A stretch of 64,000 nt of DNA from Rhizobium sp. WYJ-E13 (GTDB taxonomy: Bacteria > Pseudomonadota > Alphaproteobacteria > Rhizobiales > Rhizobiaceae), in assembly GCF_018987265.1 (NCBI RefSeq), contig NZ_CP076853.1:248001-312000 (forward strand), given 5' to 3'. Of this stretch, positions 1 to 64,000 are shown one piece after another. Under the pieces are notes generated by a model, which was given only the letters and a program-made list of their open reading frames with translations, was not told where the DNA came from and did no database searches. Within the stretch, counting starts at the first letter, position 1; each line of letters opens with the position of its first letter. A program made the translations under genes and the position numbers.

Positions 1-245
1 TTCTCGAGGAATCCAATCCCGACGTCATCGTCACCGACATCAACATGCCGCGCCTCGACGGTTTCGGCTTCATCGAAGGTGTGCGCCGCAACGAGAAGTA
101 CCGTGCGATTCCGATCCTGGTGCTGACGACCGAAAGCGACGCGGAAAAGAAGAACCGTGCCCGTCAGGCCGGTGCCACCGGCTGGATCGTCAAGCCCTTC
201 GACCCCGCCAAGCTGATCGATGCCATCGAGCGTGTAACCGCTTAA
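1..245 (+). CDS. cheY1: CheY1 response regulator, 3' part (5' end outside window)
   Basis: The reading frame is open from base 3 to the stop at 243-245, so the gene starts before the window. It is a single receiver domain: the phospho-acceptor Asp lies in the VTDINMPRLDGF segment, the conserved Thr in VLVLTTES, and the Lys in WIVKPFDP. In rhizobia CheY1 acts as a phosphate sink for CheA-P, while CheY2 drives the motor. That role is taken from S. meliloti work and is not visible in the sequence. It lies 17 bp upstream of cheA in the same operon. Confidence 0.93.
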   Translation, partial: LEESNPDVIVTDINMPRLDGFGFIEGVRRNEKYRAIPILVLTTESDAEKKNRARQAGATGWIVKPFDPAKLIDAIERVTA

Positions 246-262
246 GCCCAGGATTTGCTCCT

Positions 263-2563
263 ATGGATATGAACGAAATCAAAGAGATCTTTTTCCAGGA
301 GTGCGAGGAACAGCTCGCTGAGCTGGAATCCGGTCTTCTGAAAATGAATGATGGCGATCGCGATCCGGAAACCGTCAATGCGGTATTCCGCGCGGTGCAT
401 TCGATCAAGGGCGGTGCAGGCGCCTTTGGCTTGGATGACCTCGTCGCTTTCGCCCACGTCTTTGAGACTACACTTGATTGCGTTCGTTCCAACAAGCTCG
501 AGCCTACCCAGGACGTCCTGAAGGTTATGCTGAAGTCGGCTGACGTGCTCGCCGACCTGACCAATGCTGCCCGTGACGGCGGCAGTGTCGACGAAAGCAG
601 AAGCCGCGGCCTCGTCAAGGAACTGGAAGCGCTCGCCAATGGTGAGCTGCCGTCTCCCTCGGCAGTCTCCGAGGCGCCCGCGCCGAAGCCGGCCCCGAAG
701 GCTGCTCCCGCTGCGGTTGCCGCAGCACCGGCTCCCAAGCCGACCGACGACAGCGGCTTCCAGCCGATCCCCTTCTCCTTTGACGATTTCGGCGACGAAG
801 AGAGGCCGGTCGATCTGCCGGCTTACGAGATTACCTTCAAGCCGCGCTTCGAGCTCTATTCGAAGGGCAACGACGCCACTCTCCTGCTACGCGATCTCTC
901 CCGCCTCGGCGAGATGAGCATCTATTGCAACACCGACGCCCTGCCGGGCCTCGACGAGCTCGATCCGGAAGGCGCCTATTTCTTCTGGAACATCACGATC
1001 AAGACGGACAAGGGCGAAGACGCGATCCGCTCGGTCTTCGAATTCGCCGAATGGGATTGCGATCTGACCGTGAAGCCGGCAGAGGACAGCAAGCCGGGCG
1101 AGACCAACGATGAACTGCCGATGATCCCGGTTCCGTTCGATCTCTCGATCCTGGACGATGGCGGTGCCGCCGAAGTGCCGGCCGCTGCCGAGACCAAGGC
1201 TGACGATACAGCTGCTGCCGTTGCCGCCGCTGAAACGGCGACCAATGTCACGCAGATGGCTGCCGCCGCTGCCCGCGTCGAAAAGAAGGAATCGGCCGCC
1301 GCCGCTGCCGCTGCAGCGGCAAGTGCCGCAGCCCAGAACAATGCCGCTGCCGGTGCCGGTCAGACGATCCGCGTCGATCTCGATCGCGTCGACCGCCTGA
1401 TCAACCTCGTCGGCGAGCTCGTCATCAACCAGGCGATGCTCTCTCAGAGCGTCATCGAAAACGACACGACCGGCACCTCCTCGATCAACATGGGTCTCGA
1501 AGAGCTGCAGCAGCTCACCCGCGAGATCCAGGACTCGGTCATGGCGATCCGTGCCCAGCCCGTGAAGCCGGTCTTCCAGCGCATGTCGCGTATCGTTCGC
1601 GAAATCGCTGACATGACCGGCAAGTCGATCCGCCTGATCACCGAAGGTGAAAACACCGAAGTGGACAAGACGGTCATCGACAAGCTGGCCGAACCGCTGA
1701 CCCACATGATCCGCAACGCCGTCGACCACGGTATCGAAACGCCTGAAAAGCGTGCCGCCGCCGGCAAGAACACCGAAGGTACGGTCCGCCTCACGGCTAA
1801 GCATCGTTCGGGTCGCATCCTCATCGAGCTCGCCGACGACGGCGCCGGCATCAACCGCGAGAAGGTCCGCCAGAAGGCGATCCAGAATGACCTCATCCCG
1901 GCCGACGCCAATCTGTCGGACGAGGAAATCGACAACCTGATCTTCCTGCCGGGCTTCTCCACGGCGGACAAGATCTCGGACATCTCCGGTCGTGGTGTCG
2001 GCATGGACGTCGTCAAGCGCTCTATCCAGGCGCTCGGTGGCCGCATCAACATCACATCGAGGCCGGGTCAGGGCTCGGTCTTCACGATGAGCCTGCCGCT
2101 GACGCTCGCCGTTCTCGACGGCATGGTGGTCACGGTCGCCGGCCAGACTCTGGTCGTGCCGCTGACGGCCATCGTCGAAACGCTGCAGCCGGAAGCCGCC
2201 GCGATCCACTCCTTCGGTGCGAACCATCGACTGATTTCGATCCGCAACAGCTTCTGCCCGCTGGTCGATGTCGGTCGCATCCTGAACTTCCGCGCCACCC
2301 AGGCCAATCCGGTCGAGGGTGTCGCCCTTCTCGTCGAATCCGAAGGCGGCGGTCAGCGCGCGCTCATGGTCGATGCGATCCAGGGTCAGCGTCAGGTCGT
2401 CATCAAGAGCCTCGAGGCCAACTACACCCACGTTCCGGGGATCGCCGCGGCGACCATCCTCGGCGACGGTCGCGTGGCGCTCATCCTCGATGTGGATGCG
2501 GTCGTCGGCGCATCGCGCGGTCAGTCCCTCAAGGCGGAAATGTCTTTGGCGGCAGCAGGGTAA
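263..2563 (+). CDS. cheA: Chemotaxis histidine kinase CheA
   Basis: This cytoplasmic sensor kinase autophosphorylates in response to chemoreceptors and passes phosphate to CheY1, CheY2 and CheB. The 766 residues show an N-terminal HPt domain with His46 in HSIKGGAGAFG. A P2-like response-regulator docking region lies at about 175-275, flanked by Ala/Pro-rich linkers at about 135-165 and 305-370. The dimerisation helices follow (VDRLINLVGELVINQ). The HATPase domain has an N-box (HMIRNAVDHGIE), DDGAGI and GRGVGMDVV, and a CheW-like P5 domain ends the protein. The poly-Ala linkers make it longer than the approximately 654-residue E. coli protein. It lies 6 bp upstream of cheW. Confidence 0.97.
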   Translation: MDMNEIKEIFFQECEEQLAELESGLLKMNDGDRDPETVNAVFRAVHSIKGGAGAFGLDDLVAFAHVFETTLDCVRSNKLEPTQDVLKVMLKSADVLADLTNAARDGGSVDESRSRGLVKELEALANGELPSPSAVSEAPAPKPAPKAAPAAVAAAPAPKPTDDSGFQPIPFSFDDFGDEERPVDLPAYEITFKPRFELYSKGNDATLLLRDLSRLGEMSIYCNTDALPGLDELDPEGAYFFWNITIKTDKGEDAIRSVFEFAEWDCDLTVKPAEDSKPGETNDELPMIPVPFDLSILDDGGAAEVPAAAETKADDTAAAVAAAETATNVTQMAAAAARVEKKESAAAAAAAAASAAAQNNAAAGAGQTIRVDLDRVDRLINLVGELVINQAMLSQSVIENDTTGTSSINMGLEELQQLTREIQDSVMAIRAQPVKPVFQRMSRIVREIADMTGKSIRLITEGENTEVDKTVIDKLAEPLTHMIRNAVDHGIETPEKRAAAGKNTEGTVRLTAKHRSGRILIELADDGAGINREKVRQKAIQNDLIPADANLSDEEIDNLIFLPGFSTADKISDISGRGVGMDVVKRSIQALGGRINITSRPGQGSVFTMSLPLTLAVLDGMVVTVAGQTLVVPLTAIVETLQPEAAAIHSFGANHRLISIRNSFCPLVDVGRILNFRATQANPVEGVALLVESEGGGQRALMVDAIQGQRQVVIKSLEANYTHVPGIAAATILGDGRVALILDVDAVVGASRGQSLKAEMSLAAAG

Positions 2564-2569
2564 AGGGCA

Positions 2570-3037
2570 ATGTCGTACACGGCAAAAAATCTGACCCTGG
2601 GCGGAAGCGAACTCATCGCATTTCGTGTTGGCGATCAGGAATTCTGCGTGAACATCATGTCGGTTCGCGAAATCCGGGGCTGGACCCCGGCAACCGCGAT
2701 GCCGCACTCGCCATCCCATATGATAGGTGTGATCAACCTGCGTGGTGCGGTGTTGCCGATCGTCGATCTTTCGGGCCGACTCGGCATGAAGCCGACAGAT
2801 CCGACTGCCCGCCACGTCATCATCGTCGCCCAGGTCCGTCGCAAGGTGGTGGGTCTCCTGGTCGACGCGGTGTCCGACATTCTGACCGTCACCGATGACG
2901 ACATCCAGTCCACGCCCGAGGTTTCCTCCGACCTCGAGCGCCAGTTCGCTCGGGGCATTCTCGCCATCGATAAGCGAATGATCTGCCTGATCGAACTCGA
3001 AGCTCTGTTCCCCGAGACTGAAAGCGAAGCCGCATGA
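2570..3037 (+). CDS. cheW: Chemotaxis coupling protein CheW
   Basis: A 155-residue adaptor that links chemoreceptors to CheA in the membrane-associated signalling array. Almost the whole protein is one CheW-like SH3-type fold, with the usual [18 protein letters not shown] opening and the [15 protein letters not shown] core. It has no receiver domain, so it is not a CheV. The start at 2570 follows cheA by 6 bp. The stop overlaps the cheR start by 4 bp (ATGA), which implies translational coupling in the che operon. Confidence 0.96.
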
Positions 3038-3942
3038 ATGTACTGGGCGTAAAAGATCATCGGCAGTCGACCGATGAGGTGCTGGCGAGCGGGGAATACC
3101 CGCTGACACGCCGCGACCTCTCGGAAATCGCCGCCATGATCTATGCGGATGCCGGAATCTATCTCAACGAGACGAAAGCCTCGCTGGTCTATTCGCGTCT
3201 GTCGAAGCACATCCGCAACCTTGGCCTTTCAGGGTTTCGCGAATATTGCGAGCTTGTCGCCTCGCCGGCAGGTGCTGCCGCCCGGCGCGAGATGCTGTCG
3301 CACCTGACGACGAACTTCACGCGCTTCTTCCGTGAAAACCATCATTTCGAGCACTTGCGCGACCATGTGCTGCCCGATCTCCTGAACCGGGCACGCTCCG
3401 GCGGCCGTGTCAGGATCTGGTCGGCCGCGTCCTCGGATGGGCAGGAGCCCTATTCGATCGCACTCACCGTTCTGTCAATGATGCCGAACGTTGCCGACTA
3501 CGACTTCAAGATTCTCGCGACCGATATCGACCCGAAGATCCTCGCAATCGCCCGGGCCGGCGCTTACGACGAGAGCGCGCTGGAAACCGTCTCGCCTACC
3601 ATGCGTAAGCAATGGTTCACCGAGGTTGAGATTCAGGGGCGCCGCAAGTTCCAGGTCGACGACCGCGTGAAGCGCCTCATCACTTACAACGAGCTGAACC
3701 TGATGGCCCAATGGCCATTCAAGGGCAAGTTCGACGTCATCTTCTGTCGCAACGTCGTCATCTACTTCGACGAACCGACGCAGATGAAGATCTGGCAGCG
3801 CTTCGCCGGCCTGCTGCCGGAGGGCGGCCATCTCTATATCGGCCACTCCGAGCGCGTCTCTGGCGAGGCCAAGCACGTCTTCGACAATATCGGTATCACC
3901 ACCTACCGCTATACGACCAAGGGTCTCGGGAGGAAGGCATGA
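3034..3942 (+). CDS. cheR: Chemoreceptor methyltransferase CheR
   Basis: CheR uses S-adenosylmethionine to methylate receptor glutamates for adaptation. The 302 residues have the N-terminal all-helical CheR domain, with the substrate-recognition stretch around [12 protein letters not shown]. The Rossmann-type SAM-binding domain follows ([17 protein letters not shown], and later [14 protein letters not shown]). Length and order match the stand-alone CheR family, without C-terminal TPRs. It overlaps cheW by 4 bp and cheB by 4 bp. Confidence 0.97.
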
Positions 3943-4988
3943 GCGCCCCGGCAAGAGTACTCGTTGTTGACGACTCGCCGACCATGCGCGGCCTGATCGC
4001 GGCCGTCCTGAGTTCGGATCCCGAAGTCAACGTCATAGGCCAGGCCGGCGACGCCCTGGAGGCGCGCGAGGCGATCAAGCGGCTGAACCCCGATGTCCTC
4101 ACCCTGGATATCGAGATGCCGAATATGAACGGACTCGACTTCCTCGAAAAGATCATGCGCCTGCGGCCCATGCCGGTGATCATGGTTTCGACCATGACGC
4201 ATCGCGGCGCGGAGGCGACACTCGCAGCTCTCGAAATCGGTGCCTTCGATTGCGTCGGCAAGCCGCAGCCGGGCGAGCCGCGCCCCTTCGGCGACCTTGC
4301 CGAGAAGGTAAAGGCTGCCGCCCGCACGCAGCGCAACTTCGCTCAACCGGCCAAGCCTGCCGCCGTCACGCCGCCACCCGCCGTTGCCGACTTCCGCGTC
4401 GGCCGCAAGATCGTGGCGATCGGTTCTTCGACCGGCGGCGTGGAAGCCCTGATCGCCGTGCTGCAGAAATTCCCGGCGAATTGCCCGCCGACCGTCATTA
4501 CCCAGCATATGCCGCCGACCTTCACCAAGAGCTTTGCCGAACGGCTGAACCGGCTCTGTGCGCCGGTCGTGGAGGAAGCGACCGACGGCGCCCGTCTGGA
4601 GATCGGCAAGGTCTACCTCGCGCCTGGTGGTGAGCGCCATCTGCAGGTTTCGAATACATCGGCGCCCTGCTGCCGATTGGTCGAGCGGGGGCCAGTCAAT
4701 GGCCATCGCCCGTCGGTCGATGTGCTCTTCGATTCGGTTGCCGAACTCGCCGGGCGCAATGCCGTCGGTGTGATCCTCACCGGCATGGGTCGCGATGGGG
4801 CTGCCGGGTTGTTGAAAATGCGACACGCAGGGGCAAGAACGCTCGGTCAGAACGAAAAAACCTGCGTTGTTTACGGAATGCCAAGAGTTGCCTACGAACT
4901 TGGCGCAGTTGAGCAGCAGCTTCCGCTGGCTGCCATCGGCGAGGAAATATTGAAAATGACAGCCGCCCGAAAGGAAGGGACCGAATAA
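3939..4988 (+). CDS. cheB: Receptor methylesterase/glutamine deamidase CheB
   Basis: CheB removes methyl groups from chemoreceptors, opposing CheR, after phosphorylation by CheA. The chosen ATG at 3939 gives 349 residues, follows AGGAAG, overlaps the cheR stop, and begins directly at the receiver domain. The frame is open further upstream, but that would only add non-homologous residues. The receiver has DD at 11-12 and the phospho-acceptor Asp57 in [13 protein letters not shown]. The esterase domain shows the Ser of [11 protein letters not shown], the His of ITQHMPP and the Asp of GMGRDGAAG. The TAATG junction with cheY2 overlaps by one base. Confidence 0.97.
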
Positions 4989-5377
4989 TGTCGATCGCGG
5001 AGAAAATCAAAGTTCTGATCGTTGACGATCAGGTGACCAGCCGCCTGCTGCTCAGCGACGCACTGACGCAGCTCGGCTTCAAGCAGATCACCGCTGCCGG
5101 TGACGGCGAGCAGGGTATGAAGATCATGACGGAGCAGCCCCACCACCTCGTGATCTCGGACTTCAATATGCCGAAGATGGACGGCATCGGCTTCCTGCAG
5201 GCCGTGCGCAGCAATCCGAACACCAAAAAGGCGGCCTTCATCATCCTTACTGCACAGGGCGACCGTGCGTTGGTGACGAAAGCTGCCCAGCTTGGCGCAA
5301 ACAACGTTCTGGCGAAGCCCTTCACCATCGAAAAGATGAAGGCGGCTATCGAAGCCGTGTTTGGAGCCCTGAAATGA
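4988..5377 (+). CDS. cheY2: CheY2, motor-controlling response regulator
   Basis: A 129-residue single-domain receiver. The acidic pair is in IVDDQ, the phospho-acceptor is Asp58 in [13 protein letters not shown], and the conserved Thr (ILTAQG) and Lys (LAKPF) are present. In S. meliloti CheY2-P binds the motor and slows it rather than reversing it. I assign CheY2 rather than a second CheY1 by its position between cheB and cheD. Coupled to both neighbours through 1-bp and 4-bp overlaps. Confidence 0.95.
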
Positions 5378-5928
5378 TCACTGAGGGTGCGGCCCGCCGC
5401 GTGCACATCATTCAGGGTGAATACAAGGTCTTGAGCGACCCGGATGCGGTGCTTTCGACCATCCTTGGCTCGTGCGTGGCAGCCTGCCTCAGAGATCCCG
5501 TCGCAGGTGTCGGCGGCATGAACCACTTCCTGTTGCCGGGGACAGGCAACACCCCGATGACCGGCGGCGATGCCACGCGCTACGGCGTGCATCTCATGGA
5601 ACTGCTGATCAACGGCCTCCTGAAAAAGGGCGCGCGGCGCGACCGGCTGGAGGCCAAGATATTCGGAGGAGCGAAGACGATCTCGACATTCTCGAATGTT
5701 GGCGAGCAGAACGCGGCCTTCGCCATGCAGTTCCTTCGGGATGAAGGCATTCCGGTGGTCAGCTCCAGCACCGGCGGTGAGCATGGACGAAAGATCGAAT
5801 ATTGGCCGGTGTCCGGCCGTGCCCGACAATACCCCCTGACCGGTGCCGAAACCCAGAGAACCGTCGCTCTCGAGCAGCGTCCCGCTGCTCCGCAGAAGCC
5901 CGCCGAGACCAGTATCGAATTCTTTTGA
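5374..5928 (+). CDS. cheD: Chemoreceptor glutamine deamidase CheD
   Basis: CheD deamidates specific receptor glutamines to tune signalling. The 184 residues contain the family's catalytic Cys in [11 protein letters not shown] and the catalytic His in [10 protein letters not shown], followed by the [19 protein letters not shown] helix region. The length is normal for the family, with a proline- and alanine-rich tail. It overlaps cheY2 by 4 bp and is followed after 16 bp by the cheT-like gene. Confidence 0.95.
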
Positions 5929-5944
5929 TGGCGAGGATTTTTAT

Positions 5945-6334
5945 ATGAGTTTTACACCGATCATCGAGCCGCCATCGCCGGTAGAGGCGCTAAGCGACGT
6001 ATTGATGCGCATTGTCTCCGAGCTTCACGACGTTGCCTACCTGATCGAGCGGATCGAACCCCAGCTGATCGAACTGGGCGGCTCGGAAATCCTGAATTCC
6101 CCTGACAGCATGAAGGTGATGCAGGGTATCGATCTCGCCGTACAGAAATCGCGCGGTCTCGCCGAATTCATCGACACCATCACCGGTGAAATTCCGCAGA
6201 ACTGGTCGATCGATGTCGCCACCGCCCTCAGCCTCGTCAAGCTTGCCGAAATGCAGAAAGCTCTCGCTGGCGGTACCCGCCACGGCCATTCCCAGCCGCT
6301 CAGCAAGGCGGCCGGCGACTTCGATTTCTTCTAG
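5945..6334 (+). CDS. cheT: CheT-like small chemotaxis protein
   Basis: The 129-residue product, read from the ATG at 5945, is predicted largely alpha-helical. It has a heptad-like stretch (about 18-45) and a second helix (about 58-75), and it ends in a short DFDFF tail. It sits in the slot after cheD that in S. meliloti holds orf10, reported as CheT and described as an interaction partner of CheR. Weak resemblance to CheZ-like helical proteins is possible, but I cannot show a phosphatase motif. Assignment rests on position, size and helical character. Confidence 0.75.
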   Translation: MSFTPIIEPPSPVEALSDVLMRIVSELHDVAYLIERIEPQLIELGGSEILNSPDSMKVMQGIDLAVQKSRGLAEFIDTITGEIPQNWSIDVATALSLVKLAEMQKALAGGTRHGHSQPLSKAAGDFDFF

Positions 6335-6448
6335 CATCGCAATTCATTCCCGCATGCGCCGAACGAAACGCTCGCACAAGTTTCGGCGTCTATTCGTCAA
6401 ATGAGGCAATAAGCCTGCTTTGTCTTTGACGGATCGTGCGAGAACAGA

Positions 6449-8143
6449 ATGAATCTGTTAAATCAATTAGTTCAGATTATTAAGAACTTTGGTTCACTTG
6501 GGCGGACGCGTTTGATGATCCTTGGTGGGGTCGGCGCCGCTTCCATCGCAATCATCCTGGCGGCGGCCATTTTCGTCAACAAACCGGCCCAGGAAACGCT
6601 TTATGTCGGCCTGGAGACGCCCGATCTCAACCAGATCAGCATGGCGCTCGCCGAAAGCAACATCGATTTTCAGGTCGGAACGGACGGTTCAAGTATCACC
6701 GTACCGGCCGGCATGACGGGCAAGGCGCGCCTGTTGCTTGCCGAACGCGGCCTGCCGAACAGCGCTAACGCAGGTTACGAGCTCTTCGACAATGTCGGTT
6801 CGCTCGGCCTCACCTCCTTCATGCAGGAAGTGACCCGCGTCCGTGCTCTCGAAGGTGAAATCGGCCGCACGATTCAGTCGATCTCCGGCATCACCGCCGC
6901 ACGTGTCCACATCGTCATGCCCGAGGTCGGCAATTTCCGTAAAGCCGAACAAAAGCCCACGGCATCCGTCATGATTCGCGCCAGTGCCGCGACGGGGCGA
7001 AACGCTGCCACCTCGATCCGTCACCTCGTCGCCTCGGCCGTGCCGGGGCTTGATGTCGATGATGTGACGATCCTCGATTCCGCTGGCCAGCTTCTTGCTT
7101 CCGGCGACGAAGCCAGCAACAGTATGCTGAACCGCTCGCTCAGCATCGTCCAGAACGTCCAGCAGGAAGTCGAATCGAATATCGACAAGGCGCTCGCACC
7201 CTTCCTCGGCATGGATAACTTCCGCTCCAGCGTAACGGCCAACCTCAACACCGACGCCCAGCAGATCCAGGAAACTACCTACGATCCGGAATCCAAGGTC
7301 GAGCGCTCGGTCCGCTCCACGAAGGAAAACGCCCAGTCCCAGCAGCGTCAATCTGACAATGCGACGACGGTCGAGCAGAACATTCCACAAGCAGCACCTG
7401 ATGCCGGTGGCGCCAATGGTCCGCAGTCTGAGGACAAGTCCGACAAGCGCGAAGAGCAGACCAACTACGAAATCAACAGCAAGACCACGGCCACGACGCG
7501 CAGCGCATACCGGGTCGAAAAGCTCTCGGTTGCCGTTGTCGTCAACAAGGGCCGCATCGCCAAGATGGTCGGCGAACCGGCTGATCAGGCCAAGATCGAC
7601 GCCTACCTCGCTGAAATGCAGAAGATCGTTACTTCGGCCGCTGGTCTCGACACGAACCGCGGCGATGTGGTTACCGTCACGGCGATGGACTTCCTTGAGA
7701 ACCAGCTTCTCGACGATGCGAATGGCGGCGTCCATGTCATGGATATTCTGAGCCGCAACCTCGCCGGTATCATCAACTCGCTGGCCTTCGTTGCAGTTGC
7801 CTTCGTGGTGGTCTGGCTGGGCGTGCGCCCCCTCATCCGCACCGTCAACGGCTCGGGCTCCTCCTCCGCAATGCTTGGCGACGCCACTCCCGAATCGGCG
7901 GGCCTCGAATTGCCGGATTTCGCACCGGCGGGCGCTTCCCCGGGCGGCGCGCTCATGGATGGCTTCGGCTCCGACTTCGGCTTCGACAGCACCGAGGATC
8001 TGCTCAGCCTCGGCGACGACGACGGCAACTTCAACCGCCGCGTCAAGGAAGGTCCGGAACGCAAGCTTGCTCGCATGGTGGAGATCAACGAGGAGCGTGC
8101 CGCGAAGATCCTCAGGAAATGGGCCATCGACGAAGCAGCATGA
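6449..8143 (+). CDS. fliF: Flagellar MS-ring protein FliF
   Basis: FliF builds the inner-membrane MS ring on which the rotor and export gate assemble. The 564 residues show a first membrane helix at about 24-43 and the ring-building motifs typical of the YscJ/FliF family (TPDLNQISMALAESNI, LLAERGLPNS). A charged and polar periplasmic linker follows at about 285-340. The second membrane helix is at about 435-456. The cytoplasmic tail ends with the FliG-binding segment (AARILRKW-like, here AAKILRKWAID). A strong terminator follows at once, so fliF is the last gene of the che operon or of its own unit. Confidence 0.97.
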   Translation: MNLLNQLVQIIKNFGSLGRTRLMILGGVGAASIAIILAAAIFVNKPAQETLYVGLETPDLNQISMALAESNIDFQVGTDGSSITVPAGMTGKARLLLAERGLPNSANAGYELFDNVGSLGLTSFMQEVTRVRALEGEIGRTIQSISGITAARVHIVMPEVGNFRKAEQKPTASVMIRASAATGRNAATSIRHLVASAVPGLDVDDVTILDSAGQLLASGDEASNSMLNRSLSIVQNVQQEVESNIDKALAPFLGMDNFRSSVTANLNTDAQQIQETTYDPESKVERSVRSTKENAQSQQRQSDNATTVEQNIPQAAPDAGGANGPQSEDKSDKREEQTNYEINSKTTATTRSAYRVEKLSVAVVVNKGRIAKMVGEPADQAKIDAYLAEMQKIVTSAAGLDTNRGDVVTVTAMDFLENQLLDDANGGVHVMDILSRNLAGIINSLAFVAVAFVVVWLGVRPLIRTVNGSGSSSAMLGDATPESAGLELPDFAPAGASPGGALMDGFGSDFGFDSTEDLLSLGDDDGNFNRRVKEGPERKLARMVEINEERAAKILRKWAIDEAA

Positions 8144-8145
8144 TG

Positions 8146-8171
8146 AAAAGGCCGGGAAACCGGCCTTTTTC
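8146..8171 (+). terminator. Rho-independent terminator after fliF
   Basis: GGCCGG (8150-8155), GAAA tetraloop, CCGGCC (8160-8165) and a T run at 8166-8170, starting 7 bp after the fliF stop codon. Confidence 0.9.
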
Positions 8172-8744
8172 TTTCTTATCGGTGGATAGATCAATCGGTA
8201 ACAAGAACGTGACCCATCGTCGCAGCCGGCTTGTAAAGAGCCGGTTTTTCATTGCAGAGAATTCGGATGTATAGATCGCCGCGCAGCGGGATGGCGTCGT
8301 GCGTCCGAGGCTCAAACCTTGCATAGGTCGGACGATATGAGTATTTCTATAGTAGAACGATAGTGCGTTGCTTTTGTGCGTTGGAGATTTGTTTTCGCCG
8401 GGCATTCGATTGCGGCACTTCCCTGGTCGGAACTGTGACAATTACGTCATTCAGACCGATAATTCCGCTCAGCATCGCTCGCGCATAAGGCGAGGAACGT
8501 TGCGGCCAATGCCAGAATCATCCTAGTTTATATATATCTCCGCGAGAGTGGAGTGGTGATCGAATCACCGCATGGAAGGTCGCAAAAGTAAATCCCCAGA
8601 AGTCGGAGATGGTGATTTACGATGGTTGGCTTACCCTCAAGTGATTCGAAGTGGGATTCGCGTGGGGCATGTGTTTGAATCCCTTTCATAAAAACAGAAC
8701 TTCTTTGCGAGAACCGACAGTTTCTCAGCCGCAGGTCACTGCCA
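8172..8744 (+). promoter_or_regulatory. 573-bp gene-free leader region upstream of visN
   Basis: I find no credible gene here. The stretch is less GC-rich than its surroundings. It holds the second terminator, a 7-bp inverted repeat CGTCCGA (8302-8308) / TCGGACG (8338-8344), an AT-rich TATATATA tract near 8530, and a small hairpin GGTGAT-CGA-ATCACC (8555-8569). These fit a long control region for the visNR master operon, but no specific regulator site can be named from sequence alone. Confidence 0.45.
8225..8249 (+). terminator. Second, tandem Rho-independent terminator
   Basis: CCGGCT (8226-8231) pairs with AGCCGG (8239-8244) across a 7-base loop and is followed by TTTTT (8245-8249). It lies 55 bp beyond the first terminator with no gene between. 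It is either a back-up stop for fliF transcripts or the end of a short RNA. Confidence 0.65.
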
Positions 8745-9491
8745 ATGGATATGGACATATTTCAGGCGAATAAAGGCGAGAAGCAGATGGCGAACTTCCT
8801 AGGCGCCAATGTGCCGGATCTTCAGCCGCGCGACGAACTGATCGATCGCCTGCGAGTCATCGCCGAAACCGGCAAGTTGCATGCCGGCTTGCGGGCGCTG
8901 ACCGAGTATGTCGGCGCCATGCACCATCTGATGGCGCGCTGCGATCTCATCCAGGAAAGCGGTCTGGACTTTATCGTTTCTTCCGACTGGCCCTTCGATC
9001 TGGTGAAAGATGTCGCCAATGACTTGGTTGCCGGTTATGCGCGCTCGACGGAGTTCGAGAAGTGCATGCAGGTATTGCAGCCTGGCTTTGCGCTTCTGCC
9101 CGAGAGCGCCGAAGTGCCGCATGGCGCCAGCCGGCAATATTGCTCTCTGACCCTCAATGTCGGCCGCTCTCGCTTGGTGCTGATGTTCCTGTTCAGGGAA
9201 GGCGTCGTTCTGTCGCCGGAACGTCTTCGGGACGTAGGCCTCCTGGCGGGCTATTTCGCAAGTTTCCTTCGCTGCGGAGGCACGAAGGTCGATCGCGATT
9301 TCGAACTGACGGACCGAGAGTTGGAATGCCTCTTCTGGATTGCGGAAGGCAAGACGAGCGACGAGATCGCCATGATCCTCGGTATCTCCCGGAATACCAT
9401 CAATAATTACATCACCAGTGTGATGCGGAAGACTGCAACGAAGACTCGTTCCGAGGCGATAGCCTTCGCCGTTCGCAACAATCTCGTTTGA
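8745..9491 (+). CDS. visN: LuxR-family flagellar master regulator VisN
   Basis: VisN forms a heteromeric global activator with VisR, at the top of the rhizobial motility hierarchy. The product has an N-terminal ligand-binding-like domain (about 25-170) and a C-terminal LuxR/GerE helix-turn-helix (LTDRELECLFWIAEGKTS, then ISRNTINNYI). The start is uncertain: ATG 8745 gives 248 residues, while ATG 8787 has a purine-rich stretch before it and would give 234. The visR start follows within 9 bp of the stop, so the two are one operon. Confidence 0.92.
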   Translation: MDMDIFQANKGEKQMANFLGANVPDLQPRDELIDRLRVIAETGKLHAGLRALTEYVGAMHHLMARCDLIQESGLDFIVSSDWPFDLVKDVANDLVAGYARSTEFEKCMQVLQPGFALLPESAEVPHGASRQYCSLTLNVGRSRLVLMFLFREGVVLSPERLRDVGLLAGYFASFLRCGGTKVDRDFELTDRELECLFWIAEGKTSDEIAMILGISRNTINNYITSVMRKTATKTRSEAIAFAVRNNLV

Positions 9492-9499
9492 GGGGAATT

Positions 9500-10246
9500 A
9501 TGGGGCATCAACCAGGCAGGGTGATAAGCAATACGGACCAGATGCGCATGGTACGTGTGAACAGGATTTCCAGCCGGTCTGACCTTTTCCCGCGCCTGAT
9601 TGCCATGCAGAAGCTGGCGGATACCCAGGGTTTCGCCGTCTTTCGTGTCAGCGGTTCCGGTGTGCCGGCAAAGCAGCGACTGATCTGCGAGTTGGAGAAC
9701 TGGGGTCCCTCGAATGCCGGCTTCGGCAAGGCCTTCATCGACGCCTATGGTGAGGCGTTGCTCGACCATATCGATCGTTCGCTGCTGCCGTTGTTCTGGG
9801 CCGGTAGCCACGACAGCGCGGCTCCAGGCCCTACCGACTTCTCACCTTTCATGGTGAGGCTGAAAGATGGCATGGTGCCTTTCTCCGGTCTTGCTTTTCC
9901 GGTGCGCCTCGGCGCCATCGGCAACGGCTTTGTGCTCTTCACCGGCGATGAAATCGATCCCCCGAGTGATACGATCATCGAGCTGCACGGCCGGTGCTGC
10001 AATGTCATGATGGATCTGCTGTCGCTCGATGAGCGGCGTGCGGCGGCGAGTGAGGCACTGAGTGAGCGCGAGATCGCCTGCCTTCAGCTCGCTGGTGATG
10101 GTCGTATCAGCGAAGAAATCGCCGACAAGCTCGGCCTGTCCGTCCATACGGTGAACGCCTATCTCGGCTCGGCAACCATCAAGCTCGATTCGGTCAACCG
10201 CATCCAGGCGATCGCCAAGGCGATACGTTTGGGTTACATTAGCTGA
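9500..10246 (+). CDS. visR: LuxR-family flagellar master regulator VisR
   Basis: Partner of VisN. I chose ATG 9500 because GAGGGG stands 4 bases before it; an in-frame TTG at 9488 would add four residues. The 248 residues comprise an N-terminal sensor-like domain and a C-terminal LuxR HTH (LSEREIACLQLAGDGRIS, then LSVHTVNAYL). The family resemblance to autoinducer receptors is structural, and no acyl-homoserine-lactone pocket can be shown. It converges on the minus-strand motA-flhB operon. Confidence 0.92.
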   Translation: MGHQPGRVISNTDQMRMVRVNRISSRSDLFPRLIAMQKLADTQGFAVFRVSGSGVPAKQRLICELENWGPSNAGFGKAFIDAYGEALLDHIDRSLLPLFWAGSHDSAAPGPTDFSPFMVRLKDGMVPFSGLAFPVRLGAIGNGFVLFTGDEIDPPSDTIIELHGRCCNVMMDLLSLDERRAAASEALSEREIACLQLAGDGRISEEIADKLGLSVHTVNAYLGSATIKLDSVNRIQAIAKAIRLGYIS

Positions 10247-10254
10247 CACAGCAA

Positions 10255-10279
10255 GGCCCGGTGCCTTGCGGACCGGGCC
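10255..10279. terminator. Hairpin between convergent visR and the flhB-side operon
   Basis: GGCCCGGT (10255-10262) pairs perfectly with ACCGGGCC (10272-10279). It is followed by only a weak T-containing tail on the plus strand. It is placed 8 bp after the visR stop and 26 bp from the stop of the opposing gene, so a bidirectional transcript end is likely. Confidence 0.55.
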
Positions 10280-10304
10280 TGATATTCCCAAGCGGAAAAA
10301 TGCT

Positions 10305-10745
10305 TTAGCCGGCGAGCGCCTGCGGCTTCGCCACGATATAGCGCGCTTCGTGCAGGCTCCTTTGGAGAAAAGCCGTGTTTGCGTCCGGATCGCTGGAAGC
10401 GTTCTGGAAGGAAATATGATTGATCTCGATGCCGGCGTGGTCTTCTGCCAGCGTCAGTTGCGCATAGACGGTCACGCCGCGCGGCTTGATTTCGAGATCG
10501 AGCACAACTTCGGGCTTGCCACCCCATTCCAGCGTATAATTTCCACCCAGGCCGAAGTTGACGGTGCCGGGATGGAAAAACAGTTCTGCCGCGGAAGCGA
10601 CGAGATCGGCGAGATTGCCGTAATACTCGAAACGCAGCAGAGAAATGAGATCGGATGCGTCCAGAAGCCTGAGCTCGGTTGCGACCGGGCTGATCGCTTC
10701 TGCAAGGATTTTTTCACGCTGGGCAGAGTAGGGGCATTTTTTCAT
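10305..10745 (-). CDS. Conserved small protein of the flhB operon, function unknown
   Basis: I do not recognise a named domain in this 146-residue soluble protein. It has no signal peptide or membrane helix. An N-terminal helical half (about 1-55) precedes an apparently beta-rich half containing GGNYTLEWGGKPEVVLDLE. It begins 5 bp after the flhB stop, so it is almost certainly the last gene of motA-fliM-fliN-fliG-flhB. Gene order suggests a flagellar or motility role, and the equivalent slot in other rhizobia also holds an unnamed gene. Confidence 0.7.
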   Translation of the reverse strand: MKKCPYSAQREKILAEAISPVATELRLLDASDLISLLRFEYYGNLADLVASAAELFFHPGTVNFGLGGNYTLEWGGKPEVVLDLEIKPRGVTVYAQLTLAEDHAGIEINHISFQNASSDPDANTAFLQRSLHEARYIVAKPQALAG

Positions 10746-10750
10746 TCGAC

Positions 10751-11830
10751 TTATCTTACCCGTTTGTTCTTGGCCTCCGCGGCGTAAACCCGATGAATGA
10801 GTTCCGCGACGGCCTTATAGAAGACTGACGGTATGACACTATCCACCGAGACTTGCGCAAACATGGAGCGTGCGAGAGGTGGATCCTCGAACACGGGGAT
10901 GTTGTTCTCTTCGGCGATCTCCCTGATTTTCAACGCAATAAGGTCCTGGCCCTTGGCAAGGACGACCGGCGCATCGTTTTCCTCGCGTACGTAACGCAGT
11001 GCCACGGCATAGTGGGTCGGGTTGGCGATGACGAGGGTGGCGCGCTGGACGCTGGAGATCATGCGTCGGCGGGCGCGGTCACGCATGACGGAGCGCTGCC
11101 TGCTCTTGACGAAGGGGTCGCCCTGCGACTGCTTGTTTTCTTCCTTCACCTCGTGCTTCGTCATCTTCAGCTCGGTAAACCAATGATACCGCGTCCAGAA
11201 GACATCGGCGATGGCGACGATAGCGGTGGCGACCAGCATGACGATGATGATCTTGCGCATCGCCGTCATCATGCGAACCATGATCGTCTGCGGATCGGAG
11301 AACATCGCATCGATCGAGCCGAAATATTCGCTTCTGAGGACGAAGAAGAGAATCACTCCGACGACGACGACCTTGAAGAGCGATTTACCAAATTCGACGA
11401 GGCCCTGGAGGCTGAAGAGCCGTGACCATCCCTTGATCGCTGAAATACGCGAGGCCTGCGGACGGATGCGTTCGAGAACCGGCGTCGGCAGGTTCTGAAA
11501 GACGGACGAGGCGATACCGAACGCCATGAACATGATGAAGGCTGGGGCCAGAAACGCAGCCACGGCCCAACCGAGCTTCGCAAAGAGCGAGAGGACGTCA
11601 GGCCCGGTTTCGATTTTCCACTGGTCCGGCTGCTCAAAGATGTCGCGCAGGGTTTCGGCCATGTGTGACGTTGCGTTTGGAAGGAAGAAGACGAGATAGA
11701 TGAAGGTCGCCAGAATCGTCGCGAAAATCGAGATTTCACGCGAGTGGGGGGTATTACCTTTTTCGGCGGCATCCGACCGCTTCTTCGCGGTCGGGGCTTC
11801 TGTTTTGCTGTCCTTGTCTTCATCGGCCAA
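10751..11830 (-). CDS. flhB: Flagellar type III export switch protein FlhB
   Basis: FlhB sits in the export gate and changes specificity from hook to filament substrates by self-cleavage. The 359 residues begin with the usual charged cytoplasmic stretch ([14 protein letters not shown]). Four membrane helices follow, then a cytoplasmic domain carrying the cleavage motif NPTH in [14 protein letters not shown]. Length is typical. A terminator-like hairpin lies between fliG and this gene, ending 22 bp before its start codon. GGAGGG lies between the hairpin and the ATG. Confidence 0.97.
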
Positions 11831-11851
11831 ATGCGCGGCCCTCCGTCAAAG

Positions 11852-11877
11852 AAAAAGGCCGCTGCTGGAGTGCGGCC
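11852..11877 (-). terminator. Terminator-like hairpin in the fliG-flhB leader
   Basis: Read on the minus strand, GGCCGC (11877-11872) pairs with GCGGCC (11862-11857) across a 9-base loop and is followed by TTTTT (11856-11852). It stands inside an apparent operon, 86 bp beyond the fliG stop, so it may attenuate flhB or mark the end of a separate upstream transcript. Confidence 0.65.
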
Positions 11878-11962
11878 TGTTTCCATGAAGGGTAGTCTTG
11901 TGCCTGCTGCCGATCAACCGCTGCCTTGCCGGCGAAGGGTCTTGTCAACAACTGCGACGGCT

Positions 11963-13000
11963 TTAGGCAGCTGCCGGACCGCCTTCCTTTTCCTTGAGTT
12001 CGATCTGGCCGGCATTGGCGAGACGGATCGCTTCCTGCGCGACAGCGCGCCGCGCAATCGCGATTTCGCGCGGATTGACGCCGGCCATGCCGCTTTGCAG
12101 ATCCGATTCGATCATGCGGCGCTGGCGCGGACTGATGGCTGACAGGACCGACTCGCGGATTTCCGCCGATGCGCCGCGCAGCGCGACGGTGAGAACGTCG
12201 GACGAGATATCGTTGAGCAGCATGACGCGGCTGCGCTGAGGCATGAACATGAGGTCTTCGAAGAGGAAGATCTTCGGACGGACCTTGTTGACCGCTTCGC
12301 GGCTGATCGATTCGAGCGAGGTGAGGAGCGTGTCGACCTGCGGCTTGTCCATTTCGTTCATCAGGTCGGCGACCTTGGTCGAGCCGGATGCGTTGCGTTC
12401 CGCATCGACCTCGGCAAGCAGCGTCATCACCTGGTTTTCAATGATCTGCGCAGCCTTCGGGCTGACGCTCTTCATGTTGACCGTCCGGTTCATGATGTCT
12501 GCGCGGCGGTTGTCGGGAAGCTGTAGCAGCACCTTCGCGCCGAAGGACGAGGGCATCATGGACAGAATATAAGCAACGGTCTGCGGATGCTCGCGCAGCA
12601 GGAACTGGGCGACGAAGGCAGGTTCCGCCTCGGCGAGACGGTCCCAGATGGAGGTCTCGTAGGCCTGGAAGGCGGTACGGCGGCCGAGCAGGCTGTCGAC
12701 TTCGTCCGGCGTCAGGCCTTCCTCGAGGATGGCTTCGATCGCCTTGGCGTTGTCCATCAGACCGGCGCCTTCGGTGAAGAGATCTTCGAATTCGCCGACG
12801 AGCTGGAGAAGCTCGTCCGGCGGGATGGCGCGAAGCGCCTGGGCAGATCCGATGATGGTCTGCAATTCGGCCTGTGTGAAATATTTCAGCAGCCGGCCGG
12901 CGACCCCCTTCCCCATCGCGAGAAGAACTGCCGCCGCCTTTTCAGCCTGGGTCAACGGTTTCCCGGCAAGTGCGCCGCCGAAATCGTCAAAGTCCATCAT
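11963..13000 (-). CDS. fliG: Flagellar rotor/switch protein FliG
   Basis: FliG couples the MS ring to the C ring and takes torque from MotA. The 345 residues show the N-terminal FliF-binding domain, the middle domain with an EHPQTVAYILS motif, and the C-terminal torque helix region (IFLFEDLMFMPQRSRVMLL), with charged residues preserved. An alternative ATG one codon downstream is equally possible. It is followed by flhB after 132 bp and preceded by fliN. Confidence 0.97.
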   Translation of the reverse strand: MMDFDDFGGALAGKPLTQAEKAAAVLLAMGKGVAGRLLKYFTQAELQTIIGSAQALRAIPPDELLQLVGEFEDLFTEGAGLMDNAKAIEAILEEGLTPDEVDSLLGRRTAFQAYETSIWDRLAEAEPAFVAQFLLREHPQTVAYILSMMPSSFGAKVLLQLPDNRRADIMNRTVNMKSVSPKAAQIIENQVMTLLAEVDAERNASGSTKVADLMNEMDKPQVDTLLTSLESISREAVNKVRPKIFLFEDLMFMPQRSRVMLLNDISSDVLTVALRGASAEIRESVLSAISPRQRRMIESDLQSGMAGVNPREIAIARRAVAQEAIRLANAGQIELKEKEGGPAAA

Positions 13001-13028
13001 GGTCTAACCTCTCCGTCCCGCGCAGGGA

Positions 13029-13655
13029 TCAGGCTTTTTTCGTGCTCAAAACTTCTATCAGTTTTACACCGAACCGCGTGTCGTCGTTATCAAGGACCGT
13101 AATCTCGCCGCGCGCAATCCTGCGGCCGTTCACCATTATTTCGACCGGCTCGCCGATCTTCTTGTCGAGCGCGATGGTGGCACCCTCAGTGAGGTTCATC
13201 AGGCCGGAAACCTGCATGCGGCTTGTCCCGAGCACGATCTGGACATCGATAGGAATATCCATGATCAGGTCGAAATTCGAGTTCAGTGCGCTGCCGAGCG
13301 GTGCCGGAGCGGACTGGAAGGAATTGCCGCCGAAGCCCGGCGCGGCGTCAAGGCTGGAGACGCCTGCCGTACCCATGCCCGCAGCATTGCCCCCGAAATC
13401 GTCGCCCCCAAAATCGCTGCCCGCGAAGTCGGTGCCGCCGAAGGAGGTTTCGCCGGCATCGCCGCCGAAAGGCGAGAGGTCCGTTCCTGCTGCGAAAGCA
13501 TCATTCTGCAGGTCGTCGCCGAACTGTGGAAGGTCGCCGTCGGAATCTTTCTTCAGCACGCCGCGCAGGTCGTCGATAGCCTGATCCAGATCGGCTTCAC
13601 TGCCCGGCATGTCCAGGGAGAGGTCACTGTTCTGCTGTGTCTTCTTCGTAGCCAT
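13029..13655 (-). CDS. fliN: Flagellar C-ring protein FliN
   Basis: FliN forms the base of the C ring with FliM. The C-terminal 85 residues are a standard SpoA/FliN domain ([20 protein letters not shown], then [16 protein letters not shown]). The N-terminal 120 or so residues are a low-complexity Gly/Asp/Phe-rich extension with repeated GG(T/D)DF-like units, which makes the protein 208 residues against about 137 in E. coli. Such extended FliN proteins are known in alphaproteobacteria. It lies 28 bp upstream of fliG. Confidence 0.95.
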
Positions 13656-13721
13656 GAAATCACTATTCCAGTTGAAACTTGCCTCAAACTGCCTTTGCAG
13701 CGCTGAAAGCGAGAGAACCGA

Positions 13722-14669
13722 TTAATTCATTAAGTGCCGGATCAGCTCGTCATCCGAATTCATGGTGTCCTTCACGCGCACCATGTAGTTGTCGCCTGAA
13801 CGCCCAAACTCGCACACATACAATTCCCGGCTGTTGGCGCTGACTTCGACGCGCACGTCGCCGCTGTCGCGGAAAGGAATGACGTCGCCGGCCATCAGCT
13901 TGGAAATCGTCCTGAGCGTCAGATCCTGCAGACGAATCTTCGCTTCGAGGGTCACCTGCGACCGGCGAACCTGGTCGCCGATCTGCTCCGTCCACTCCGG
14001 CGACTTGCTCGGCTGCTTCTTTGGCTTCGGCGCAGAAACCTTGGTCTTGAGCAGTGCGGCCTGAGGAACGATCAGACTGAATTCGGAAGCGATGCCGGCA
14101 AGCGTGATCGACATGTTGATCGCAGCCGCGAATTCATCCGGACGATCTTCCGGCGGACGGATGCGTGCTTCAAGAGCGAAGGGAGCCGACAGACTGGGCT
14201 CGAATCCGCCCGGCGCGTTGACGGCCGAACGTAGTACCTTGGCAATCTTGTCGAATACCATGCCGGCGAGATCGAGCTCGATAACGGAGAGAAGCCGGTC
14301 GGCCGGCTCCTCGATCGTTTCAGCGGTAGCGCCAAGCAGATGTTCCATCAGCGTAATGACGAAACCGTTGCCGCAGCCAATCGTGATGTTCTGGGACCAA
14401 TTACGCAGCGTCGCATCGACCAGCGTCATGTTGGTGCTGAGATCGTCGATCAGATGATTCTTGTAGCCGATCTCGCAGCCGAGATAGCCGACTGTCACGT
14501 CGAGGCCGGTCTCGCTCTTCAGGATGTCAGGAAGGAATTCGCCGTAGATCTCGCCGAAGGAACTGCAGAGCTTGGCAACCCTGCCCTTGTCGCCAAGACC
14601 GCCGGTCAATTTGGCAAGGAGGGCAGGATCTATTGTCTGGTTGTCATGCGAAGCATTGCTCATAGTCAT
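13722..14669 (-). CDS. fliM: Flagellar switch protein FliM (divergent)
   Basis: The 315-residue protein has a CheC-like middle domain and a C-terminal SpoA domain (RLQDLTLRTISKLMAGDVIP). The N-terminal CheY-P-binding consensus (EIDALL type) is not evident. The N-terminus instead reads TIDPALLAKLTGG. That fits a motor controlled by speed rather than by reversal. ATG 14669 abuts the motA stop; ATG 14663 is an alternative. It stands between motA and fliN in one operon. Confidence 0.93.
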   Translation of the reverse strand: MTMSNASHDNQTIDPALLAKLTGGLGDKGRVAKLCSSFGEIYGEFLPDILKSETGLDVTVGYLGCEIGYKNHLIDDLSTNMTLVDATLRNWSQNITIGCGNGFVITLMEHLLGATAETIEEPADRLLSVIELDLAGMVFDKIAKVLRSAVNAPGGFEPSLSAPFALEARIRPPEDRPDEFAAAINMSITLAGIASEFSLIVPQAALLKTKVSAPKPKKQPSKSPEWTEQIGDQVRRSQVTLEAKIRLQDLTLRTISKLMAGDVIPFRDSGDVRVEVSANSRELYVCEFGRSGDNYMVRVKDTMNSDDELIRHLMN

Positions 14670-15542
14670 TTAAGCTGCCTTGTTTTCGCCACCTGGGTTC
14701 ATCATTTCCTGCTCCACTGCGTCGATCGACGGGCGTTCATATGCCGAGATCGTCTTGCGGCCGTATTCGAGGGCGACCTGCGGCACCGAGCCGTTCATGT
14801 AGGCAAGCAGGGTCTGCTTGACGACGACGTAGAGGCGGTGCTGCTTGGAGCGGACGACCTTGATCTGCGAGACCAGGGGGGAGCAGACGCAGTAGGAAAG
14901 CAGAATGCCGAGGAATGTGCCGACGAGTGCCGAACCGATGAGGTGGCCGAGCACTTCCGGCGAGTCGTTGATGTGCGCCATGGCCTTGATGACGCCGAGA
15001 ACCGCCGCAACGATACCAATGGCCGGGAACGAATCGCCCATGATCTGGATCGCGTGGTACGGCTTCATCTTGTCATGAAGGATGGTGTTGATTTCTTCGT
15101 CCATCAGCGCCTCGATCTCGTGGGAGCGGGCGTTGCCGATGATGATCAGGCGCACGTAGTCGCAGATGAAGGCCGTCAGTTCCTTGTTCTTCAGAACCGT
15201 CGGGGCCGACTGGAAGATCGTCGATTCGGCCGGGTTGTCGATATGCGCTTCGATTTCGTTGCGCGACTTCGTGCGCAGGTCGCGCATCAGCGAATAGAGC
15301 ACGCCGAGCGTATCGAGATAGTTGCGCTCCTTGGGGACGGCGTGCTTGAAGGCCTCGCCGAGCGCCTTGCCGGAGTCCTTCACAACCTTCATGGGGTTCG
15401 CCATGATGAAGCTGCCGAGACCGGCGCCGCCGATGATCAGAAATTCGAAGGGCTGAAAAAGAGCATCGACTTCGCCGCCCATGGCCATGAAGCTACCGAC
15501 GATACAGCCGCAGACAACTACAAATCCGATAATAATATTCAT
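14670..15542 (-). CDS. motA: Stator proton-channel subunit MotA
   Basis: MotA and MotB form the proton-driven stator in the inner membrane. I place the start at 15542 ([10 protein letters not shown]), giving 290 residues and the first membrane helix at once; a longer in-frame extension to 15668 has no homology-like content. Four membrane helices are visible (about 4-24, 35-55, 170-195, 200-225). The cytoplasmic loop has conserved charges in [15 protein letters not shown]. First gene of the minus-strand motor operon, divergent from flgF. Confidence 0.96.
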
Positions 15543-15792
15543 CGTCAGCCCAATCTGAACGTTGCTTTTCTTTGCGACGGATAGGGTTTGTGCCTTGCGT
15601 GAGGCTGATGAAAGCGGCTTTTGCGCATTCGTTTGCGCTGCCAGCTTCGCGCAAGGATTTGCCTTCATATTGAACGTGACGAGTGGGCCTATGCGCGCCC
15701 ATGTCTGAGATGCCGCTCAGCGGAACCCCGTGGCCGAACGAAAAGGAGCCCGGTGTTTCGTCCCGTTTATCGCCAATGTGGAGCTTACCGAC
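15543..15792. promoter_or_regulatory. Divergent motA / flgF control region
   Basis: The 250-bp spacer separates the minus-strand motA operon from the plus-strand flgF-fliP genes, so both promoters should lie here. I see no long gene that belongs here and no unmistakable sigma-54 or sigma-28 box. In S. meliloti class II genes of this kind are activated by Rem, but I cannot identify Rem sites. Confidence 0.5.
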
Positions 15793-16527
15793 ATGCAATC
15801 CGGTCTTTACGTTTCCCTGTCGTCGCAGATGGCCCTCGAAAAACGCCTGACGACGATCGCCGACAACATGGCCAACGTGAACACGACCGGGTTTCGCGGC
15901 ACCGAGGTAAAGTTCGATGAAATGATGGCGAACAACGAGAACAAGACGAACACCAAGGTCGCCTTCGTCTCCCAGGGCAACGACTACCTGGACACCACCC
16001 ATGGCGAAATGCAGCACACCGGCAACATGCTCGACTTCGCCATTAAGGGCGATGCCTGGTTCTCTCTGGACACGCCGGCCGGCCGCGTTCTGACGAGGGA
16101 TGGCCGCTTCACGATACGCGATACCGGCGAACTGGTTTCCACCCGCGGCTATCCGGTTCTCGATGCAGGCGGTGCGCCGATCGTACTCAACGCCGCCGGT
16201 GGCGAACCGAAGGTCGGTACGGACGGCATCATCTACCAGAATGACCGCCAGGTCGCTTCACTCGGCCTCTTCGAAGCCGATATCGACAAGGGTTACCTCC
16301 GCTACGAAAACAGCGGCATCATGACGACCGAACCGCCGCGCGCCGTCGTCGACCGTTTCAATGTTGGCGTCGAGCAGGGCTATCTCGAAAATTCCAACGT
16401 CAATGCGATGCATGAGATGACCCAGCTTATCGAGGTGAATCGCGCCTTCGATAGCGTATCGTCGCTGATGCGCGATAGCGAAGACTCCTTCAAGGAAGCA
16501 GTACAGACGCTGGGCGGCAGCCGCTAA
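15793..16527 (+). CDS. flgF: Flagellar proximal rod protein FlgF
   Basis: FlgF is a rod component exported through the type III apparatus. Starting at ATG 15793, with GTGGAG upstream, gives 244 residues opening with the family N-terminus MQSGLYVSLSSQMALEKR and the NMANVNTTGFR rod signature. The C-terminus carries the coiled segment typical of axial proteins (AMHEMTQLIEVNRAFDSVSS). In-frame codons back to 15730 are probably not translated. It starts the flgF-fliI-orf group. Confidence 0.94.
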   Translation: MQSGLYVSLSSQMALEKRLTTIADNMANVNTTGFRGTEVKFDEMMANNENKTNTKVAFVSQGNDYLDTTHGEMQHTGNMLDFAIKGDAWFSLDTPAGRVLTRDGRFTIRDTGELVSTRGYPVLDAGGAPIVLNAAGGEPKVGTDGIIYQNDRQVASLGLFEADIDKGYLRYENSGIMTTEPPRAVVDRFNVGVEQGYLENSNVNAMHEMTQLIEVNRAFDSVSSLMRDSEDSFKEAVQTLGGSR

Positions 16528-16541
16528 GGCATGTGTGAAGC

Positions 16542-17942
16542 ATGAACACCACCCTGTTGACCGAGGACGCGCTCTCGCCGAAGCTTACACATCTCGGCGA
16601 CCTGGCAAAACGCTATGCCTCGCCAGAATTCTCGGTGACGCATGGCGGTCGTGTACACACGATCGCCGCCGGCCACTATACCGTGCGCGGCCTTTCCCGG
16701 CATGTGCGCCTCGGCGAGTTCGTCGCGCATAAATCCGCGACGGGCGTCCATCTCGGCGAAGTGGTCAGGGTGGAGCCGGATTTGGTTTATGTCTGCCCTA
16801 TCGAACCGGGCGAACCGATCGGCATCCATGACGTCGTCATCCGCAAGGGTGCCTTCCGTATCTCCCCGTCGGATAGCTGGTGCGGCCGAACCATCAATTC
16901 CCTCTGCGAGCCGATCGACGGTCTCGGCCCGATCGCCGAAGGCCTGGATCGCCGTTCGATCTCAAACACCGCGCCGCCTTCGATGACGCGTCAGCGCGTC
17001 GAAAGCGGATTCAAGACCGGCGTACGCGCGATCGATATCTTCTCTCCGCTCTGCCTCGGCCAGCGTCTCGGCATTTTCGCCGGCTCGGGTGTCGGCAAGT
17101 CGACGCTGCTGTCGATGCTGGCCCGCGCCGACGCTTTCGACAAGGTGGTGATTGCGCTCGTCGGCGAACGCGGCCGTGAAGTGCGCGAATTCATCGAGGA
17201 TACGCTCGGCAGCAACATGAAGAAGGCGGTTGCGATCGTCGCCACCAGCGACGAGAGCCCGATGCTGCGCAAGATGGCGCCGCTGACGGCCATCACGATC
17301 GCCGAGCATTTCCGCGACAAGGGCGAAAACGTTCTTTTCATTGTCGATAGCGTGACGCGTTTCGCCCATGCGATTCGTGAAGTGGCGACCGCTGCAGGCG
17401 AGCCGCCGATCGCACGCGGTTATCCGGCCTCCGTCTTTACCGAGCTGCCGCGTCTCCTTGAGCGCGCCGGTCCAGGTGCGGAAGGGACTGGTACCATCAC
17501 CGCGATCATCTCCATCCTCGTCGATGGCGACAATCATAACGATCCGATCGCCGACTCCACGCGCGGTATTCTGGATGGCCATATCGTTCTCCAGCGCAGC
17601 CTGGCGGAGGAGGGGCGCTACCCGCCGATCGATCCGCTAGCATCCATCTCGCGTCTTGCCCGCAAGGCCTGGACTCCGGATCAGGAGAAGCTGGTTTCCC
17701 GCCTCAAGGTGCTGATCCACCGCTTCGAGGAAACGCGCGATCTGCGTCTCATCGGCGGCTACCGTCCAGGCGCCGATCCCGATCTCGACATGGCGGTCAA
17801 GCAGGTGCCGATCATCTATGACGTCCTGAAACAATCTCCGGGAGATCGCGAATCGCTTGATGCCTTCGCCGATCTTGCCGGTGCTCTCAAGGCCGCCGCC
17901 GGCGTACCCACTCCGAGTGCGCCTATTCAAAGGAGGGCCTGA
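16542..17942 (+). CDS. fliI: Flagellar type III export ATPase FliI
   Basis: FliI hydrolyses ATP at the base of the export gate to help unfold and deliver substrates. The 466 residues have a beta-barrel N-domain, Walker A in FAGSGVGKSTLLSM, Walker B in VLFIVDSVTRFA, and the arginine-containing motifs of F1-type ATPases (GYPASVFTELPRLLERAG). The partner gene fliH is not adjacent; see the 31854 gene. The start follows flgF by 14 bp. Confidence 0.97.
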   Translation: MNTTLLTEDALSPKLTHLGDLAKRYASPEFSVTHGGRVHTIAAGHYTVRGLSRHVRLGEFVAHKSATGVHLGEVVRVEPDLVYVCPIEPGEPIGIHDVVIRKGAFRISPSDSWCGRTINSLCEPIDGLGPIAEGLDRRSISNTAPPSMTRQRVESGFKTGVRAIDIFSPLCLGQRLGIFAGSGVGKSTLLSMLARADAFDKVVIALVGERGREVREFIEDTLGSNMKKAVAIVATSDESPMLRKMAPLTAITIAEHFRDKGENVLFIVDSVTRFAHAIREVATAAGEPPIARGYPASVFTELPRLLERAGPGAEGTGTITAIISILVDGDNHNDPIADSTRGILDGHIVLQRSLAEEGRYPPIDPLASISRLARKAWTPDQEKLVSRLKVLIHRFEETRDLRLIGGYRPGADPDLDMAVKQVPIIYDVLKQSPGDRESLDAFADLAGALKAAAGVPTPSAPIQRRA

Positions 17943-17944
17943 TC

Positions 17945-18487
17945 ATGGCCGATTTCGAAGACGAACGGATCGCCGCGCTGAAAGAGCGCAACAAGGGAGC
18001 GCTACTCGACCGCGCGCTGACCTTCTTGGGTCTGGCACTTGCCGGCGCTTCCGCCTTTTTCCCCTGGTACGTCTTCTTCAACGAGGACAAGTTCGGCATC
18101 AGCGTCGCCGATAGCAATGCCTCTCGTGAATTGCCGGACTGGCCGGCGCGCAACGTCTTCAGCGTTTCACCGCTCGCCATGGTCAACAAGAACGATGAAG
18201 GTAAGAAAGTCCCACCAATCGACAACATGACGACGGCAACCGTTTCCGAGCTCGGCAAGGAGCGCAACGGCGATGCCTCGATGGAGGATCAGCCTTTCCC
18301 CGGCAAAGGCTCTTTCCGCCTGCTGCATGTGGCCAACGGCCGGGCGCTGATCGAAGATCCCTCGGGCATGTATGTCGTGCGCGTCGGCTCGATCCTGCCT
18401 GACGAAAGCCGCCTTGCCACATTGGAACAGCGCGACGGCAAGTGGGTGATCATCACCTCCAAGGGTGAAATCTACCAGAACAACTAG
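17945..18487 (+). CDS. FliI-adjacent single-pass membrane protein, function unknown
   Basis: The 180-residue product starts 2 bp after the fliI stop with AGGAGG just upstream. A hydrophobic segment at about 24-45 (LTFLGLALAGASAFFPWYVF) follows a charged cytoplasmic N-terminus. The remaining 130 residues would be periplasmic and end in a compact beta-looking region (LEQRDGKWVIITSKGEIYQ). I do not recognise the family. Tight linkage to fliI and flgB suggests a rhizobial-type flagellar assembly or anchoring protein. Confidence 0.75.
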   Translation: MADFEDERIAALKERNKGALLDRALTFLGLALAGASAFFPWYVFFNEDKFGISVADSNASRELPDWPARNVFSVSPLAMVNKNDEGKKVPPIDNMTTATVSELGKERNGDASMEDQPFPGKGSFRLLHVANGRALIEDPSGMYVVRVGSILPDESRLATLEQRDGKWVIITSKGEIYQNN

Positions 18488-18654
18488 TTGAGGTAAAAAG
18501 CGAATCGCTGCGAGCCCTGTCGGAGAAACGGTTGGGCGACGGCGGTCGGTGCCTGCAAGTAATCTCGAAGAATGGCTTGTAAAGCCTGCATTTACCGTAA
18601 GTCCCACGCAAGATTACCGCCCTAGGTTCGGCGTAGTAAAAACGGAGAGTTCTC

Positions 18655-19047
18655 ATGCAACCGATTCAACTTTTCGACTTGGCTTCAAAGCAGGCGGAAT
18701 GGCTGACGATTCGTCAGGAGGTTGTTGCCGGCAACATCGCGAATGCAAACACGCCGAAGTTCCGTGCGAAGGACGTGACGCCTTTTCAGGCAGTGCTCGA
18801 CCAGTCGGACGTGACGATGGCGCGCACCAATCCGATGCATCTGAGCGGCAACGATTTCAGCACGAGCGGCGACATCGACGTGAAGGATGCCGCGCTCGAT
18901 CAGGAAATCGGCGTTCAGGAATCCGGCAACACCGTCGGTGTGGCCGAAGAACTTTCCAAGTCCGGCGAGATTAAGCGTCAGTACGACCTGAACACCTCGC
19001 TGGTCAGTTCCTTTCATCGAATGATGTTGATGACGGTAAGGAAGTAG
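18655..19047 (+). CDS. flgB: Flagellar proximal rod protein FlgB
   Basis: The 130-residue rod protein has the conserved N-terminal motif [20 protein letters not shown] and a C-terminal helix ending at [11 protein letters not shown]. Size matches the family. It is preceded by a 167-bp spacer, with CGGAGAG near the start codon, which may contain a promoter or processing site. It is followed by flgC after 4 bp. Confidence 0.96.
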
Positions 19048-19051
19048 CCTC

Positions 19052-19471
19052 ATGGATCCGCTTTCAGCAGCAATGAAAATCGCAGGTTCCGGGCTCGAGT
19101 CGCAGTCGACACGTCTGCGTATCGTCTCGGAAAACATCGCCAACGCCCGTTCGACCGGCGATACGCCCGGTGCCGATCCCTATCGCCGCAAGACGATCAC
19201 CTTCGGCCAGCAACTTGATCGCGCGAGCGGCGTCGAGACCGTCAACGTCAAGAAGATCGGGACGGACGAAGGCGATTTCACCAAGGAATACGACCCGAGC
19301 AATCCTGCTGCGGACGAGAAGGGTATCGTCAAGATGCCGAACGTCAACATTCTTATCGAGATGGCCGACATGCGCGAAGCCAATCGCTCGTATGACGCCA
19401 ATCTGCAGACGATCAAGCAGACTCGCGACCTCATTTCCTCGACGATCGATCTCCTGAAGAGCGGACAATAA
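19052..19471 (+). CDS. flgC: Flagellar proximal rod protein FlgC
   Basis: The 139-residue rod subunit is recognised from [20 protein letters not shown] and the C-terminal [20 protein letters not shown]. It is exported by the flagellar apparatus and lies between FlgB and the distal rod. Start 4 bp after flgB; the stop overlaps the fliE start by one base. Confidence 0.96.
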
Positions 19472-19812
19472 TGATCAGCAGCGTACAGAATGTCAGCAAT
19501 CTCTCGATGACCCGCGCGCTCGGCGCCATCGATACCGAAAATTCCGCTTCCTCCACGACCGCAACCTCATCTGCTGCGGCCGGTGCGTCCAGCGGCCTGA
19601 GCTTCGCCTCCGTCATGGGCAACATGGCGACCGAAGCCGTCAGCAGCCTGAAGGGCGCGGAAAACATGTCTTTCGCCGGCATCAAGGGCACGGCTTCCAC
19701 GCGCGAAGTCGTCGATTCCATGCTGCAGGCCGAGCAGACCCTTCAGACTGCAATCGCCATTCGCGACAAGGTCGTCTCGGCCTTCCTCGAAGTCACAAAG
19801 ATGCAAATGTAA
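19471..19812 (+). CDS. fliE: MS ring-rod junction protein FliE
   Basis: The 113 residues have a Ser/Ala-rich N-terminal half and the conserved C-terminal helix VDSMLQAEQTLQTAIAIRDK ending ...LEVTKMQM. FliE is the first exported component and bridges FliF to FlgB. It is in the flgB-flgC-fliE order typical of bacteria. Confidence 0.95.
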   Translation: MISSVQNVSNLSMTRALGAIDTENSASSTTATSSAAAGASSGLSFASVMGNMATEAVSSLKGAENMSFAGIKGTASTREVVDSMLQAEQTLQTAIAIRDKVVSAFLEVTKMQM

Positions 19813-19831
19813 CTGATTTTAGGACGAACAC

Positions 19832-20620
19832 ATGAGAGCGCTCGCCATCGCAGCAACGGGCATGGATGCCCAGCAGACCAACCTGGAAGTTATCGCGAAC
19901 AACATCGCGAACATCAATACGACCGGTTTCAAGCGCGCCCGCGCCGAGTTCACCGACCTTCTCTACCAGACCGAACGCGCCAAGGGTGTCGCCAACCGTG
20001 CCAACCAGGCTGTCGTCCCGGAAGGCGCCAATATCGGTCTTGGCGTCCAGACTTCGGCCGTGCGCAATCTGCATCTCCAGGGTGAATTGACCCAGACCGG
20101 TAACGACCTCGACGTCGCAATCGTCGGCAAGGGCTTCTTCCAGATCCAGTCGACCGATGGCACGACGCTTTATAGCCGCGCCGGCGCGCTCAACAAGAAC
20201 GACCAGGGCCAGCTCGTCACCATCGACGGTTATGAAGTCATTCCGGGGATCACCATCCCGCAGGGGTCGACCGAACTGACGATCAGCCGCTCCGGCGAAG
20301 TCACCGCCAAGCTGCCTGGCCAAACGGATCCGACGACGCTCGGCCAGATTACGCTCGCCGACTTCGTCAATGAGGCAGGCCTGCAGCCGATCGGCGACAA
20401 CCTCTTCCAGGAAACGCCGGCATCGGGCGATGCAGTCGTCGGCAATCCCGGCGAAGACAACATGGGTTACCTCAAGCAGGGTTACCTGGAATCCTCGAAC
20501 GTCGATCCGGTCAAGGAAATCACCGAGCTGATTTCCGCCCAGCGCGCATATGAAATGAATTCCAAGGTGATCACGACAGCTGATGAAATGGCATCCATCG
20601 TCAGCAAGAACCTGAAGTAA
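19832..20620 (+). CDS. flgG: Flagellar distal rod protein FlgG
   Basis: The 262 residues open with [20 protein letters not shown] and [18 protein letters not shown], the FlgG signature. They end with the axial-protein tail [17 protein letters not shown]. Length equals the family norm (about 260). The start lies 19 bp after fliE and its stop 16 bp before flgA. Confidence 0.97.
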
Positions 20621-20636
20621 GAGGGAAGGGCCGAAC

Positions 20637-21119
20637 ATGACGTTTCGCCGGGCAGGACACATCCAAGGATGGGTGGCTGCGGCCACGATCGCAATCGCCG
20701 GCATGGTCGTGCCGGCAGCGGCGGATGCCGGCATGGGTTATGCCGTCGTCCCGACGACGATCATCTATCCCGGCGACACGATTTCGAGCGCCCAGCTTCA
20801 GGAAGTCGAGGTCACCAACCCCAACCTCTCCGGAGACTATGCAAAGTCGGTCTCCCAGGTCGAGGGGCTTGTCTCCAAGCGCACGCTCCTGCCGGGCCGA
20901 ACGATTTCGGTCTCCGCCCTGCGCGAGCCCTACACGGTCACACGCGGTTCCAATATCCGCCTGGTCTTCCAGCTTGGCCAGATGACCATTTCCGCTGCCG
21001 GCTCACCTCTCGAAGATGGTGCGACCGGCCAGATGATCCGTGCACGCAATATGGATTCCGGTGTTATCGTCAGCGGCACCGTGCTCGCCGACGGTACGGT
21101 CCATGTGAGGGCAAAATGA
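20637..21119 (+). CDS. flgA: P-ring assembly chaperone FlgA
   Basis: FlgA is a periplasmic chaperone for FlgI. The 160 residues carry a signal peptide (cleavage near residue 31 after PAAADA). A SAF/ChapFlgA domain follows (TIIYPGDTISSAQLQEVEV, KRTLLPGRTI), ending with the LADGTVHVRAK strand. It is shorter than E. coli FlgA (219) because the N-terminal domain is missing, as is common in alphaproteobacteria. It overlaps flgI by 4 bp. Confidence 0.93.
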   Translation: MTFRRAGHIQGWVAAATIAIAGMVVPAAADAGMGYAVVPTTIIYPGDTISSAQLQEVEVTNPNLSGDYAKSVSQVEGLVSKRTLLPGRTISVSALREPYTVTRGSNIRLVFQLGQMTISAAGSPLEDGATGQMIRARNMDSGVIVSGTVLADGTVHVRAK

Positions 21120-22237
21120 AGTTCTTCTTTCGCATCCTCAGCCTGGTTGCGGTTTTGGCGATGAGCCTGACCGATGTCGCGCCCGCCTGGGCGCTGACAT
21201 CCCGCATCAAGGACATTGCCTCGCTGCAGGCCGGCCGTGACAACCAGCTTATCGGCTACGGCCTTATTGTCGGTCTGCAGGGCACCGGTGACGGTTTCCG
21301 TGCTTCGCCCTTCACCGAGCAGTCCATGCGCGCGATGCTGCAGAACCTCGGCATCTCCACGCAGGGCAGCCAGTCGAACGCCAAGAATACGGCGGCCGTC
21401 ATGGTCACCGCCAACCTGCCGCCCTTCGCAAGCCCGGGCAGCCGCATCGATGTAACGGTCAGTTCGCTCGGCGATGCGACCTCGCTGCGTGGCGGTACGC
21501 TCATCATGACCTCGCTGTCGGGCGCCGACGGCCAGATCTATGCCGTTGCCCAGGGCGCCGCGATCGTCACCGGCTTTCAGGCCCAGGGACAGGCGGCGAC
21601 CTTAACCGAAGGTGTGACGACAGCCGGTCGCGTGCCGGGCGGCGCGATCATCGAGCGCGAATTGCCGTCCCGCTTCAAGGATTCGGTCAACCTCGTCCTG
21701 CAGCTCCGCAACCCCGATTTCTCTACGGCGATCCGCATCGCCGATATCGTCAACGGCTATGCCAAGGCACGCTTTGGCGGTCCGGTTGCCGAAGCCAAAG
21801 ATTCGCAGGAAGTCATCATCGAGAAGCCGCGCGAGGCCGACCTGACGCGTCTGATGGCCGATATCGAAAATCTCGTGGTCGAGACCGATACACCGGCGAA
21901 GGTCGTCATTAACGAACGCACCGGCACGATCGTCATCGGCTCGGATGTTCGGGTCTCGCCGGTCGCCGTCAGCTACGGTACATTGACCGTGCAGGTCACC
22001 GAAACGCCGCAGATCATCCAGCCCGAGCCCTTCTCGCGCGGTGAGACCGCTGTTCAGCCGCAGACGGATATCCAGGCGCAGAAAACCGGCGGGCGGGTTG
22101 CGATCATCGACGGTCCTGACCTGCGCACTCTCGTAGCCGGTCTCAACAATATCGGTGTCAAACCGGATGGCATCATCGCCATTCTCCAGGGCATTAAATC
22201 TGCGGGCGCCCTGCAGGCGGAGCTTGTGCTGCAATGA
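21116..22237 (+). CDS. flgI: Flagellar P-ring protein FlgI
   Basis: FlgI forms the periplasmic peptidoglycan-level bushing around the rod. ATG 21116 overlaps the flgA stop and gives 373 residues with a clear signal peptide (cleavage after AWA, residue 26). The family's SRIKDIASLQAGRDNQLIGY and GLIVGLQGTGDG segments follow. The frame is open upstream inside flgA, but that is not coding. Length matches the family. It overlaps motE by 4 bp. Confidence 0.97.
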   Translation: MKFFFRILSLVAVLAMSLTDVAPAWALTSRIKDIASLQAGRDNQLIGYGLIVGLQGTGDGFRASPFTEQSMRAMLQNLGISTQGSQSNAKNTAAVMVTANLPPFASPGSRIDVTVSSLGDATSLRGGTLIMTSLSGADGQIYAVAQGAAIVTGFQAQGQAATLTEGVTTAGRVPGGAIIERELPSRFKDSVNLVLQLRNPDFSTAIRIADIVNGYAKARFGGPVAEAKDSQEVIIEKPREADLTRLMADIENLVVETDTPAKVVINERTGTIVIGSDVRVSPVAVSYGTLTVQVTETPQIIQPEPFSRGETAVQPQTDIQAQKTGGRVAIIDGPDLRTLVAGLNNIGVKPDGIIAILQGIKSAGALQAELVLQ

Positions 22238-22767
22238 GCAAGATCACGAACCCGATCGTCGAACTTTTGCGCCGGATGGCATTGCCGGCCGCAGGCCTCG
22301 TGCTGCTTTCCATTCCCGGCGCTTTCGCCCAGGAGGTGGCGCCGGCGGGCGACATCACCTCGACGGACGAGGTCAAGCAGTTCTGCACGAATATCGCCGA
22401 TCCAGCCCGCGATCAGCGCTATCTCCTGCAGAAGCAGGAGCTCGAGAAGCTGCGCGCAGATATCGACAGCCGCATTGCCGAGATGGATAAGCGCAAGGCT
22501 GAATATCAGGACTGGCTGAAGCGGCGCGACGATTTCCTCAAGCAGGCTGAGGCCGGCCTGACAGATATCTACAAGAAGATGAAGCCGGATGCGGCGGCAC
22601 TGCAACTGCAGGACGTCAGGCCCGAACTGGCCGCCGCCGTCATCATGCGGCTCGGGCCGCGCCAGTCGAGCCTGATCCTGAATGAGATGGATTCCACCAA
22701 GGCTGCCAACATCGCCGGCATCATCGCAAGTGCGTCTGATCCCAATACCTCGAAGGATCCTTCATGA
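22234..22767 (+). CDS. motE: MotE, periplasmic chaperone of MotC
   Basis: The 177 residues have a signal peptide (cleavage near residue 32, AFA/QE). A long coiled coil at about 55-115 is rich in K/E/R heptads. The C-terminal domain (LAAAVIMRLGPRQSSLILNE) resembles MgtE-N/FliG-like folds. In S. meliloti MotE is required for MotC folding and stability. Its position between flgI and flgH is the same here. Overlaps both neighbours by 4 bp. Confidence 0.9.
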   Translation: MSKITNPIVELLRRMALPAAGLVLLSIPGAFAQEVAPAGDITSTDEVKQFCTNIADPARDQRYLLQKQELEKLRADIDSRIAEMDKRKAEYQDWLKRRDDFLKQAEAGLTDIYKKMKPDAAALQLQDVRPELAAAVIMRLGPRQSSLILNEMDSTKAANIAGIIASASDPNTSKDPS

Positions 22768-23477
22768 ATAAGCGTTTACCGGCTGCGATCGCCGCCGTCG
22801 CCCTCCTTGCAGGCTGCCAGTCCACGGCAGTCAACGAGATCGGCCGCGCGCCTGCCATGAGCCCGATCGGCAGCGGTCTCGCCTACGGCCAGACGCCGCA
22901 GATGGGACTCTATCCGAAGCAGCCGCGTGCGGTGGCCCAGGGTTATTCGCTGTGGAGCGATTCGCAGGCCGCGCTCTTCAAGGATGCGCGCGCGCTCAAC
23001 GTCGGCGATATCCTGACGGTCGATATCCAGATCAATGACAAGGGATCCTTCGACAACGAGACCAATCGCAGCCGCAAGAATTCGAGTGGTATGGCCTGGG
23101 ATGTCAACGCCCAGATCTTCGGTTGGACGCCACAATCCAAGACGGATCTGACCTACGGTTCCGACACGAGTACGGACGGCAAGGGCAAGATCGAGCGTAC
23201 CGACAAGCTCAACCTTCTGGTTGCCGCCGTTGTCACCGGCATTCTCGAAAACGGCAATCTGGTTATCAGCGGTTCGCAGGAAGTTCGCCTGAACCAGGAA
23301 CTGCGTATCCTCAACGTCGCCGGCATCGTGCGTCCGCAGGACGTTAATTCCGACAACCAGATCTCCTACGACAAGATCGCCGAGGCCCGCATTTCCTACG
23401 GTGGCCGCGGCCGCCTGATGGAAGTGCAGCAGCCGCCGCGCGGCCAGCAGGCCGTCGATCTCTTCTCGCCGCTTTGA
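22764..23477 (+). CDS. flgH: Flagellar L-ring lipoprotein FlgH
   Basis: FlgH forms the outer-membrane ring. The 237 residues begin with a lipoprotein signal whose lipobox LLAGC puts the lipidated Cys at position 18. The conserved region LFKDARALNVGDILTVDIQ and the C-terminal QNQISYDKIAEARISYGGRG type segment are present. The length is normal. It is placed 12 bp upstream of fliL. Confidence 0.96.
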   Translation: MNKRLPAAIAAVALLAGCQSTAVNEIGRAPAMSPIGSGLAYGQTPQMGLYPKQPRAVAQGYSLWSDSQAALFKDARALNVGDILTVDIQINDKGSFDNETNRSRKNSSGMAWDVNAQIFGWTPQSKTDLTYGSDTSTDGKGKIERTDKLNLLVAAVVTGILENGNLVISGSQEVRLNQELRILNVAGIVRPQDVNSDNQISYDKIAEARISYGGRGRLMEVQQPPRGQQAVDLFSPL

Positions 23478-23489
23478 GGCTGAACCAAG

Positions 23490-23993
23490 ATGGCAGACAA
23501 CGAAAAAGGCGAAGGCAAAAAGAAGTCGGGCGGCATGGTGATGACGATCATCGGCCTTGCCGTGCTGACGCTCGTCGGCGCCGGTGGCGGCTGGGCCGTC
23601 GGCAACATGGTGGCCCCGAATATCCGCAGTGCCGCAGAGGCCGAACAGGCGAAGGAGGCCGAGGCCAGGAAGAAGGCCGAGGGCGGTCTTCCGAAAATCG
23701 CCAACGAAGCCAACAACATCGTGCTGCTCGACCCCATCACGTCGAACCTCGCTTATCCCTCGGAAAACTGGATCCGACTCGAGGTGGCGCTGATGTTCAA
23801 CGGGCCGCCGGATGTCAAGGTCGCCGAGGATATTCACCAGGATATCCTCGCTTACGTCAGGACCGTTTCCCTTCAGCAGATCGAAGGGCCGCGCGGCTTT
23901 CAATATCTCAAGGATGACATCCAGGAACGTGTTGACCTTCGCTCTCAAGGGCGCGTATCGAAGGTCATGTTCAGGACCTTTGTCATCGAATGA
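23490..23993 (+). CDS. fliL: Flagellar stator-associated protein FliL
   Basis: The 167 residues have a short charged cytoplasmic N-terminus, one membrane helix at about 14-38 (MTIIGLAVLTLVGAGGGWAV), a charged linker, and a periplasmic FliL (stomatin-like) domain ending MFRTFVIE. FliL rings surround stators and modulate torque. It overlaps fliP by 4 bp. Confidence 0.95.
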   Translation: MADNEKGEGKKKSGGMVMTIIGLAVLTLVGAGGGWAVGNMVAPNIRSAAEAEQAKEAEARKKAEGGLPKIANEANNIVLLDPITSNLAYPSENWIRLEVALMFNGPPDVKVAEDIHQDILAYVRTVSLQQIEGPRGFQYLKDDIQERVDLRSQGRVSKVMFRTFVIE

Positions 23994-24727
23994 TTCGACT
24001 TATAGCTTTCCTTGCTGCCATGATGGCGGTGCCGGAACTGGCGGTGGCCCAGCAGCTGCCGACTGACTTATTGAACATTCCGGTCGACGGCTCCGTCGCC
24101 GCCTGGATCATCAGGACATTCGGCCTCCTGACCGTGCTTTCGGTCGCGCCGGGCATCCTCATCATGGTGACGAGCTTCCCGCGCTTCATCATTGCCTTTT
24201 CGATCCTGCGTTCGGGCATGGGTCTCTCTTCGACCCCATCGAACATGATCCTTCTCTCGCTCTCGCTGTTCATGACCTTCTATGTCATGTCGCCGACCTT
24301 CGACCGGGCCTGGCAGGACGGCGTTCAGCCGCTGCTTGCCAACCAGATCGACGAGGCAACGGCAGTTCAGCGCATTGCCGAGCCGTTCCGCACGTTCATG
24401 TCGGCCAATACGCGCGACAAGGATCTCGCGCTCTTCGCCGACCTTGCCCGCGAGCGTGGCCAGAATATCCAGACGACCGAGCCTATCGACTACCGCATCC
24501 TGCTGCCCGCCTTCATGATCTCGGAGATCCGGCGCGGCTTCGAAATCGGCTTCCTCATCGTCCTGCCCTTCCTCGTCATCGATCTGATCGTTGCGACGAT
24601 CACCATGGCCATGGGCATGATGATGCTGCCGCCGACCTCCATCTCACTGCCATTCAAGATCCTGTTCTTCGTGCTGATCGACGGCTGGAACCTTCTGGTC
24701 GGCAGTCTTGTGCGTTCCTTCAGCTGA
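23990..24727 (+). CDS. fliP: Flagellar export gate protein FliP
   Basis: FliP is the core of the type III export channel. The 245 residues include a cleavable signal peptide (to about residue 20), membrane helices, and the conserved ILIMVTSFPRFIIAFSILRS and DLIVATITMAMGMMMLPP segments. No fliO or fliQ follows directly; fliQ lies at 43322 and I find no fliO. A long hairpin follows the stop. Confidence 0.97.
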   Translation: MIRLIAFLAAMMAVPELAVAQQLPTDLLNIPVDGSVAAWIIRTFGLLTVLSVAPGILIMVTSFPRFIIAFSILRSGMGLSSTPSNMILLSLSLFMTFYVMSPTFDRAWQDGVQPLLANQIDEATAVQRIAEPFRTFMSANTRDKDLALFADLARERGQNIQTTEPIDYRILLPAFMISEIRRGFEIGFLIVLPFLVIDLIVATITMAMGMMMLPPTSISLPFKILFFVLIDGWNLLVGSLVRSFS

Positions 24728-24766
24728 CGAGTAGAAGCCAGGCCACCGTCTCGCAGATTTCCTCCT

Positions 24767-24814
24767 CACAAACGCATAGCCCACCGGATCGCTCCGGTGT
24801 GCTATGCGTTTGTG
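24767..24814. terminator. Long hairpin between convergent fliP and the glycosyltransferase gene
   Basis: The arm at 24767-24780 pairs over 14 bp with 24801-24814. After one mismatch, 7 more pairs follow (24782-24788 with 24793-24799), closed by a TCGC tetraloop. Neither side has a good T run, but the position between convergent genes fits a bidirectional terminator. Confidence 0.7.
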
Positions 24815-24831
24815 GATGTGACTGAGCAGTC

Positions 24832-26751
24832 TTAGCTATTCGAACCGAAGGGCTCGGTGCGCGGCGGCAGCGCGGGAACGTCGATATGGTCGGGGCCGAG
24901 GCCCTGCTTGGCCCGCTCCGCCATCAGCTCGTAGGCGCGTTCGAGGTGATGGCAGAAGCGCTCGGCATCGAAGAGCGGCGCGATGTAACGCTTCTCCCGC
25001 AGATGTGTCTTGTAGCCGGCGACGCGTTGCGGGTTGAGCGCGAGCTCGACAGCCAGATTCTCGTAGGCCTGCAGGTCGTCGGCGACGAGTTCCGGCAGAT
25101 CGATTGCCCTGAGCAGGCTTTCGCTGACGCGGGAGGCGAAGTTGGTGCCCTTCACTGTCAGAACCGGCAGGCCGCCCCAGAGCTGTTCCGAGGTGGTGGT
25201 GTGACCGTTGACGGGGAACGTATCGACACCGAGGTCGGCCGCCTGCTGACGGCTGATGTGTTGTTCATAAGGCGCACGCGGGCAGAAGATGATCCGTTTC
25301 GCCGAGACACCATTGGCCTGGAAGCGCGCCAGCAGGTTCTCCTTGTTGCGGGATGTGTTTGCCATCAGCCAGAGCACGCTGTCGGGAGCTCGCTTGAGAA
25401 TTCTGCACCAACTATCGACCACTTGCGAGGTAATCTTACGGTTACCGTTGAAGGATGCGAAAATGAATGCATCCTCCGGAAGACCGAGCTGCTCGCGCGT
25501 GACCGGCTGCGGCCGAGGGCGGTTCGCCGGATCGTTCGGCTGATAGCTTTCCGGCATGCGCAGGAATTTCTCATGGTAGAAGGGCTTGGCGACATCGGGC
25601 AGCACCGAATGGTCGCCAATGACATAGTCGAGATCGATATTGACCGTGCTGCCTGGGAAACCCAGCCAGGCGACCTGGATCGGTGCGAGGGGCTGATTGA
25701 AGGACGAGGCGCGGCTTCCCGAGGTGTGACCCTTGAGGTCGACCATGATGTCGATGTTCTCGGCACGAACGGCATTCAGGACAGCTGCGTCAGACAGGCC
25801 GTATGTATCGACGATCTTGCCCCACCGGCTGCGATCGGTGACGTTCTTCTCGAGAAATTCGGGTTGCGTGTGATCGAAGAGCGTAATTTCGAACCGGTTG
25901 CGATCATGAAGCTCAAGAACCCGCTGCAGCAGCTTCATCGTCGCGTGACCGTCCCACAAGTCCGAGGACATATAGCCGATGCGGATCTTGTCGGACCAAG
26001 TATGCGGCAGACCGCGTCGATAGCCCACGCGCACCGGGTCCAGCGGCTGCGTACCGATCGTCGCATAGCGATTGAGGTCCTCGTTGCCGCACCAATGCAG
26101 ATGATAAAACGGGTTGTCCTTCCTCAGCGTATCGACCTCGCCCTTTGCAAGGGCGGCGTCGATAGGCGCTTGATGTTTGTTCGCCTCGTCGAATTCGTTG
26201 AATTCGCGCACGCAGACGAGATACAGAAAACGGAAGGCAAGGTTGCCCGGGAAGCGCCGGAAGAGGTTGCGGGCAAGTTGCTGGTTCGTCTCGTCCATGA
26301 GGTCGTCGCTGAGCAGCAGCGCGGCGAGACGCATATGATCCGGGTTCATGCTTTCGGACAGGATCTTCTTGAAGGGGCGCAGCAGATCCCGTCGCTGCCG
26401 GCGTACATAGATCGTCGCGATAATGTACGCGAGTTCCGCATCCTCCTGCGCCTTGCCGAGATTGCGCATCGCGATCAGCAGGGCATCGTCGTCGTTGCCG
26501 GCCTCCAGATGCAGCTTTGCGGCAGTCTTCAGTAATTCGAAGGCGCCTTGGGGAGCGCAGTCGGCCGCCAGGCCAAAAGCCTTGGCCGCGTCGGATTTGA
26601 AGCCGAGTTGCAGCAGGTTCTTGGCCAGGAGACCATAGGTCTTGGCATCCTTCTGGGTATCGATGAGTTGGTTGAGTGTCGCGAGGGACTGTGTATAGCG
26701 GCCCGCCTGATAATCCCGGGATGCCGCCGAGAACGAAACTTTGCTGTTCAA
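24832..26751 (-). CDS. TPR protein with OGT/SPINDLY-type glycosyltransferase domain
   Basis: The 639 residues begin with helical TPR-like repeats (about 5-165). A catalytic region of the O-GlcNAc transferase family (GT41-like) follows from about 255 to 620. Recognisable blocks are KIRIGYMSSDLWDGHATM with His269, DIMVDLKGHTSGSR, APIQVAWLGFPGST, FIFASFNGNRKI, and DTFPVNGHTTTSEQLWGG. It has no signal peptide, so it acts in the cytoplasm. It is the only minus-strand gene between fliP and the flagellin array and diverges from flaA. Flagellin is therefore an attractive acceptor (inference). Donor sugar and substrate cannot be read from sequence. Confidence 0.85.
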   Translation of the reverse strand: MNSKVSFSAASRDYQAGRYTQSLATLNQLIDTQKDAKTYGLLAKNLLQLGFKSDAAKAFGLAADCAPQGAFELLKTAAKLHLEAGNDDDALLIAMRNLGKAQEDAELAYIIATIYVRRQRRDLLRPFKKILSESMNPDHMRLAALLLSDDLMDETNQQLARNLFRRFPGNLAFRFLYLVCVREFNEFDEANKHQAPIDAALAKGEVDTLRKDNPFYHLHWCGNEDLNRYATIGTQPLDPVRVGYRRGLPHTWSDKIRIGYMSSDLWDGHATMKLLQRVLELHDRNRFEITLFDHTQPEFLEKNVTDRSRWGKIVDTYGLSDAAVLNAVRAENIDIMVDLKGHTSGSRASSFNQPLAPIQVAWLGFPGSTVNIDLDYVIGDHSVLPDVAKPFYHEKFLRMPESYQPNDPANRPRPQPVTREQLGLPEDAFIFASFNGNRKITSQVVDSWCRILKRAPDSVLWLMANTSRNKENLLARFQANGVSAKRIIFCPRAPYEQHISRQQAADLGVDTFPVNGHTTTSEQLWGGLPVLTVKGTNFASRVSESLLRAIDLPELVADDLQAYENLAVELALNPQRVAGYKTHLREKRYIAPLFDAERFCHHLERAYELMAERAKQGLGPDHIDVPALPPRTEPFGSNS

Positions 26752-27152
26752 AACCTAACTCCGTGAGGAAATGTTCCGGCATGAAATGGTGATTGACGGG
26801 AGCGCAATCAGGCCGCCCGCAGAATGCAGGTTGCCCGACGATACTATCCCGGCTTCTGCCACACTGGCATTCGAAGCTTGCTTGAAACCGGTGCAGCCGA
26901 ATGCCCGCTCTCCGGGAAAGCTGCGGCTTCGAAGACGGATTCAAGCAACGTTAACCATGCAATTGAAGCGACCTGGCCGGGAGCCCCGCTTTTAAGAAGT
27001 TGGCAAGTATTGGCTGCGAGATTGCGCTGGACATGACGGGTTTGGGCCAAGAAACAAAGGCACCGAGTGGCATGAAGCTGGTCCGTCATCGCCGGTATTT
27101 ATAGTCCGGTATGTCCTCCTTTTTTGTATCTAGTTTTCTAGGGGACACACTT
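26752..27152. promoter_or_regulatory. Divergent glycosyltransferase / flaA control region and flaA leader
   Basis: No gene is seen in these 401 bp. The region contains interleaved inverted repeats at 26870-26948. It also has elements shared with the flaB and flaC leaders (GTTAACCAT near 26950; GGCATGAAGCTG near 27069; CCGGTATGTCC near 27106) and the flaA Shine-Dalgarno hairpin. The flaA promoter must lie upstream of the shared leader, but I cannot place its -35/-10 with confidence. Confidence 0.55.
27112..27147 (+). promoter_or_regulatory. flaA mRNA hairpin sequestering the ribosome-binding site
   Basis: TGTCCTC (27112-27118) can pair over 7 bp, with one G-U, with GGGGACA (27141-27147), which contains the Shine-Dalgarno GGGG 8 bases before the flaA ATG. 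The loop is 22 bases. The same arrangement occurs at flaB and flaC. Confidence 0.6.
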
Positions 27153-28061
27153 ATGACGAGCATTAACACGAACTCTTCCGCCCAGGCCGCTCTCCAGACG
27201 CTGCGCAACGTCAACCAGGGCCTCAACACCACGCAGAACCACGTTTCCACGGGTTACCGCGTCGGCAAGGCGTCCGACAACGCTGCCTACTGGTCGATCG
27301 CGACGACCATGCGTTCGGACAACAAGGCTCTTTCGGCCGTTTCCGACGCTCTCGGCCTCGGCGCTGCCAAGGTTGACACCGGTTACACCGCCATGGACAG
27401 CGCCATCGACGTCGTCGGCGAAATCAAGGCCAAGCTCGTTGCCGCGACTGAAAACGGCGTCGACAAGGCGAAGGTCCAGGAAGAAATCAAACAGCTGCAG
27501 GACCAGCTGGTAAGCGTCGCTCAGTCGGCTTCCTTCTCCGGTGAAAACTGGGTTGCCGGTGCTAACGGCACCACGAAGAGCGTTGTTTCTTCCTTCGTTC
27601 GCGACGGTTCGAACGGCGTTTCCGTCAAGATGACCGACTACGTCCTGAACAACACCTCGGTCGGCAACGTTCTGTTCGGCATGAGCGGCGGCCAGATCGA
27701 AACCTCCACGGGTATCCTTGGTACGTCCTACGGCGCGACCGGTTCGGTCTACGGCATGGACATCACCAACTTTACCCAGGGTCAGCTCGCAACGGCTCTG
27801 ACGACCGTTGAAAACGCCCTGAAGGCGATGACCTCTGCCGGTGCAAAGCTCGGCTCGATCTCGACCCGCATCACGATGCAGGACGATTTCGTTTCCGCTC
27901 TGTCCGACTCGCTCGACTCCGGTATCGGCCGCCTCGTCGACGCCAACATGGAAGAAGAGTCCTCCAGGCTCTCTGCTCTGCAGACGCAGCAGCAGCTGGC
28001 GATCCAGTCGCTCTCGATCGCCAACTCCTCTTCGCAGAACATCCTGTCGCTCTTCCGCTAA
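27153..28061 (+). CDS. flaA: Flagellin FlaA
   Basis: Main filament subunit. ATG 27153, after AGGGGACAC, gives 302 residues starting MTSINTNSSAQAALQTLR; an in-frame ATG at 27111 lies in the leader hairpin and is rejected. The conserved D0/D1 regions are present (HVSTGYRVGKASDNAAYWSI, and the C-terminal SRLSALQTQQQLAIQSLS ending NILSLFR). The short central region is typical of rhizobial flagellins. It is a near-identical paralogue of flaB over long stretches. A terminator follows, so it is probably monocistronic. Confidence 0.97.
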   Translation: MTSINTNSSAQAALQTLRNVNQGLNTTQNHVSTGYRVGKASDNAAYWSIATTMRSDNKALSAVSDALGLGAAKVDTGYTAMDSAIDVVGEIKAKLVAATENGVDKAKVQEEIKQLQDQLVSVAQSASFSGENWVAGANGTTKSVVSSFVRDGSNGVSVKMTDYVLNNTSVGNVLFGMSGGQIETSTGILGTSYGATGSVYGMDITNFTQGQLATALTTVENALKAMTSAGAKLGSISTRITMQDDFVSALSDSLDSGIGRLVDANMEEESSRLSALQTQQQLAIQSLSIANSSSQNILSLFR

Positions 28062-28090
28062 CAGCGGCTCAGCCACATCGCGAAAAACGT

Positions 28091-28124
28091 CGAGGCCGGG
28101 TAACTCCCGGCCTCGAATGTTTTA
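28091..28124 (+). terminator. Terminator after flaA
   Basis: CGAGGCCGGG (28091-28100) pairs perfectly with CCCGGCCTCG (28106-28115) over a TAACT loop and is followed by AATGTTTTAA. Confidence 0.85.
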
Positions 28125-28191
28125 ACATAGGGTTAATGGAAATGCTTCTAAGTATCAGATATTTTTACGAAATTTCCCTTTAGAATTTAGT

Positions 28192-28341
28192 TTTCCTTAA
28201 CCATCTTGCTGTTTTCTAGGCCCATCGAAACGGCGAGTTAACCCTAACGAGAATGGTTAACAGGCATGATGCTGATCGCTGTGGGCCGGCCCAAATCCGG
28301 AATGTCCCTTCTTAACATCTGCCAAAAGGGGCAAGCAAACT
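28192..28341 (+). promoter_or_regulatory. flaB promoter-leader block with RBS hairpin
   Basis: The block shares ordered elements with the region before flaC: TTAACCAT, GGCGAGTTAACC, GGTTAACAGGCATGA, GCTGATCGC, CCGGAATGTCCCTT and AAGGGGCAA. TGTCCCTT (28303-28310) can pair over 8 bp, one G-U, with AAGGGGCA (28326-28333), which is the Shine-Dalgarno of flaB. The upstream TTAAC-containing part is the likely promoter or activator-binding zone. Confidence 0.6.
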
Positions 28342-29253
28342 ATGACGAGCATCAACACCAATAACGCTGCAATGGCAGCACTCCAGACGCTGCGTGGCAT
28401 CAACCAGGGCCTCAACAAGACCCAGGATCATGTGTCCTCCGGTTTCCGCATCGGCAAGGCTGCCGACAACGCTGCCTACTGGTCGATCGCAACGACCATG
28501 CGTTCGGACAACAAGGCTCTTTCGGCCGTTTCCGACGCTCTCGGCCTCGGCGCTGCCAAGGTTGACACTGCCTACACCGCCATGGACAGCGCCATCGACG
28601 TCGTCGGCGAAATCAAGGCCAAGCTCGTTGCCGCGACTGAAAACGGCGTCGACAAGGCGAAGGTCCAGGAAGAAATCGATCAGCTGCAGGACCAGCTGGT
28701 CAGCATCGCTCAGTCGGCTGCCTTTTCCGGTGAAAACTGGGTTGCTGGTGTCAACGGCACCACGAAGAGCGTTGTTTCTTCCTTCGTTCGCGACGGTTCG
28801 AACGGCGTTTCCGTCAAGATGACCGACTACGTCCTAAACAACACCTCGGTCGGCAACGTTATGTTCGGCATGAGTGGTGGCCAGGTCGAAACCTCCACGG
28901 GTATCCTTGGTACGTCCTACGGCGCGACCGGTTCGGTCTACGGCATGGACATCACCAACTTTACCCAGGGTCAGCTCGCAACGGCTCTGACGACCGTTGA
29001 AAACGCCCTGAAGGCGATGACCTCTGCCGGTGCAAAGCTTGGCTCGATCACCACCCGCATCCAGATGCAGGACGACTTCGTTTCCGCTTTGAGCGATTCG
29101 ATCGACTCCGGTATCGGCCGCCTCGTCGACGCCAACATGGAAGAAGAGTCCTCCAAGCTCTCTGCCCTGCAGACGCAGCAGCAGCTCGCGATCCAGTCGC
29201 TCTCGATCGCCAACTCCTCTTCGCAGAACATCCTGTCGCTCTTCCGCGGCTGA
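28342..29253 (+). CDS. flaB: Flagellin FlaB
   Basis: The 303 residues begin MTSINTNNAAMAALQTLRG and end NILSLFRG. D0/D1 regions match FlaA. Between about codons 45 and 120, and again from about 150 to 240, the DNA is almost identical to flaA, including synonymous positions. It is flanked by its own conserved leader and a strong terminator, so it is independently transcribed. Role: filament subunit, relative share unknown. Confidence 0.97.
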   Translation: MTSINTNNAAMAALQTLRGINQGLNKTQDHVSSGFRIGKAADNAAYWSIATTMRSDNKALSAVSDALGLGAAKVDTAYTAMDSAIDVVGEIKAKLVAATENGVDKAKVQEEIDQLQDQLVSIAQSAAFSGENWVAGVNGTTKSVVSSFVRDGSNGVSVKMTDYVLNNTSVGNVMFGMSGGQVETSTGILGTSYGATGSVYGMDITNFTQGQLATALTTVENALKAMTSAGAKLGSITTRIQMQDDFVSALSDSIDSGIGRLVDANMEEESSKLSALQTQQQLAIQSLSIANSSSQNILSLFRG

Positions 29254-29304
29254 TAGGATCGCCAAACATAACCCGTCGGGTAACCGGCGGGCCCATACAA
29301 ATCG

Positions 29305-29334
29305 AGCCGCGCTCCGATGGAGCGCGGCTTTTTT
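29305..29334 (+). terminator. Terminator after flaB
   Basis: GCCGCGCTCC (29306-29315), GAT loop, GGAGCGCGGC (29319-29328), then TTTTTT (29329-29334). A weaker hairpin (CCCGTCGG / CCGGCGGG) sits just upstream, near 29270-29291. Confidence 0.92.
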
Positions 29335-29339
29335 AATTT

Positions 29340-29505
29340 ACGTTAACGATTGATTAACCATATTGCTGTCATCTGCGTCTCAACGAGACGGCGAGTTAAC
29401 CAAATTTAAGAATGGGTTAACAGGCATGAAAGCTGATCGCCGTTCCCGGGCGCTATTCCGGAATGTCCCTTTTATTAACGCCTGCCAGCAAGGGGCAATC
29501 ATTTC
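29340..29505 (+). promoter_or_regulatory. flaC promoter-leader block with RBS hairpin
   Basis: Counterpart of the flaB block: TTAACCATATTGCTGT, GGCGAGTTAACC, GGTTAACAGGCATGA, GCTGATCGC, CCGGAATGTCCCTT. TGTCCCTT (29464-29471) pairs over 8 bp, one G-U, with AAGGGGCA (29490-29497), which holds the ribosome-binding site 8 bases before ATG 29506. Confidence 0.6.
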
Positions 29506-30414
29506 ATGACAAGCATTTTGACGAACGTCGCGGCTATGGCCGCCCTCCAGACCCTCCGCGGTATCAGCAACAATCTTCAGGATACTCAAGGTCGCGTATC
29601 TTCCGGCTATCGCGTTGAAAAGGCGGCAGATAACGCAGCCTATTGGTCGATCGCAACGACCATGCGTTCGGACAACAAGGCCCTCTCGGCCGTCTCCGAC
29701 GCCCTCGGCCTCGGTGCTGCAAAGGTCGACACGGCTTATACGGCCATGGATAACGCCATCGATGTCGTCAGCGAAATCAAGTCCAAGATCGTCGCCGCAA
29801 CTGAAAAGGGTGTCGACAAGACCAAGGTCCAGGAAGAAATCAGCCAGCTCCAGGCTCAGCTCATGAGCATCTCGCAGTCGGCTTCCTTCTCCGGTGAGAA
29901 CTGGGTCGCAGGTAACTCGACCAAGAGCGTCGTTTCCACCTTCGTCCGCGACGGCAACGGCAATGTCTCGGTCAAGACGACCGACTACGTCCTGAACGCG
30001 GCTTCCAACGGTAACGTCCTGTTCGGCATGACCACGACCGGCACCATCGATTCGAGCACCGGCATCATCGGCAGTTCCAACGGTACGATCGGCTCGATCT
30101 ACACCATGAACATCACCTCCTTTGGTCAGACGGAAATCGCTATGGCACTGACGGCAATCGAAGCGGGCCTGGAGGCGATGACGAAGGCAGCCTCTCAGCT
30201 TGGCTCCATCTCCAACCGCATCGAGCTGCAGGAGAACTTCGTGGCGGCTCTCGGCGACTCGATCGACTCGGGTGTCGGCCGTCTCGTCGACGCCGACATG
30301 GAAGAGGAATCGAGCAGGCTCACGGCACTACAGACGCAGCAGCAGCTGGCGATCCAGTCGCTCTCGATTGCAAACTCCAGCGCTCAGAACGTCCTCACGC
30401 TCTTCCGCAGCTAA
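29506..30414 (+). CDS. flaC: Flagellin FlaC
   Basis: The third flagellin, 302 residues, starts MTSILTNVAAMAALQTLRG and ends NVLTLFRS. D0/D1 regions are well conserved (AYWSIATTMRSDNKALSAVS, TALQTQQQLAIQSLSIANS). The central segment differs from FlaA/FlaB (TTTGTIDSSTGIIGSSNGT), and synonymous sites have diverged, so it escaped the homogenisation seen between flaA and flaB. The letter follows the usual order in Rhizobium; some S. meliloti-based schemes would call it flaD. Confidence 0.95.
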   Translation: MTSILTNVAAMAALQTLRGISNNLQDTQGRVSSGYRVEKAADNAAYWSIATTMRSDNKALSAVSDALGLGAAKVDTAYTAMDNAIDVVSEIKSKIVAATEKGVDKTKVQEEISQLQAQLMSISQSASFSGENWVAGNSTKSVVSTFVRDGNGNVSVKTTDYVLNAASNGNVLFGMTTTGTIDSSTGIIGSSNGTIGSIYTMNITSFGQTEIAMALTAIEAGLEAMTKAASQLGSISNRIELQENFVAALGDSIDSGVGRLVDADMEEESSRLTALQTQQQLAIQSLSIANSSAQNVLTLFRS

Positions 30415-30467
30415 GCCGGCTGTTGAAGCTGGACCAAACCTTGTGCCGCCAATTTGCGGCAGCCTGG

Positions 30468-30498
30468 AAACCGCGTCGTTTCGGCGCGGTTTTCCTTT
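30468..30498 (+). terminator. Terminator after flaC
   Basis: AAACCGCG (30468-30475) pairs with CGCGGTTT (30485-30492) across TCGTTTCGG, followed by a T-rich tail. An additional small stem GCCGC/GCGGC lies at 30445-30460. Confidence 0.82.
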
Positions 30499-30698
30499 TA
30501 TTTCAATCATTTGCAAGGCCACCGGTGGCGTTGTCTTAATCCCTGTTTCCGCTCTTGCGAAACTGGTTGATATCAGGTTAACGTTACCGCGAGTTGATTT
30601 GTTTTGCGACGCACCGGTGTGGGGGACCCGCCGGAGGCATGAAGCCAGTTCAGTCGCTGCCGGTAAAAACCGGCCTGCCCCTTCATCTTTCCGAGACC

Positions 30699-31658
30699 AT
30701 GTCGATGACCGTCAAGATTACCAACGCGGCCGCGGTGAGTGCGCTGGCAGTGCTGCGCAGCATCACTAAAGAATCAACCGACGTACAGCAGCAGATTTCG
30801 ACGGCGAAGCGGGTCGCGACTGCGGCCGACGATGCGACCTATTGGTCGATCGCGAGCGTCATGCGTGCCGACAGCACCAATCTCGGCACCATCGGCGATG
30901 CTCTTGGCCTCGGCGCCGCAAAGGTCGATTCGACCTATACGGCGATGAATTCCGCCATCGATCTCCTCGGCGATCTCAGAGCCAAGCTGGTCGCGGCGCG
31001 TGAGCCCGGCGCCGACAAGGACAAGATCAATGCGGAAATCACGGAGTACAAGAACCAGCTGCAGACGATGGTCGAAGGAACGGCATTCGCCGGCGAAAAC
31101 TGGCTGTTGAACGGCGAGCCCGCGGCACCCCCGCAGTGGAAGATCATCGGCAGCTTCGTGCGCGCCCCGACAGGCGAGTATCAGGCGCAGACCATCGACT
31201 TTCCGTCGTCCCAGACCATTCTGATAGACAGGAACAATGCCAATGGCGGCCTGTTCACCAAGGAGATCAACGGCAATGCCGATGGCACGCCCGTCCGCAA
31301 TTATTACCTGCTGAACGTAAACTCCGCGACGCCGGCGACCGGCACGGAAATCTCCATCAGCAAGTCGACCACCGACTCGCAGCTTACGGATATGCTGACG
31401 GCAACGGACGCCATACTCAAGCAGCTTACGAATTCGGCAGCAGGGATTGGTATCATGAAGGCCCGTATCGACGATCAGATCGACTATACCGCAGACCTGT
31501 CCGACGCTGTCGACAAGAGCGTCGGTGCCCTCGTCGACACTGATATGGACGAGGCCTCGACCCGCCAGAAGGCTATCGAAACGCAGAAGCAGATGGCCGT
31601 TGAAGCGATCTCCATCCTCAATACATCCGCCAGTAAAATTCTCATCCTGCTCGAATAA
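30699..31658 (+). CDS. flaD: Divergent fourth flagellin
   Basis: From ATG 30699 the product has 319 residues. D0/D1 are recognisable but drifted: DDATYWSIASVMRADSTNLG, IGDALGLGAAKVDSTYTAMN and the C-terminal STRQKAIETQKQMAVEAIS. The last residues are ILILLE instead of ILSLFR. The central domain differs (EPAAPPQWKIIGSFVRAPTG). The start is uncertain: ATG 30705 aligns with the other flagellins, and an upstream frame runs to 30639. A GCCGGT-AAAA-ACCGGC hairpin (30659-30674) lies just before the chosen start. It lacks the leader switch of flaA, flaB and flaC. Probably a minor or specialised subunit. Confidence 0.88.
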   Translation: MSMTVKITNAAAVSALAVLRSITKESTDVQQQISTAKRVATAADDATYWSIASVMRADSTNLGTIGDALGLGAAKVDSTYTAMNSAIDLLGDLRAKLVAAREPGADKDKINAEITEYKNQLQTMVEGTAFAGENWLLNGEPAAPPQWKIIGSFVRAPTGEYQAQTIDFPSSQTILIDRNNANGGLFTKEINGNADGTPVRNYYLLNVNSATPATGTEISISKSTTDSQLTDMLTATDAILKQLTNSAAGIGIMKARIDDQIDYTADLSDAVDKSVGALVDTDMDEASTRQKAIETQKQMAVEAISILNTSASKILILLE

Positions 31659-31853
31659 TGATCGGCGCGAGGGCGGCACCATTCATCCTCGCGCAAGTTT
31701 GGGTTTCTAGTTTCCGGCATGAAGGCAGCGTCCGAATCCATGCCGGCGACAGGCCCTGAGCCTCTCCCGAACCGGAACGGCATGCCGGCAGGACGATGGT
31801 CATTTTTCAAGCGGGGGCATGCCGCGTGCTTCCCGAATACTGGACGGTTTTTT

Positions 31854-32492
31854 ATGAGCATTATGCTTTCCCGGTATTTGAAGGATTTCGGTGAGCCGAG
31901 TCCCTCGGCGCCGATCATCGATGTAGATGATTTCGCAGCCGAAACCGCCTCCGCATTTGCGGAGCTGCCGCAGGAGCCTGAAATCGATGTCGAGGCGGCG
32001 CGGCGCGAGGCCTATTCCGAAGGCTTCGCGGCGGCAACCATGGAACTGACCGAAAAATACGAAGGCGAAGCCCAGGCTGCCGCCGAAGCGCATGCCCGTG
32101 AGATCGAGGAGCTGAAACTCCGCTACGAGATCGAAGCGGCTGCGGTCATTGCTTCCCGTATCCGCGACATGGCCGAAGAGATCGCCACGGTCGTCAGCGA
32201 AGTGACTGCGACGGCCATCGCACCCATCATGACCGAAGCGCTCTCGAAAAAAGCAGCCGAAAATCTCGCCGTCCTGCTGCGCGAGGCAATTCTCGACGGC
32301 GCTGCGGCCCCAATCACCGTGCGTGGTCCGGCCAAGCTTTTCGGTATTCTCAAGGATGAACTCGGAGAGCACGCCGCATTGGTCCGCCATCATGAGGCTG
32401 ATGACGTCGACCTTGCTGCCGAGATTGGCGAAACTGTACTCGTGACCCGTATTTCCGCCTGGGCGGCTAGCTTGAAGAAAGTTTCCGAATGA
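31854..32492 (+). CDS. FliH-like coiled-coil protein, candidate FliI regulator
   Basis: ATG 31854 gives 212 residues. After a short N-terminal region there is [18 protein letters not shown], close to the start of the FliH coiled coil, then a long E/A/R-rich helix to about residue 125. The C-terminal domain ([19 protein letters not shown], then [18 protein letters not shown]) follows the FliH / V-ATPase E-subunit pattern. fliH is otherwise missing from the cluster although fliI is present. It overlaps motB by 4 bp. The assignment is by architecture, not by clear sequence identity. Confidence 0.6.
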
Positions 32493-33781
32493 GCGACGGC
32501 GAGAACCATCACCACGGTAAGAACGAGATCATCATCGTCAAGAAACATGGCGGTGGAGATCACGATGGCGCCCATGGCGGTGCATGGAAAATTGCCTATG
32601 CCGACTTCATGACGGCAATGATGGCCTTCTTCCTCGTCATGTGGCTCGTCAACGCCGCCAACGAGGAAACCAAGGCCTCGATCGCGACCTATTTCAACCC
32701 GATCAAACTGTCAGATGAAAAGCCGACCGAGAAGGGCTTGAAGAAGCCTGTCGATCAGGCCGAGGGCGAGCAGAATCAGGAAAAATCGAAGAACAAGGAA
32801 GAGAACCCGAACCAGGGCAAGTCTGCAGCCGATGGCGAAGACCAGACCTCGACCTCCGGCGACAAGACCAATTATTCGGAAGCCGATTTCTTCGAAAACC
32901 CCTATTCGGTTCTCGCTGAGATTGCCCAGGAAGTCGGCCAGCAGGCGAATGTCAGCGCCAAGGGTGATGGCGGAGCGGCGGATTCAGGCCCGGCGACCGG
33001 CGCCGATGGCGGCGAAGCCTATCGCGACCCCTTCGATCCGGATTTTTGGACCAAGCAGGTCGAGGTTACAACCGCCGGCAAGCCGCAGCAGCCTTCGACG
33101 CTCGATTCGCAGACCGAGCCGAATGAGCTCGCCAACGCCGAAAATAGCCAGCCCTCCACTCTGCTGAGCAAGGACCCCAATAGCGCTGCCGTCGCCGCCT
33201 CGGCAGAAAAGCAGGCCGACAAGAAACAGGACAAGACCAAAGACAAGCAGGCGGACAAGACCAGGGACGCCGACAAGGCCGAAGATAAAGAGGAAGAGGC
33301 CAAGCAGGCCGAAGAAAAGCAGCAAGCCAAGGAATTGCAGCAGGAGATTGCCCAGCAGATCGCGGGTGTCGCCGGCAAGCTCGCTGAAGGCCTGACGGTC
33401 ACGGCGTCCGAAGGCGGCCTGTTGGTGAGCATCTCCGACCAGAACGACGACTCCATGTTCAACATCGGCTCTGCGGTGCCGCGGCAGGAAATGGTCCTCG
33501 CGATGCAGAAGATCGGTGCGATCCTGAAGCAGAGGGGAGGGGCTGTCGCCATCCGCGGCCATACGGACGGCCGGCAGTTCAAGGGCGATCTCAACGAGAA
33601 CTGGCGTCTTTCGATGGATCGTGCCCAGAGCGCCTACTACATGCTTGTTCGCGGCGGCCTTGACGAGAAGCGTATTTCCCAGGTCTCCGGCTTCGCCGAC
33701 CGTCGTCTGAAGCTGCCCGAGGCCCCCTACGACGCGTCAAACCGCCGGATCGAGATTCTCGTGCAGGCAGATCAAGGATAG
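32489..33781 (+). CDS. motB: Stator proton-channel subunit MotB
   Basis: MotB anchors the stator to peptidoglycan and carries the proton-binding Asp, here Asp39 in [16 protein letters not shown], within the single membrane helix (about 37-57). The C-terminal OmpA-like domain shows [13 protein letters not shown] and the [14 protein letters not shown] helix. Between them is a linker of more than 200 residues rich in K, E, D, Q and A with DK-type repeats, so the protein is 430 residues against about 308 in E. coli. MotC is known to interact with MotB in rhizobia. Confidence 0.96.
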
Positions 33782-33785
33782 TCGC

Positions 33786-35084
33786 ATGACGCGCAGGCAG
33801 CATCGCTATTTCAGATATGCGGTCTTCGGTCTGGCGATGATGTCGCCCGCCGTCGGTCGTGCCGCGGATGCGGAAGATCTCGCGCCATACAAGATGCTGC
33901 GGTCCCTGCAGTTCGTTCAGGACTCGGTTGTAACAGGCGATCACTCCGCCGGTGAAATGCAGCGCTTCATGCTTGGCAAGATCGATCAGCGCCTGCGAAC
34001 CGTCGATCCGTCCGTCTACGATGACGACCGCAATGTCGATGCGGCATTGATCTACGTGATGAGCGGCGGTAATCCGCAGACGCTGGAATATCTCGTTTCT
34101 CATGACATCAACGGTTACTTCGACAATCGCGTCACCGACGTGTTGCGGAAATATCTGAGCGGCAAGGGCCTGCTCGTCTCCAGGACGCTGGAAGAAACCG
34201 CCAAGGAATATGACGGCAAGAAGATCGGCCCCTATCTGGCGCTGATCGGTGGCAACGTGCTGATCGCCACAAAGCCAGCCGACGCCCTAACCATGTATGA
34301 CAGGGCGCGGCTCAATGCGCCCGGCACCATCGTGGAAGAGGCAGCACTTCGCCGCTCGCTTGCCATCTGCGTGGAAATCGGAGATGTCGACAAGGGGCTT
34401 GCCTATTCGCAGCGCTATGTCCGACGCTTTCTTCATTCGCCCTATGCCAGCCAGTTTGCTGATCTCTTCGTGAAGCTGATCGTCAGCCACGACCATGATG
34501 TCAATCCGCAGACGGTTGTCGATATTCTGTCCTTCATGGATGCGCCGCGCCAGCGCGAGGTCTATCTGCGTGTCGCGCGCGCTGCCGCGATTGCCGGAAA
34601 GCCCGATCTCGCCCGTATGGCCGCCCAGCGCGTTCAGTCGCTGGGCGAGGGGACGGACAATCCTTTCGGACCGCTCGCCGATTTCTACAACGGTATGGCG
34701 AACGTTCCTACCGACGACATCGATCAGGCTGCCAAATATATCGCCAACATCTCCGGGGCGTCGCTCTCGCCACAGGACCAGGCGCTGCAGGCTGCTGCAA
34801 GATCCGTTGCCGAGCAGATATTGCGGGCTCCGGATCCGGCAAGCCTGACACAAGGCTCCACCCCTAATAGTACTAATCAAGAAATCACTTCTGAACAGGC
34901 TGCAGCCGCCACGGCTGCGCAACCGGAAAGAGCGCAGGCCGCTGCTCCGGAACCTGTTGTCGAAGGCACGGCTTCTGCTGGCTCGGGAGGCCAGGATGTC
35001 GATCCTTCATTCACCTCGTTCGTGACGACCAATCGATCCAAGCTCGACGAAATCGACGGTCTCCTGGCCCAAGAAGGCAAGTAA
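33786..35084 (+). CDS. motC: Periplasmic motor protein MotC
   Basis: MotC is specific to rhizobia and relatives; in S. meliloti it is needed for MotB function and for rotation. The 432 residues have a signal peptide (cleavage near residue 26, GRA/AD). A largely helical body has repeat-like segments (AALRRSLAICVEIGDVDKGL) and a Pro/Ala/Gln-rich C-terminal region from about 355 to 400. It starts 4 bp after motB and ends 1 bp before fliK. Confidence 0.93.
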   Translation: MTRRQHRYFRYAVFGLAMMSPAVGRAADAEDLAPYKMLRSLQFVQDSVVTGDHSAGEMQRFMLGKIDQRLRTVDPSVYDDDRNVDAALIYVMSGGNPQTLEYLVSHDINGYFDNRVTDVLRKYLSGKGLLVSRTLEETAKEYDGKKIGPYLALIGGNVLIATKPADALTMYDRARLNAPGTIVEEAALRRSLAICVEIGDVDKGLAYSQRYVRRFLHSPYASQFADLFVKLIVSHDHDVNPQTVVDILSFMDAPRQREVYLRVARAAAIAGKPDLARMAAQRVQSLGEGTDNPFGPLADFYNGMANVPTDDIDQAAKYIANISGASLSPQDQALQAAARSVAEQILRAPDPASLTQGSTPNSTNQEITSEQAAAATAAQPERAQAAAPEPVVEGTASAGSGGQDVDPSFTSFVTTNRSKLDEIDGLLAQEGK

Positions 35085-35085
35085 G

Positions 35086-36531
35086 ATGATGATGGATATC
35101 AGCGTCTCGGGCGGAGCGCCCGGCACGGGTGCGTCTGCGTCCGTAGGAACCGGTAGGCAGGCCGGCAAGGGCGAGGTTGCCGATCGGAACGGTGGCTTCT
35201 CCGATGTCCTCTCCAAGGCCGGCAATGCCGATCAGGATGCAGATACCGTTGATACGTCCGACCCGCAGGCCGCTGACGAGACCGCCGCGCACAACCTGCG
35301 CGGCCGCAATCCGAAGCCGCTGATCGATCTGAACGACGCCTCGCTCAAGGGACAGGTAGACGTCCAGCCCGAAATTGTCGCAGACGCCGGCAAGATGCCT
35401 GTGAAGTCCGAAAAGGACCAGGGTAAGAACAATGCTGTCTTTGGGTTGGGCAAGCCGCGCGCCAAGGAGCAGGCAGCCGAGACCGTCGCGCAAACGGTGG
35501 TCAAGCCCGCCAAGCACACCAAGACTGATGAGCTTGATGGCGATACCGATATCGATGCAGGTGCGGCTAGCGAAGCCGGCGACGGCAATATTACCGATGT
35601 CCTCGGCCTTTTGAAGCAGGAGCCCGGTAATGCCGCGGCTGTCCTCCAGGCTTCCGCTCACCATGCCGTCGCGAAGGCGGACAACGCTGCGGCCGGCAAG
35701 AAAGACGCCAAGGCCGAAAGTGTAAACGGTGCCAAGGCTGATGCGCATGTGTCGGACGCATTGGCAGCCGTTGCCTCGCATGGCAATGACGTGCATGTGT
35801 CGGGAACGGAGAATGCTGAAGGTGTCGACGGGAAAACGTTCAGGATCAGCCGCGCCGATGGCCGTGGCCAGACGATGGACATGCAGATCGGCGCTGAACA
35901 GCCGGGCTCCGAGAAATCGACAAAGACGAGCGTTGAAAATGTTTCCGTTCTCGAATCTCGCCGCTATCTCGGCCTGGTACAGAATCCGAATTCCGCAACC
36001 GTGACAGCGGCACTTTCGGGCGACAGCGAATGGGCGCACGCCATGCAGCCGAGTTCTGCCCTGTCGAACGCCGCCGAATGGACGAGCACCGGCAAGGTGG
36101 TGAACACCCTCAAGATCCAGATGAGCCCGATCGATCTCGGCCTCGTCACGGCCACGATGCGTCTGTCAGGCGATACGCTGAACGTCGACCTCAAGGTCGA
36201 AACCGGCCAGGCTTACCGCCAACTCAAGGAAGATCACGGCAAGATTCTCGAGGCGCTGCGCAGCCAGGGCTACGCGGTCGATAACGTGACCATCAGCATG
36301 GCCCCCGTCGAGCGAACAGATGCCGGTAATCAGGCAAACAGCCAGGGACAGGCTTCCCAGCAGCAATCGCTTGCCCAGCAGGGGCAGGGCCAAGGCGGCG
36401 AGGCGCGCGAGCGCCAGAACCAGACAGCACAGCAGACGGATGGAGGCTTCAATGGTGTGGGCGGGAACGGTGTTGAGAACGCTTCTGCTGTCGATGCTGG
36501 CAGCAGCCGCTCTGGCAGCGTCTACCTCTAG
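35086..36531 (+). CDS. fliK: Hook-length control protein FliK (formerly MotD)
   Basis: This gene was called motD and later reassigned as the hook-length regulator in S. meliloti. The 481 residues have a long low-complexity Ala/Asp/Lys-rich N-terminal part. The C-terminal FliK-type domain is at about 330-410 (TLKIQMSPIDLGLVTATMRL, QAYRQLKEDHGKILEALRSQ), and a Gln-rich tail ends the protein. Start codons at 35086, 35089 or 35092 are all possible. The 3' end overlaps the transglycosylase gene by 80 bp. Confidence 0.92.
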   Translation: MMMDISVSGGAPGTGASASVGTGRQAGKGEVADRNGGFSDVLSKAGNADQDADTVDTSDPQAADETAAHNLRGRNPKPLIDLNDASLKGQVDVQPEIVADAGKMPVKSEKDQGKNNAVFGLGKPRAKEQAAETVAQTVVKPAKHTKTDELDGDTDIDAGAASEAGDGNITDVLGLLKQEPGNAAAVLQASAHHAVAKADNAAAGKKDAKAESVNGAKADAHVSDALAAVASHGNDVHVSGTENAEGVDGKTFRISRADGRGQTMDMQIGAEQPGSEKSTKTSVENVSVLESRRYLGLVQNPNSATVTAALSGDSEWAHAMQPSSALSNAAEWTSTGKVVNTLKIQMSPIDLGLVTATMRLSGDTLNVDLKVETGQAYRQLKEDHGKILEALRSQGYAVDNVTISMAPVERTDAGNQANSQGQASQQQSLAQQGQGQGGEARERQNQTAQQTDGGFNGVGGNGVENASAVDAGSSRSGSVYL

Positions 36532-37036
36532 CGTATCGGCCTCCACAGGCGCCTGTGAGCGTGAAATTCAGTCTGCAGCGGCCAAATACGGGATTCCCGA
36601 GGGAATTCTCTATTCGGTCGGATTGACGGAAACCGGGCGCAAGGGATCGCTCTATCCCTATGCCATGAACGTGGAAGGGAAGGCTCTGTTTCCATCCTCC
36701 GAGCAGGCCGCGCTGCGGCAGTTCGACACCGCCAGCAGAGGCGGCGCGAAGCTCATCGATATCGGATGTATGCAGATCAATCACTATTTTCACGGCGAAA
36801 ACTTCAGTTCCGTGGAGGAAATGTTCGATCCTCATCGCAACGTGGAATATGCCGCAAAGTTCTTGCGCAACCTTCACGACCGCCATGAGACATGGACGAT
36901 GGCGGTAGCAAGGTACCACGCAGGACCGAACAACAATCCGGCGCAGAAGCAGTATGTCTGCCGCGTCATCGCAAATCTGGTTGCCACCGGCTACGGCAAG
37001 TGGACTCCCAATGCGAGCAATTTCTGCGAAAATTAA
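36452..37036 (+). CDS. Periplasmic lytic transglycosylase of the flagellar cluster
   Basis: ATG 36452 follows GGAGG by 5 bases, inside the end of fliK, and gives 194 residues. The signal peptide is clear (TVLRTLLLSMLAAAALAAS). The SLT/lysozyme-like domain has the catalytic Glu in ILYSVGLTETGRKGS, GCMQINHYFHGENF and a VARYHAGPNNNPAQ segment. It probably opens peptidoglycan for the rod. The cluster's FlgJ-like gene has no muramidase domain, so this enzyme may supply the activity. Equivalent gene in S. meliloti lies in the same place. Confidence 0.9.
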   Translation: MVWAGTVLRTLLLSMLAAAALAASTSSVSASTGACEREIQSAAAKYGIPEGILYSVGLTETGRKGSLYPYAMNVEGKALFPSSEQAALRQFDTASRGGAKLIDIGCMQINHYFHGENFSSVEEMFDPHRNVEYAAKFLRNLHDRHETWTMAVARYHAGPNNNPAQKQYVCRVIANLVATGYGKWTPNASNFCEN

Positions 37037-37316
37037 TTCAATTAATAATTGAATCGGCCAATTATGACCGAACTGTGTCAGAGTGTGGCAGGAATTCGGC
37101 ATGAAACCCGCTTGCAAGATGTAATTAAGTGGACGTTAACTTTTCCACGAAATTTTTGTGTGCATAACGACGTCGACCTACTACATCTAGATCAAATCGG
37201 CACCCAATTCTTAATCAATTATTAATTTCTGCCATTAACTTTCACGAGTAGCCGCTGATTCGCGCGATTCGTATCCATAGATCATCGATGTGCCACACTG
37301 ATTCGGAGGCGGACGA
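37037..37316 (+). promoter_or_regulatory. AT-rich control region upstream of rem
   Basis: The 280-bp spacer is strikingly AT-rich against the surrounding genes. It contains a 17-bp palindrome TTCAATTA-A-TAATTGAA (37037-37053), other ATTAAT tracts near 37209-37226, and a GGAGG near 37304 before the rem start. In S. meliloti rem is activated by VisNR, so this is the expected VisNR target, but no binding consensus is known to me. Confidence 0.55.
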
Positions 37317-37988
37317 ATGATCGTAGTGGTTGATGAGCGTGAGCTCGTGAAGGATGGTTACACTTCTCTGTTTGGCCGTGAGGGCATTCCCTCGACCGGC
37401 TTTGATCCCAATGAATTCGGCGAATGGGTACAGACGGCGGCTGATTCGGATATCGCTGCGGTCGAGGCCTTCCTGATCGGCCAGGGCCAGCGCGCCCTGG
37501 AGTTGCCGCGCGCGATCAGGGATCGCTCGATGGCGCCTGTGATCGCTGTCAGCGACCAGCCGTCGCTCGAAAACACGCTTGCCCTTTTCGACTGCGGCGT
37601 AGACGACGTTGTACGCAAACCGGTGCATCCGCGTGAGATTCTCGCGCGTGCCGCTGCAATCCGTCGTCGTCTGAAGGCGATCGCCAACCATACCGACATC
37701 GGTGCCATCCGCGTCTTCTCCGATGGGCGCGATCCGGAAATCAACGGCGAGGTCTTTGCTCTGCCGCGCCGCGAGCGCCGCATCCTCGAATACTTGATTG
37801 CCAATCGTGGCCGTCGCGTCACCAAGACCCAGATCTTCAATGCGATCTACGGCATTTTCGACGAGGAAGTCGAAGAAAACGTCGTCGAAAGCCACATCTC
37901 CAAGCTGCGCAAGAAGTTGCGCAAGAAGCTCGGTGTCGATCCGGTCGATTCCAAGCGCTTCCTTGGCTATTGCATTGATTGGAATTGA
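37317..37988 (+). CDS. rem: Rem, OmpR-type activator of flagellar genes
   Basis: Rem links VisNR to the class II flagellar genes. The 223 residues have a receiver-like N-domain and an OmpR/PhoB winged-helix C-domain ([14 protein letters not shown] helix, then [17 protein letters not shown]). The receiver is degenerate: the acidic pair is Asp6-Glu7, and the usual phospho-Asp position holds VEA (Glu50) instead. It should therefore work without phosphorylation, by its level alone. A separate promoter region precedes it; flgE follows after 128 bp. Confidence 0.93.
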
Positions 37989-38116
37989 TTTTTTCGGCGC
38001 GGGTCGTGCCGCGCGGGAAAGCCGGAATATTTCGATCGGTGACCCGGCATAACAGACAGCTTCACGCAAGGCCCGCCAAATACTGTTGTATTTAACAGGT
38101 AAAACGAGGTTTTCAG

Positions 38117-39403
38117 ATGAGCATTTTCGGCAGCATGAAGACGGCAGTATCGGGGATGAACGCGCAGGCAAACCGCCTCAGCACCGTCTCCGATAACATC
38201 GCGAACGTTAACACCACCGGTTACAAAGCTGTTTCGACCGCGTTCTCGTCGCTGGTCCTGCCATCAGGCGCCGGCAACTACAACTCGGGCGGTGTTTCAA
38301 CGACGGTTCGCCAGGCCGTTTCCGACCAGGGTGATATCTCCTACACGACCTCGGGCTACGACCTCGCCATTTCCGGCGACGGCTTCTTCATCGTTCAGGG
38401 TGCCGATAACGTTCCGGTCCTGACGCGCGCCGGCGACTTCACCAAGGACGACAACGGCAACCTCGTCAACTCGGCCGGCTTCACGCTGATGGGCTATCCG
38501 TGGGGCGCTTCGGCTCCGGCCGTCGTCGTCAACGGCTTTGACGGCCTCGTTCCGATCAACGTTCTCGGCGACCAGAAGCTGGAAGCGGTTCCGACTGCGA
38601 ACGGTACATGGACCGGCAACCTGAAGCCCGGCGCAAAGATTGTGACGGTTCCGGCCAACCTGCCAAGCGCAAACGCCGCCACGGCGACCACGGACACGCA
38701 GAAGTATTCGATAGTCACCTATGACAAGCTCGGCAGCAAGGTGATGTACGACATCTACTATACGAGGGTTCCCGATCCTGCAGCGGGCACGACCCAGTGG
38801 GAAATGGCGGTCTACCGCAATGCCGATAAGGCGACGACGGGCACCAGCTCGTTCCCCTATTCCTCGGCGGCGGTCAATGTCACCACTATCCAGTTCAACG
38901 ACAAAGGTCAGATGACGGTCCCGGCGGCTCCGTCGACGACAAACATCGTCGATCCGACGACGGGCCTCACCATCAGCATGAAGCTCGATCTCTCCCAGGT
39001 CGGCGACAATTTCTCGGGTTCGGGTAATGTCGACGGACAGGGCGCGAATTCGCCGGTCGATATCACAATCGATGCCGACGGTATCGTCTACTCCAAGTAT
39101 GACGATGGCAGCACCAAGCCGGTCTTCCAGATTCCGCTCGCCAACGTTCCAAGCCCGGACCTGCTGACGCTGATGTCGGGGAACGTTTACTCCGCCAACG
39201 GCAAGTCCGGCGTGACCGTCACCGGTTTCCCGCAGACCAGCGGCTTCGGCAAGATTCAGTCGGGCGCCCTCGAAGGCTCGAACGTCGACCTCGCCGGTGA
39301 GCTGACCGAAATGATCGAATCCCAGCGCAGCTACACCGCCAACTCCAAGGTGTTCCAGACGGGTTCCGATCTCATGGACGTTCTCGTCAACCTCAAGCGT
39401 TAA
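38117..39403 (+). CDS. flgE: Flagellar hook protein FlgE
   Basis: The 428 residues start MSIFGSMKTAVSGMNAQANR with the axial motif DNIANVNTTGYKA. They have the large hook-surface domains in the middle and the C-terminal ELTEMIESQRSYTANSKVFQ tail. Length is usual for the hook protein. The 128-bp spacer after rem probably carries a promoter. flgK follows after 19 bp. Confidence 0.97.
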   Translation: MSIFGSMKTAVSGMNAQANRLSTVSDNIANVNTTGYKAVSTAFSSLVLPSGAGNYNSGGVSTTVRQAVSDQGDISYTTSGYDLAISGDGFFIVQGADNVPVLTRAGDFTKDDNGNLVNSAGFTLMGYPWGASAPAVVVNGFDGLVPINVLGDQKLEAVPTANGTWTGNLKPGAKIVTVPANLPSANAATATTDTQKYSIVTYDKLGSKVMYDIYYTRVPDPAAGTTQWEMAVYRNADKATTGTSSFPYSSAAVNVTTIQFNDKGQMTVPAAPSTTNIVDPTTGLTISMKLDLSQVGDNFSGSGNVDGQGANSPVDITIDADGIVYSKYDDGSTKPVFQIPLANVPSPDLLTLMSGNVYSANGKSGVTVTGFPQTSGFGKIQSGALEGSNVDLAGELTEMIESQRSYTANSKVFQTGSDLMDVLVNLKR

Positions 39404-39422
39404 TAAGGGTAGCGGGTAAGCC

Positions 39423-40874
39423 ATGTCGCTCACTTCAGCACTTAACACCGCGCAGAGCATATTCAACAATACGGGCGCGCAGAGCAGCATCGTATCGAAC
39501 AATATCTCGAACGCCGGCAACAAGGACTATGTGCGCCGGCAGGCGATGCTCTCCACCTCGCTGGGTGGGGCTCAGGTGGTCAAGATCAGCCGCGCGCAGG
39601 AAGATGCACTGCTGAAACAGTATCTCAAGGCGGCCTCACAGGACAGCGCCCAGCAGACTCTGCTGGGCGGCCTTGAAGATCTGAAATCGATCATGGGCGG
39701 CAACGATAACGAAACGTCGCCAGAAACTGCTCTCCGCACCTTCCGCGACAAGCTTGGAACCTTCCGCGCTACCCCCGGCGATCTGATCGCCGCCCAGGGT
39801 GCGATCACGGCGGCACAGGATGTTGTGACGTCGCTGAACAATGCTTCCAAGGCAGTGCAGCAGCAGCGCGCCGATGCCGACAAGCAGATCAAGAACCAGG
39901 TCGACTCGCTGAACAGCCTGCTCAAGCAGTTCGAGACGGCCAACAATGCCGTCAAGAAGGCGACGGCCGGCAACGAAGATCCTTCGAGCGCTCTCGATGA
40001 GCGCGAAAAGGTTCTCAAGCAGATTTCCCAGATCGTTGGCGTGTCGACAGTACAGCGCCCCAACAACGATATGGCGCTCTACACTGCTGACGGCACGACC
40101 CTGTTCGAGACGATCCCGCGCGCGGTGAGCTTCGAGCCGACGCAGTCCTATGCGGCAAGCACAGTCGGCAACAAGGTCTATATCGACGGTGTCGCGGTCA
40201 ATATGGGATCGGGTTCGACGACCAATGCGCAAGGCAGCATGGCCTCGCTCCTGCAGATCCGTGACGACATCGCGCCGACCTTCCAGAGCCAGCTCGATGA
40301 AGTCGCCCGTGGTCTGGTCAACCTCTATCAGGAAGACGGCAATCCCGGCCTCTTCGTCTGGACTCAGGCGAACGGCACTGCTGGCGGTGTTCCTCCTGCC
40401 GGTACGGTGATCGACGGCATTGCGGGGACGATTGCGATCAATGATCGTGTCGTTACCTCCAAGGGCGGGGATCCGATGCGGCTGCGCGACGGTAGCATCA
40501 ATGCGGCCAGCACGCCTGCGAACCCGACGGGTTCGAGCGGTTATACTGCGGAACTCGATCGTCTTTATACGGCGATGGATTCAGGGATCGCGTTCGATCC
40601 GACGACGGGTCTCGACTCGAATGTCAGCATTCTGACCTATGCCACCAATTCCCTCGGCTGGCTTGAGCAGAACCGCAGCAACGCGACGACCGCAGCGGAA
40701 AACACTTCGGCGGCCGCAGCGCGAACCGATGAAGCTTATTCCAATGAAACGGGCGTCAACCTCGATGAGGAACTGACGCTCCTTCTCGACATAGAGCAGT
40801 CCTATAAGGCGGCGACCAAGATTTTGAATGCCGTTGACGAAATGTTGAAAGCACTGCTGGATATTGCGAGTTAA
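39423..40874 (+). CDS. flgK: Hook-filament junction protein FlgK (HAP1)
   Basis: The 483 residues begin MSLTSALNTAQSIFNNTGAQ with SNNISNAGNKDYVRRQ. They end in the typical GVNLDEELTLLLDIEQSYKA axial helix. It is shorter than E. coli FlgK (547), as expected for alphaproteobacteria. It forms the junction between hook and filament with FlgL, encoded 3 bp downstream. Confidence 0.96.
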   Translation: MSLTSALNTAQSIFNNTGAQSSIVSNNISNAGNKDYVRRQAMLSTSLGGAQVVKISRAQEDALLKQYLKAASQDSAQQTLLGGLEDLKSIMGGNDNETSPETALRTFRDKLGTFRATPGDLIAAQGAITAAQDVVTSLNNASKAVQQQRADADKQIKNQVDSLNSLLKQFETANNAVKKATAGNEDPSSALDEREKVLKQISQIVGVSTVQRPNNDMALYTADGTTLFETIPRAVSFEPTQSYAASTVGNKVYIDGVAVNMGSGSTTNAQGSMASLLQIRDDIAPTFQSQLDEVARGLVNLYQEDGNPGLFVWTQANGTAGGVPPAGTVIDGIAGTIAINDRVVTSKGGDPMRLRDGSINAASTPANPTGSSGYTAELDRLYTAMDSGIAFDPTTGLDSNVSILTYATNSLGWLEQNRSNATTAAENTSAAAARTDEAYSNETGVNLDEELTLLLDIEQSYKAATKILNAVDEMLKALLDIAS

Positions 40875-40877
40875 GCC

Positions 40878-41924
40878 ATGAAGAGCTCATTTATTTCAAG
40901 TTCGGCCATCCAGAATGCCATGCGGTTGACGATCCGCCAGGCGCAGAACCAGATGACGAAGGCGACGATGGAAGCGACCACCGGCACCTACGCCGATATT
41001 GGTGTGTCGCTTGGCGGTTACGCAGCCAAGAGCATCGATTTTACGCGCGAAGTCGACCGGATCAAATCGATCAAGCTGAGCAACGCTCTCGTTGATGCTC
41101 GCATGGAATCGGCTCAAACCGGGCTCGATAAAATGAAGAAGGCGGGCGACAGCTTCCTGTCCAAGCTGACCGCTCTGCAGAGCAGCCATGATCCGGGCAG
41201 CATCACGGTCGCAATCCAGTCGGCCACGAGCGCGCTTTCCACGATGATGGATACGTCGAATTCCATGGTGAATGGCGAGTATCTCTTCGCCGGCATCAAC
41301 ACCGACATCCAGCCATTGACCGACAAGACGACGGCAACGTCTGCAGCGATCGTTACCGAGCTGAACGCCTATGCTGTGACTCTCGGCAAGCCGGTGAAGG
41401 AGATCACCAGCGATGAGATGAAGACCTTCATCGAGACCAAGGTCGAGCCGATGTTCAGCGAAGCGGCCTGGACGGACCCGACGACCGGCTGGTCCAAGGC
41501 GTCGAGCCAGAACATGACGAGCCGTATCAGCAATTCGGAAGTCGTTGAATCCTCGACCAGTGCCAATTCCGAAGGCATGCGTTACTTCGCTCTGGCGACG
41601 GTAGTGACCTCCGCGCTGATGGGCCAGGATCTCAGCACGGACGCGATGAGCGCGGTCTCTTCAAAGGCGATCACCTACACGACCAGAGCCACCACGGGTA
41701 TCGTTACCCAGGCGAGCCAGCTCGGTCTGTCGCAGGAGCGTGTCGAGAAAGCGAACGACGCCCTCGATGCCCAGTCGAACATCATGCAGACCAAGCTCGT
41801 CGATATCCAGGGCGTCGATCCCTATGAGGCCTCGACCCTTGTCAAGACTTTGGAAACCCAGCTCGAAACCGCCTACACGATCGTATCGAAGATCCAGCAG
41901 TTGAGTCTCGTGAACTACCTTTGA
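40878..41924 (+). CDS. flgL: Hook-filament junction protein FlgL (HAP3)
   Basis: The 348 residues show a flagellin-like N-terminal helix region (AMRLTIRQAQNQMTKATMEA) and the C-terminal TLVKTLETQLETAYTIVSKI helix. The middle contains GEYLFAGINTDIQPL. Position directly after flgK is diagnostic. flaF follows after 36 bp. Confidence 0.93.
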   Translation: MKSSFISSSAIQNAMRLTIRQAQNQMTKATMEATTGTYADIGVSLGGYAAKSIDFTREVDRIKSIKLSNALVDARMESAQTGLDKMKKAGDSFLSKLTALQSSHDPGSITVAIQSATSALSTMMDTSNSMVNGEYLFAGINTDIQPLTDKTTATSAAIVTELNAYAVTLGKPVKEITSDEMKTFIETKVEPMFSEAAWTDPTTGWSKASSQNMTSRISNSEVVESSTSANSEGMRYFALATVVTSALMGQDLSTDAMSAVSSKAITYTTRATTGIVTQASQLGLSQERVEKANDALDAQSNIMQTKLVDIQGVDPYEASTLVKTLETQLETAYTIVSKIQQLSLVNYL

Positions 41925-41960
41925 TGAGCAAAGGCGCGCAATATAAAGAAGGATGCATGA

Positions 41961-42308
41961 ATGTATCAGTTCTCGTATGCCGAGGTCATGCAAGACTCGG
42001 TTGCCGACGCGAAAGAGCGGGAATGGCAGGTTCTCGAACGTTCGATCGAACTGCTTTCGGTGGCGCGCGACAAGGAGAAGTATACCCGGGAGGCTATTGA
42101 AGCTCTCTTCTATACACGCAGAGTGTGGATCAGCTTCGTTGAGGATTTGAAACATCCCGACAACCAGTTGGAAGTCGAGCTCAGAGCGAACCTCATCTCG
42201 ATTGCGATCTGGATATTGAAGGAATGCGACAGAATTAGAAAACGTCAGTCGAATAACTACCAGGGCATCATCGACGTTACCACCATCATCAGGGATGGAC
42301 TTAAATGA
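41961..42308 (+). CDS. flaF: Flagellin synthesis regulator FlaF
   Basis: The 115 residues are all helical ([40 protein letters not shown]) and match the FlaF family of alphaproteobacteria. FlaF favours flagellin synthesis or secretion and acts together with FlbT; the mechanism in rhizobia is not settled. It overlaps flbT by 4 bp, so the two antagonistic regulators are co-translated. Confidence 0.93.
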
Positions 42309-42754
42309 AAAGTACACTTCGCATTTCTCTGAAAGCCGGGGAAAGAATCTTCATCAACGGCGCTGTCCTGCGTGTCGACCGTAAGGTCGCACTGGAATTC
42401 CTGAATGATGTGACGTTCCTTCTCGAAAACCACGTGCTGCAGCCGGAAGGCGCGACTACGCCGCTTCGCCAGCTCTACTTCATTGCCCAGATGATCCTCA
42501 TCAATCCCGAGGGCAAGGAACATTCGACGGCGATGTTCCGCAAGTCGATCACGATGCTGCTCACGTGCTTCAAGAACGAGGAAATCCTCGCCGAACTGAA
42601 GCGTATCGACGCACTCGTTTCGACCGGTCGCGCCTTTGACGCGCTGAAGGCGATCCGCGGTCTCTACGCGATCGAAGACAGCATTCTCAACAATCACGAG
42701 CTGCCCCCGACCATGGTCGAGCAGATTCGCAGGGAGATCGCACCATGGCGGTAG
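42305..42754 (+). CDS. flbT: Flagellin mRNA regulator FlbT
   Basis: The 149 residues match FlbT ([40 protein letters not shown]). In Caulobacter FlbT binds the 5' untranslated region of flagellin mRNA and limits its translation and stability; in Brucella it acts positively. This window offers obvious targets, namely the leader hairpins before flaA, flaB and flaC. The stop overlaps flgD by 10 bp. Confidence 0.93.
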
Positions 42755-43203
42755 ACGGAACCCAGAGCGTGGGCGGTGGCAGCAGCACGTATGGCTCGTC
42801 CAATACCGCGCAGCAGAAGGCGACGCTGAACTACGACAACTTCCTTCAGCTGCTGATCGCGCAGTTGAAGAATCAGGATCCGACCGATCCGATGGATGCC
42901 AGCGAGCAGATGTCGCAGCTTGCGAGCTTCTCGCAGGTCGAGCAGACGATCCAGACGAACTCGAAGCTCGACACGCTGTTGACGAGCTCCAGCCTGACCC
43001 AGGCGAGCGGTTATATCGGCAAATACATGGAAAGCGCCGACGGCAGCACCAAGGGTACGGTCGAATCTGTCAAGGTTTATTCCGACGGCCTCATTGCAAC
43101 GCTGGACAATGGCGGTAAAATTCTTATCCAGCCGGGCATCTCCCTTGCCGATTCGGCGCCGACCAACACTTCGGGCGACGATAGCGGTTCGGATGATACC
43201 TGA
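42745..43203 (+). CDS. flgD: Hook cap protein FlgD
   Basis: The 152 residues contain the conserved N-terminal block [20 protein letters not shown] and [14 protein letters not shown]. They then have a short C-terminal part, without the large beta domains of enterobacterial FlgD (231 residues). Such short FlgD proteins are common in rhizobia. FlgD caps the growing hook. It starts within the last codons of flbT. Confidence 0.94.
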
Positions 43204-43204
43204 A
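43191..43204 (+). repeat. 14-bp direct repeat, copy 1 (end of flgD)
   Basis: GGATGATACCTGAA spans the last codons and stop of flgD and recurs at 43247-43260, 56 bp downstream. Confidence 0.8.
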
Positions 43205-43246
43205 GTGACGACGGCGCCGACGTCGGGGCCTGGCGCTCTTGCGTTT

Positions 43247-43260
43247 GGATGATACCTGAA
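43247..43260 (+). repeat. 14-bp direct repeat, copy 2 (flgD-fliQ spacer)
   Basis: Second copy of GGATGATACCTGAA. It is followed by an 8-bp hairpin, CCAGTCCG (43266-43273) with CGGGCTGG (43282-43289), one G-U, in the 118-bp spacer before fliQ. Confidence 0.75.
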
Positions 43261-43321
43261 AAATACCAGTCCGGCTAAGGGCGGGCTGGCTGCTTTCAAG
43301 GCGATATGAGGTTGCCTGAGG

Positions 43322-43588
43322 ATGAATGAAGCTGATGCACTCGACCTGTTCCAGGCTGCGATCTGGACCGTTCTCATTGCCGCGGGTCCTGCGGTCATTG
43401 CGGCAATGGTCGTCGGTCTCGTGATCGCGCTTATCCAGGCGCTCACCCAGGTTCAGGAGGCGACGCTCACCTTCGTCCCGAAGATCGTCGCCGTGCTGGT
43501 CACGATCGGTATTTCCGCCCCCTTCGTGGGCTCCCAGGTTTCCATTTTCACCAATCTGGTATTCTCGCGCATCCAGTCCGGCTTCTGA
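43322..43588 (+). CDS. fliQ: Flagellar export gate protein FliQ
   Basis: The 88-residue protein has two membrane helices (about 15-38 and 50-75) joined by IALIQALTQVQEATLTFVPK, the family hallmark. It joins FliP and FliR in the export channel. It is separated from fliP by almost 19 kb and grouped with flhA and fliR. Confidence 0.95.
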   Translation: MNEADALDLFQAAIWTVLIAAGPAVIAAMVVGLVIALIQALTQVQEATLTFVPKIVAVLVTIGISAPFVGSQVSIFTNLVFSRIQSGF

Positions 43589-43679
43589 GCCAACTTCGCG
43601 CAAGCTTCGCCATTTAACTGTCGATCCGAACTGGGCGGATTCTGATGTCCGCCTCCTCTCATGAAGAGACGGGATCGCT

Positions 43680-45767
43680 ATGGCGCAACCTCCTGCACTA
43701 CCCCTTCCGAAAGTCGCTCCGAGCCTACGTGATGTCGGCTTTGCCATGGGCATCATCGGCATCATCTGCATCCTCTTCCTGCCGATCCCGCCGTTCCTGA
43801 TCGATATGGGACTGGCATTCTCGATCGCCTTCTCGGTGCTGATCCTCATGGTCGCGCTGTGGATTCAGAAGCCTCTCGATTTCTCGTCCTTCCCAACCAT
43901 CTTGCTGATCGCGACGATGACGCGACTGGCGCTGAACATCGCGACGACGCGCGTCATCCTTTCTCATGGCAACGAGGGGCATGATGCTGCAGGGGGCGTC
44001 ATTGCCGGTTTTGCAAGCCTGGTCATGTCCGGTGACTTCGTTATCGGTCTGATCGTCTTCCTGATCCTCATCACCATCAACTTCATCGTCATCACCAAGG
44101 GTGCGACGCGTATCGCGGAAGTCGGCGCGCGTTTCACCTTGGACGCCATCCCCGGCAAGCAGATGTCTATCGATGCCGACCTCTCGGCCGGCATTATCGA
44201 CGAGAAGGAAGCCCAGCGCCGCCGCAAGGAACTGGAAGAGGAAAGCTCCTTCTTCGGGGCCATGGACGGTGCGTCGAAATTCGTTCGCGGTGACGCGGTC
44301 GCAGGCCTTCTGATTACCGCCATCAACGTCTTTGGTGGCATCATTATCGGCTATTTCCGCCACGGCATGCCGATCGGCGAAGCGGCTGACGTTTTCGTCA
44401 AGCTGTCGGTCGGTGATGGTCTTGTCTCGCAGATGCCGGCTCTCATAGTCTCGCTCGCCGCCGGCCTTCTCGTTTCGCGCGGCGGCACCACCGGCTCCAC
44501 CGACCAGGCGGTCGTCAATCAGCTGAGCGGCTATCCCCGCGCGCTCTCCGTCTCGGCCGTGCTGATGTTCGTCCTGGCCCTGATGCCGGGTCTGCCGTTT
44601 GTCCCCTTCGTGATCCTCGGCAGTCTTCTCGCCTTCGGCGCATGGTTCATCCCGCGTCAGGTCGAAGCGGAAAACAAGATCCGCCGCGAAGCCGAGGAAA
44701 AGAAGGTCGTCCAGACCAAGGAGCTCGAAAAGGATTCGGTCAAGTCGGTTCTCCGCACCTCTGAAATCGAGCTTGCTCTCGGCAAGATGGTTTCGACCCG
44801 TCTGCTTGGCGCCCATCAGGAACTCGCCTTCCGCGTCGGCAAGATGCGCAAGAAGTTTGCGACCCAGTACGGTTTCGTCGTGCCGGAAATCAAGGTGACG
44901 GACGATATCGGCATCCCCGAGAAGTCGTATCAGATCCGCATTCACGGCACGACGGTCGCCTCGAACCTGCTGCGTGTCGGCGAAGTCCTCGTCGTCACGG
45001 GGGCCGGTCGCAAGCCGAGCATTCCGGGTGACGAAATCCGCGAACCCGCTTTCGGCATGCCGGCAGTTTCGATCCTCGAAAACTTCGCCGAAGATTTGAA
45101 GCGCGAAGGCTTCCAGCCGATCGACAACGTCTCGGTTGTGCTGACGCATATGAGCGAGGTTATCAGAAACAACCTGCCGCAGCTTCTGTCCTACAAGGAC
45201 GTGAAGATCCTGATCGATCGTCTCGACCCCGAATACAAGAAGCTCGCCGATGAGATCTGCTCGTCCCACATGTCCTATTCGGGCCTGCAGGCGGTGCTGA
45301 AGCTGCTTCTTGCGGAGCGCGTCTCGATCCGCAACCTGCACCTCATTCTGGAAGCGGTCGCCGAACTCGCCCCGCATGTCAGGAAGACGGAGCAGATCGT
45401 CGAGCACGTCCGCATCCGCATGGCTCAGCAGCTCTGCGGCGACCTTGCCGACAATGGCGTGCTGCGCGTGCTGCGGCTCGGCAGCAAGTGGGATCTGGCC
45501 TTCCATCAGGCTCTCAAGCGTGATGCCAAGGGCGAAGTCGTCGAATTCGACATCGATCCCCGCACGCTCGAAGAGTTCAGCGAGCAGGCGACGAAAGTTA
45601 TCCGTGAATTCATGGACAGGGGCCTGCCTTTCGCCCTTGTCACCTCACCGGAAACACGTTCATATGTCCGCATGATCATCGAGCGACTCTTCGCAACGCT
45701 TCCCGTTCTCTCGCATGTGGAACTGGCCAAGGGCATCGAAATCAAGATCTTGGGCTCGATTTCATGA
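43680..45767 (+). CDS. flhA: Flagellar export gate protein FlhA
   Basis: FlhA is the large ring subunit of the export gate. The 695 residues have eight membrane helices in the first half. The conserved cytoplasmic loop contains [20 protein letters not shown] and [20 protein letters not shown] (the FHIPEP motif region). A cytoplasmic substrate-docking domain follows. Length matches the family. The stop overlaps the fliR start by 4 bp. Confidence 0.97.
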
Positions 45768-46516
45768 TTTCAGACCCGCAAGGGACAGTTCTGGCGCTGT
45801 TTCTGGTTTTCTGCCGGATCGGTGGCTGTGTGCTGACCCTTCCGGGTTTCTCTTCCGCCCGTGTGCCGGAACAATTGCGCGTCTTCATCGCAGCCGGACT
45901 TTCGCTTGCGGTGCTGCCGGTTCTCTGGGACACGGTCTATCCTTCCGTTCACACCAGTTCCGGCACCTATATCGGCCTGATTTTCAGCGAATCGCTGATC
46001 GGTGTTATGTACGGCATGCTTGCCCGCCTCTATACGCTCGGGCTGCAATTTTCGGCCTCGATCGTGTCCATGATGGTCGGCTACACGCAGCCGAGCACGA
46101 GTGATATCGTCGAAGATTCGGCCGAAATCAGCCTGACGGCCTTCATCACCATGACCGGTCTGATGGTTCTCTTCATCATGGACTTCCATCACATCGTTTT
46201 CCGCGCGCTGATCGATTCCTATACGACCATGCCCTTCGGCGGCTTGATGCAGATGCGTTCCACGCTCATCACCTTCACTGATACGCTGGAGCAGACCACC
46301 TACATCATGCTGCGGCTGGCGAGCCCCTATCTGATTTACGGGCTGATCTTCAACATCTCGATCGGCTTCATCAACAAGCTCGCGCCGCAGATCCCGGTCT
46401 ACTTCATCTCCACGCCCTATCTGCTGATGGGCGGTCTGTTCCTGCTCTACTTCTCCATCGCTGCCTTGATCAGCCAATTCGGCCAGTCATTCGCCGGCAT
46501 ATTCGTGGGGAGGTGA
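45764..46516 (+). CDS. fliR: Flagellar export gate protein FliR
   Basis: The 250 residues form six membrane helices and include the family segments [20 protein letters not shown] and [20 protein letters not shown]. FliR completes the FliPQR channel. Coupled to flhA by a 4-bp overlap and followed after 6 bp by a FliJ-like gene. Confidence 0.95.
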
Positions 46517-46522
46517 GGGGCG

Positions 46523-46933
46523 GTGATCGAGAAGAAGCGCTCCGACAAGCTCAAGCGCCTGGTCGCGGTGCAGAGGCATCTTGAAAAGATGGCCGAATAC
46601 GATCTCGCCGAAACCAGCCGTCAGCGTGCTGAAGTCAATGCAGCCATGGATGTCGCCATTCTTGCGCTCGGCTCGCTGGACCCGATCCATCGTGCTTTTT
46701 CGCAGAGTTATGCCGACCGATTCGGCCGGCTGAGCATCAAGGACCAGCAGTTGACCGGCATGCAGCAGGTGCATGAAATGCGCCTGACGCGCGAGCGCGC
46801 CAAAGGTGACCGGCTGGAAGAAAACATGCTCGATGCCCTCCAGGCCGAGCGTCGCGAGGCAGATGACAATGCCGTCTACGACGTAATCGATCAGCAATTC
46901 GCAACGCCAGCCTCCAGCAAGCTTCAAAAATAA
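46523..46933 (+). CDS. FliJ-like coiled-coil protein
   Basis: It starts with GTG at 46523 after GGTGAGGGG. The 136 residues are nearly one continuous pair of charged helices (KRLVAVQRHLEKMAEYDLAE, then EMRLTRERAKGDRLEENMLD), as in FliJ, the stalk protein of the FliI ATPase and escort of export chaperones. No other fliJ is seen in the cluster. The match is structural; identity is too low to be certain. Confidence 0.65.
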   Translation: MIEKKRSDKLKRLVAVQRHLEKMAEYDLAETSRQRAEVNAAMDVAILALGSLDPIHRAFSQSYADRFGRLSIKDQQLTGMQQVHEMRLTRERAKGDRLEENMLDALQAERREADDNAVYDVIDQQFATPASSKLQK

Positions 46934-46967
46934 TAATCGCCACGATCTTACATTAGAGGATTGTAAC

Positions 46968-47534
46968 GTGGCTATTTCACCCCCCAGCGATCTGGTGATG
47001 GACGTCGTGAAGGCTGCCGACCCCATGGAGGTTCAGGCTGCCCAGGAAAAGCTGAAGGCCAACCGCGCGGCCTTTGCTGCGACAAGCCTGGCCGACAGCG
47101 GTAACGGCTTTTCTTCCGCAGTCGACATTCTCGACCACGTCAAGCAGAAGACTGGCCTGCACAATATCCAGAACCGTACCAAGACCGAGGACGTGCCGGA
47201 AACCTACCGGAAGTTCGAGGCTATGGTTCTGCAGAACTTTGTGAAGTCCATGCTGCCGAGCGATGCCGAGAATGTTTTCGGCAAGGGCGCGACGGGTGAC
47301 ATCTGGAAGGGCATGATGGCCGAGCAGCTCGGCAACGTCATGGCCAAGGGCGATGGGATCGGCATTGCCAAGCAGATGTACTCCGAGCAGTTGCGTCGCC
47401 AGGAAGGCAAGATCGTCAACGCCTCCACGGATGAAGACGACCGCAAGGCGGCCATCAGCATGATCGACGAATTTCAGCGCAAGACCTTCGGCACTCCGAC
47501 CGCCGACAATAAGTCCGCAACAAGCGACGCATAA
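46968..47534 (+). CDS. flgJ: FlgJ-like rod-binding protein without muramidase domain
   Basis: It starts with GTG 46968 after TAGAGGA. The 188 residues include the rod-binding (FlgJ N-terminal) domain: KFEAMVLQNFVKSMLPSDAE, then GDIWKGMMAEQLGNVMAKGD and IAKQMY. The C-terminal half of enterobacterial FlgJ, a peptidoglycan hydrolase, is absent. Its function may be taken by the transglycosylase at 36452. It is the rod scaffold of the cluster. Confidence 0.85.
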   Translation: MAISPPSDLVMDVVKAADPMEVQAAQEKLKANRAAFAATSLADSGNGFSSAVDILDHVKQKTGLHNIQNRTKTEDVPETYRKFEAMVLQNFVKSMLPSDAENVFGKGATGDIWKGMMAEQLGNVMAKGDGIGIAKQMYSEQLRRQEGKIVNASTDEDDRKAAISMIDEFQRKTFGTPTADNKSATSDA

Positions 47535-47545
47535 TCGAGGATAAA

Positions 47546-47911
47546 ATGGAAATAGTTTCGAACGAATACAGGATCAAATCCGTTCTCGGGCGCCTCGAAA
47601 TGATAATCGACAACGAGAACAATCGGATCGGCAGCGATCCACAGTTCGATCTCAAGGTCTCCAATGCGCATAAGAGCCGGTGCCTGTATGAGCTCTCGAT
47701 GCTCTTTCGCGATACCGATCCGGCTGAACTTGCCGCTTCGCATCTGGACCAGCTTCACGGTCTCAAGAAGAAGCTCGTGCTGAACGCCCGTCGCGTCGAA
47801 GCGCATCTGGAGGCGGTTCGCGCCGTTGCCGATCTTCTGAAGAATGCCGTGCAGGATGCTGACGCCGATGGCACCTATTCCCAGGAACAGTTCGTCGCGC
47901 GGGACGCCTGA
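47546..47911 (+). CDS. FlgN-like putative export chaperone
   Basis: The 121 residues are helical, with a likely FlgN-type four-helix layout (YRIKSVLGRLEMIIDNENNR; CLYELSMLFRDTDP; LHGLKKKLVLNARRVEAHLE). FlgN is the chaperone of FlgK and FlgL. Size and position at the end of the flagellar block agree, but sequence similarity is weak. The stop overlaps the next gene by one base (TGATG). Confidence 0.6.
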   Translation: MEIVSNEYRIKSVLGRLEMIIDNENNRIGSDPQFDLKVSNAHKSRCLYELSMLFRDTDPAELAASHLDQLHGLKKKLVLNARRVEAHLEAVRAVADLLKNAVQDADADGTYSQEQFVARDA

Positions 47912-48453
47912 TGATCAAGCTCGTCCTCACAGGTGTTTGGGTCTGCGCCGTCACGCTGGCATCGGTCTATTTCTCGGTGAACATGGCGACCGCGCCGGCG
48001 CCGGCTGTTGCGGATACTAAACAAAGCGCACTCGAGCTGGTGAAGGGCGAGACGATCACCGTACCTGTTATCGGCAACGGTGCGGTCAACGGTTATTTTC
48101 TCGGCCGCATCTCCTTCATGATGCACAAGGACATGATCGCGGGCCTCAATCTGCCGATCATGGAGATGACGACCGACGAACTCTTCAGCCTGCTCGTCGG
48201 CAACAAGATGATCGATGTTTCCAACATCAAGGCCTTCGATCCCGCTGCTTTCCGCCAGGAGATCAAGAAGGGCATGAACGAGCGTCTCGGCGGCGAATAT
48301 GTTGCCGAAGTCATGCTGGAACAGCTTGACTACCTCCCGAAGGAAGATGTGAAGGAGAACTCCGGCGGCAAACCGGCAAAGGTCGGCGCGCCGGTCAAGA
48401 TCGTCGAGACCGCGCCGGCTTCCGAAACGCCGGCTCCGTCCTCTGCTCACTGA
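47911..48453 (+). CDS. Periplasmic or membrane-anchored protein ending the flagellar operon
   Basis: The 180 residues begin with one hydrophobic segment (KLVLTGVWVCAVTLASVYFS), which could be an uncleaved anchor or signal peptide. A mixed region (GYFLGRISFMMHKDMIAGL), a helical part and a Pro/Ala-rich tail follow. I do not recognise a family, though the topology resembles FliL. It is translationally coupled to the FlgN-like gene and is followed by a terminator, so it is probably the last gene of the flgE-side operon. Confidence 0.7.
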   Translation: MIKLVLTGVWVCAVTLASVYFSVNMATAPAPAVADTKQSALELVKGETITVPVIGNGAVNGYFLGRISFMMHKDMIAGLNLPIMEMTTDELFSLLVGNKMIDVSNIKAFDPAAFRQEIKKGMNERLGGEYVAEVMLEQLDYLPKEDVKENSGGKPAKVGAPVKIVETAPASETPAPSSAH

Positions 48454-48478
48454 TTACCATCTGCTGTCATTTGAAAAC

Positions 48479-48500
48479 GGCGCCGAAAGGCGCCTTTTTT
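48479..48500 (+). terminator. Terminator closing the flagellar cluster
   Basis: GGCGCC (48479-48484), GAAA tetraloop, GGCGCC (48489-48494), then T6. It lies 25 bp after the last flagellar stop codon. Confidence 0.93.
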
Positions 48501-48740
48501 GCGTTCTCGCCTTGGTTAACAAACCACTTATGCGAGCATGAAAATCCGCCCCTTTTTCCTAAGGGTTGTTTGAAACCGAACTGATACAAACACGGCACAA
48601 GCTTGGTAAGATACCGCCACGGGTTGGAGGAGGTCGTTCCAGGCAGGACGCTGCTGGTCTTTACAAGACCTCCGCTGCGGAAATGTGGGCTTATTTTCCG
48701 GGATGTCGGGCGCATGGCGCACCCTCGGCAGGAGGTAGGA

Positions 48741-49598
48741 ATGAATCTGATTGCAAACTTCGCGGTGCTTGCATCGCGGCGGACGATTTTCGATCTGCCG
48801 GTCTGCGATCTCGGCTGGGACGATGCGCTGGTTTTCATCAACGAACTGGCTTCCATTCCCGTCGGGCAGACCGTGGTTTGCTTCGTCAACGCCCACAACA
48901 TGCTGACGGCCCTGCGCGACGATGAGTACCATCAGATCATGTCGCACAATCTCGTGCTGCCTGATGGCATCGGTCTCAATATCGCATCCCAGGTCACGCA
49001 TGGTTCGCCGTTTCCCGCCAATCTGAACGGCACCGATTTCGTGCCGGCCCTCCTGACGTTCATGGAAACGCCGCGTCGGATCGGCCTCATCGGTGGCACA
49101 CGGGCGGTTGTCGAGAAGGCGGCCGAGAACTTTTCCAGGCACGCGCCGTGGCACGAGTTCTTCGTGATCTCCGATGGCTTCTTCGACAAGGCCAATCCAG
49201 AAGCCGTTACCGACGAGGTGGAGCGCCAGAAACTCGATATCCTGATCGTCGGCATGGGCACGCCGCTGCAGGAAAAATGGGTTTACCAGAATATCCGCGC
49301 GGATCATGCGCGGCTCGTTCTGACGGTCGGTGCACTTTTCGATTTCGTCTCGGGCACTTTGTCACGCGCACCGAAGACGGTGCGCATGATGCGTCTGGAA
49401 TGGGCCTATCGGCTAGTTCAGGAGCCGGCGCGCCTCTGGCGCCGCTATATCATCGGTATTCCGGTCTTCCTCTTCCGCGTGTTCCAGTATCGCTTCAGCC
49501 GCCATGCGCGGATTCTTGGTCAGCCGGATGAACCGGCGGCTGCGGCGCACGCTGCGGGCGAACCGAAGAGAATCGAGCAGACGAAAAAAGCCGGTTGA
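48741..49598 (+). CDS. WecG/TagA/CpsF-family glycosyltransferase
   Basis: ATG 48741 follows AGGAGGT and gives 285 residues; in-frame codons back to 48603 lack the family pattern. The GT26 domain shows TVVCFVNAHNMLTALRDDEY, NLVLPDGIGLNIASQ, RIGLIGGTRAVVEKAAENF and DILIVGMGTPLQEKWVY. A basic C-terminal tail region (RLWRRYIIGIPVFLFRVFQY) suggests membrane association. It would add a sugar in surface polysaccharide synthesis. It lies 240 bp beyond the flagellar terminator and is separate from it. Confidence 0.9.
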   Translation: MNLIANFAVLASRRTIFDLPVCDLGWDDALVFINELASIPVGQTVVCFVNAHNMLTALRDDEYHQIMSHNLVLPDGIGLNIASQVTHGSPFPANLNGTDFVPALLTFMETPRRIGLIGGTRAVVEKAAENFSRHAPWHEFFVISDGFFDKANPEAVTDEVERQKLDILIVGMGTPLQEKWVYQNIRADHARLVLTVGALFDFVSGTLSRAPKTVRMMRLEWAYRLVQEPARLWRRYIIGIPVFLFRVFQYRFSRHARILGQPDEPAAAAHAAGEPKRIEQTKKAG

Positions 49599-49710
49599 TT
49601 ACAGATTTCTGCAGGCTCCGGTTAACCATTTCTTTGCCATGTATATTTAGAGTAGCTTAATCATCCGCGTCGGCGCGGTTGAACGAACTCGGCCATCATG
49701 CGCGTGAGAT

Positions 49711-51495
49711 GTGACGCCAATGCACGATTCCAGGGCGAAAAACAGTTTCCATGATCGCGCAACCACCTCGTCGCGCGGCCAGCGGCAAAGTCATGCCGAA
49801 AAGAGCCCTCCGCCCGGAAAAAGCCCTCCGCCGGAGATGCGCCCTTCCGAGGCCGAACTGTTGCGCGCCATAGGCCGGCTGCTCGACGAACAGCGTGCGA
49901 AAACGCGGCTGACTGAACCGCTGGTGGACCGGATCGAGACGATCCTCGGCTCGCGTCTGCAGGCTGCAAACGATATCGCCGCCGCGCCCGCTCCTGAACC
50001 CTCTCGCCCTGCGCCGGAGCCAACGACGCAATTCGCCCGGGTTCGCGAAGTCGCTCCCGTTGAAAAAGCGTCCATTTCGACGGTTTCGCGCGAAGTTCGG
50101 CTCCCGAACTGGATCAGAAGCGCTCTCATAGTGGCTGTCCTCTCGTTCGGCGGTGCTGCCGCCCCCATCCTGACCCCATCCTCACCAGCGCTTTACACCG
50201 CAGAGGCGACACTTGCCGTGGATGCAGACGCAGGCAACCGGACCGCCCTGGTTGGCGATACCGTCAAGAGGCTCTCATCGGTACCTGTCATCGCCTCTGC
50301 CGTTGCGGCACTGAAGCTGGACCGCGATCCGGAATTTGCCGGCAGCAGCGCCGATGCGCTTGGTGTTGCCTTCGATCTTCTCTCCGGCAATGGTGCAGCC
50401 GCCGATCCGGCATCGCGCGCAGAGGCCGCGCTGAAATCTGCCGTGGCGGTTATTCCCGACGACCGCACCGGCACGATCCGTCTGATGGTAACGACGGGCG
50501 ATGCCGACAAGTCGACGCGTATCGCCATGCGGTTGTCCGATACCGTGACCGGCGGCAGCGCCGCAGGCAAGGCGGCCGAGACGGCCACCGCCCTGAGGAA
50601 GGAAAATGATCAGGCTCAGGCAGAGCTCACGGCCTTCAGTCAGAAAAACGGCGAGGGCAACGTCAAGGTTGCGACGCAACTGCAGCGCCAGATCACCGGG
50701 CTCGATGCCGATCTGAAGAATGCCGACGACAATATCCTGACCGCCAAGGAGCAGGCCGACAGACTGAAGGCCGCCAAGCTCGCGGACGTGCTGGACGGCT
50801 CGCTCGCTCCAGATATGATCTCGCCCGCCCTGCAGGATCTGCGTGACAGATACTTAATCGCCAAGACCGCATTGGGACAGCTCTCGGCAGACCTGGGCCC
50901 ACGCCATCCGCGCCTGCTCCAACAGCAGTCCGAGGTCGATGGTCTGAAGGATAACATCGGCAAGGAGCTGGCACGCCTCGCCCAGAACGCATATACAGCA
51001 GCCAAGACTGCCGTCGATGCGCGCAAGCAGATTAGCGATCGTCGCAACGCGCTGATTGCCCAGAGCCGTGATACCGGCGTCGATCTCGCCAAGCTGACCG
51101 AACTGCGGGAAAAAGCGTCTGCCGCCCGCTCGCGCCTGGAAGAGGAGGTCTCCACGACAGGTGCCATCGGCGATGGCCGAGTCACGGTTCGCAAACCCGC
51201 CCTTGCGCTGCCGGCTTCTGGCGACGACGGTTTCGGTATCCATTCGCTGATTGGTGGCCTTGCCGGTTTGGCGGTGGGCCTCGGCCTCACTTACTTGCCG
51301 CGTCTCCTCCGCCGGCAGCCCGAACAGGCGCCGCTCCAAGTTTCCATCCAAGCTCCAATCCTCGCCCCTGTGCCCGAACTTGTGCAGGGTCCAGAGCGGG
51401 CGCCGCTCCCGCAGGCAGTTGACGAAGTTGATGTGCTGCGCTCGCAGATCGCCAGCTTGCGCGAACGCTTTCACGCTCACCAGACCTCACGGTAA
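49711..51495 (+). CDS. ExoP/Wzz-like polysaccharide co-polymerase without kinase domain
   Basis: A GTG at 49711 or an ATG at 49720 can start it (594 or 591 residues). The N-terminus is cytoplasmic and Pro/Arg-rich. The first membrane helix is at about 137-157 ([19 protein letters not shown]). A long periplasmic region contains coiled coils ([40 protein letters not shown]) and the [19 protein letters not shown] segment typical of Wzc/ExoP. The second helix is at about 510-530. No Walker motifs or tyrosine cluster follow. It probably regulates chain length of a surface polysaccharide with the preceding glycosyltransferase. Confidence 0.8.
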
Positions 51496-51616
51496 GCGAA
51501 CGTCCCGACCGCAGATTGCCCTTGCATTTGCCGTTTTTAAACGGGATAGGGCGTTATCGGGAAATCATTCCCGCCGCGGGCGAATAGACTGGCGCGAAAT
51601 TGGGCGGAGAAGACGC

Positions 51617-52516
51617 GTGACGACAGTAATCGACGGCAAGCAGGTTGCCGCTTCCGTAATCGAAACCGTGAAATCGGCAAACACTGCGCTGGAAGCCGCC
51701 AAAGGCATCCAGACGGGGCTTGCCGTCATCATCGTCGGTGATGATCCGGCGAGCCACACCTATGTCAGCTCCAAGAGCCGCATGGCCAAGGAATGCGGCT
51801 TCAAGTCCGTCCAGCACACGCTGCCAGCTGAGACCAGCCAGGAGGAGCTTGCCGCCCTTGTCGCGTCGCTTAATGCCGATCCCTCGATCCATGGCATTCT
51901 CGTGCAGCTGCCGTTGCCGAAACATCTCGACAGCGAGCCGATCATCCAGTCGATCCTGCCGCAAAAGGATGTCGACGGCTTGAGCGTCGTCAACGCCGGC
52001 AAGCTTGCGACCGGCGATCTGAAGACCGGCCTCGTCTCCTGCACGCCGGCCGGCGCCATGGTGTTCGTGCGCCGCACCCATGGCGAGGACCTATCGGGCC
52101 TCAACGCTGTCGTCATCGGTCGCTCCAACCTGTTCGGCAAGCCGATGGCGCAGCTTCTGCTCAATGCCAATGCGACGGTCACCATCGCCCATTCGCGCAC
52201 GAAGAACCTGGCCGACATCTGCCGCAATGCCGATATTCTGGTGGCCGCCGTCGGCCGCCCGGAAATGGTCAAGGCCGACTGGGTCAAGCCCGGCGCCACC
52301 GTCGTCGACGTCGGCATCAACCGCATCGCGGCCCCCGAACGCGGCGAGGGCAAGACCCGCCTCGTCGGCGATGTCGCCTTTGCCGAGGTCGCCCCGGTTG
52401 CCGCCGTCATCACCCCGGTGCCGGGTGGCGTCGGCCCGATGACGATCGCCATGCTGATGGCCAATACGGTGATTGCCGCCCATCGCTCGGCAGGACTGAC
52501 GCCGCCGGCATTCTGA
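51617..52516 (+). CDS. folD: Bifunctional methylenetetrahydrofolate dehydrogenase/cyclohydrolase FolD
   Basis: FolD interconverts 5,10-methylene-THF and 10-formyl-THF with NADP. The GTG start at 51617, after GGCGGAGA, begins directly at [16 protein letters not shown] and gives 299 residues. Signatures seen: [20 protein letters not shown] with the catalytic Lys, [26 protein letters not shown], and the nucleotide loop [16 protein letters not shown]. It is convergent with, and directly abuts, the stop of the LacI-type gene. Confidence 0.96.
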
Positions 52517-53542
52517 TCAGCTTTGCGGGGCAGGGCCTGTCGAGGCCCTGACGATCAGCTCCGTCTTCCAGAGTTCCTGCTCCGGGAAGGGGCCAGCCTG
52601 CTTGACCGTGCCGATGAGCCGTTGCGCAATACGCACGCCCGCAGCGCGCAGTGACGACCGGGTGGTTGTCAGCGGCACCGAGAAGTTTTCGGGCTTCAAC
52701 AGCGGCAGCACGTCGTCGTGGGCGATCAGCGAGATATCCTCACCAAGTTTTAGTCCGGCCTGATTGACGGCCCGGATCGCGCCAAGCGCAAGCACCGTAC
52801 TTGAGCATAGAACTGCGGTCGGCCGCTCGGCAAGCTGCAGGAAACGCTCCATGGCGATCAGCCCTTCTTCATCCGACATCACAGTATGACTCGTACAGTC
52901 TTCCGTAAGCTCCAGCCCGCGTTCGCCAAGTGCGCCAATGAGGCCGTTCCTGCGGCGAATGGCGAAATCGAGATGCGCCGGCCCGTTCATCAGCGCAAAA
53001 CGCGTGTGGCCGAGCTGCAGGAGAAGCCGCGCCGCATCGTAGAAAGCGGCCTCGTTGTCGATATCGAGATAAGGATAGTCGGGCTCGGTACCGAAGGAAC
53101 GTCCATGCACCACGAAGGGCATGGAGAGCGATTTCAGCATGGCGAGACGCGGGTCGTGGCCGCGCATATAGGCTACGAAGAGTGCATCCACATTGCCGCT
53201 GATCGCGAGGCGCCGCAGTGCTGCGACCTCATCGTCCGGGTCCGCCGGCATGATGACGAAGTGAAAGTCATGGCGCACCGCTTCCTCGCCGAGGCCTGTC
53301 AGGAACTCGCCGAAATGCACGTCCGACTGATGGCCGGGCGCGGTCGGCATGACGAGGCCGATCGACCCGGCTTTGCCAGTCGCCAGCCGCTGGGCTGCCT
53401 TATTCGGCCGGTATCCTGTTTCCTTGACTGCCCGGAGCACGCGTTCCCGGGTCGCCTCGTTGACCTCAGGATAACCGTTGAGCGCGCGGCTCACAGTCGT
53501 CTGCGAAAGCCCCAGCAATTCCGATAGCTGTTTGAGATTCAC
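52517..53542 (-). CDS. aglR: LacI-family regulator of the agl locus (AglR)
   Basis: The 341 residues have an N-terminal LacI HTH with hinge (LSELLGLSQTTVSRALNGY, then RRAVKETGYRPNKAAQRLAT-like) and a periplasmic-binding-protein-like sugar domain. Its divergent neighbour is the aglEFGAK operon, and two AAAGCGCTTT palindromes stand between them. Repression relieved by an alpha-glucoside is the expected behaviour, as in S. meliloti. The stop at 52517 directly abuts the folD stop. Confidence 0.93.
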   Translation of the reverse strand: MNLKQLSELLGLSQTTVSRALNGYPEVNEATRERVLRAVKETGYRPNKAAQRLATGKAGSIGLVMPTAPGHQSDVHFGEFLTGLGEEAVRHDFHFVIMPADPDDEVAALRRLAISGNVDALFVAYMRGHDPRLAMLKSLSMPFVVHGRSFGTEPDYPYLDIDNEAAFYDAARLLLQLGHTRFALMNGPAHLDFAIRRRNGLIGALGERGLELTEDCTSHTVMSDEEGLIAMERFLQLAERPTAVLCSSTVLALGAIRAVNQAGLKLGEDISLIAHDDVLPLLKPENFSVPLTTTRSSLRAAGVRIAQRLIGTVKQAGPFPEQELWKTELIVRASTGPAPQS

Positions 53543-53609
53543 CTGCTATGCTTCCTCCCGGCCTGCCCTGTGGCCGTCAAATAATGGCCGCCGCCTCCCA
53601 ATAGCTCCC

Positions 53610-53619
53610 AAAGCGCTTT
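53610..53619. promoter_or_regulatory. Putative AglR operator 1
   Basis: Perfect palindrome AAAGCGCTTT with the central CG of LacI/GalR-type operators, 68 bp upstream of the aglR start. Confidence 0.65.
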
Positions 53620-53769
53620 AAAGTATGTAGCATCTGCTGCGCTTGACTCAAGAAAAATCGCTCCATATTCCCCAGCAAGCCTTGCTGCAACGCGATATCG
53701 GGCCCGTATTCCAGCCGTTCTCGTGAAATGGCTTGACTTCATTCCACCGAAAGTGAATGAGTTGCGTTG

Positions 53770-53783
53770 TCAAAGCGCTTTGA
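53770..53783. promoter_or_regulatory. Putative AglR operator 2
   Basis: Perfect 14-bp palindrome TCAAAGCGCTTTGA, 55 bp upstream of the aglE start. It overlaps a -35-like TTGTCA (53767-53772). Its core is identical to operator 1, with centres 162 bp apart, so looping is possible. Confidence 0.75.
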
Positions 53784-53837
53784 GATTTCCTTTGAATGAA
53801 ATTCTGCGCTATCGGATTGTGATGGGAGGTTGATCAC

Positions 53838-55199
53838 ATGAAAAAGTCATTCTTGATGGGTGTTACAGTTGCTGCGCTTTTTGCCGGCGCTGCGTCGGCC
53901 GCGGATCTGAAATTCCCGCCCGGCCAGGATTCTAAGTTCAACTGGAAGAGCTATGATGACTTCAAGTCTGCCCATGCCGACCTGAAGGGACAGCAGCTGA
54001 CGATCTTCGGTCCCTGGCGCGGCGAAGACGAAGCCTTCTTCCAGAGCATTCTCGCCTACTTCGTCGAGGCCACCGGCGTCGACGCCAAGTATTCCTCCTC
54101 TGAAAATTACGAGCAGCAGATCGTCATCGATACACAGGCAGGCTCCCCGCCGAATATCGCCATCCTGCCGCAGCCCGGTCTGCTGGCCGATCTCGCCAGC
54201 AAAGGTTATCTGACGCCGCTTGGCGACGATACCTCCAAGTGGGTCAAGGACAACTACGGCGCCGGCGACAGCTGGGTTGGTTACGGCACCTACAAGGGCA
54301 AGGACGGCAAGGACGCCTTCTTCGCTTTCCCTTACAAGGCCGACGTGAAGTCGCTCGTCTGGTATGTTCCTGAAAACTTCGAGGAAGCAGGCTACAAGAT
54401 CCCGACATCAATGGAAGAATTGCACGCCCTGACCGACCAGATCGTCAAGGATGGCGGCGTTCCGTGGTGCATCGGCCTCGGTTCCGGCGGCGCGACCGGC
54501 TGGCCGGCAACCGACTGGGTCGAAGATATCATGTTGCGCATGCAGAAGCCTGATGTCTACGACAAGTGGACCACCAATGAAGTGAAGTTCACCGATCCGG
54601 CCGTCGTTGCTGCGATCGACGAATTCGGCAAGTTCGCCAAGAACGAAAAGTATGTTGATGGCGGTGTTGCAGCCGTTGCTTCGACCGACTTCCGCGACAG
54701 CCCGAAGGGTCTCTTCGCCGTTCCGCCGAAGTGCTACCTGCACCACCAGGCTTCGTTCATCCCGTCCTTCTTCCCTGAAGGCACAAAGCTCGGCGCCGAT
54801 GCAGACTTCTTCTACATGCCGACCTATGCCGCACATGCCGATCTCGGCAAGCCGGTTCTGGGTGCCGGTACGCTTGTCACCATCGCCAAGGATTCTCCGA
54901 CGGCCCGCGCCTTCATCGACTTCCTGAAGACGCCGGTTGCTCATGAACTCTGGATGGCGCAGTCGAGCTTCCTGACCCCCTATAAGGGCGTCAACGTCGA
55001 TGCTTACGCCAACGAACAGATGAAGAAGGAAGGCGAGATCCTGACCTCGGCCACCACCTTCCGCTTCGACGGTTCGGACCTGATGCCCGGCAAGATTGGC
55101 GCCGGCGCCTTTTGGACCGGCATGGTCGATTTCGTCGGCGGCAAGTCCGCTCAGGACGCCGCAGCCGAAATCCAGAGCGCCTGGGACGGCATCAAGTAA
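53838..55199 (+). CDS. aglE: Alpha-glucoside ABC transporter, substrate-binding protein AglE
   Basis: The 453 residues begin with a signal peptide (cleavage after AASA, residue 21). An extracellular solute-binding family 1 fold follows (FGPWRGEDEAFFQSILAYF, LPQPGLLADLASKGYLTPL, SAWDGIK end). It captures alpha-glucosides such as sucrose, maltose or trehalose in the periplasm, the ligands known for S. meliloti AglE. The gene is first in the agl operon and separated by a stable hairpin from the permeases. Confidence 0.95.
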   Translation: MKKSFLMGVTVAALFAGAASAADLKFPPGQDSKFNWKSYDDFKSAHADLKGQQLTIFGPWRGEDEAFFQSILAYFVEATGVDAKYSSSENYEQQIVIDTQAGSPPNIAILPQPGLLADLASKGYLTPLGDDTSKWVKDNYGAGDSWVGYGTYKGKDGKDAFFAFPYKADVKSLVWYVPENFEEAGYKIPTSMEELHALTDQIVKDGGVPWCIGLGSGGATGWPATDWVEDIMLRMQKPDVYDKWTTNEVKFTDPAVVAAIDEFGKFAKNEKYVDGGVAAVASTDFRDSPKGLFAVPPKCYLHHQASFIPSFFPEGTKLGADADFFYMPTYAAHADLGKPVLGAGTLVTIAKDSPTARAFIDFLKTPVAHELWMAQSSFLTPYKGVNVDAYANEQMKKEGEILTSATTFRFDGSDLMPGKIGAGAFWTGMVDFVGGKSAQDAAAEIQSAWDGIK

Positions 55200-55213
55200 T
55201 CTCCTGACACTTC

Positions 55214-55237
55214 ATGCCGCCGGGCAGCCGGCGGCAT
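55214..55237 (+). promoter_or_regulatory. aglE-aglF intercistronic hairpin
   Basis: ATGCCGCCGG (55214-55223), GCAG loop, CCGGCGGCAT (55228-55237): 10 perfect pairs, no T run, 14 bp after the aglE stop. This suits mRNA protection or partial termination, giving more binding protein than permease. Confidence 0.6.
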
Positions 55238-55370
55238 CACCTGAATCAGCGGCCGGGTTCCAGAGGGGGAGTCCGGTCGAGCCGGATCCTGTGGTCAAAC
55301 ACACAAGCTCTATTGACGATATCCGGCGTTAACCCTTCAAAATAAGACAGGGAAGCAGGGGAGGGACGAA

Positions 55371-56384
55371 ATGCTGTCGCAGATAGTGTCCGCTTTGGGC
55401 GTCGTGGTCGCCGCCGTTTTTGCATGCTCGGCCTATTTCTTTTTCTCGAACAAGATCCTCGATCTCGCTTTGCCGGTGAAGGACGGTGATATCCGTCAGG
55501 CCTCGCGCAATCTGAACCGGCGCGCGATGATCCGCCCCTGGCTGTTTCTCTTCCCGGCGCTCTTCCTGCTGATCGTCTACCTCGTCTATCCTGTTGTCGC
55601 GACCTTCATTCTGTCCTTCTACGACCGGTCGGGCAACGAGTTCGTCGGCGCCCAGAACTACCTGTGGGCCTTGAATGACCGCGAATTCCGCCAGTCGATC
55701 TTCAACAACATTCTCTGGTTAGCCGTCGTGCCCGCCTGCTGCACCTTCTTCGGCCTCGTCATCGCCGTCATGACCGACCGCATCTGGTGGGGCAATATCG
55801 CCAAGAGCATCGTCTTCATGCCGATGGCGATCTCCTTCGTCGGTGCTTCCGTCATCTGGAAGTTCATCTATGAGTATCGTGGCGGCAACGATGTGCAGAT
55901 CGGCCTTCTGAACGCTATCGTCCAGACATTCGGCGGCACGCCGGAGGTCTGGATCTCCGTTCCCTTCTGGAACAATTTCTTCCTGATGGTGATCCTGGTC
56001 TGGATCCAGACCGGCTTTGCCATGGTCATCCTCTCGGCCGCCCTGCGCGGCATCCCGGAAGAGACGATCGAGGCGGCTGTCATCGACGGCGCCAATGGTT
56101 GGCAGATCTTCTGGCGCATCATGGTGCCGCAGATCTGGGGCACGATCGCCGTCGTCTGGACGACGATCACCATCCTTGTCCTCAAGGTCTTCGATATCGT
56201 GCTCACCATGACCAACGGTCAGTGGCAGACCATGGTGCTGGCGAACCTGATGTTCAACTGGCTGTTCCGCGGCGGCGGCGATTCCGGCCGAAGCGCTGTT
56301 ATCGCCATCATCATCATGCTCGCCGTCACGCCGATCATGGTGTGGAACGTGCGCCGTGCCAATGCCGAACTGAGGGGACGCTGA
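55371..56384 (+). CDS. aglF: Alpha-glucoside ABC transporter permease AglF
   Basis: The 337 residues have an N-terminal membrane segment (about 3-28) before the standard MalF-type permease. They include the EAA loop ETIEAAVIDGANGWQIFWRI that contacts the ATPase. GGGGAGGG lies before ATG 55371. aglG follows after 1 bp, so the two permeases form one channel. Confidence 0.95.
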   Translation: MLSQIVSALGVVVAAVFACSAYFFFSNKILDLALPVKDGDIRQASRNLNRRAMIRPWLFLFPALFLLIVYLVYPVVATFILSFYDRSGNEFVGAQNYLWALNDREFRQSIFNNILWLAVVPACCTFFGLVIAVMTDRIWWGNIAKSIVFMPMAISFVGASVIWKFIYEYRGGNDVQIGLLNAIVQTFGGTPEVWISVPFWNNFFLMVILVWIQTGFAMVILSAALRGIPEETIEAAVIDGANGWQIFWRIMVPQIWGTIAVVWTTITILVLKVFDIVLTMTNGQWQTMVLANLMFNWLFRGGGDSGRSAVIAIIIMLAVTPIMVWNVRRANAELRGR

Positions 56385-56385
56385 G

Positions 56386-57549
56386 ATGACGACAGCCACG
56401 CGCTACTTCAAGATCGGACCCGCCCGTCTTTTCGTCCACTTCTGTGTTCTCGTCATTGTCATCGTCTGGCTTGTGCCCACACTCGGCATCTTCGTCAGCG
56501 CGCTCCGCGACAGGGACCAGATCACCGTTTCCGGCTGGTGGACCGCCTTTGCCGGCTCCACGCAGACGGTCGCCGCACGCCTCGGCACGCCCGACCAGCA
56601 GAAGCAGGAAGGCGATATCTTCGTTATCACGGGCAATGTGCTGGCAGACCAGCCGGGCCGCTCGGTCAAGGCCTTCGGCATACGCGTGCAACAGCCTTCG
56701 GCCTTCGAGGCCGGTCAGACCGCCGATCTCGGTGACGGCGCAAGCCTGGTCATCAACAGCGACGGCAGCTACCGTTACATGAAGAACGTCGCCTTCGCGC
56801 CCGACGAACGCCCGCGTCGCATCTATGTCGCGGCATCGGCTCCACCGGAATTCACACTGGCGAACTATAAAACCGTTCTGACGAGCGAAGGCATCGGTCA
56901 GTCCTTCATCAATTCGCTGACGGTGACCATTCCGGCGACCATTATCCCGATCCTGATCGCCGCCTTCGCAGCCTATGCGCTGAGCTGGATGGAGTTTCCG
57001 GGCCGCGCGCTGCTGATCGCACTCGTCGTCGGCCTCATCGTCGTGCCTCTGCAGATGTCGCTCATCCCGCTGCTGCGCCTCTATAACGAGATCGGTACAG
57101 CGATCGGCCAGCCGTCGAAGACCTATCCCGGCATCTGGCTGGCACATACGGCTTTCGGCATGCCGCTCGCCATCTATCTGCTCCGGGCCTATATTGCCGG
57201 CCTGCCCAAGGAGATCATCGAATCCGCCCGCGTCGATGGCGCCAGCGACTTCGAGATCTTCACTCGCATCGTATTGCCTCTGTCCTTCCCCGCGCTCGCC
57301 TCCTTCGCGATCTTCCAGTTCCTGTGGGTGTGGAACGACCTGCTCGTCGCCATGGTCTTCCTCGGCACCGACAAGGATCACCTCGTGCTGACGGGAGCGC
57401 TGAATGCGCTGCTCGGTTCGCGCGGCGGCAACTGGGAAATCCTGACGGCGTCGGCCTTCGTTACCATCATCATACCGCTGCTCGTCTTCTTCGGACTGCA
57501 GCGCTATCTGGTGCGCGGCCTGCTGGCGGGATCGGTCAAGGGAGGCTGA
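56386..57549 (+). CDS. aglG: Alpha-glucoside ABC transporter permease AglG with periplasmic insert
   Basis: The 387 residues form a MalG-type permease with the EAA loop IIESARVDGASDFEIFTRIV. Compared with usual MalG proteins (about 280-300), there is an extra segment of roughly 95 residues (about 60-155) between the first helix and the TM core. It looks beta-rich and includes DGASLVINSDGSYRYMKN, resembling bacterial Ig/VCBS-type strands. It should face the periplasm, near the binding protein. Confidence 0.94.
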   Translation: MTTATRYFKIGPARLFVHFCVLVIVIVWLVPTLGIFVSALRDRDQITVSGWWTAFAGSTQTVAARLGTPDQQKQEGDIFVITGNVLADQPGRSVKAFGIRVQQPSAFEAGQTADLGDGASLVINSDGSYRYMKNVAFAPDERPRRIYVAASAPPEFTLANYKTVLTSEGIGQSFINSLTVTIPATIIPILIAAFAAYALSWMEFPGRALLIALVVGLIVVPLQMSLIPLLRLYNEIGTAIGQPSKTYPGIWLAHTAFGMPLAIYLLRAYIAGLPKEIIESARVDGASDFEIFTRIVLPLSFPALASFAIFQFLWVWNDLLVAMVFLGTDKDHLVLTGALNALLGSRGGNWEILTASAFVTIIIPLLVFFGLQRYLVRGLLAGSVKGG

Positions 57550-57584
57550 TCAATCCCAAGACGTAGTTTCAAACAGGATATTCC

Positions 57585-59237
57585 ATGAGTGTGGCTTCCC
57601 AATCCATTCTGACCGCCGACAAGGACTGGTGGCGCGGCGCGGTGATCTATCAGATCTATCCGCGCTCCTACCAGGATTCGAACGGCGACGGCATCGGCGA
57701 CCTCAAGGGCATCACCGCCCGCCTGCCGCATATCGCAAGCCTCGGGGCCGACGCCATCTGGATTTCGCCCTTCTTCACCTCGCCGATGCGCGATTTCGGC
57801 TATGACGTTTCGGACTACGAAAACGTCGATGCGATCTTCGGCACGCTTGTCGATTTCGACACGCTGATTGCTGAAGCCCATCGCCTGGGTATTCGCGTGA
57901 TGATCGACCTTGTCATCTCGCACTCGTCCGATCAGCATCCGTGGTTTGTCGAAAGCCGCTCAAGCAAGACCAATGCCAAGGCCGATTGGTATGTCTGGGC
58001 CGACGCCAAGCCGGATGGTACGCCGCCGAACAACTGGCTGTCGATCTTCGGCGGCTCCGCATGGGCGTGGGATCCGACGCGCATGCAGTATTACATGCAC
58101 AACTTCCTGACCTCGCAGCCGGACATGAACCTGCACAATCCGGAAGTGCAGGATCGCCTGCTCGATGTCGTCCGTTTCTGGCTGAAGCGCGGCGTCGACG
58201 GCTTCCGCCTCGATACGATCAACTTCTATTTTCACGACAAGCTCTTGCGCGACAATCCGGCGCTCGCTCCGGAACGCCGCAATGCATCGACGGCTCCGGC
58301 CGTGAACCCCTATAACTTCCAGGAGCATCTCTACGATAAGAACCGCCCTGAAAACCTCGAATTCCTGAAGCGCTTCCGCGCGGTTTTGGAAGAGTTCCCG
58401 GCCATTGCCGCCGTCGGCGAAGTGGGTGACAGCCAGCGTGGTCTGGAAATCGTCGGCGAATATACGTCCGGCAATGACAAGATGCACATGTGCTACGCCT
58501 TCGAATTCCTGGCGCCCGATCCGCTTTCGCCGGAGCGCGTCGAGGAAGTCATGAAGGATTTCGGTGCGGCGGCTCCCGATGGCTGGGCCTGCTGGGCCTT
58601 CTCGAATCATGACGTCATGCGCCATGTCAGCCGCTGGGGTTCGCTGGTCGCCGATCACGATTCCTTTGCCAAGCTCTATGCCTCGCTGCTGATGACGTTG
58701 CGCGGTTCTGTCTGCCTCTATCAGGGTGAGGAACTCGCCCTCACCGAAGCCGATCTCGCCTATCAGGACCTGCAGGATCCCTACGGCATCCAGTTCTGGC
58801 CGGAATTCAAGGGACGTGATGGTTGCCGCACGCCCATGGTCTGGGACAGCCAGGTCGCCCAGGGCGGTTTCTCGACGGTGAAGCCCTGGCTGCCGGTGCC
58901 GGTCGAGCACATCCTGCGCGCCGTCAGCGTTCAGCAGGGCGACGAGAACTCGGTGCTGGAGCACTACCGCCGCTTTATCGCCTTCCGCAAGCAGCACCCG
59001 GCTTTCGCCAAGGGCGAGATCGAGTTCGAGGATCCGCAGGGCGACGCGCTGGTCTTCACCCGCGAATACGGCAACGAGACGTTGCTCTGCATCTTCAACA
59101 TGGGGCCGACGGAAACCAATGTGACGCTGCCGGCGGGCGAGTGGCAGGCTTTGACGGGGCACGGCTTTAACAGCAACAATTACGGCGACAAGATCGATAT
59201 TCCGGCCTGGGGGGCGTATTTCGCCCGCCTCGCTTAA
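57585..59237 (+). CDS. aglA: Alpha-glucosidase AglA (GH13)
   Basis: A cytoplasmic enzyme that cleaves imported alpha-glucosides to glucose. The 550 residues show the GH13 (beta/alpha)8 blocks VMIDLVISHSSDQHPWF, GFRLDTINFYF (nucleophile Asp near 209), AAVGEVGDS (acid/base Glu near 279) and SNHDVMRHVSRWG. The N-terminal YQIYPRSYQDSNGDGIGDL is typical of the oligo-1,6-glucosidase/sucrose hydrolase branch. There is no signal peptide. It is the fourth gene of the agl operon. Confidence 0.96.
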   Translation: MSVASQSILTADKDWWRGAVIYQIYPRSYQDSNGDGIGDLKGITARLPHIASLGADAIWISPFFTSPMRDFGYDVSDYENVDAIFGTLVDFDTLIAEAHRLGIRVMIDLVISHSSDQHPWFVESRSSKTNAKADWYVWADAKPDGTPPNNWLSIFGGSAWAWDPTRMQYYMHNFLTSQPDMNLHNPEVQDRLLDVVRFWLKRGVDGFRLDTINFYFHDKLLRDNPALAPERRNASTAPAVNPYNFQEHLYDKNRPENLEFLKRFRAVLEEFPAIAAVGEVGDSQRGLEIVGEYTSGNDKMHMCYAFEFLAPDPLSPERVEEVMKDFGAAAPDGWACWAFSNHDVMRHVSRWGSLVADHDSFAKLYASLLMTLRGSVCLYQGEELALTEADLAYQDLQDPYGIQFWPEFKGRDGCRTPMVWDSQVAQGGFSTVKPWLPVPVEHILRAVSVQQGDENSVLEHYRRFIAFRKQHPAFAKGEIEFEDPQGDALVFTREYGNETLLCIFNMGPTETNVTLPAGEWQALTGHGFNSNNYGDKIDIPAWGAYFARLA

Positions 59238-59258
59238 GGATCAGGAGGGGAGAAGAAA

Positions 59259-60350
59259 ATGACTGGACTGACGCTTAAGGATATCCGCAAATCCTATGGC
59301 TCCGTGGACGTGCTCCACGGCATCGACCTGGAAATCAACCAGGGCGAATTCATCGTTTTCGTCGGCCCCTCCGGCTGTGGCAAATCCACGCTTCTGCGGA
59401 TGATCGCCGGCTTGGAGAACATCACGGGCGGAGAGATGTATATCGATGGCATGCTCGTCAATGACGTGCCACCCTCCAAGCGAGGCATTGCCATGGTGTT
59501 CCAGTCCTATGCGCTCTATCCGCACATGACGGTCTTCGACAACATGGCCTTCGGCATGAAGATCGCGGGCGAAAGCAAGCAGGAGATCGACCGTCGCGTG
59601 CGGGCAGCGGCAGATAGCCTGCAACTCACCAAATATCTCGACCGCCTGCCCAAGGCGCTCTCCGGCGGCCAGCGGCAGCGCGTGGCGATCGGCCGTGCCA
59701 TCTGCCGCAATCCGAAGGTCTTTCTCTTTGACGAGCCGCTCTCGAACCTCGATGCGGCACTGCGCGTCGCAACCCGCATCGAGATCGCCCGCCTGAACGA
59801 GCAGATGGCCGATACGACGATGATCTATGTCACGCACGACCAGGTCGAGGCGATGACCCTCGCTGATCGCATCGTCGTTCTCTCGGCCGGCAATATCGAG
59901 CAGGTGGGAGCGCCGCTGGAGCTTTACGAACGGCCGGCGAACCTTTTCGTCGCCAAGTTCATCGGCTCTCCGGCCATGAACGTCATCCCCGCAACGATCA
60001 CCGACGCCGGTGAGAACACAACGGTGACGCTGACTGGCGGAAAGTCTGTGACGCTGGATATTGCCACAGCGGCCTCCGAGAAGGGCAAGCAGGCAAGCTT
60101 CGGCGTTCGCCCGGAGGATCTGCGCGTCGCAGACCCCAACGAGGACTACCTGTTCGAGGGCGAAGTCTCGATCGTCGAGGCGCTCGGTGAAGTGACGCTG
60201 CTTTATATCGAGGGCCTGGTTCAGGGGGAGCCGATCATCGTCAAGCTGCCCGGCATCTATGATGTGAAGAGGGGCCAGAAAATGCATTTCGTGGCTGACA
60301 GGCAGAAGCTGCACCTCTTCGACGCGGCGGGCCACACCTATAGGAAATGA
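59259..60350 (+). CDS. aglK: Alpha-glucoside ABC transporter ATPase AglK
   Basis: The 363 residues are a MalK-type ATPase: Walker A GPSGCGKST, signature ALSGGQRQRVAIGRAI, Walker B VFLFDEPLSNLDAALR, switch His in YVTHDQVEAM. A C-terminal TOBE/regulatory domain ends the protein. It energises AglFG. It is the last gene of aglEFGAK and starts 21 bp after aglA with GGAGGGG upstream. Confidence 0.96.
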   Translation: MTGLTLKDIRKSYGSVDVLHGIDLEINQGEFIVFVGPSGCGKSTLLRMIAGLENITGGEMYIDGMLVNDVPPSKRGIAMVFQSYALYPHMTVFDNMAFGMKIAGESKQEIDRRVRAAADSLQLTKYLDRLPKALSGGQRQRVAIGRAICRNPKVFLFDEPLSNLDAALRVATRIEIARLNEQMADTTMIYVTHDQVEAMTLADRIVVLSAGNIEQVGAPLELYERPANLFVAKFIGSPAMNVIPATITDAGENTTVTLTGGKSVTLDIATAASEKGKQASFGVRPEDLRVADPNEDYLFEGEVSIVEALGEVTLLYIEGLVQGEPIIVKLPGIYDVKRGQKMHFVADRQKLHLFDAAGHTYRK

Positions 60351-60465
60351 CCATCCATTTTTGGTGGAATCCTTCTTCCTGAGGCTGTGGAGGGGACGGA
60401 TTCTTACTTTCTGTTAAACATGCGGTGCTAGCCTTTTCCCGATCAAGACTGAGGGAACCAGGGCC

Positions 60466-60879
60466 GTGGCCGCATCCAATCCAACACCACCGAAATCGCA
60501 TTTCCTGGCCAAGGAAGAGTCTTTCATGTACGACCGCGAATCGCGGTTCAAGATGGAAGACACGATGAACGCCGCGCGCATCGAATATACGGAAAAGGGT
60601 GTCATGCACGCCGCCTCGCGCCGCTGCGATATCGTCCGTATCTCGATGAGCAGCGCGATCCTCGCGATCCTCACGCAGTACACGCTGCCCAAGCAGTTCT
60701 ATCTGGACATTCCGGATGCCCGCATCACCAAGGTAGGCTGCCTGCTGATGAAGACTTTCCCGAACAATACGATCGAAGTTCGTTTCCTGCGTCTGCTGAC
60801 GCAGAAGGAACTGAACAAGATCTTCGTTTACAGCACGCACCCGGCTCACAAGGACTACGTCCTCGATATCCGCGCGTAA
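60466..60879 (+). CDS. PilZ-like small protein
   Basis: The GTG at 60466 follows GAGGGA and gives 137 residues; ATG 60526 would give 117. The core [17 protein letters not shown] and a following beta-rich stretch ([36 protein letters not shown]) have the outline of a PilZ domain. The RxxxR and (D/N)xSxxG c-di-GMP residues are degenerate. It would therefore be a PilZ-like protein that may not bind the nucleotide. It stands alone between aglK and a shared terminator. Confidence 0.6.
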
Positions 60880-60902
60880 CAGTCTCGCGTCTCGCTGGAT
60901 AT

Positions 60903-60940
60903 GAAAAACCCGCGGTTCACCTTGCCGCGGGATTTTCTTT
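60903..60940. terminator. Bidirectional terminator between the PilZ-like gene and edd
   Basis: CCCGCGG (60909-60915) pairs with CCGCGGG (60925-60931). AAAAA precedes it and TTTTCTTTT follows, so it can stop transcription from both sides. Confidence 0.88.
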
Positions 60941-60958
60941 TGCATTGATGAGGAGATG

Positions 60959-62785
60959 TCAGTGGGCGTGGAAGAGCACGCTGGCGCCCTGGTCGGACGG
61001 ACCGACCGCGTGGCGGAACGGCGCGAAGAGCTCGCGGCCCATGCCGAATTCATTGTCCGAAAGATCGATCGTCACAGGTTCGCGTTCGGCCATATCGGCG
61101 GCATCGACGAGAACTTCCAGCGTGCCCCTGATCGCATCCAGACGGATGATATCGCCATCCTTGATGCGGGCGATCGGGCCGCCGTCGACAGCTTCGGGCG
61201 TGACATGGATTGCCGCCGGGACCTTGCCGGAAGCACCGGACATGCGCCCGTCGGTCAGCAACGCCACGCGGAAACCGCGGTCCTGCAGCACGCCGAGTGG
61301 TGGGGTCAGCTTGTGCAATTCCGGCATGCCGTTGGCCTTCGGTCCCTGGAAGCGCACGACGGCAACGAAGTCACGATTAAGCTTGCCTTCCTTGAAGGCG
61401 TCCTGCAGTTCCTGCTGGCTGTGGAAGATGACCGCTGGCGCCTCGATGATATGGCGCTCTGCCTTGACGGCGGAAATCTTGATGACCGCCTTGCCGAGAT
61501 TGCCGCGCAGCATCTTCAGGCCACCATTGGCCTGGAAGGGCGTCTCGATACTGGCCAACACCTTGGGATCGTGGCTTTTTTCCGGCGAAGGCTGACGGAC
61601 GACCGCGCCGTTTTCGCCGAGCTGCGCATCGACCGTATAGGCTTCGAGACCCTGGCCGAAGACGGTGCGCACGTCGTCATGTACGAGTCCCTGCTTCAAC
61701 AGTTCCTTGATGAGGAAGCCCATGCCGCCGGCTGCCTGGAAATGGTTCACGTCGGCAAGACCGTTCGGATAGACACGGGCGAGCAGCGGGATCAGTTCCG
61801 AAAGCTCGGCAATGTCCTGCCAGGTGAGCACGATGCCGCCGGCGCGCGCCATGGCGACGAGGTGCATCGTGTGGTTCGTCGATCCGCCGGTCGCATGCAG
61901 GCCCACAACGCCATTGACAACAGAGCGTTCGTCGATCATCTCGCCGGCCGGTGTGAATTCGTTGCCGAGCGCGGTAATGGCGAGCGCCCGCTTGGCTGCC
62001 TCGCGCGTAAGCGCTTCGCGCAGCGGCGTGCCGGGATTGACGAAGGAGGAGCCCGGCATATGGAAGCCCATGATCTCCATCAGCATCTGGTTGGAATTGG
62101 CCGTGCCGTAGAAGGTGCAGGTGCCGGGACCGTGATAGGACTTGGATTCGGCTTCCAGAAGCTCGGCGCGGCCGACCTTGCCCTCAGCAAAGAGCTGGCG
62201 CACGCGCGACTTCTCGTCATTCGGCAGGCCCGAGGTCATCGGCCCGGCCGGAATGAAGATCGCCGGCAGATGGCCGAAGGAAAGCGCTGCGATGACGAGG
62301 CCGGGCACGATCTTGTCGCAGACGCCGAGGAAGAGGGCGGCATCGAACATGTTGTGCGATAAGCCGACACCGGCTGCCATCGCGATCAGGTCGCGCGAGA
62401 AGAGCGACAGCTCCATGCCTGGCTGTCCCTGGGTGACGCCATCGCACATGGCCGGCACGCCGCCGGCGACCTGGGCGATACCGCCGGCCTGCGCAGCCGC
62501 CTCGCGGATAACAGCTGGATAGGTCTCGAACGGCTGATGCGCCGAGAGCATATCGTTATAGGCGGTGATGATGCCGAGATTGGGCACGCGGTCGCCCGCA
62601 AGTGCATCCTTCTCGGCGGGGGAACAGACGGCGAAGCCGTGGGCGAGATTGGCGCAGCCGAGAACCGAACGGTTGACGCCTTGAGAGGCGGCAGCGCGCA
62701 GGCGCTCCAGATAGCGCTCGCGGGTCGGCTTCGAGCGTTCGACAATGCGATTCGTGATCGCAGCAATGCGTGCGTGAGCGGACAT
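60959..62785 (-). CDS. edd: 6-phosphogluconate dehydratase Edd
   Basis: Edd converts 6-phosphogluconate to KDPG, the committed step of the Entner-Doudoroff pathway, the main hexose route in rhizobia. The 608 residues belong to the IlvD/Edd family with cluster-ligand cysteines in [22 protein letters not shown] and [11 protein letters not shown]. Length is normal. It is the last gene of zwf-pgl-edd and is 68 bp from pgl. Confidence 0.97.
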
Positions 62786-62853
62786 GGAAAATCCCTGCCT
62801 TGTTCTGGTTCGTCTGTATCTGTTCGCCGGCTCCGGCGGCCTATCAGGCCGTG

Positions 62854-63552
62854 TCAGGGAGCCCAGTAAATCTCGACCGGGGAAGTGGCCCGGCGCAGAA
62901 TGGCGCGGATCGGCATCTCTGCCTCTTCGCCTGTACCTTCTGCCTTGGCGAGAACGTTTTTTTTGCCTTCGCCCTCAATGTGGAGAATGAGCAGTTTGGC
63001 ATCTTCGAGAGCGGAGAAGGTGAAGGTCAGGCGCGGTTCGCCGGCTCCTTCCGCGTCCATGGTGATAATGCCACGCGGCGTCTTTGCGTCGAGCGCGACG
63101 CTCAAATTGTTGCCGCCCGGGAAGAATGAGGCCGTATGGCCGTCGCCGCCCATGCCGAGAATGACGACATCGAAGGGGATGCCGATCTCCGCACTCTTTA
63201 CCGTCGCAAGCTTTGCAGCCTCCTCGACCGAGGCCGCCGGCTGGTAAAGCGGCACGAAACGCGCCGCCTTAGCCTTGTTCTGGAGAAGATTGGCATCGAC
63301 CAGCAGATGGTTCGAGCGCGGATTGTCGGCAGGTACGAAGCGTTCGTCGACAAGCGTGATCGTCACCTTGGCCCAGTCGATATTGCGCGTCGAAAGCGCC
63401 TGGAAGAAGGCCTTCGGCGTGGAACCGCCGGAAACGGCAATGCTTGCCGCTCCGCGAGCTGCGATGGCTGCCGAGAGAGTTCCGGAAACCTTGTCAGCAA
63501 GGTTGGCGGCGAGTTCGGCGGCGTTCGCGAAGGAATGCAGTGTCGATGCCAT
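62854..63552 (-). CDS. pgl: 6-phosphogluconolactonase Pgl
   Basis: The 232 residues match the DevB/Pgl family: [20 protein letters not shown] block (here [13 protein letters not shown]), [19 protein letters not shown], and [16 protein letters not shown]. It hydrolyses the Zwf product. It begins 16 bp after zwf and precedes edd in the same operon. Confidence 0.96.
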
Positions 63553-63568
63553 ATCTTCAGACCTCAGA

Positions 63569-64000
63569 CTAGATGTCGTCGTGCCAGGTGCGGCCGTCGC
63601 GTTCGATCAGCGCGATGGCCTGGCTCGGACCCCATGTGCCCGCCGTGTAGCCCTGCACTTGCTGGCCGGTCGATTCCCAACCCTTGAGGATCGGATCGAC
63701 CCACTGCCATGCGGCTTCGACTTCGTCGCGGCGCATGAACAGCGTCTGGTTGGAGCGGATGACGTCCATCAGCAGACGTTCGTAAGCGTCCGGATTGCGG
63801 ACGTTGAAGGCCTGGGCGAAGCTCATGTCGAGTGAGACGTTGCGCAGGCGCATGCCGCCCGGACCCGGATCCTTGATCATCAGCGACTGCTTGACGCCTT
63901 CGTCCGGCTGCAGGCGAATGATCAGCTGGTTCTGGCTGATGCGGCCGGCGGCCTGATCGAAGATCGCATGCGGGATCGGCTTGAAGGTGATGACGATTTC
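63569..64000 (-). CDS. zwf: Glucose-6-phosphate dehydrogenase Zwf, C-terminal part (5' end outside window)
   Basis: The frame is open from the window edge (codons EIVITFKPIPHAIF...) to the stop at 63569, about 143 residues. It matches the Zwf C-terminus: NQLIIRLQPDEGVKQSLMIK, then AYERLLMDVIRSNQTLFMRR and ending in YTAGTWGPSQAIALIERDGR before HDDI. The N-terminal NADP-binding half lies outside. It is first in the zwf-pgl-edd operon. Confidence 0.96.
   Translation of the reverse strand, partial: EIVITFKPIPHAIFDQAAGRISQNQLIIRLQPDEGVKQSLMIKDPGPGGMRLRNVSLDMSFAQAFNVRNPDAYERLLMDVIRSNQTLFMRRDEVEAAWQWVDPILKGWESTGQQVQGYTAGTWGPSQAIALIERDGRTWHDDI

Follow-up and report, generated by a model that had tools for sequence, protein, structure and literature searches.

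Leader Architecture

The 64,000-nucleotide window of Rhizobium sp. WYJ-E13 (family Rhizobiaceae, order Rhizobiales, class Alphaproteobacteria) analyzed here raises the question of whether hairpins on the Shine-Dalgarno sequences of three flagellin messages constitute a single translational element controlled by FlbT, as held in the original prediction. The six arms of the flaA, flaB and flaC hairpins were all found at the coordinates given below, and each 3' arm is the Shine-Dalgarno sequence, at the correct distance from the ATG at 27153, 28342 and 29506, respectively. These hairpins are only the 3' portion of a more extensive folded leader, predicted to lie at the beginning of the flagellin messages. 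Comparative analysis of the leaders gave five helices (P1 to P5). A three-way junction is built from P1, P2 and P3, where the loop of P3 is AUGAN; P4 is a CCGG hairpin, and P5, present in most leader copies, is the Shine-Dalgarno hairpin. The conserved structure covers the Shine-Dalgarno sites of all three genes, but the predicted hairpin is one of its five helices. The helices of the four leaders in the window are listed here.

27033-27040, + strand, flaA P1, 5' arm (ATGACGGG), pairs with 27082-27089
27041-27067, + strand, flaA P2 hairpin, 27041-27048 with 27059-27067, one bulge (minimum-energy fold; family P2 test below)
27069-27079, + strand, flaA P3 (GGC-AUGAA-GCU; comparative analysis and fold)
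27082-27089, + strand, flaA P1, 3' arm (TCCGTCAT), pairs with 27033-27040
27092-27109, + strand, flaA P4 (CCGG...CCGG; comparative analysis)
27112-27147, + strand, flaA P5, TGTCCTC 27112-27118 with GGGGACA 27141-27147
28230-28236, + strand, flaB P1, 5' arm (ACGGCGA), pairs with 28276-28282
28237-28261, + strand, flaB P2 (GTTAACC...GGTTAAC)
28263-28273, + strand, flaB P3 (GGCAUGAUGCU)
28276-28282, + strand, flaB P1, 3' arm (TCGCTGT)
28286-28300, + strand, flaB P4
28303-28333, + strand, flaB P5, TGTCCCTT 28303-28310 with AAGGGGCA 28326-28333
29387-29394, + strand, flaC P1, 5' arm, pairs with 29437-29444
29395-29421, + strand, flaC P2 (GTTAACC...GGTTAAC)
29423-29434, + strand, flaC P3 (GGC-AUGAAA-GCU, loop longer by one base)
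29437-29444, + strand, flaC P1, 3' arm, pairs with 29387-29394
29446-29461, + strand, flaC P4
29464-29497, + strand, flaC P5, TGTCCCTT 29464-29471 with AAGGGGCA 29490-29497
30606-30674, + strand, flaD P1 to P4, without P5; P1 30606-30610 with 30653-30657, P3 30636-30646, P4 CCGG 30660-30673 (minimum-energy fold and model matches)

The flaD leader was found in two covariance-model searches (E 0.0055, 27.7 bits; E 0.0018, 23.9 bits). The earlier statement that the fourth flagellin lacks the element is true of P5, the only helix absent there, but P1 to P4 are kept. With the 5' end set at P1, the unconstrained minimum-energy folds of the flaB and flaC leaders are exactly the comparative structure. 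The fold of the flaA leader replaces P4, in that single leader, by pairing 27092-27095 with 27027-27030. The folding energies of the four leaders are ordinary (z of -0.34, -0.26, -1.31 and -0.23), and with z-scores this close to zero thermodynamic stability is unusable as evidence for the leader.

Covariation of P1 and P2

Two leader sets, neither selected for P1 or P2, were examined: 109 from the family, found by protein, and 43 mostly from outside it, found with covariance model R1, which was trained in the family only and contains no P1. The permutation z-scores for pairing, which ignore the relatedness of the leaders, were 11.7 and 7.1 for P1, 10.8 and 3.4 for P2, and 3.9 and 4.2 for P5 in the first and second sets, respectively. 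For P1 the value was 14.6 over all 152 leaders pooled. The P1 score exceeded the 95th percentile of foreign linkers in only 36 of the 152, because the linkers share a consensus. In alignment A2 the P1 pairs include UA29/CG19 and AU24/GC22, and the P1 covariation score of 0.338 (0.203 shuffled; 0 of 500 shuffles) is inflated since its 57 rows were picked for P1 and P5 pairing. Judged from these substitutions, compensatory changes maintain the leader helices across relatives, the mark of a structured cis-regulatory RNA.

It is very improbable that the conserved blocks are instead DNA sites such as promoter or operator palindromes. Read as DNA, GGCATGATGCC and GTTAACC...GGTTAAC each form a palindrome, and TTAACCAT lies upstream. 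However, the P1 arms, which are about 40-50 nt apart in the window, change together even between paralogs of one genome, and the P2 arms diverge widely between leaders and still pair. Still less credible is a small upstream reading frame that begins at the AUG of the P3 loop and controls flagellin translation. The AUGA sequence hardly varies, and in flaA and flaC a short frame begins with it, but 5 of the 257 parsed leaders have ATCA instead of the AUG, neither the frame nor its end is constant, and the AUG of flaD is in frame with the gene; this candidate was rejected on the lost start codons and varying frames.

The Shine-Dalgarno Hairpin

Taken individually, the P5 hairpins stand out only slightly. 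When the 5' side (-60 to -23) was shuffled by mononucleotide 5000 times, the observed helix score was reached 549 times for flaA, 151 times for flaB and 355 times for flaC, and the flaA score is reached by 3 of 41 long ORFs (a list of 43 minus flaB and flaC). The hairpins are more than chance because they are conserved: of the 109 non-redundant family leaders having the core, 75 carry a TGTCC 5' arm. The resemblance to covariation noted earlier was weak within the family, where the own arms of these 75 leaders pair no better than swapped ones (z -0.2), but double changes do occur farther out, as TGTCTTTC/GAAAGAC in loci L248, L250 and L338 and as TGTTCC/GGAACA in L237. P5 is conserved mainly in sequence, with clear double changes between families. 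The covariance analysis of Rhizobiaceae flagellin leaders suggested with the original prediction gave covariation for P1 and P2 but a weak result for P5 within the family. P5 is also the helix missing in several paralogs. Hiding the Shine-Dalgarno sequence cannot be the whole function, since flaD, the che genes and the far flagellin L002 are not preceded by P5.

Distribution Across Genomes

At E<=0.01, R1 had matches in 60 of the 249 Rhizobiales genomes; model R2 had matches in 60 of the 249, from 14 families, at E<=1e-3. In each of the top 30 R2 loci, no more than 3 nt separate the end of the match from the start of a flagellin. Among 289 class-level genomes R2 gave no strong match outside the order; at E<=0.05 there is a match in 26 class-level genomes besides the genome of the window. 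Four of the R2 matches outside the order were inspected (L330-L333, E 4.2e-5 to 0.003), and none precedes a flagellin. The weak R1 matches in genomes G074, G189 and G284 are absent with R2, and no flagellin is downstream of the two inspected of these three loci (L259 and L249). Comparison of the genomes shows a predicted leader conserved across the order Rhizobiales in front of flagellin start codons. For certain flagellins of the same genome, no leader could be recognised. The same leader also precedes some chemoreceptor genes, so it is not exclusively a flagellin element.

Comparison with Known RNAs

No Rfam 15 family matched at or above its gathering score anywhere in the window. The nearest precedent is flg-Rhizobiales (RF01736), described in passages of the literature as a cis-regulatory RNA before flagellar genes of the same order (Weinberg 2010, PMC2864571) and as having three hairpins (PMC3765529). 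RF01736 gave no match in the window at its gathering score of 55, nothing in 26900-30800 up to E 5, and nothing in 20 relative loci up to E 10. It differs from the leader in its sequence, with GGGAG loops, and in preceding flgF: NCBIfam NF009331 or TIGR02490 was the best or second-best match in 3 of 3 downstream ORFs tested. The remaining RF01736 downstream genes were assessed by eye only. Membership of the leader in RF01736 is excluded by the lack of a match, the different downstream gene (flgF versus flagellins in 30 of 30) and the different sequence.

Riboswitches, ribosomal protein leaders and CsrA targets are structured leaders that hide the Shine-Dalgarno sequence. Like these, the leader joins a folded upstream domain to a helix that covers the ribosome binding site; unlike them, it matches no Rfam 15 family in the window. 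Search results and selected passages of the open-licence literature showed no earlier description of the leader. On these searches, the predicted leader is an RNA family missing from Rfam 15.

Probable Transcript Start

Two CtrA-like sites are located upstream of P1.

28197-28204, + strand, TTAACCAT, 33 nt before P1 of flaB
29354-29361, + strand, TTAACCAT, 33 nt before P1 of flaC

TTAACC, the half site for CtrA, clusters 30-33 nt before P1 (17 of 58 occurrences), and few of the 118 leaders carry it at this distance; the reverse motif gives a weaker bump (5 of 19). A position of P1 near +1 fits in those leaders, and the leader probably starts near the 5' end of the transcript. Consensus sigma-70 promoters in the region numbered 0 versus 1.6 expected by chance, and terminator-like sites were not above chance (8 versus 5.0, sd 2.1).

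A structure that may begin near +1 could chiefly set the half-life of the mRNA, by shielding its 5' end from RNase attack, with no switch. The paralogs without P5 agree with this, as does a passage reporting that FlbT binding promotes mRNA decay in Caulobacter (PMC4347634). We consider this reading rather improbable, since the P3 loop, P4 and the 5' arm of P5 are kept in sequence as well as in pairing, which suggests recognition, and since P5 sits on the Shine-Dalgarno sequence.

FlbT and the Leader

The genes flbT and flaF are in the window, as originally predicted, and were identified by Pfam matches.

41961-42308, + strand, flaF (PF07309, E 7.2e-34)
42305-42754, + strand, flbT, subfamily A (PF07378, E 9.2e-42; NCBIfam NF001995), the candidate reader of the leader by co-distribution

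The presence of FlbT and FlaF in the same genome is as in a Caulobacter-type system. According to passages on Caulobacter crescentus, flagellin 5' leaders are targeted there too, FlbT and FlaF are encoded nearby, and translation is the likely level of control (PMC3930126, PMC4347634, PMC9812332, PMC7591256). The leader described here differs in its defined five-helix fold, in its association with only one of two FlbT subfamilies, and in its presence before chemoreceptor genes. FlbT was reported to act on flagellin 5' UTRs in Caulobacter (PMC3930126) and as an activator in Brucella (PMC4347634; PMC9812332); a review passage calls its mode of action on flagellin mRNA "unresolved" (PMC4347634).

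FlbT in the order comprises two subfamilies, and the gap between them was displayed by a search with the FlbT of the window. Of the two, FlbT-A is the one that accompanies the leader: over 249 genomes, 59 have both, 3 FlbT-A only, 1 the leader only and 186 neither. Since a complete flagellar system travels with FlbT-A, co-distribution does not distinguish FlbT from the rest of that system. With tblastn, 14 of the 16 type-B FlbT loci escaped detection at E<1 and the other two yielded wrong fragments, and a tree of the two subfamilies is therefore not meaningful. As to a CsrA-like FlbT, no PDB sequence match was found, and a poor single-sequence model (pLDDT 65) gave no fold match better than E 0.38.

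The leader might instead be a real folded RNA that responds to something besides FlbT: FlaF, a flagellin, a small molecule, temperature, or an sRNA acting with a chaperone. The correlation with FlbT would then be a by-product of flagellar systems moving as whole units. What FlbT-A marks is a type of system rather than one protein, and a flagellin paralog was reported as an FlbT partner in a passage on Caulobacter (PMC7591256). We consider this explanation fairly unlikely; against it, FlbT is the factor that, in the passages cited, is reported to act on the 5' UTR of flagellin mRNA in the class. Control by FlbT, argued from co-distribution and from the literature on other species, is plausible, and an FlbT-linked translational element is better supported than before.

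Proposed Mechanism and Implications

We favor, at somewhat better than even odds, a structured cis-acting leader near the 5' end of the transcript that is read by FlbT and changes access to the Shine-Dalgarno sequence for staged translation. FlbT, with FlaF or a flagellin partner, would recognise the junction and the P4 region; this would alter Shine-Dalgarno access, so that translation of flagellins and some chemoreceptors coincides with the appropriate step in building the flagellum. For this clade we think it more probable that FlbT activates, by opening P5, because an activating role is reported for it in Brucella and because flbT, along with flaF, was hit in a motility screen of Agrobacterium fabrum, as described in a passage of PMC9812332. 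The NCBIfam name of the FlbT in the window, a repressor (NF001995), counts against this guess.

There is an even chance that the uncatalogued RNA family and its dedicated FlbT subfamily form a post-transcriptional regulon, in which flagellins, chemoreceptors and perhaps PilZ and PAS proteins are timed to assembly and the leader is gained or lost with its protein partner within families. Such a regulon would bring chemoreceptor genes, besides flagellins, under FlbT-type control. The covarying RNA structure, the list of carrier genes and the matching FlbT subfamily make the FlbT question directly testable. Annotators would gain an RNA family that marks flagellin starts across an order of soil and symbiotic bacteria, and for the cell the leader may be a means of timing the making of its flagellum.

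Flagellin Genes and Shine-Dalgarno Hairpins

The 6.9 Mb genome (G000) carries four consecutive flagellin genes in the window. Among 80 named flagellin loci, titled Rhizobium or Rhizobiales bacterium, the best match is Rhizobium sp. BK316 at 99% identity. The features are as follows (window positions, forward strand).

ATG 27153, flaA, first of the four flagellin genes
28090-28116, terminator-like hairpin 3' of flaA
ATG 28342, flaB, second
29304-29330, terminator-like hairpin 3' of flaB
ATG 29506, flaC, third
30466-30494, terminator-like hairpin 3' of flaC
Start 30699 or 30705, flaD, divergent fourth
41961-42754, flaF and flbT, downstream of the flagellin genes

Mechanical gene calling places the flaA start at ATG 27111, beside the Shine-Dalgarno hairpin (P5), and homology places it at 27153. 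For flaD, the P3-loop ATG at 30639 and TTG 30594 are alternative starts; homology gives 30699 or 30705. The first three genes may lie on separate transcripts because each is followed by a terminator-like hairpin, such sites being no commoner in the region than by chance (8 vs 5.0, sd 2.1).

The P5 hairpins of the original prediction, before flaA, flaB, and flaC, were recovered with their arms exact letter for letter, and flbT and flaF lie inside the window as it had stated. Each hairpin alone is only mildly unusual. Shuffles of the 5' side equal the P5 score in 549, 151, and 355 of 5000 trials for flaA, flaB, and flaC, respectively, and the flaA score is equalled by 3 of 41 other long ORFs. 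Relatives were therefore compared.

Conserved Core of the Leader

Leaders were collected from the 80 named loci, G000, and genomes of the GTDB family Rhizobiaceae (60 regions). A scripted scan located 405 flagellin starts. Upstream sequence was long enough for 391 of them, which gave 312 distinct leaders. A motif parser kept 277 of the 312, with a hairpin after the AUGA loop in 267, and 128 were left at <85% similarity. The 109 with a CCGG-type core were used; the other 19 and the 35 unparsed leaders stood outside later tests.

As judged from these sequences, the conserved core extends beyond the reported P5 hairpin. Its order is an nGC-AUGAN-GCn hairpin (P3), a CCGG hairpin (P4), and TGTCCC...GGGACA (P5). 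In an alignment of 57 family leaders, the P3 pair at columns 2/12 is exchanged (GC 39, GU 9, AU 5, UA 1, and 3 unpaired), P4 is nearly invariant, and P5 varies mostly by wobble (UA 33 and UG 19 at one pair). RNAalifold returned the same three stems from this alignment, with P5 limited to four inner pairs. Outside the family, the P4 loop often has seven bases (UGAAAGC, UGCAAGC, UUCAAGU; e.g., leaders L212, L228, L238) and resembles a T-loop.

The proposed covariation of the P5 arms is weak within the family, where own and swapped arms differ by z -0.2 (75 TGTCC leaders), but double changes appear across families: TGTCTTTC/GAAAGAC in L248, L250, and L338, and TGTTCC/GGAACA in L237. Over all 109 family leaders, own P5 duplexes are stronger than swapped ones (z -3.8 in energy), and the duplex is weak in 30.

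Two Further Helices

Matches to R1, a covariance model of P3-P5, were read, and the P3-P4 linker was noticed to pair with an upstream stretch (P1), enclosing another hairpin (P2). By comparison, P1-P3 form a three-way junction. P1 was examined in 152 leaders, comprising the 109 family leaders found through their proteins and 43, mostly outside the family, found with R1; neither set was selected for P1 pairing. Own arms score 16.56 and permuted arms 13.62 (z 14.6). The P1 score exceeds the 95th percentile of foreign linkers in 36 of 152 leaders; linkers have a common consensus. For the 109 and 43 leaders, respectively, z is 11.7 and 7.1 for P1, 10.8 and 3.4 for P2, and 3.9 and 4.2 for P5, all z-values being upper bounds because the permutation ignores relatedness. 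A P1 helix scoring at least 13 at a plausible distance is found in 130 of 152 leaders, and 122 of these 130 have a P2 helix of at least 4 pairs.

Alignment A2 contains 57 full-length leaders. Its statistics are biased, since the rows were picked for P1 and P5: paired cells are 86.6% vs 78.5% in shuffles, double-change cells 186 vs 70.8, and the covariation score 0.338 vs 0.203, with a maximum of 0.160 for slid structures.

When the 5' end is set at P1, flaB and flaC each fold, without constraints, into a minimum-energy structure identical to P1-P5. Under the same setting, flaA folds into P1, P2, P3, and P5 with P4 replaced, and flaD into P1-P4. The fourth flagellin, originally said to lack the element, thus lacks P5 but has the remainder in this fold. 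With other 5' ends (90 nt), flaB and flaC fold otherwise. Folding energies of the four window leaders are ordinary relative to shuffles (z -0.34, -0.26, -1.31, and -0.23), so the structural argument is based on comparison, not stability.

In 118 leaders, the 110 nt upstream of P1 contain 58 copies of the motif TTAACC, and 17 of these copies lie at 30-33 nt. The reverse motif, GGTTAA, has 19 copies in the same leaders, 5 at 30-33 nt. This fits a promoter that would start transcription near P1 in leaders with TTAACC at 30-33 nt. The window sites are as follows.

28197-28204, TTAACCAT, 33 nt upstream of flaB P1
29354-29361, TTAACCAT, 33 nt upstream of flaC P1

According to a start-site paper on S. 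meliloti (PMC3616915), the genes carrying CtrA motifs include flaA, flaC, and flaD.

Distribution of the Leader and of FlbT

R1 matched 60 of 249 genomes of the order Rhizobiales at E<=0.01. R2, a model of the full leader, matched 67 at E<=0.01 and 60, from 14 families, at E<=1e-3; some of the 249 supplied R2 training rows. The R2 match ends <=3 nt from the flagellin start in 30 of the 30 top loci. In 289 class-level genomes, the strong R2 matches were the window's own. Weak matches (E<=0.05) appear in 26 others, and none of four examined (E 4.2e-5 to 0.003) precedes a flagellin. G000 has more flagellin-like genes on contig C1, at 1788770, 1792610, 1463336, 2461886, and 3940396. The last has an R1 match of 19.7 bits (E 0.43), and the other four have none at E<=5. 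Separately, RF01736 'flg-Rhizobiales' (L182-L199) precedes flgF in 3 of 3 ORFs tested, and its sub-threshold matches extend to several families of the order.

FlbT (PF07378) is found in 175 of the 249 genomes. With the window protein as the query, 62 genomes match at E<=6.6e-22 and the next best at 7.4e-13, a clean gap. FlbT of the order thus divides into two clearly distinct subfamilies, the one matched by the window protein being FlbT-A. NCBIfam has two FlbT families; the window FlbT (42305-42754) scores above the cut-off of NF001995 and below that of NF009432. The leader (E<=1e-3) and FlbT-A occur together in 59 genomes, FlbT-A alone in 3, the leader alone in 1, and neither in 186. The three are G159 (weak leader match, 0.0036), G179, and G304; the one is G172, a draft of 86% completeness in which no FlbT was found. 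The remaining FlbT-bearing genomes, 113 by subtraction, encode other types only, and none has a leader at E<=1e-3. In 12 of the 13 genomes that encode FlbT-A alongside another type, 9-21 kb separate the leader from FlbT-A; in G277, the leader is on a different contig. Families f11, f35, f41, f42, and f44 are mixed: in some of their genomes the leader and FlbT-A occur together, and in others both are absent. The correlation is strong; it is no proof that FlbT reads the leader, because flagellar genes lie and move together.

Leaders before Other Genes

The leader is not limited to flagellins. Leader L240, absent from model training, lies at G000:C1:245657-245741, 2.3 kb before window position 1 (E 0.0022 with R1, 2.6e-7 with R2). 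It lacks P5 and precedes a protoglobin chemoreceptor gene (PF11563 and PF00015), followed at the window start by genes read by eye as cheA, cheW, and cheR. A leader precedes the same kind of gene in two other genomes of the genus. Further loci are listed below.

L243, before a HAMP or protoglobin chemoreceptor gene, E 7.5e-17, row in training
L244, before a HAMP or protoglobin chemoreceptor gene (read by eye), E 3.5e-11, row in training
L325, before a HAMP or protoglobin chemoreceptor gene, E 7.5e-5
L319, before a PilZ gene, E 1.5e-5
L320, before a PAS gene, E 5.7e-4
L328, before a PAS-GGDEF gene, E 0.0025

Model matches L255, L321, L322, L324, and L326 have no clear motility gene behind them and could be chance.

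Proposed Mechanism

Caulobacter FlbT is reported to act on flagellin 5' UTRs, where it represses together with a flagellin partner (PMC3930126, PMC4347634, PMC7591256), and Brucella FlbT is reported to be an activator (PMC4347634, PMC9812332). In the proposed mechanism, P1-P3 together with P4 would serve as recognition domain, and P5 would act on translation. Because FlbT reportedly activates in Brucella, a member of the GTDB family of the window, activation through opening of P5 would be expected. Leaders lacking P5 (flaD, L002, and the che genes) would therefore need another route of control, for example through RNA stability or by contacting the ribosome site differently. No Rfam 15 family matches the leader, and no prior description was found in the open-licence literature searched. 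A known regulator, its RNA target undefined in the literature read, is probably tied to this leader, which from sequence comparison appears to be a new structured leader family.
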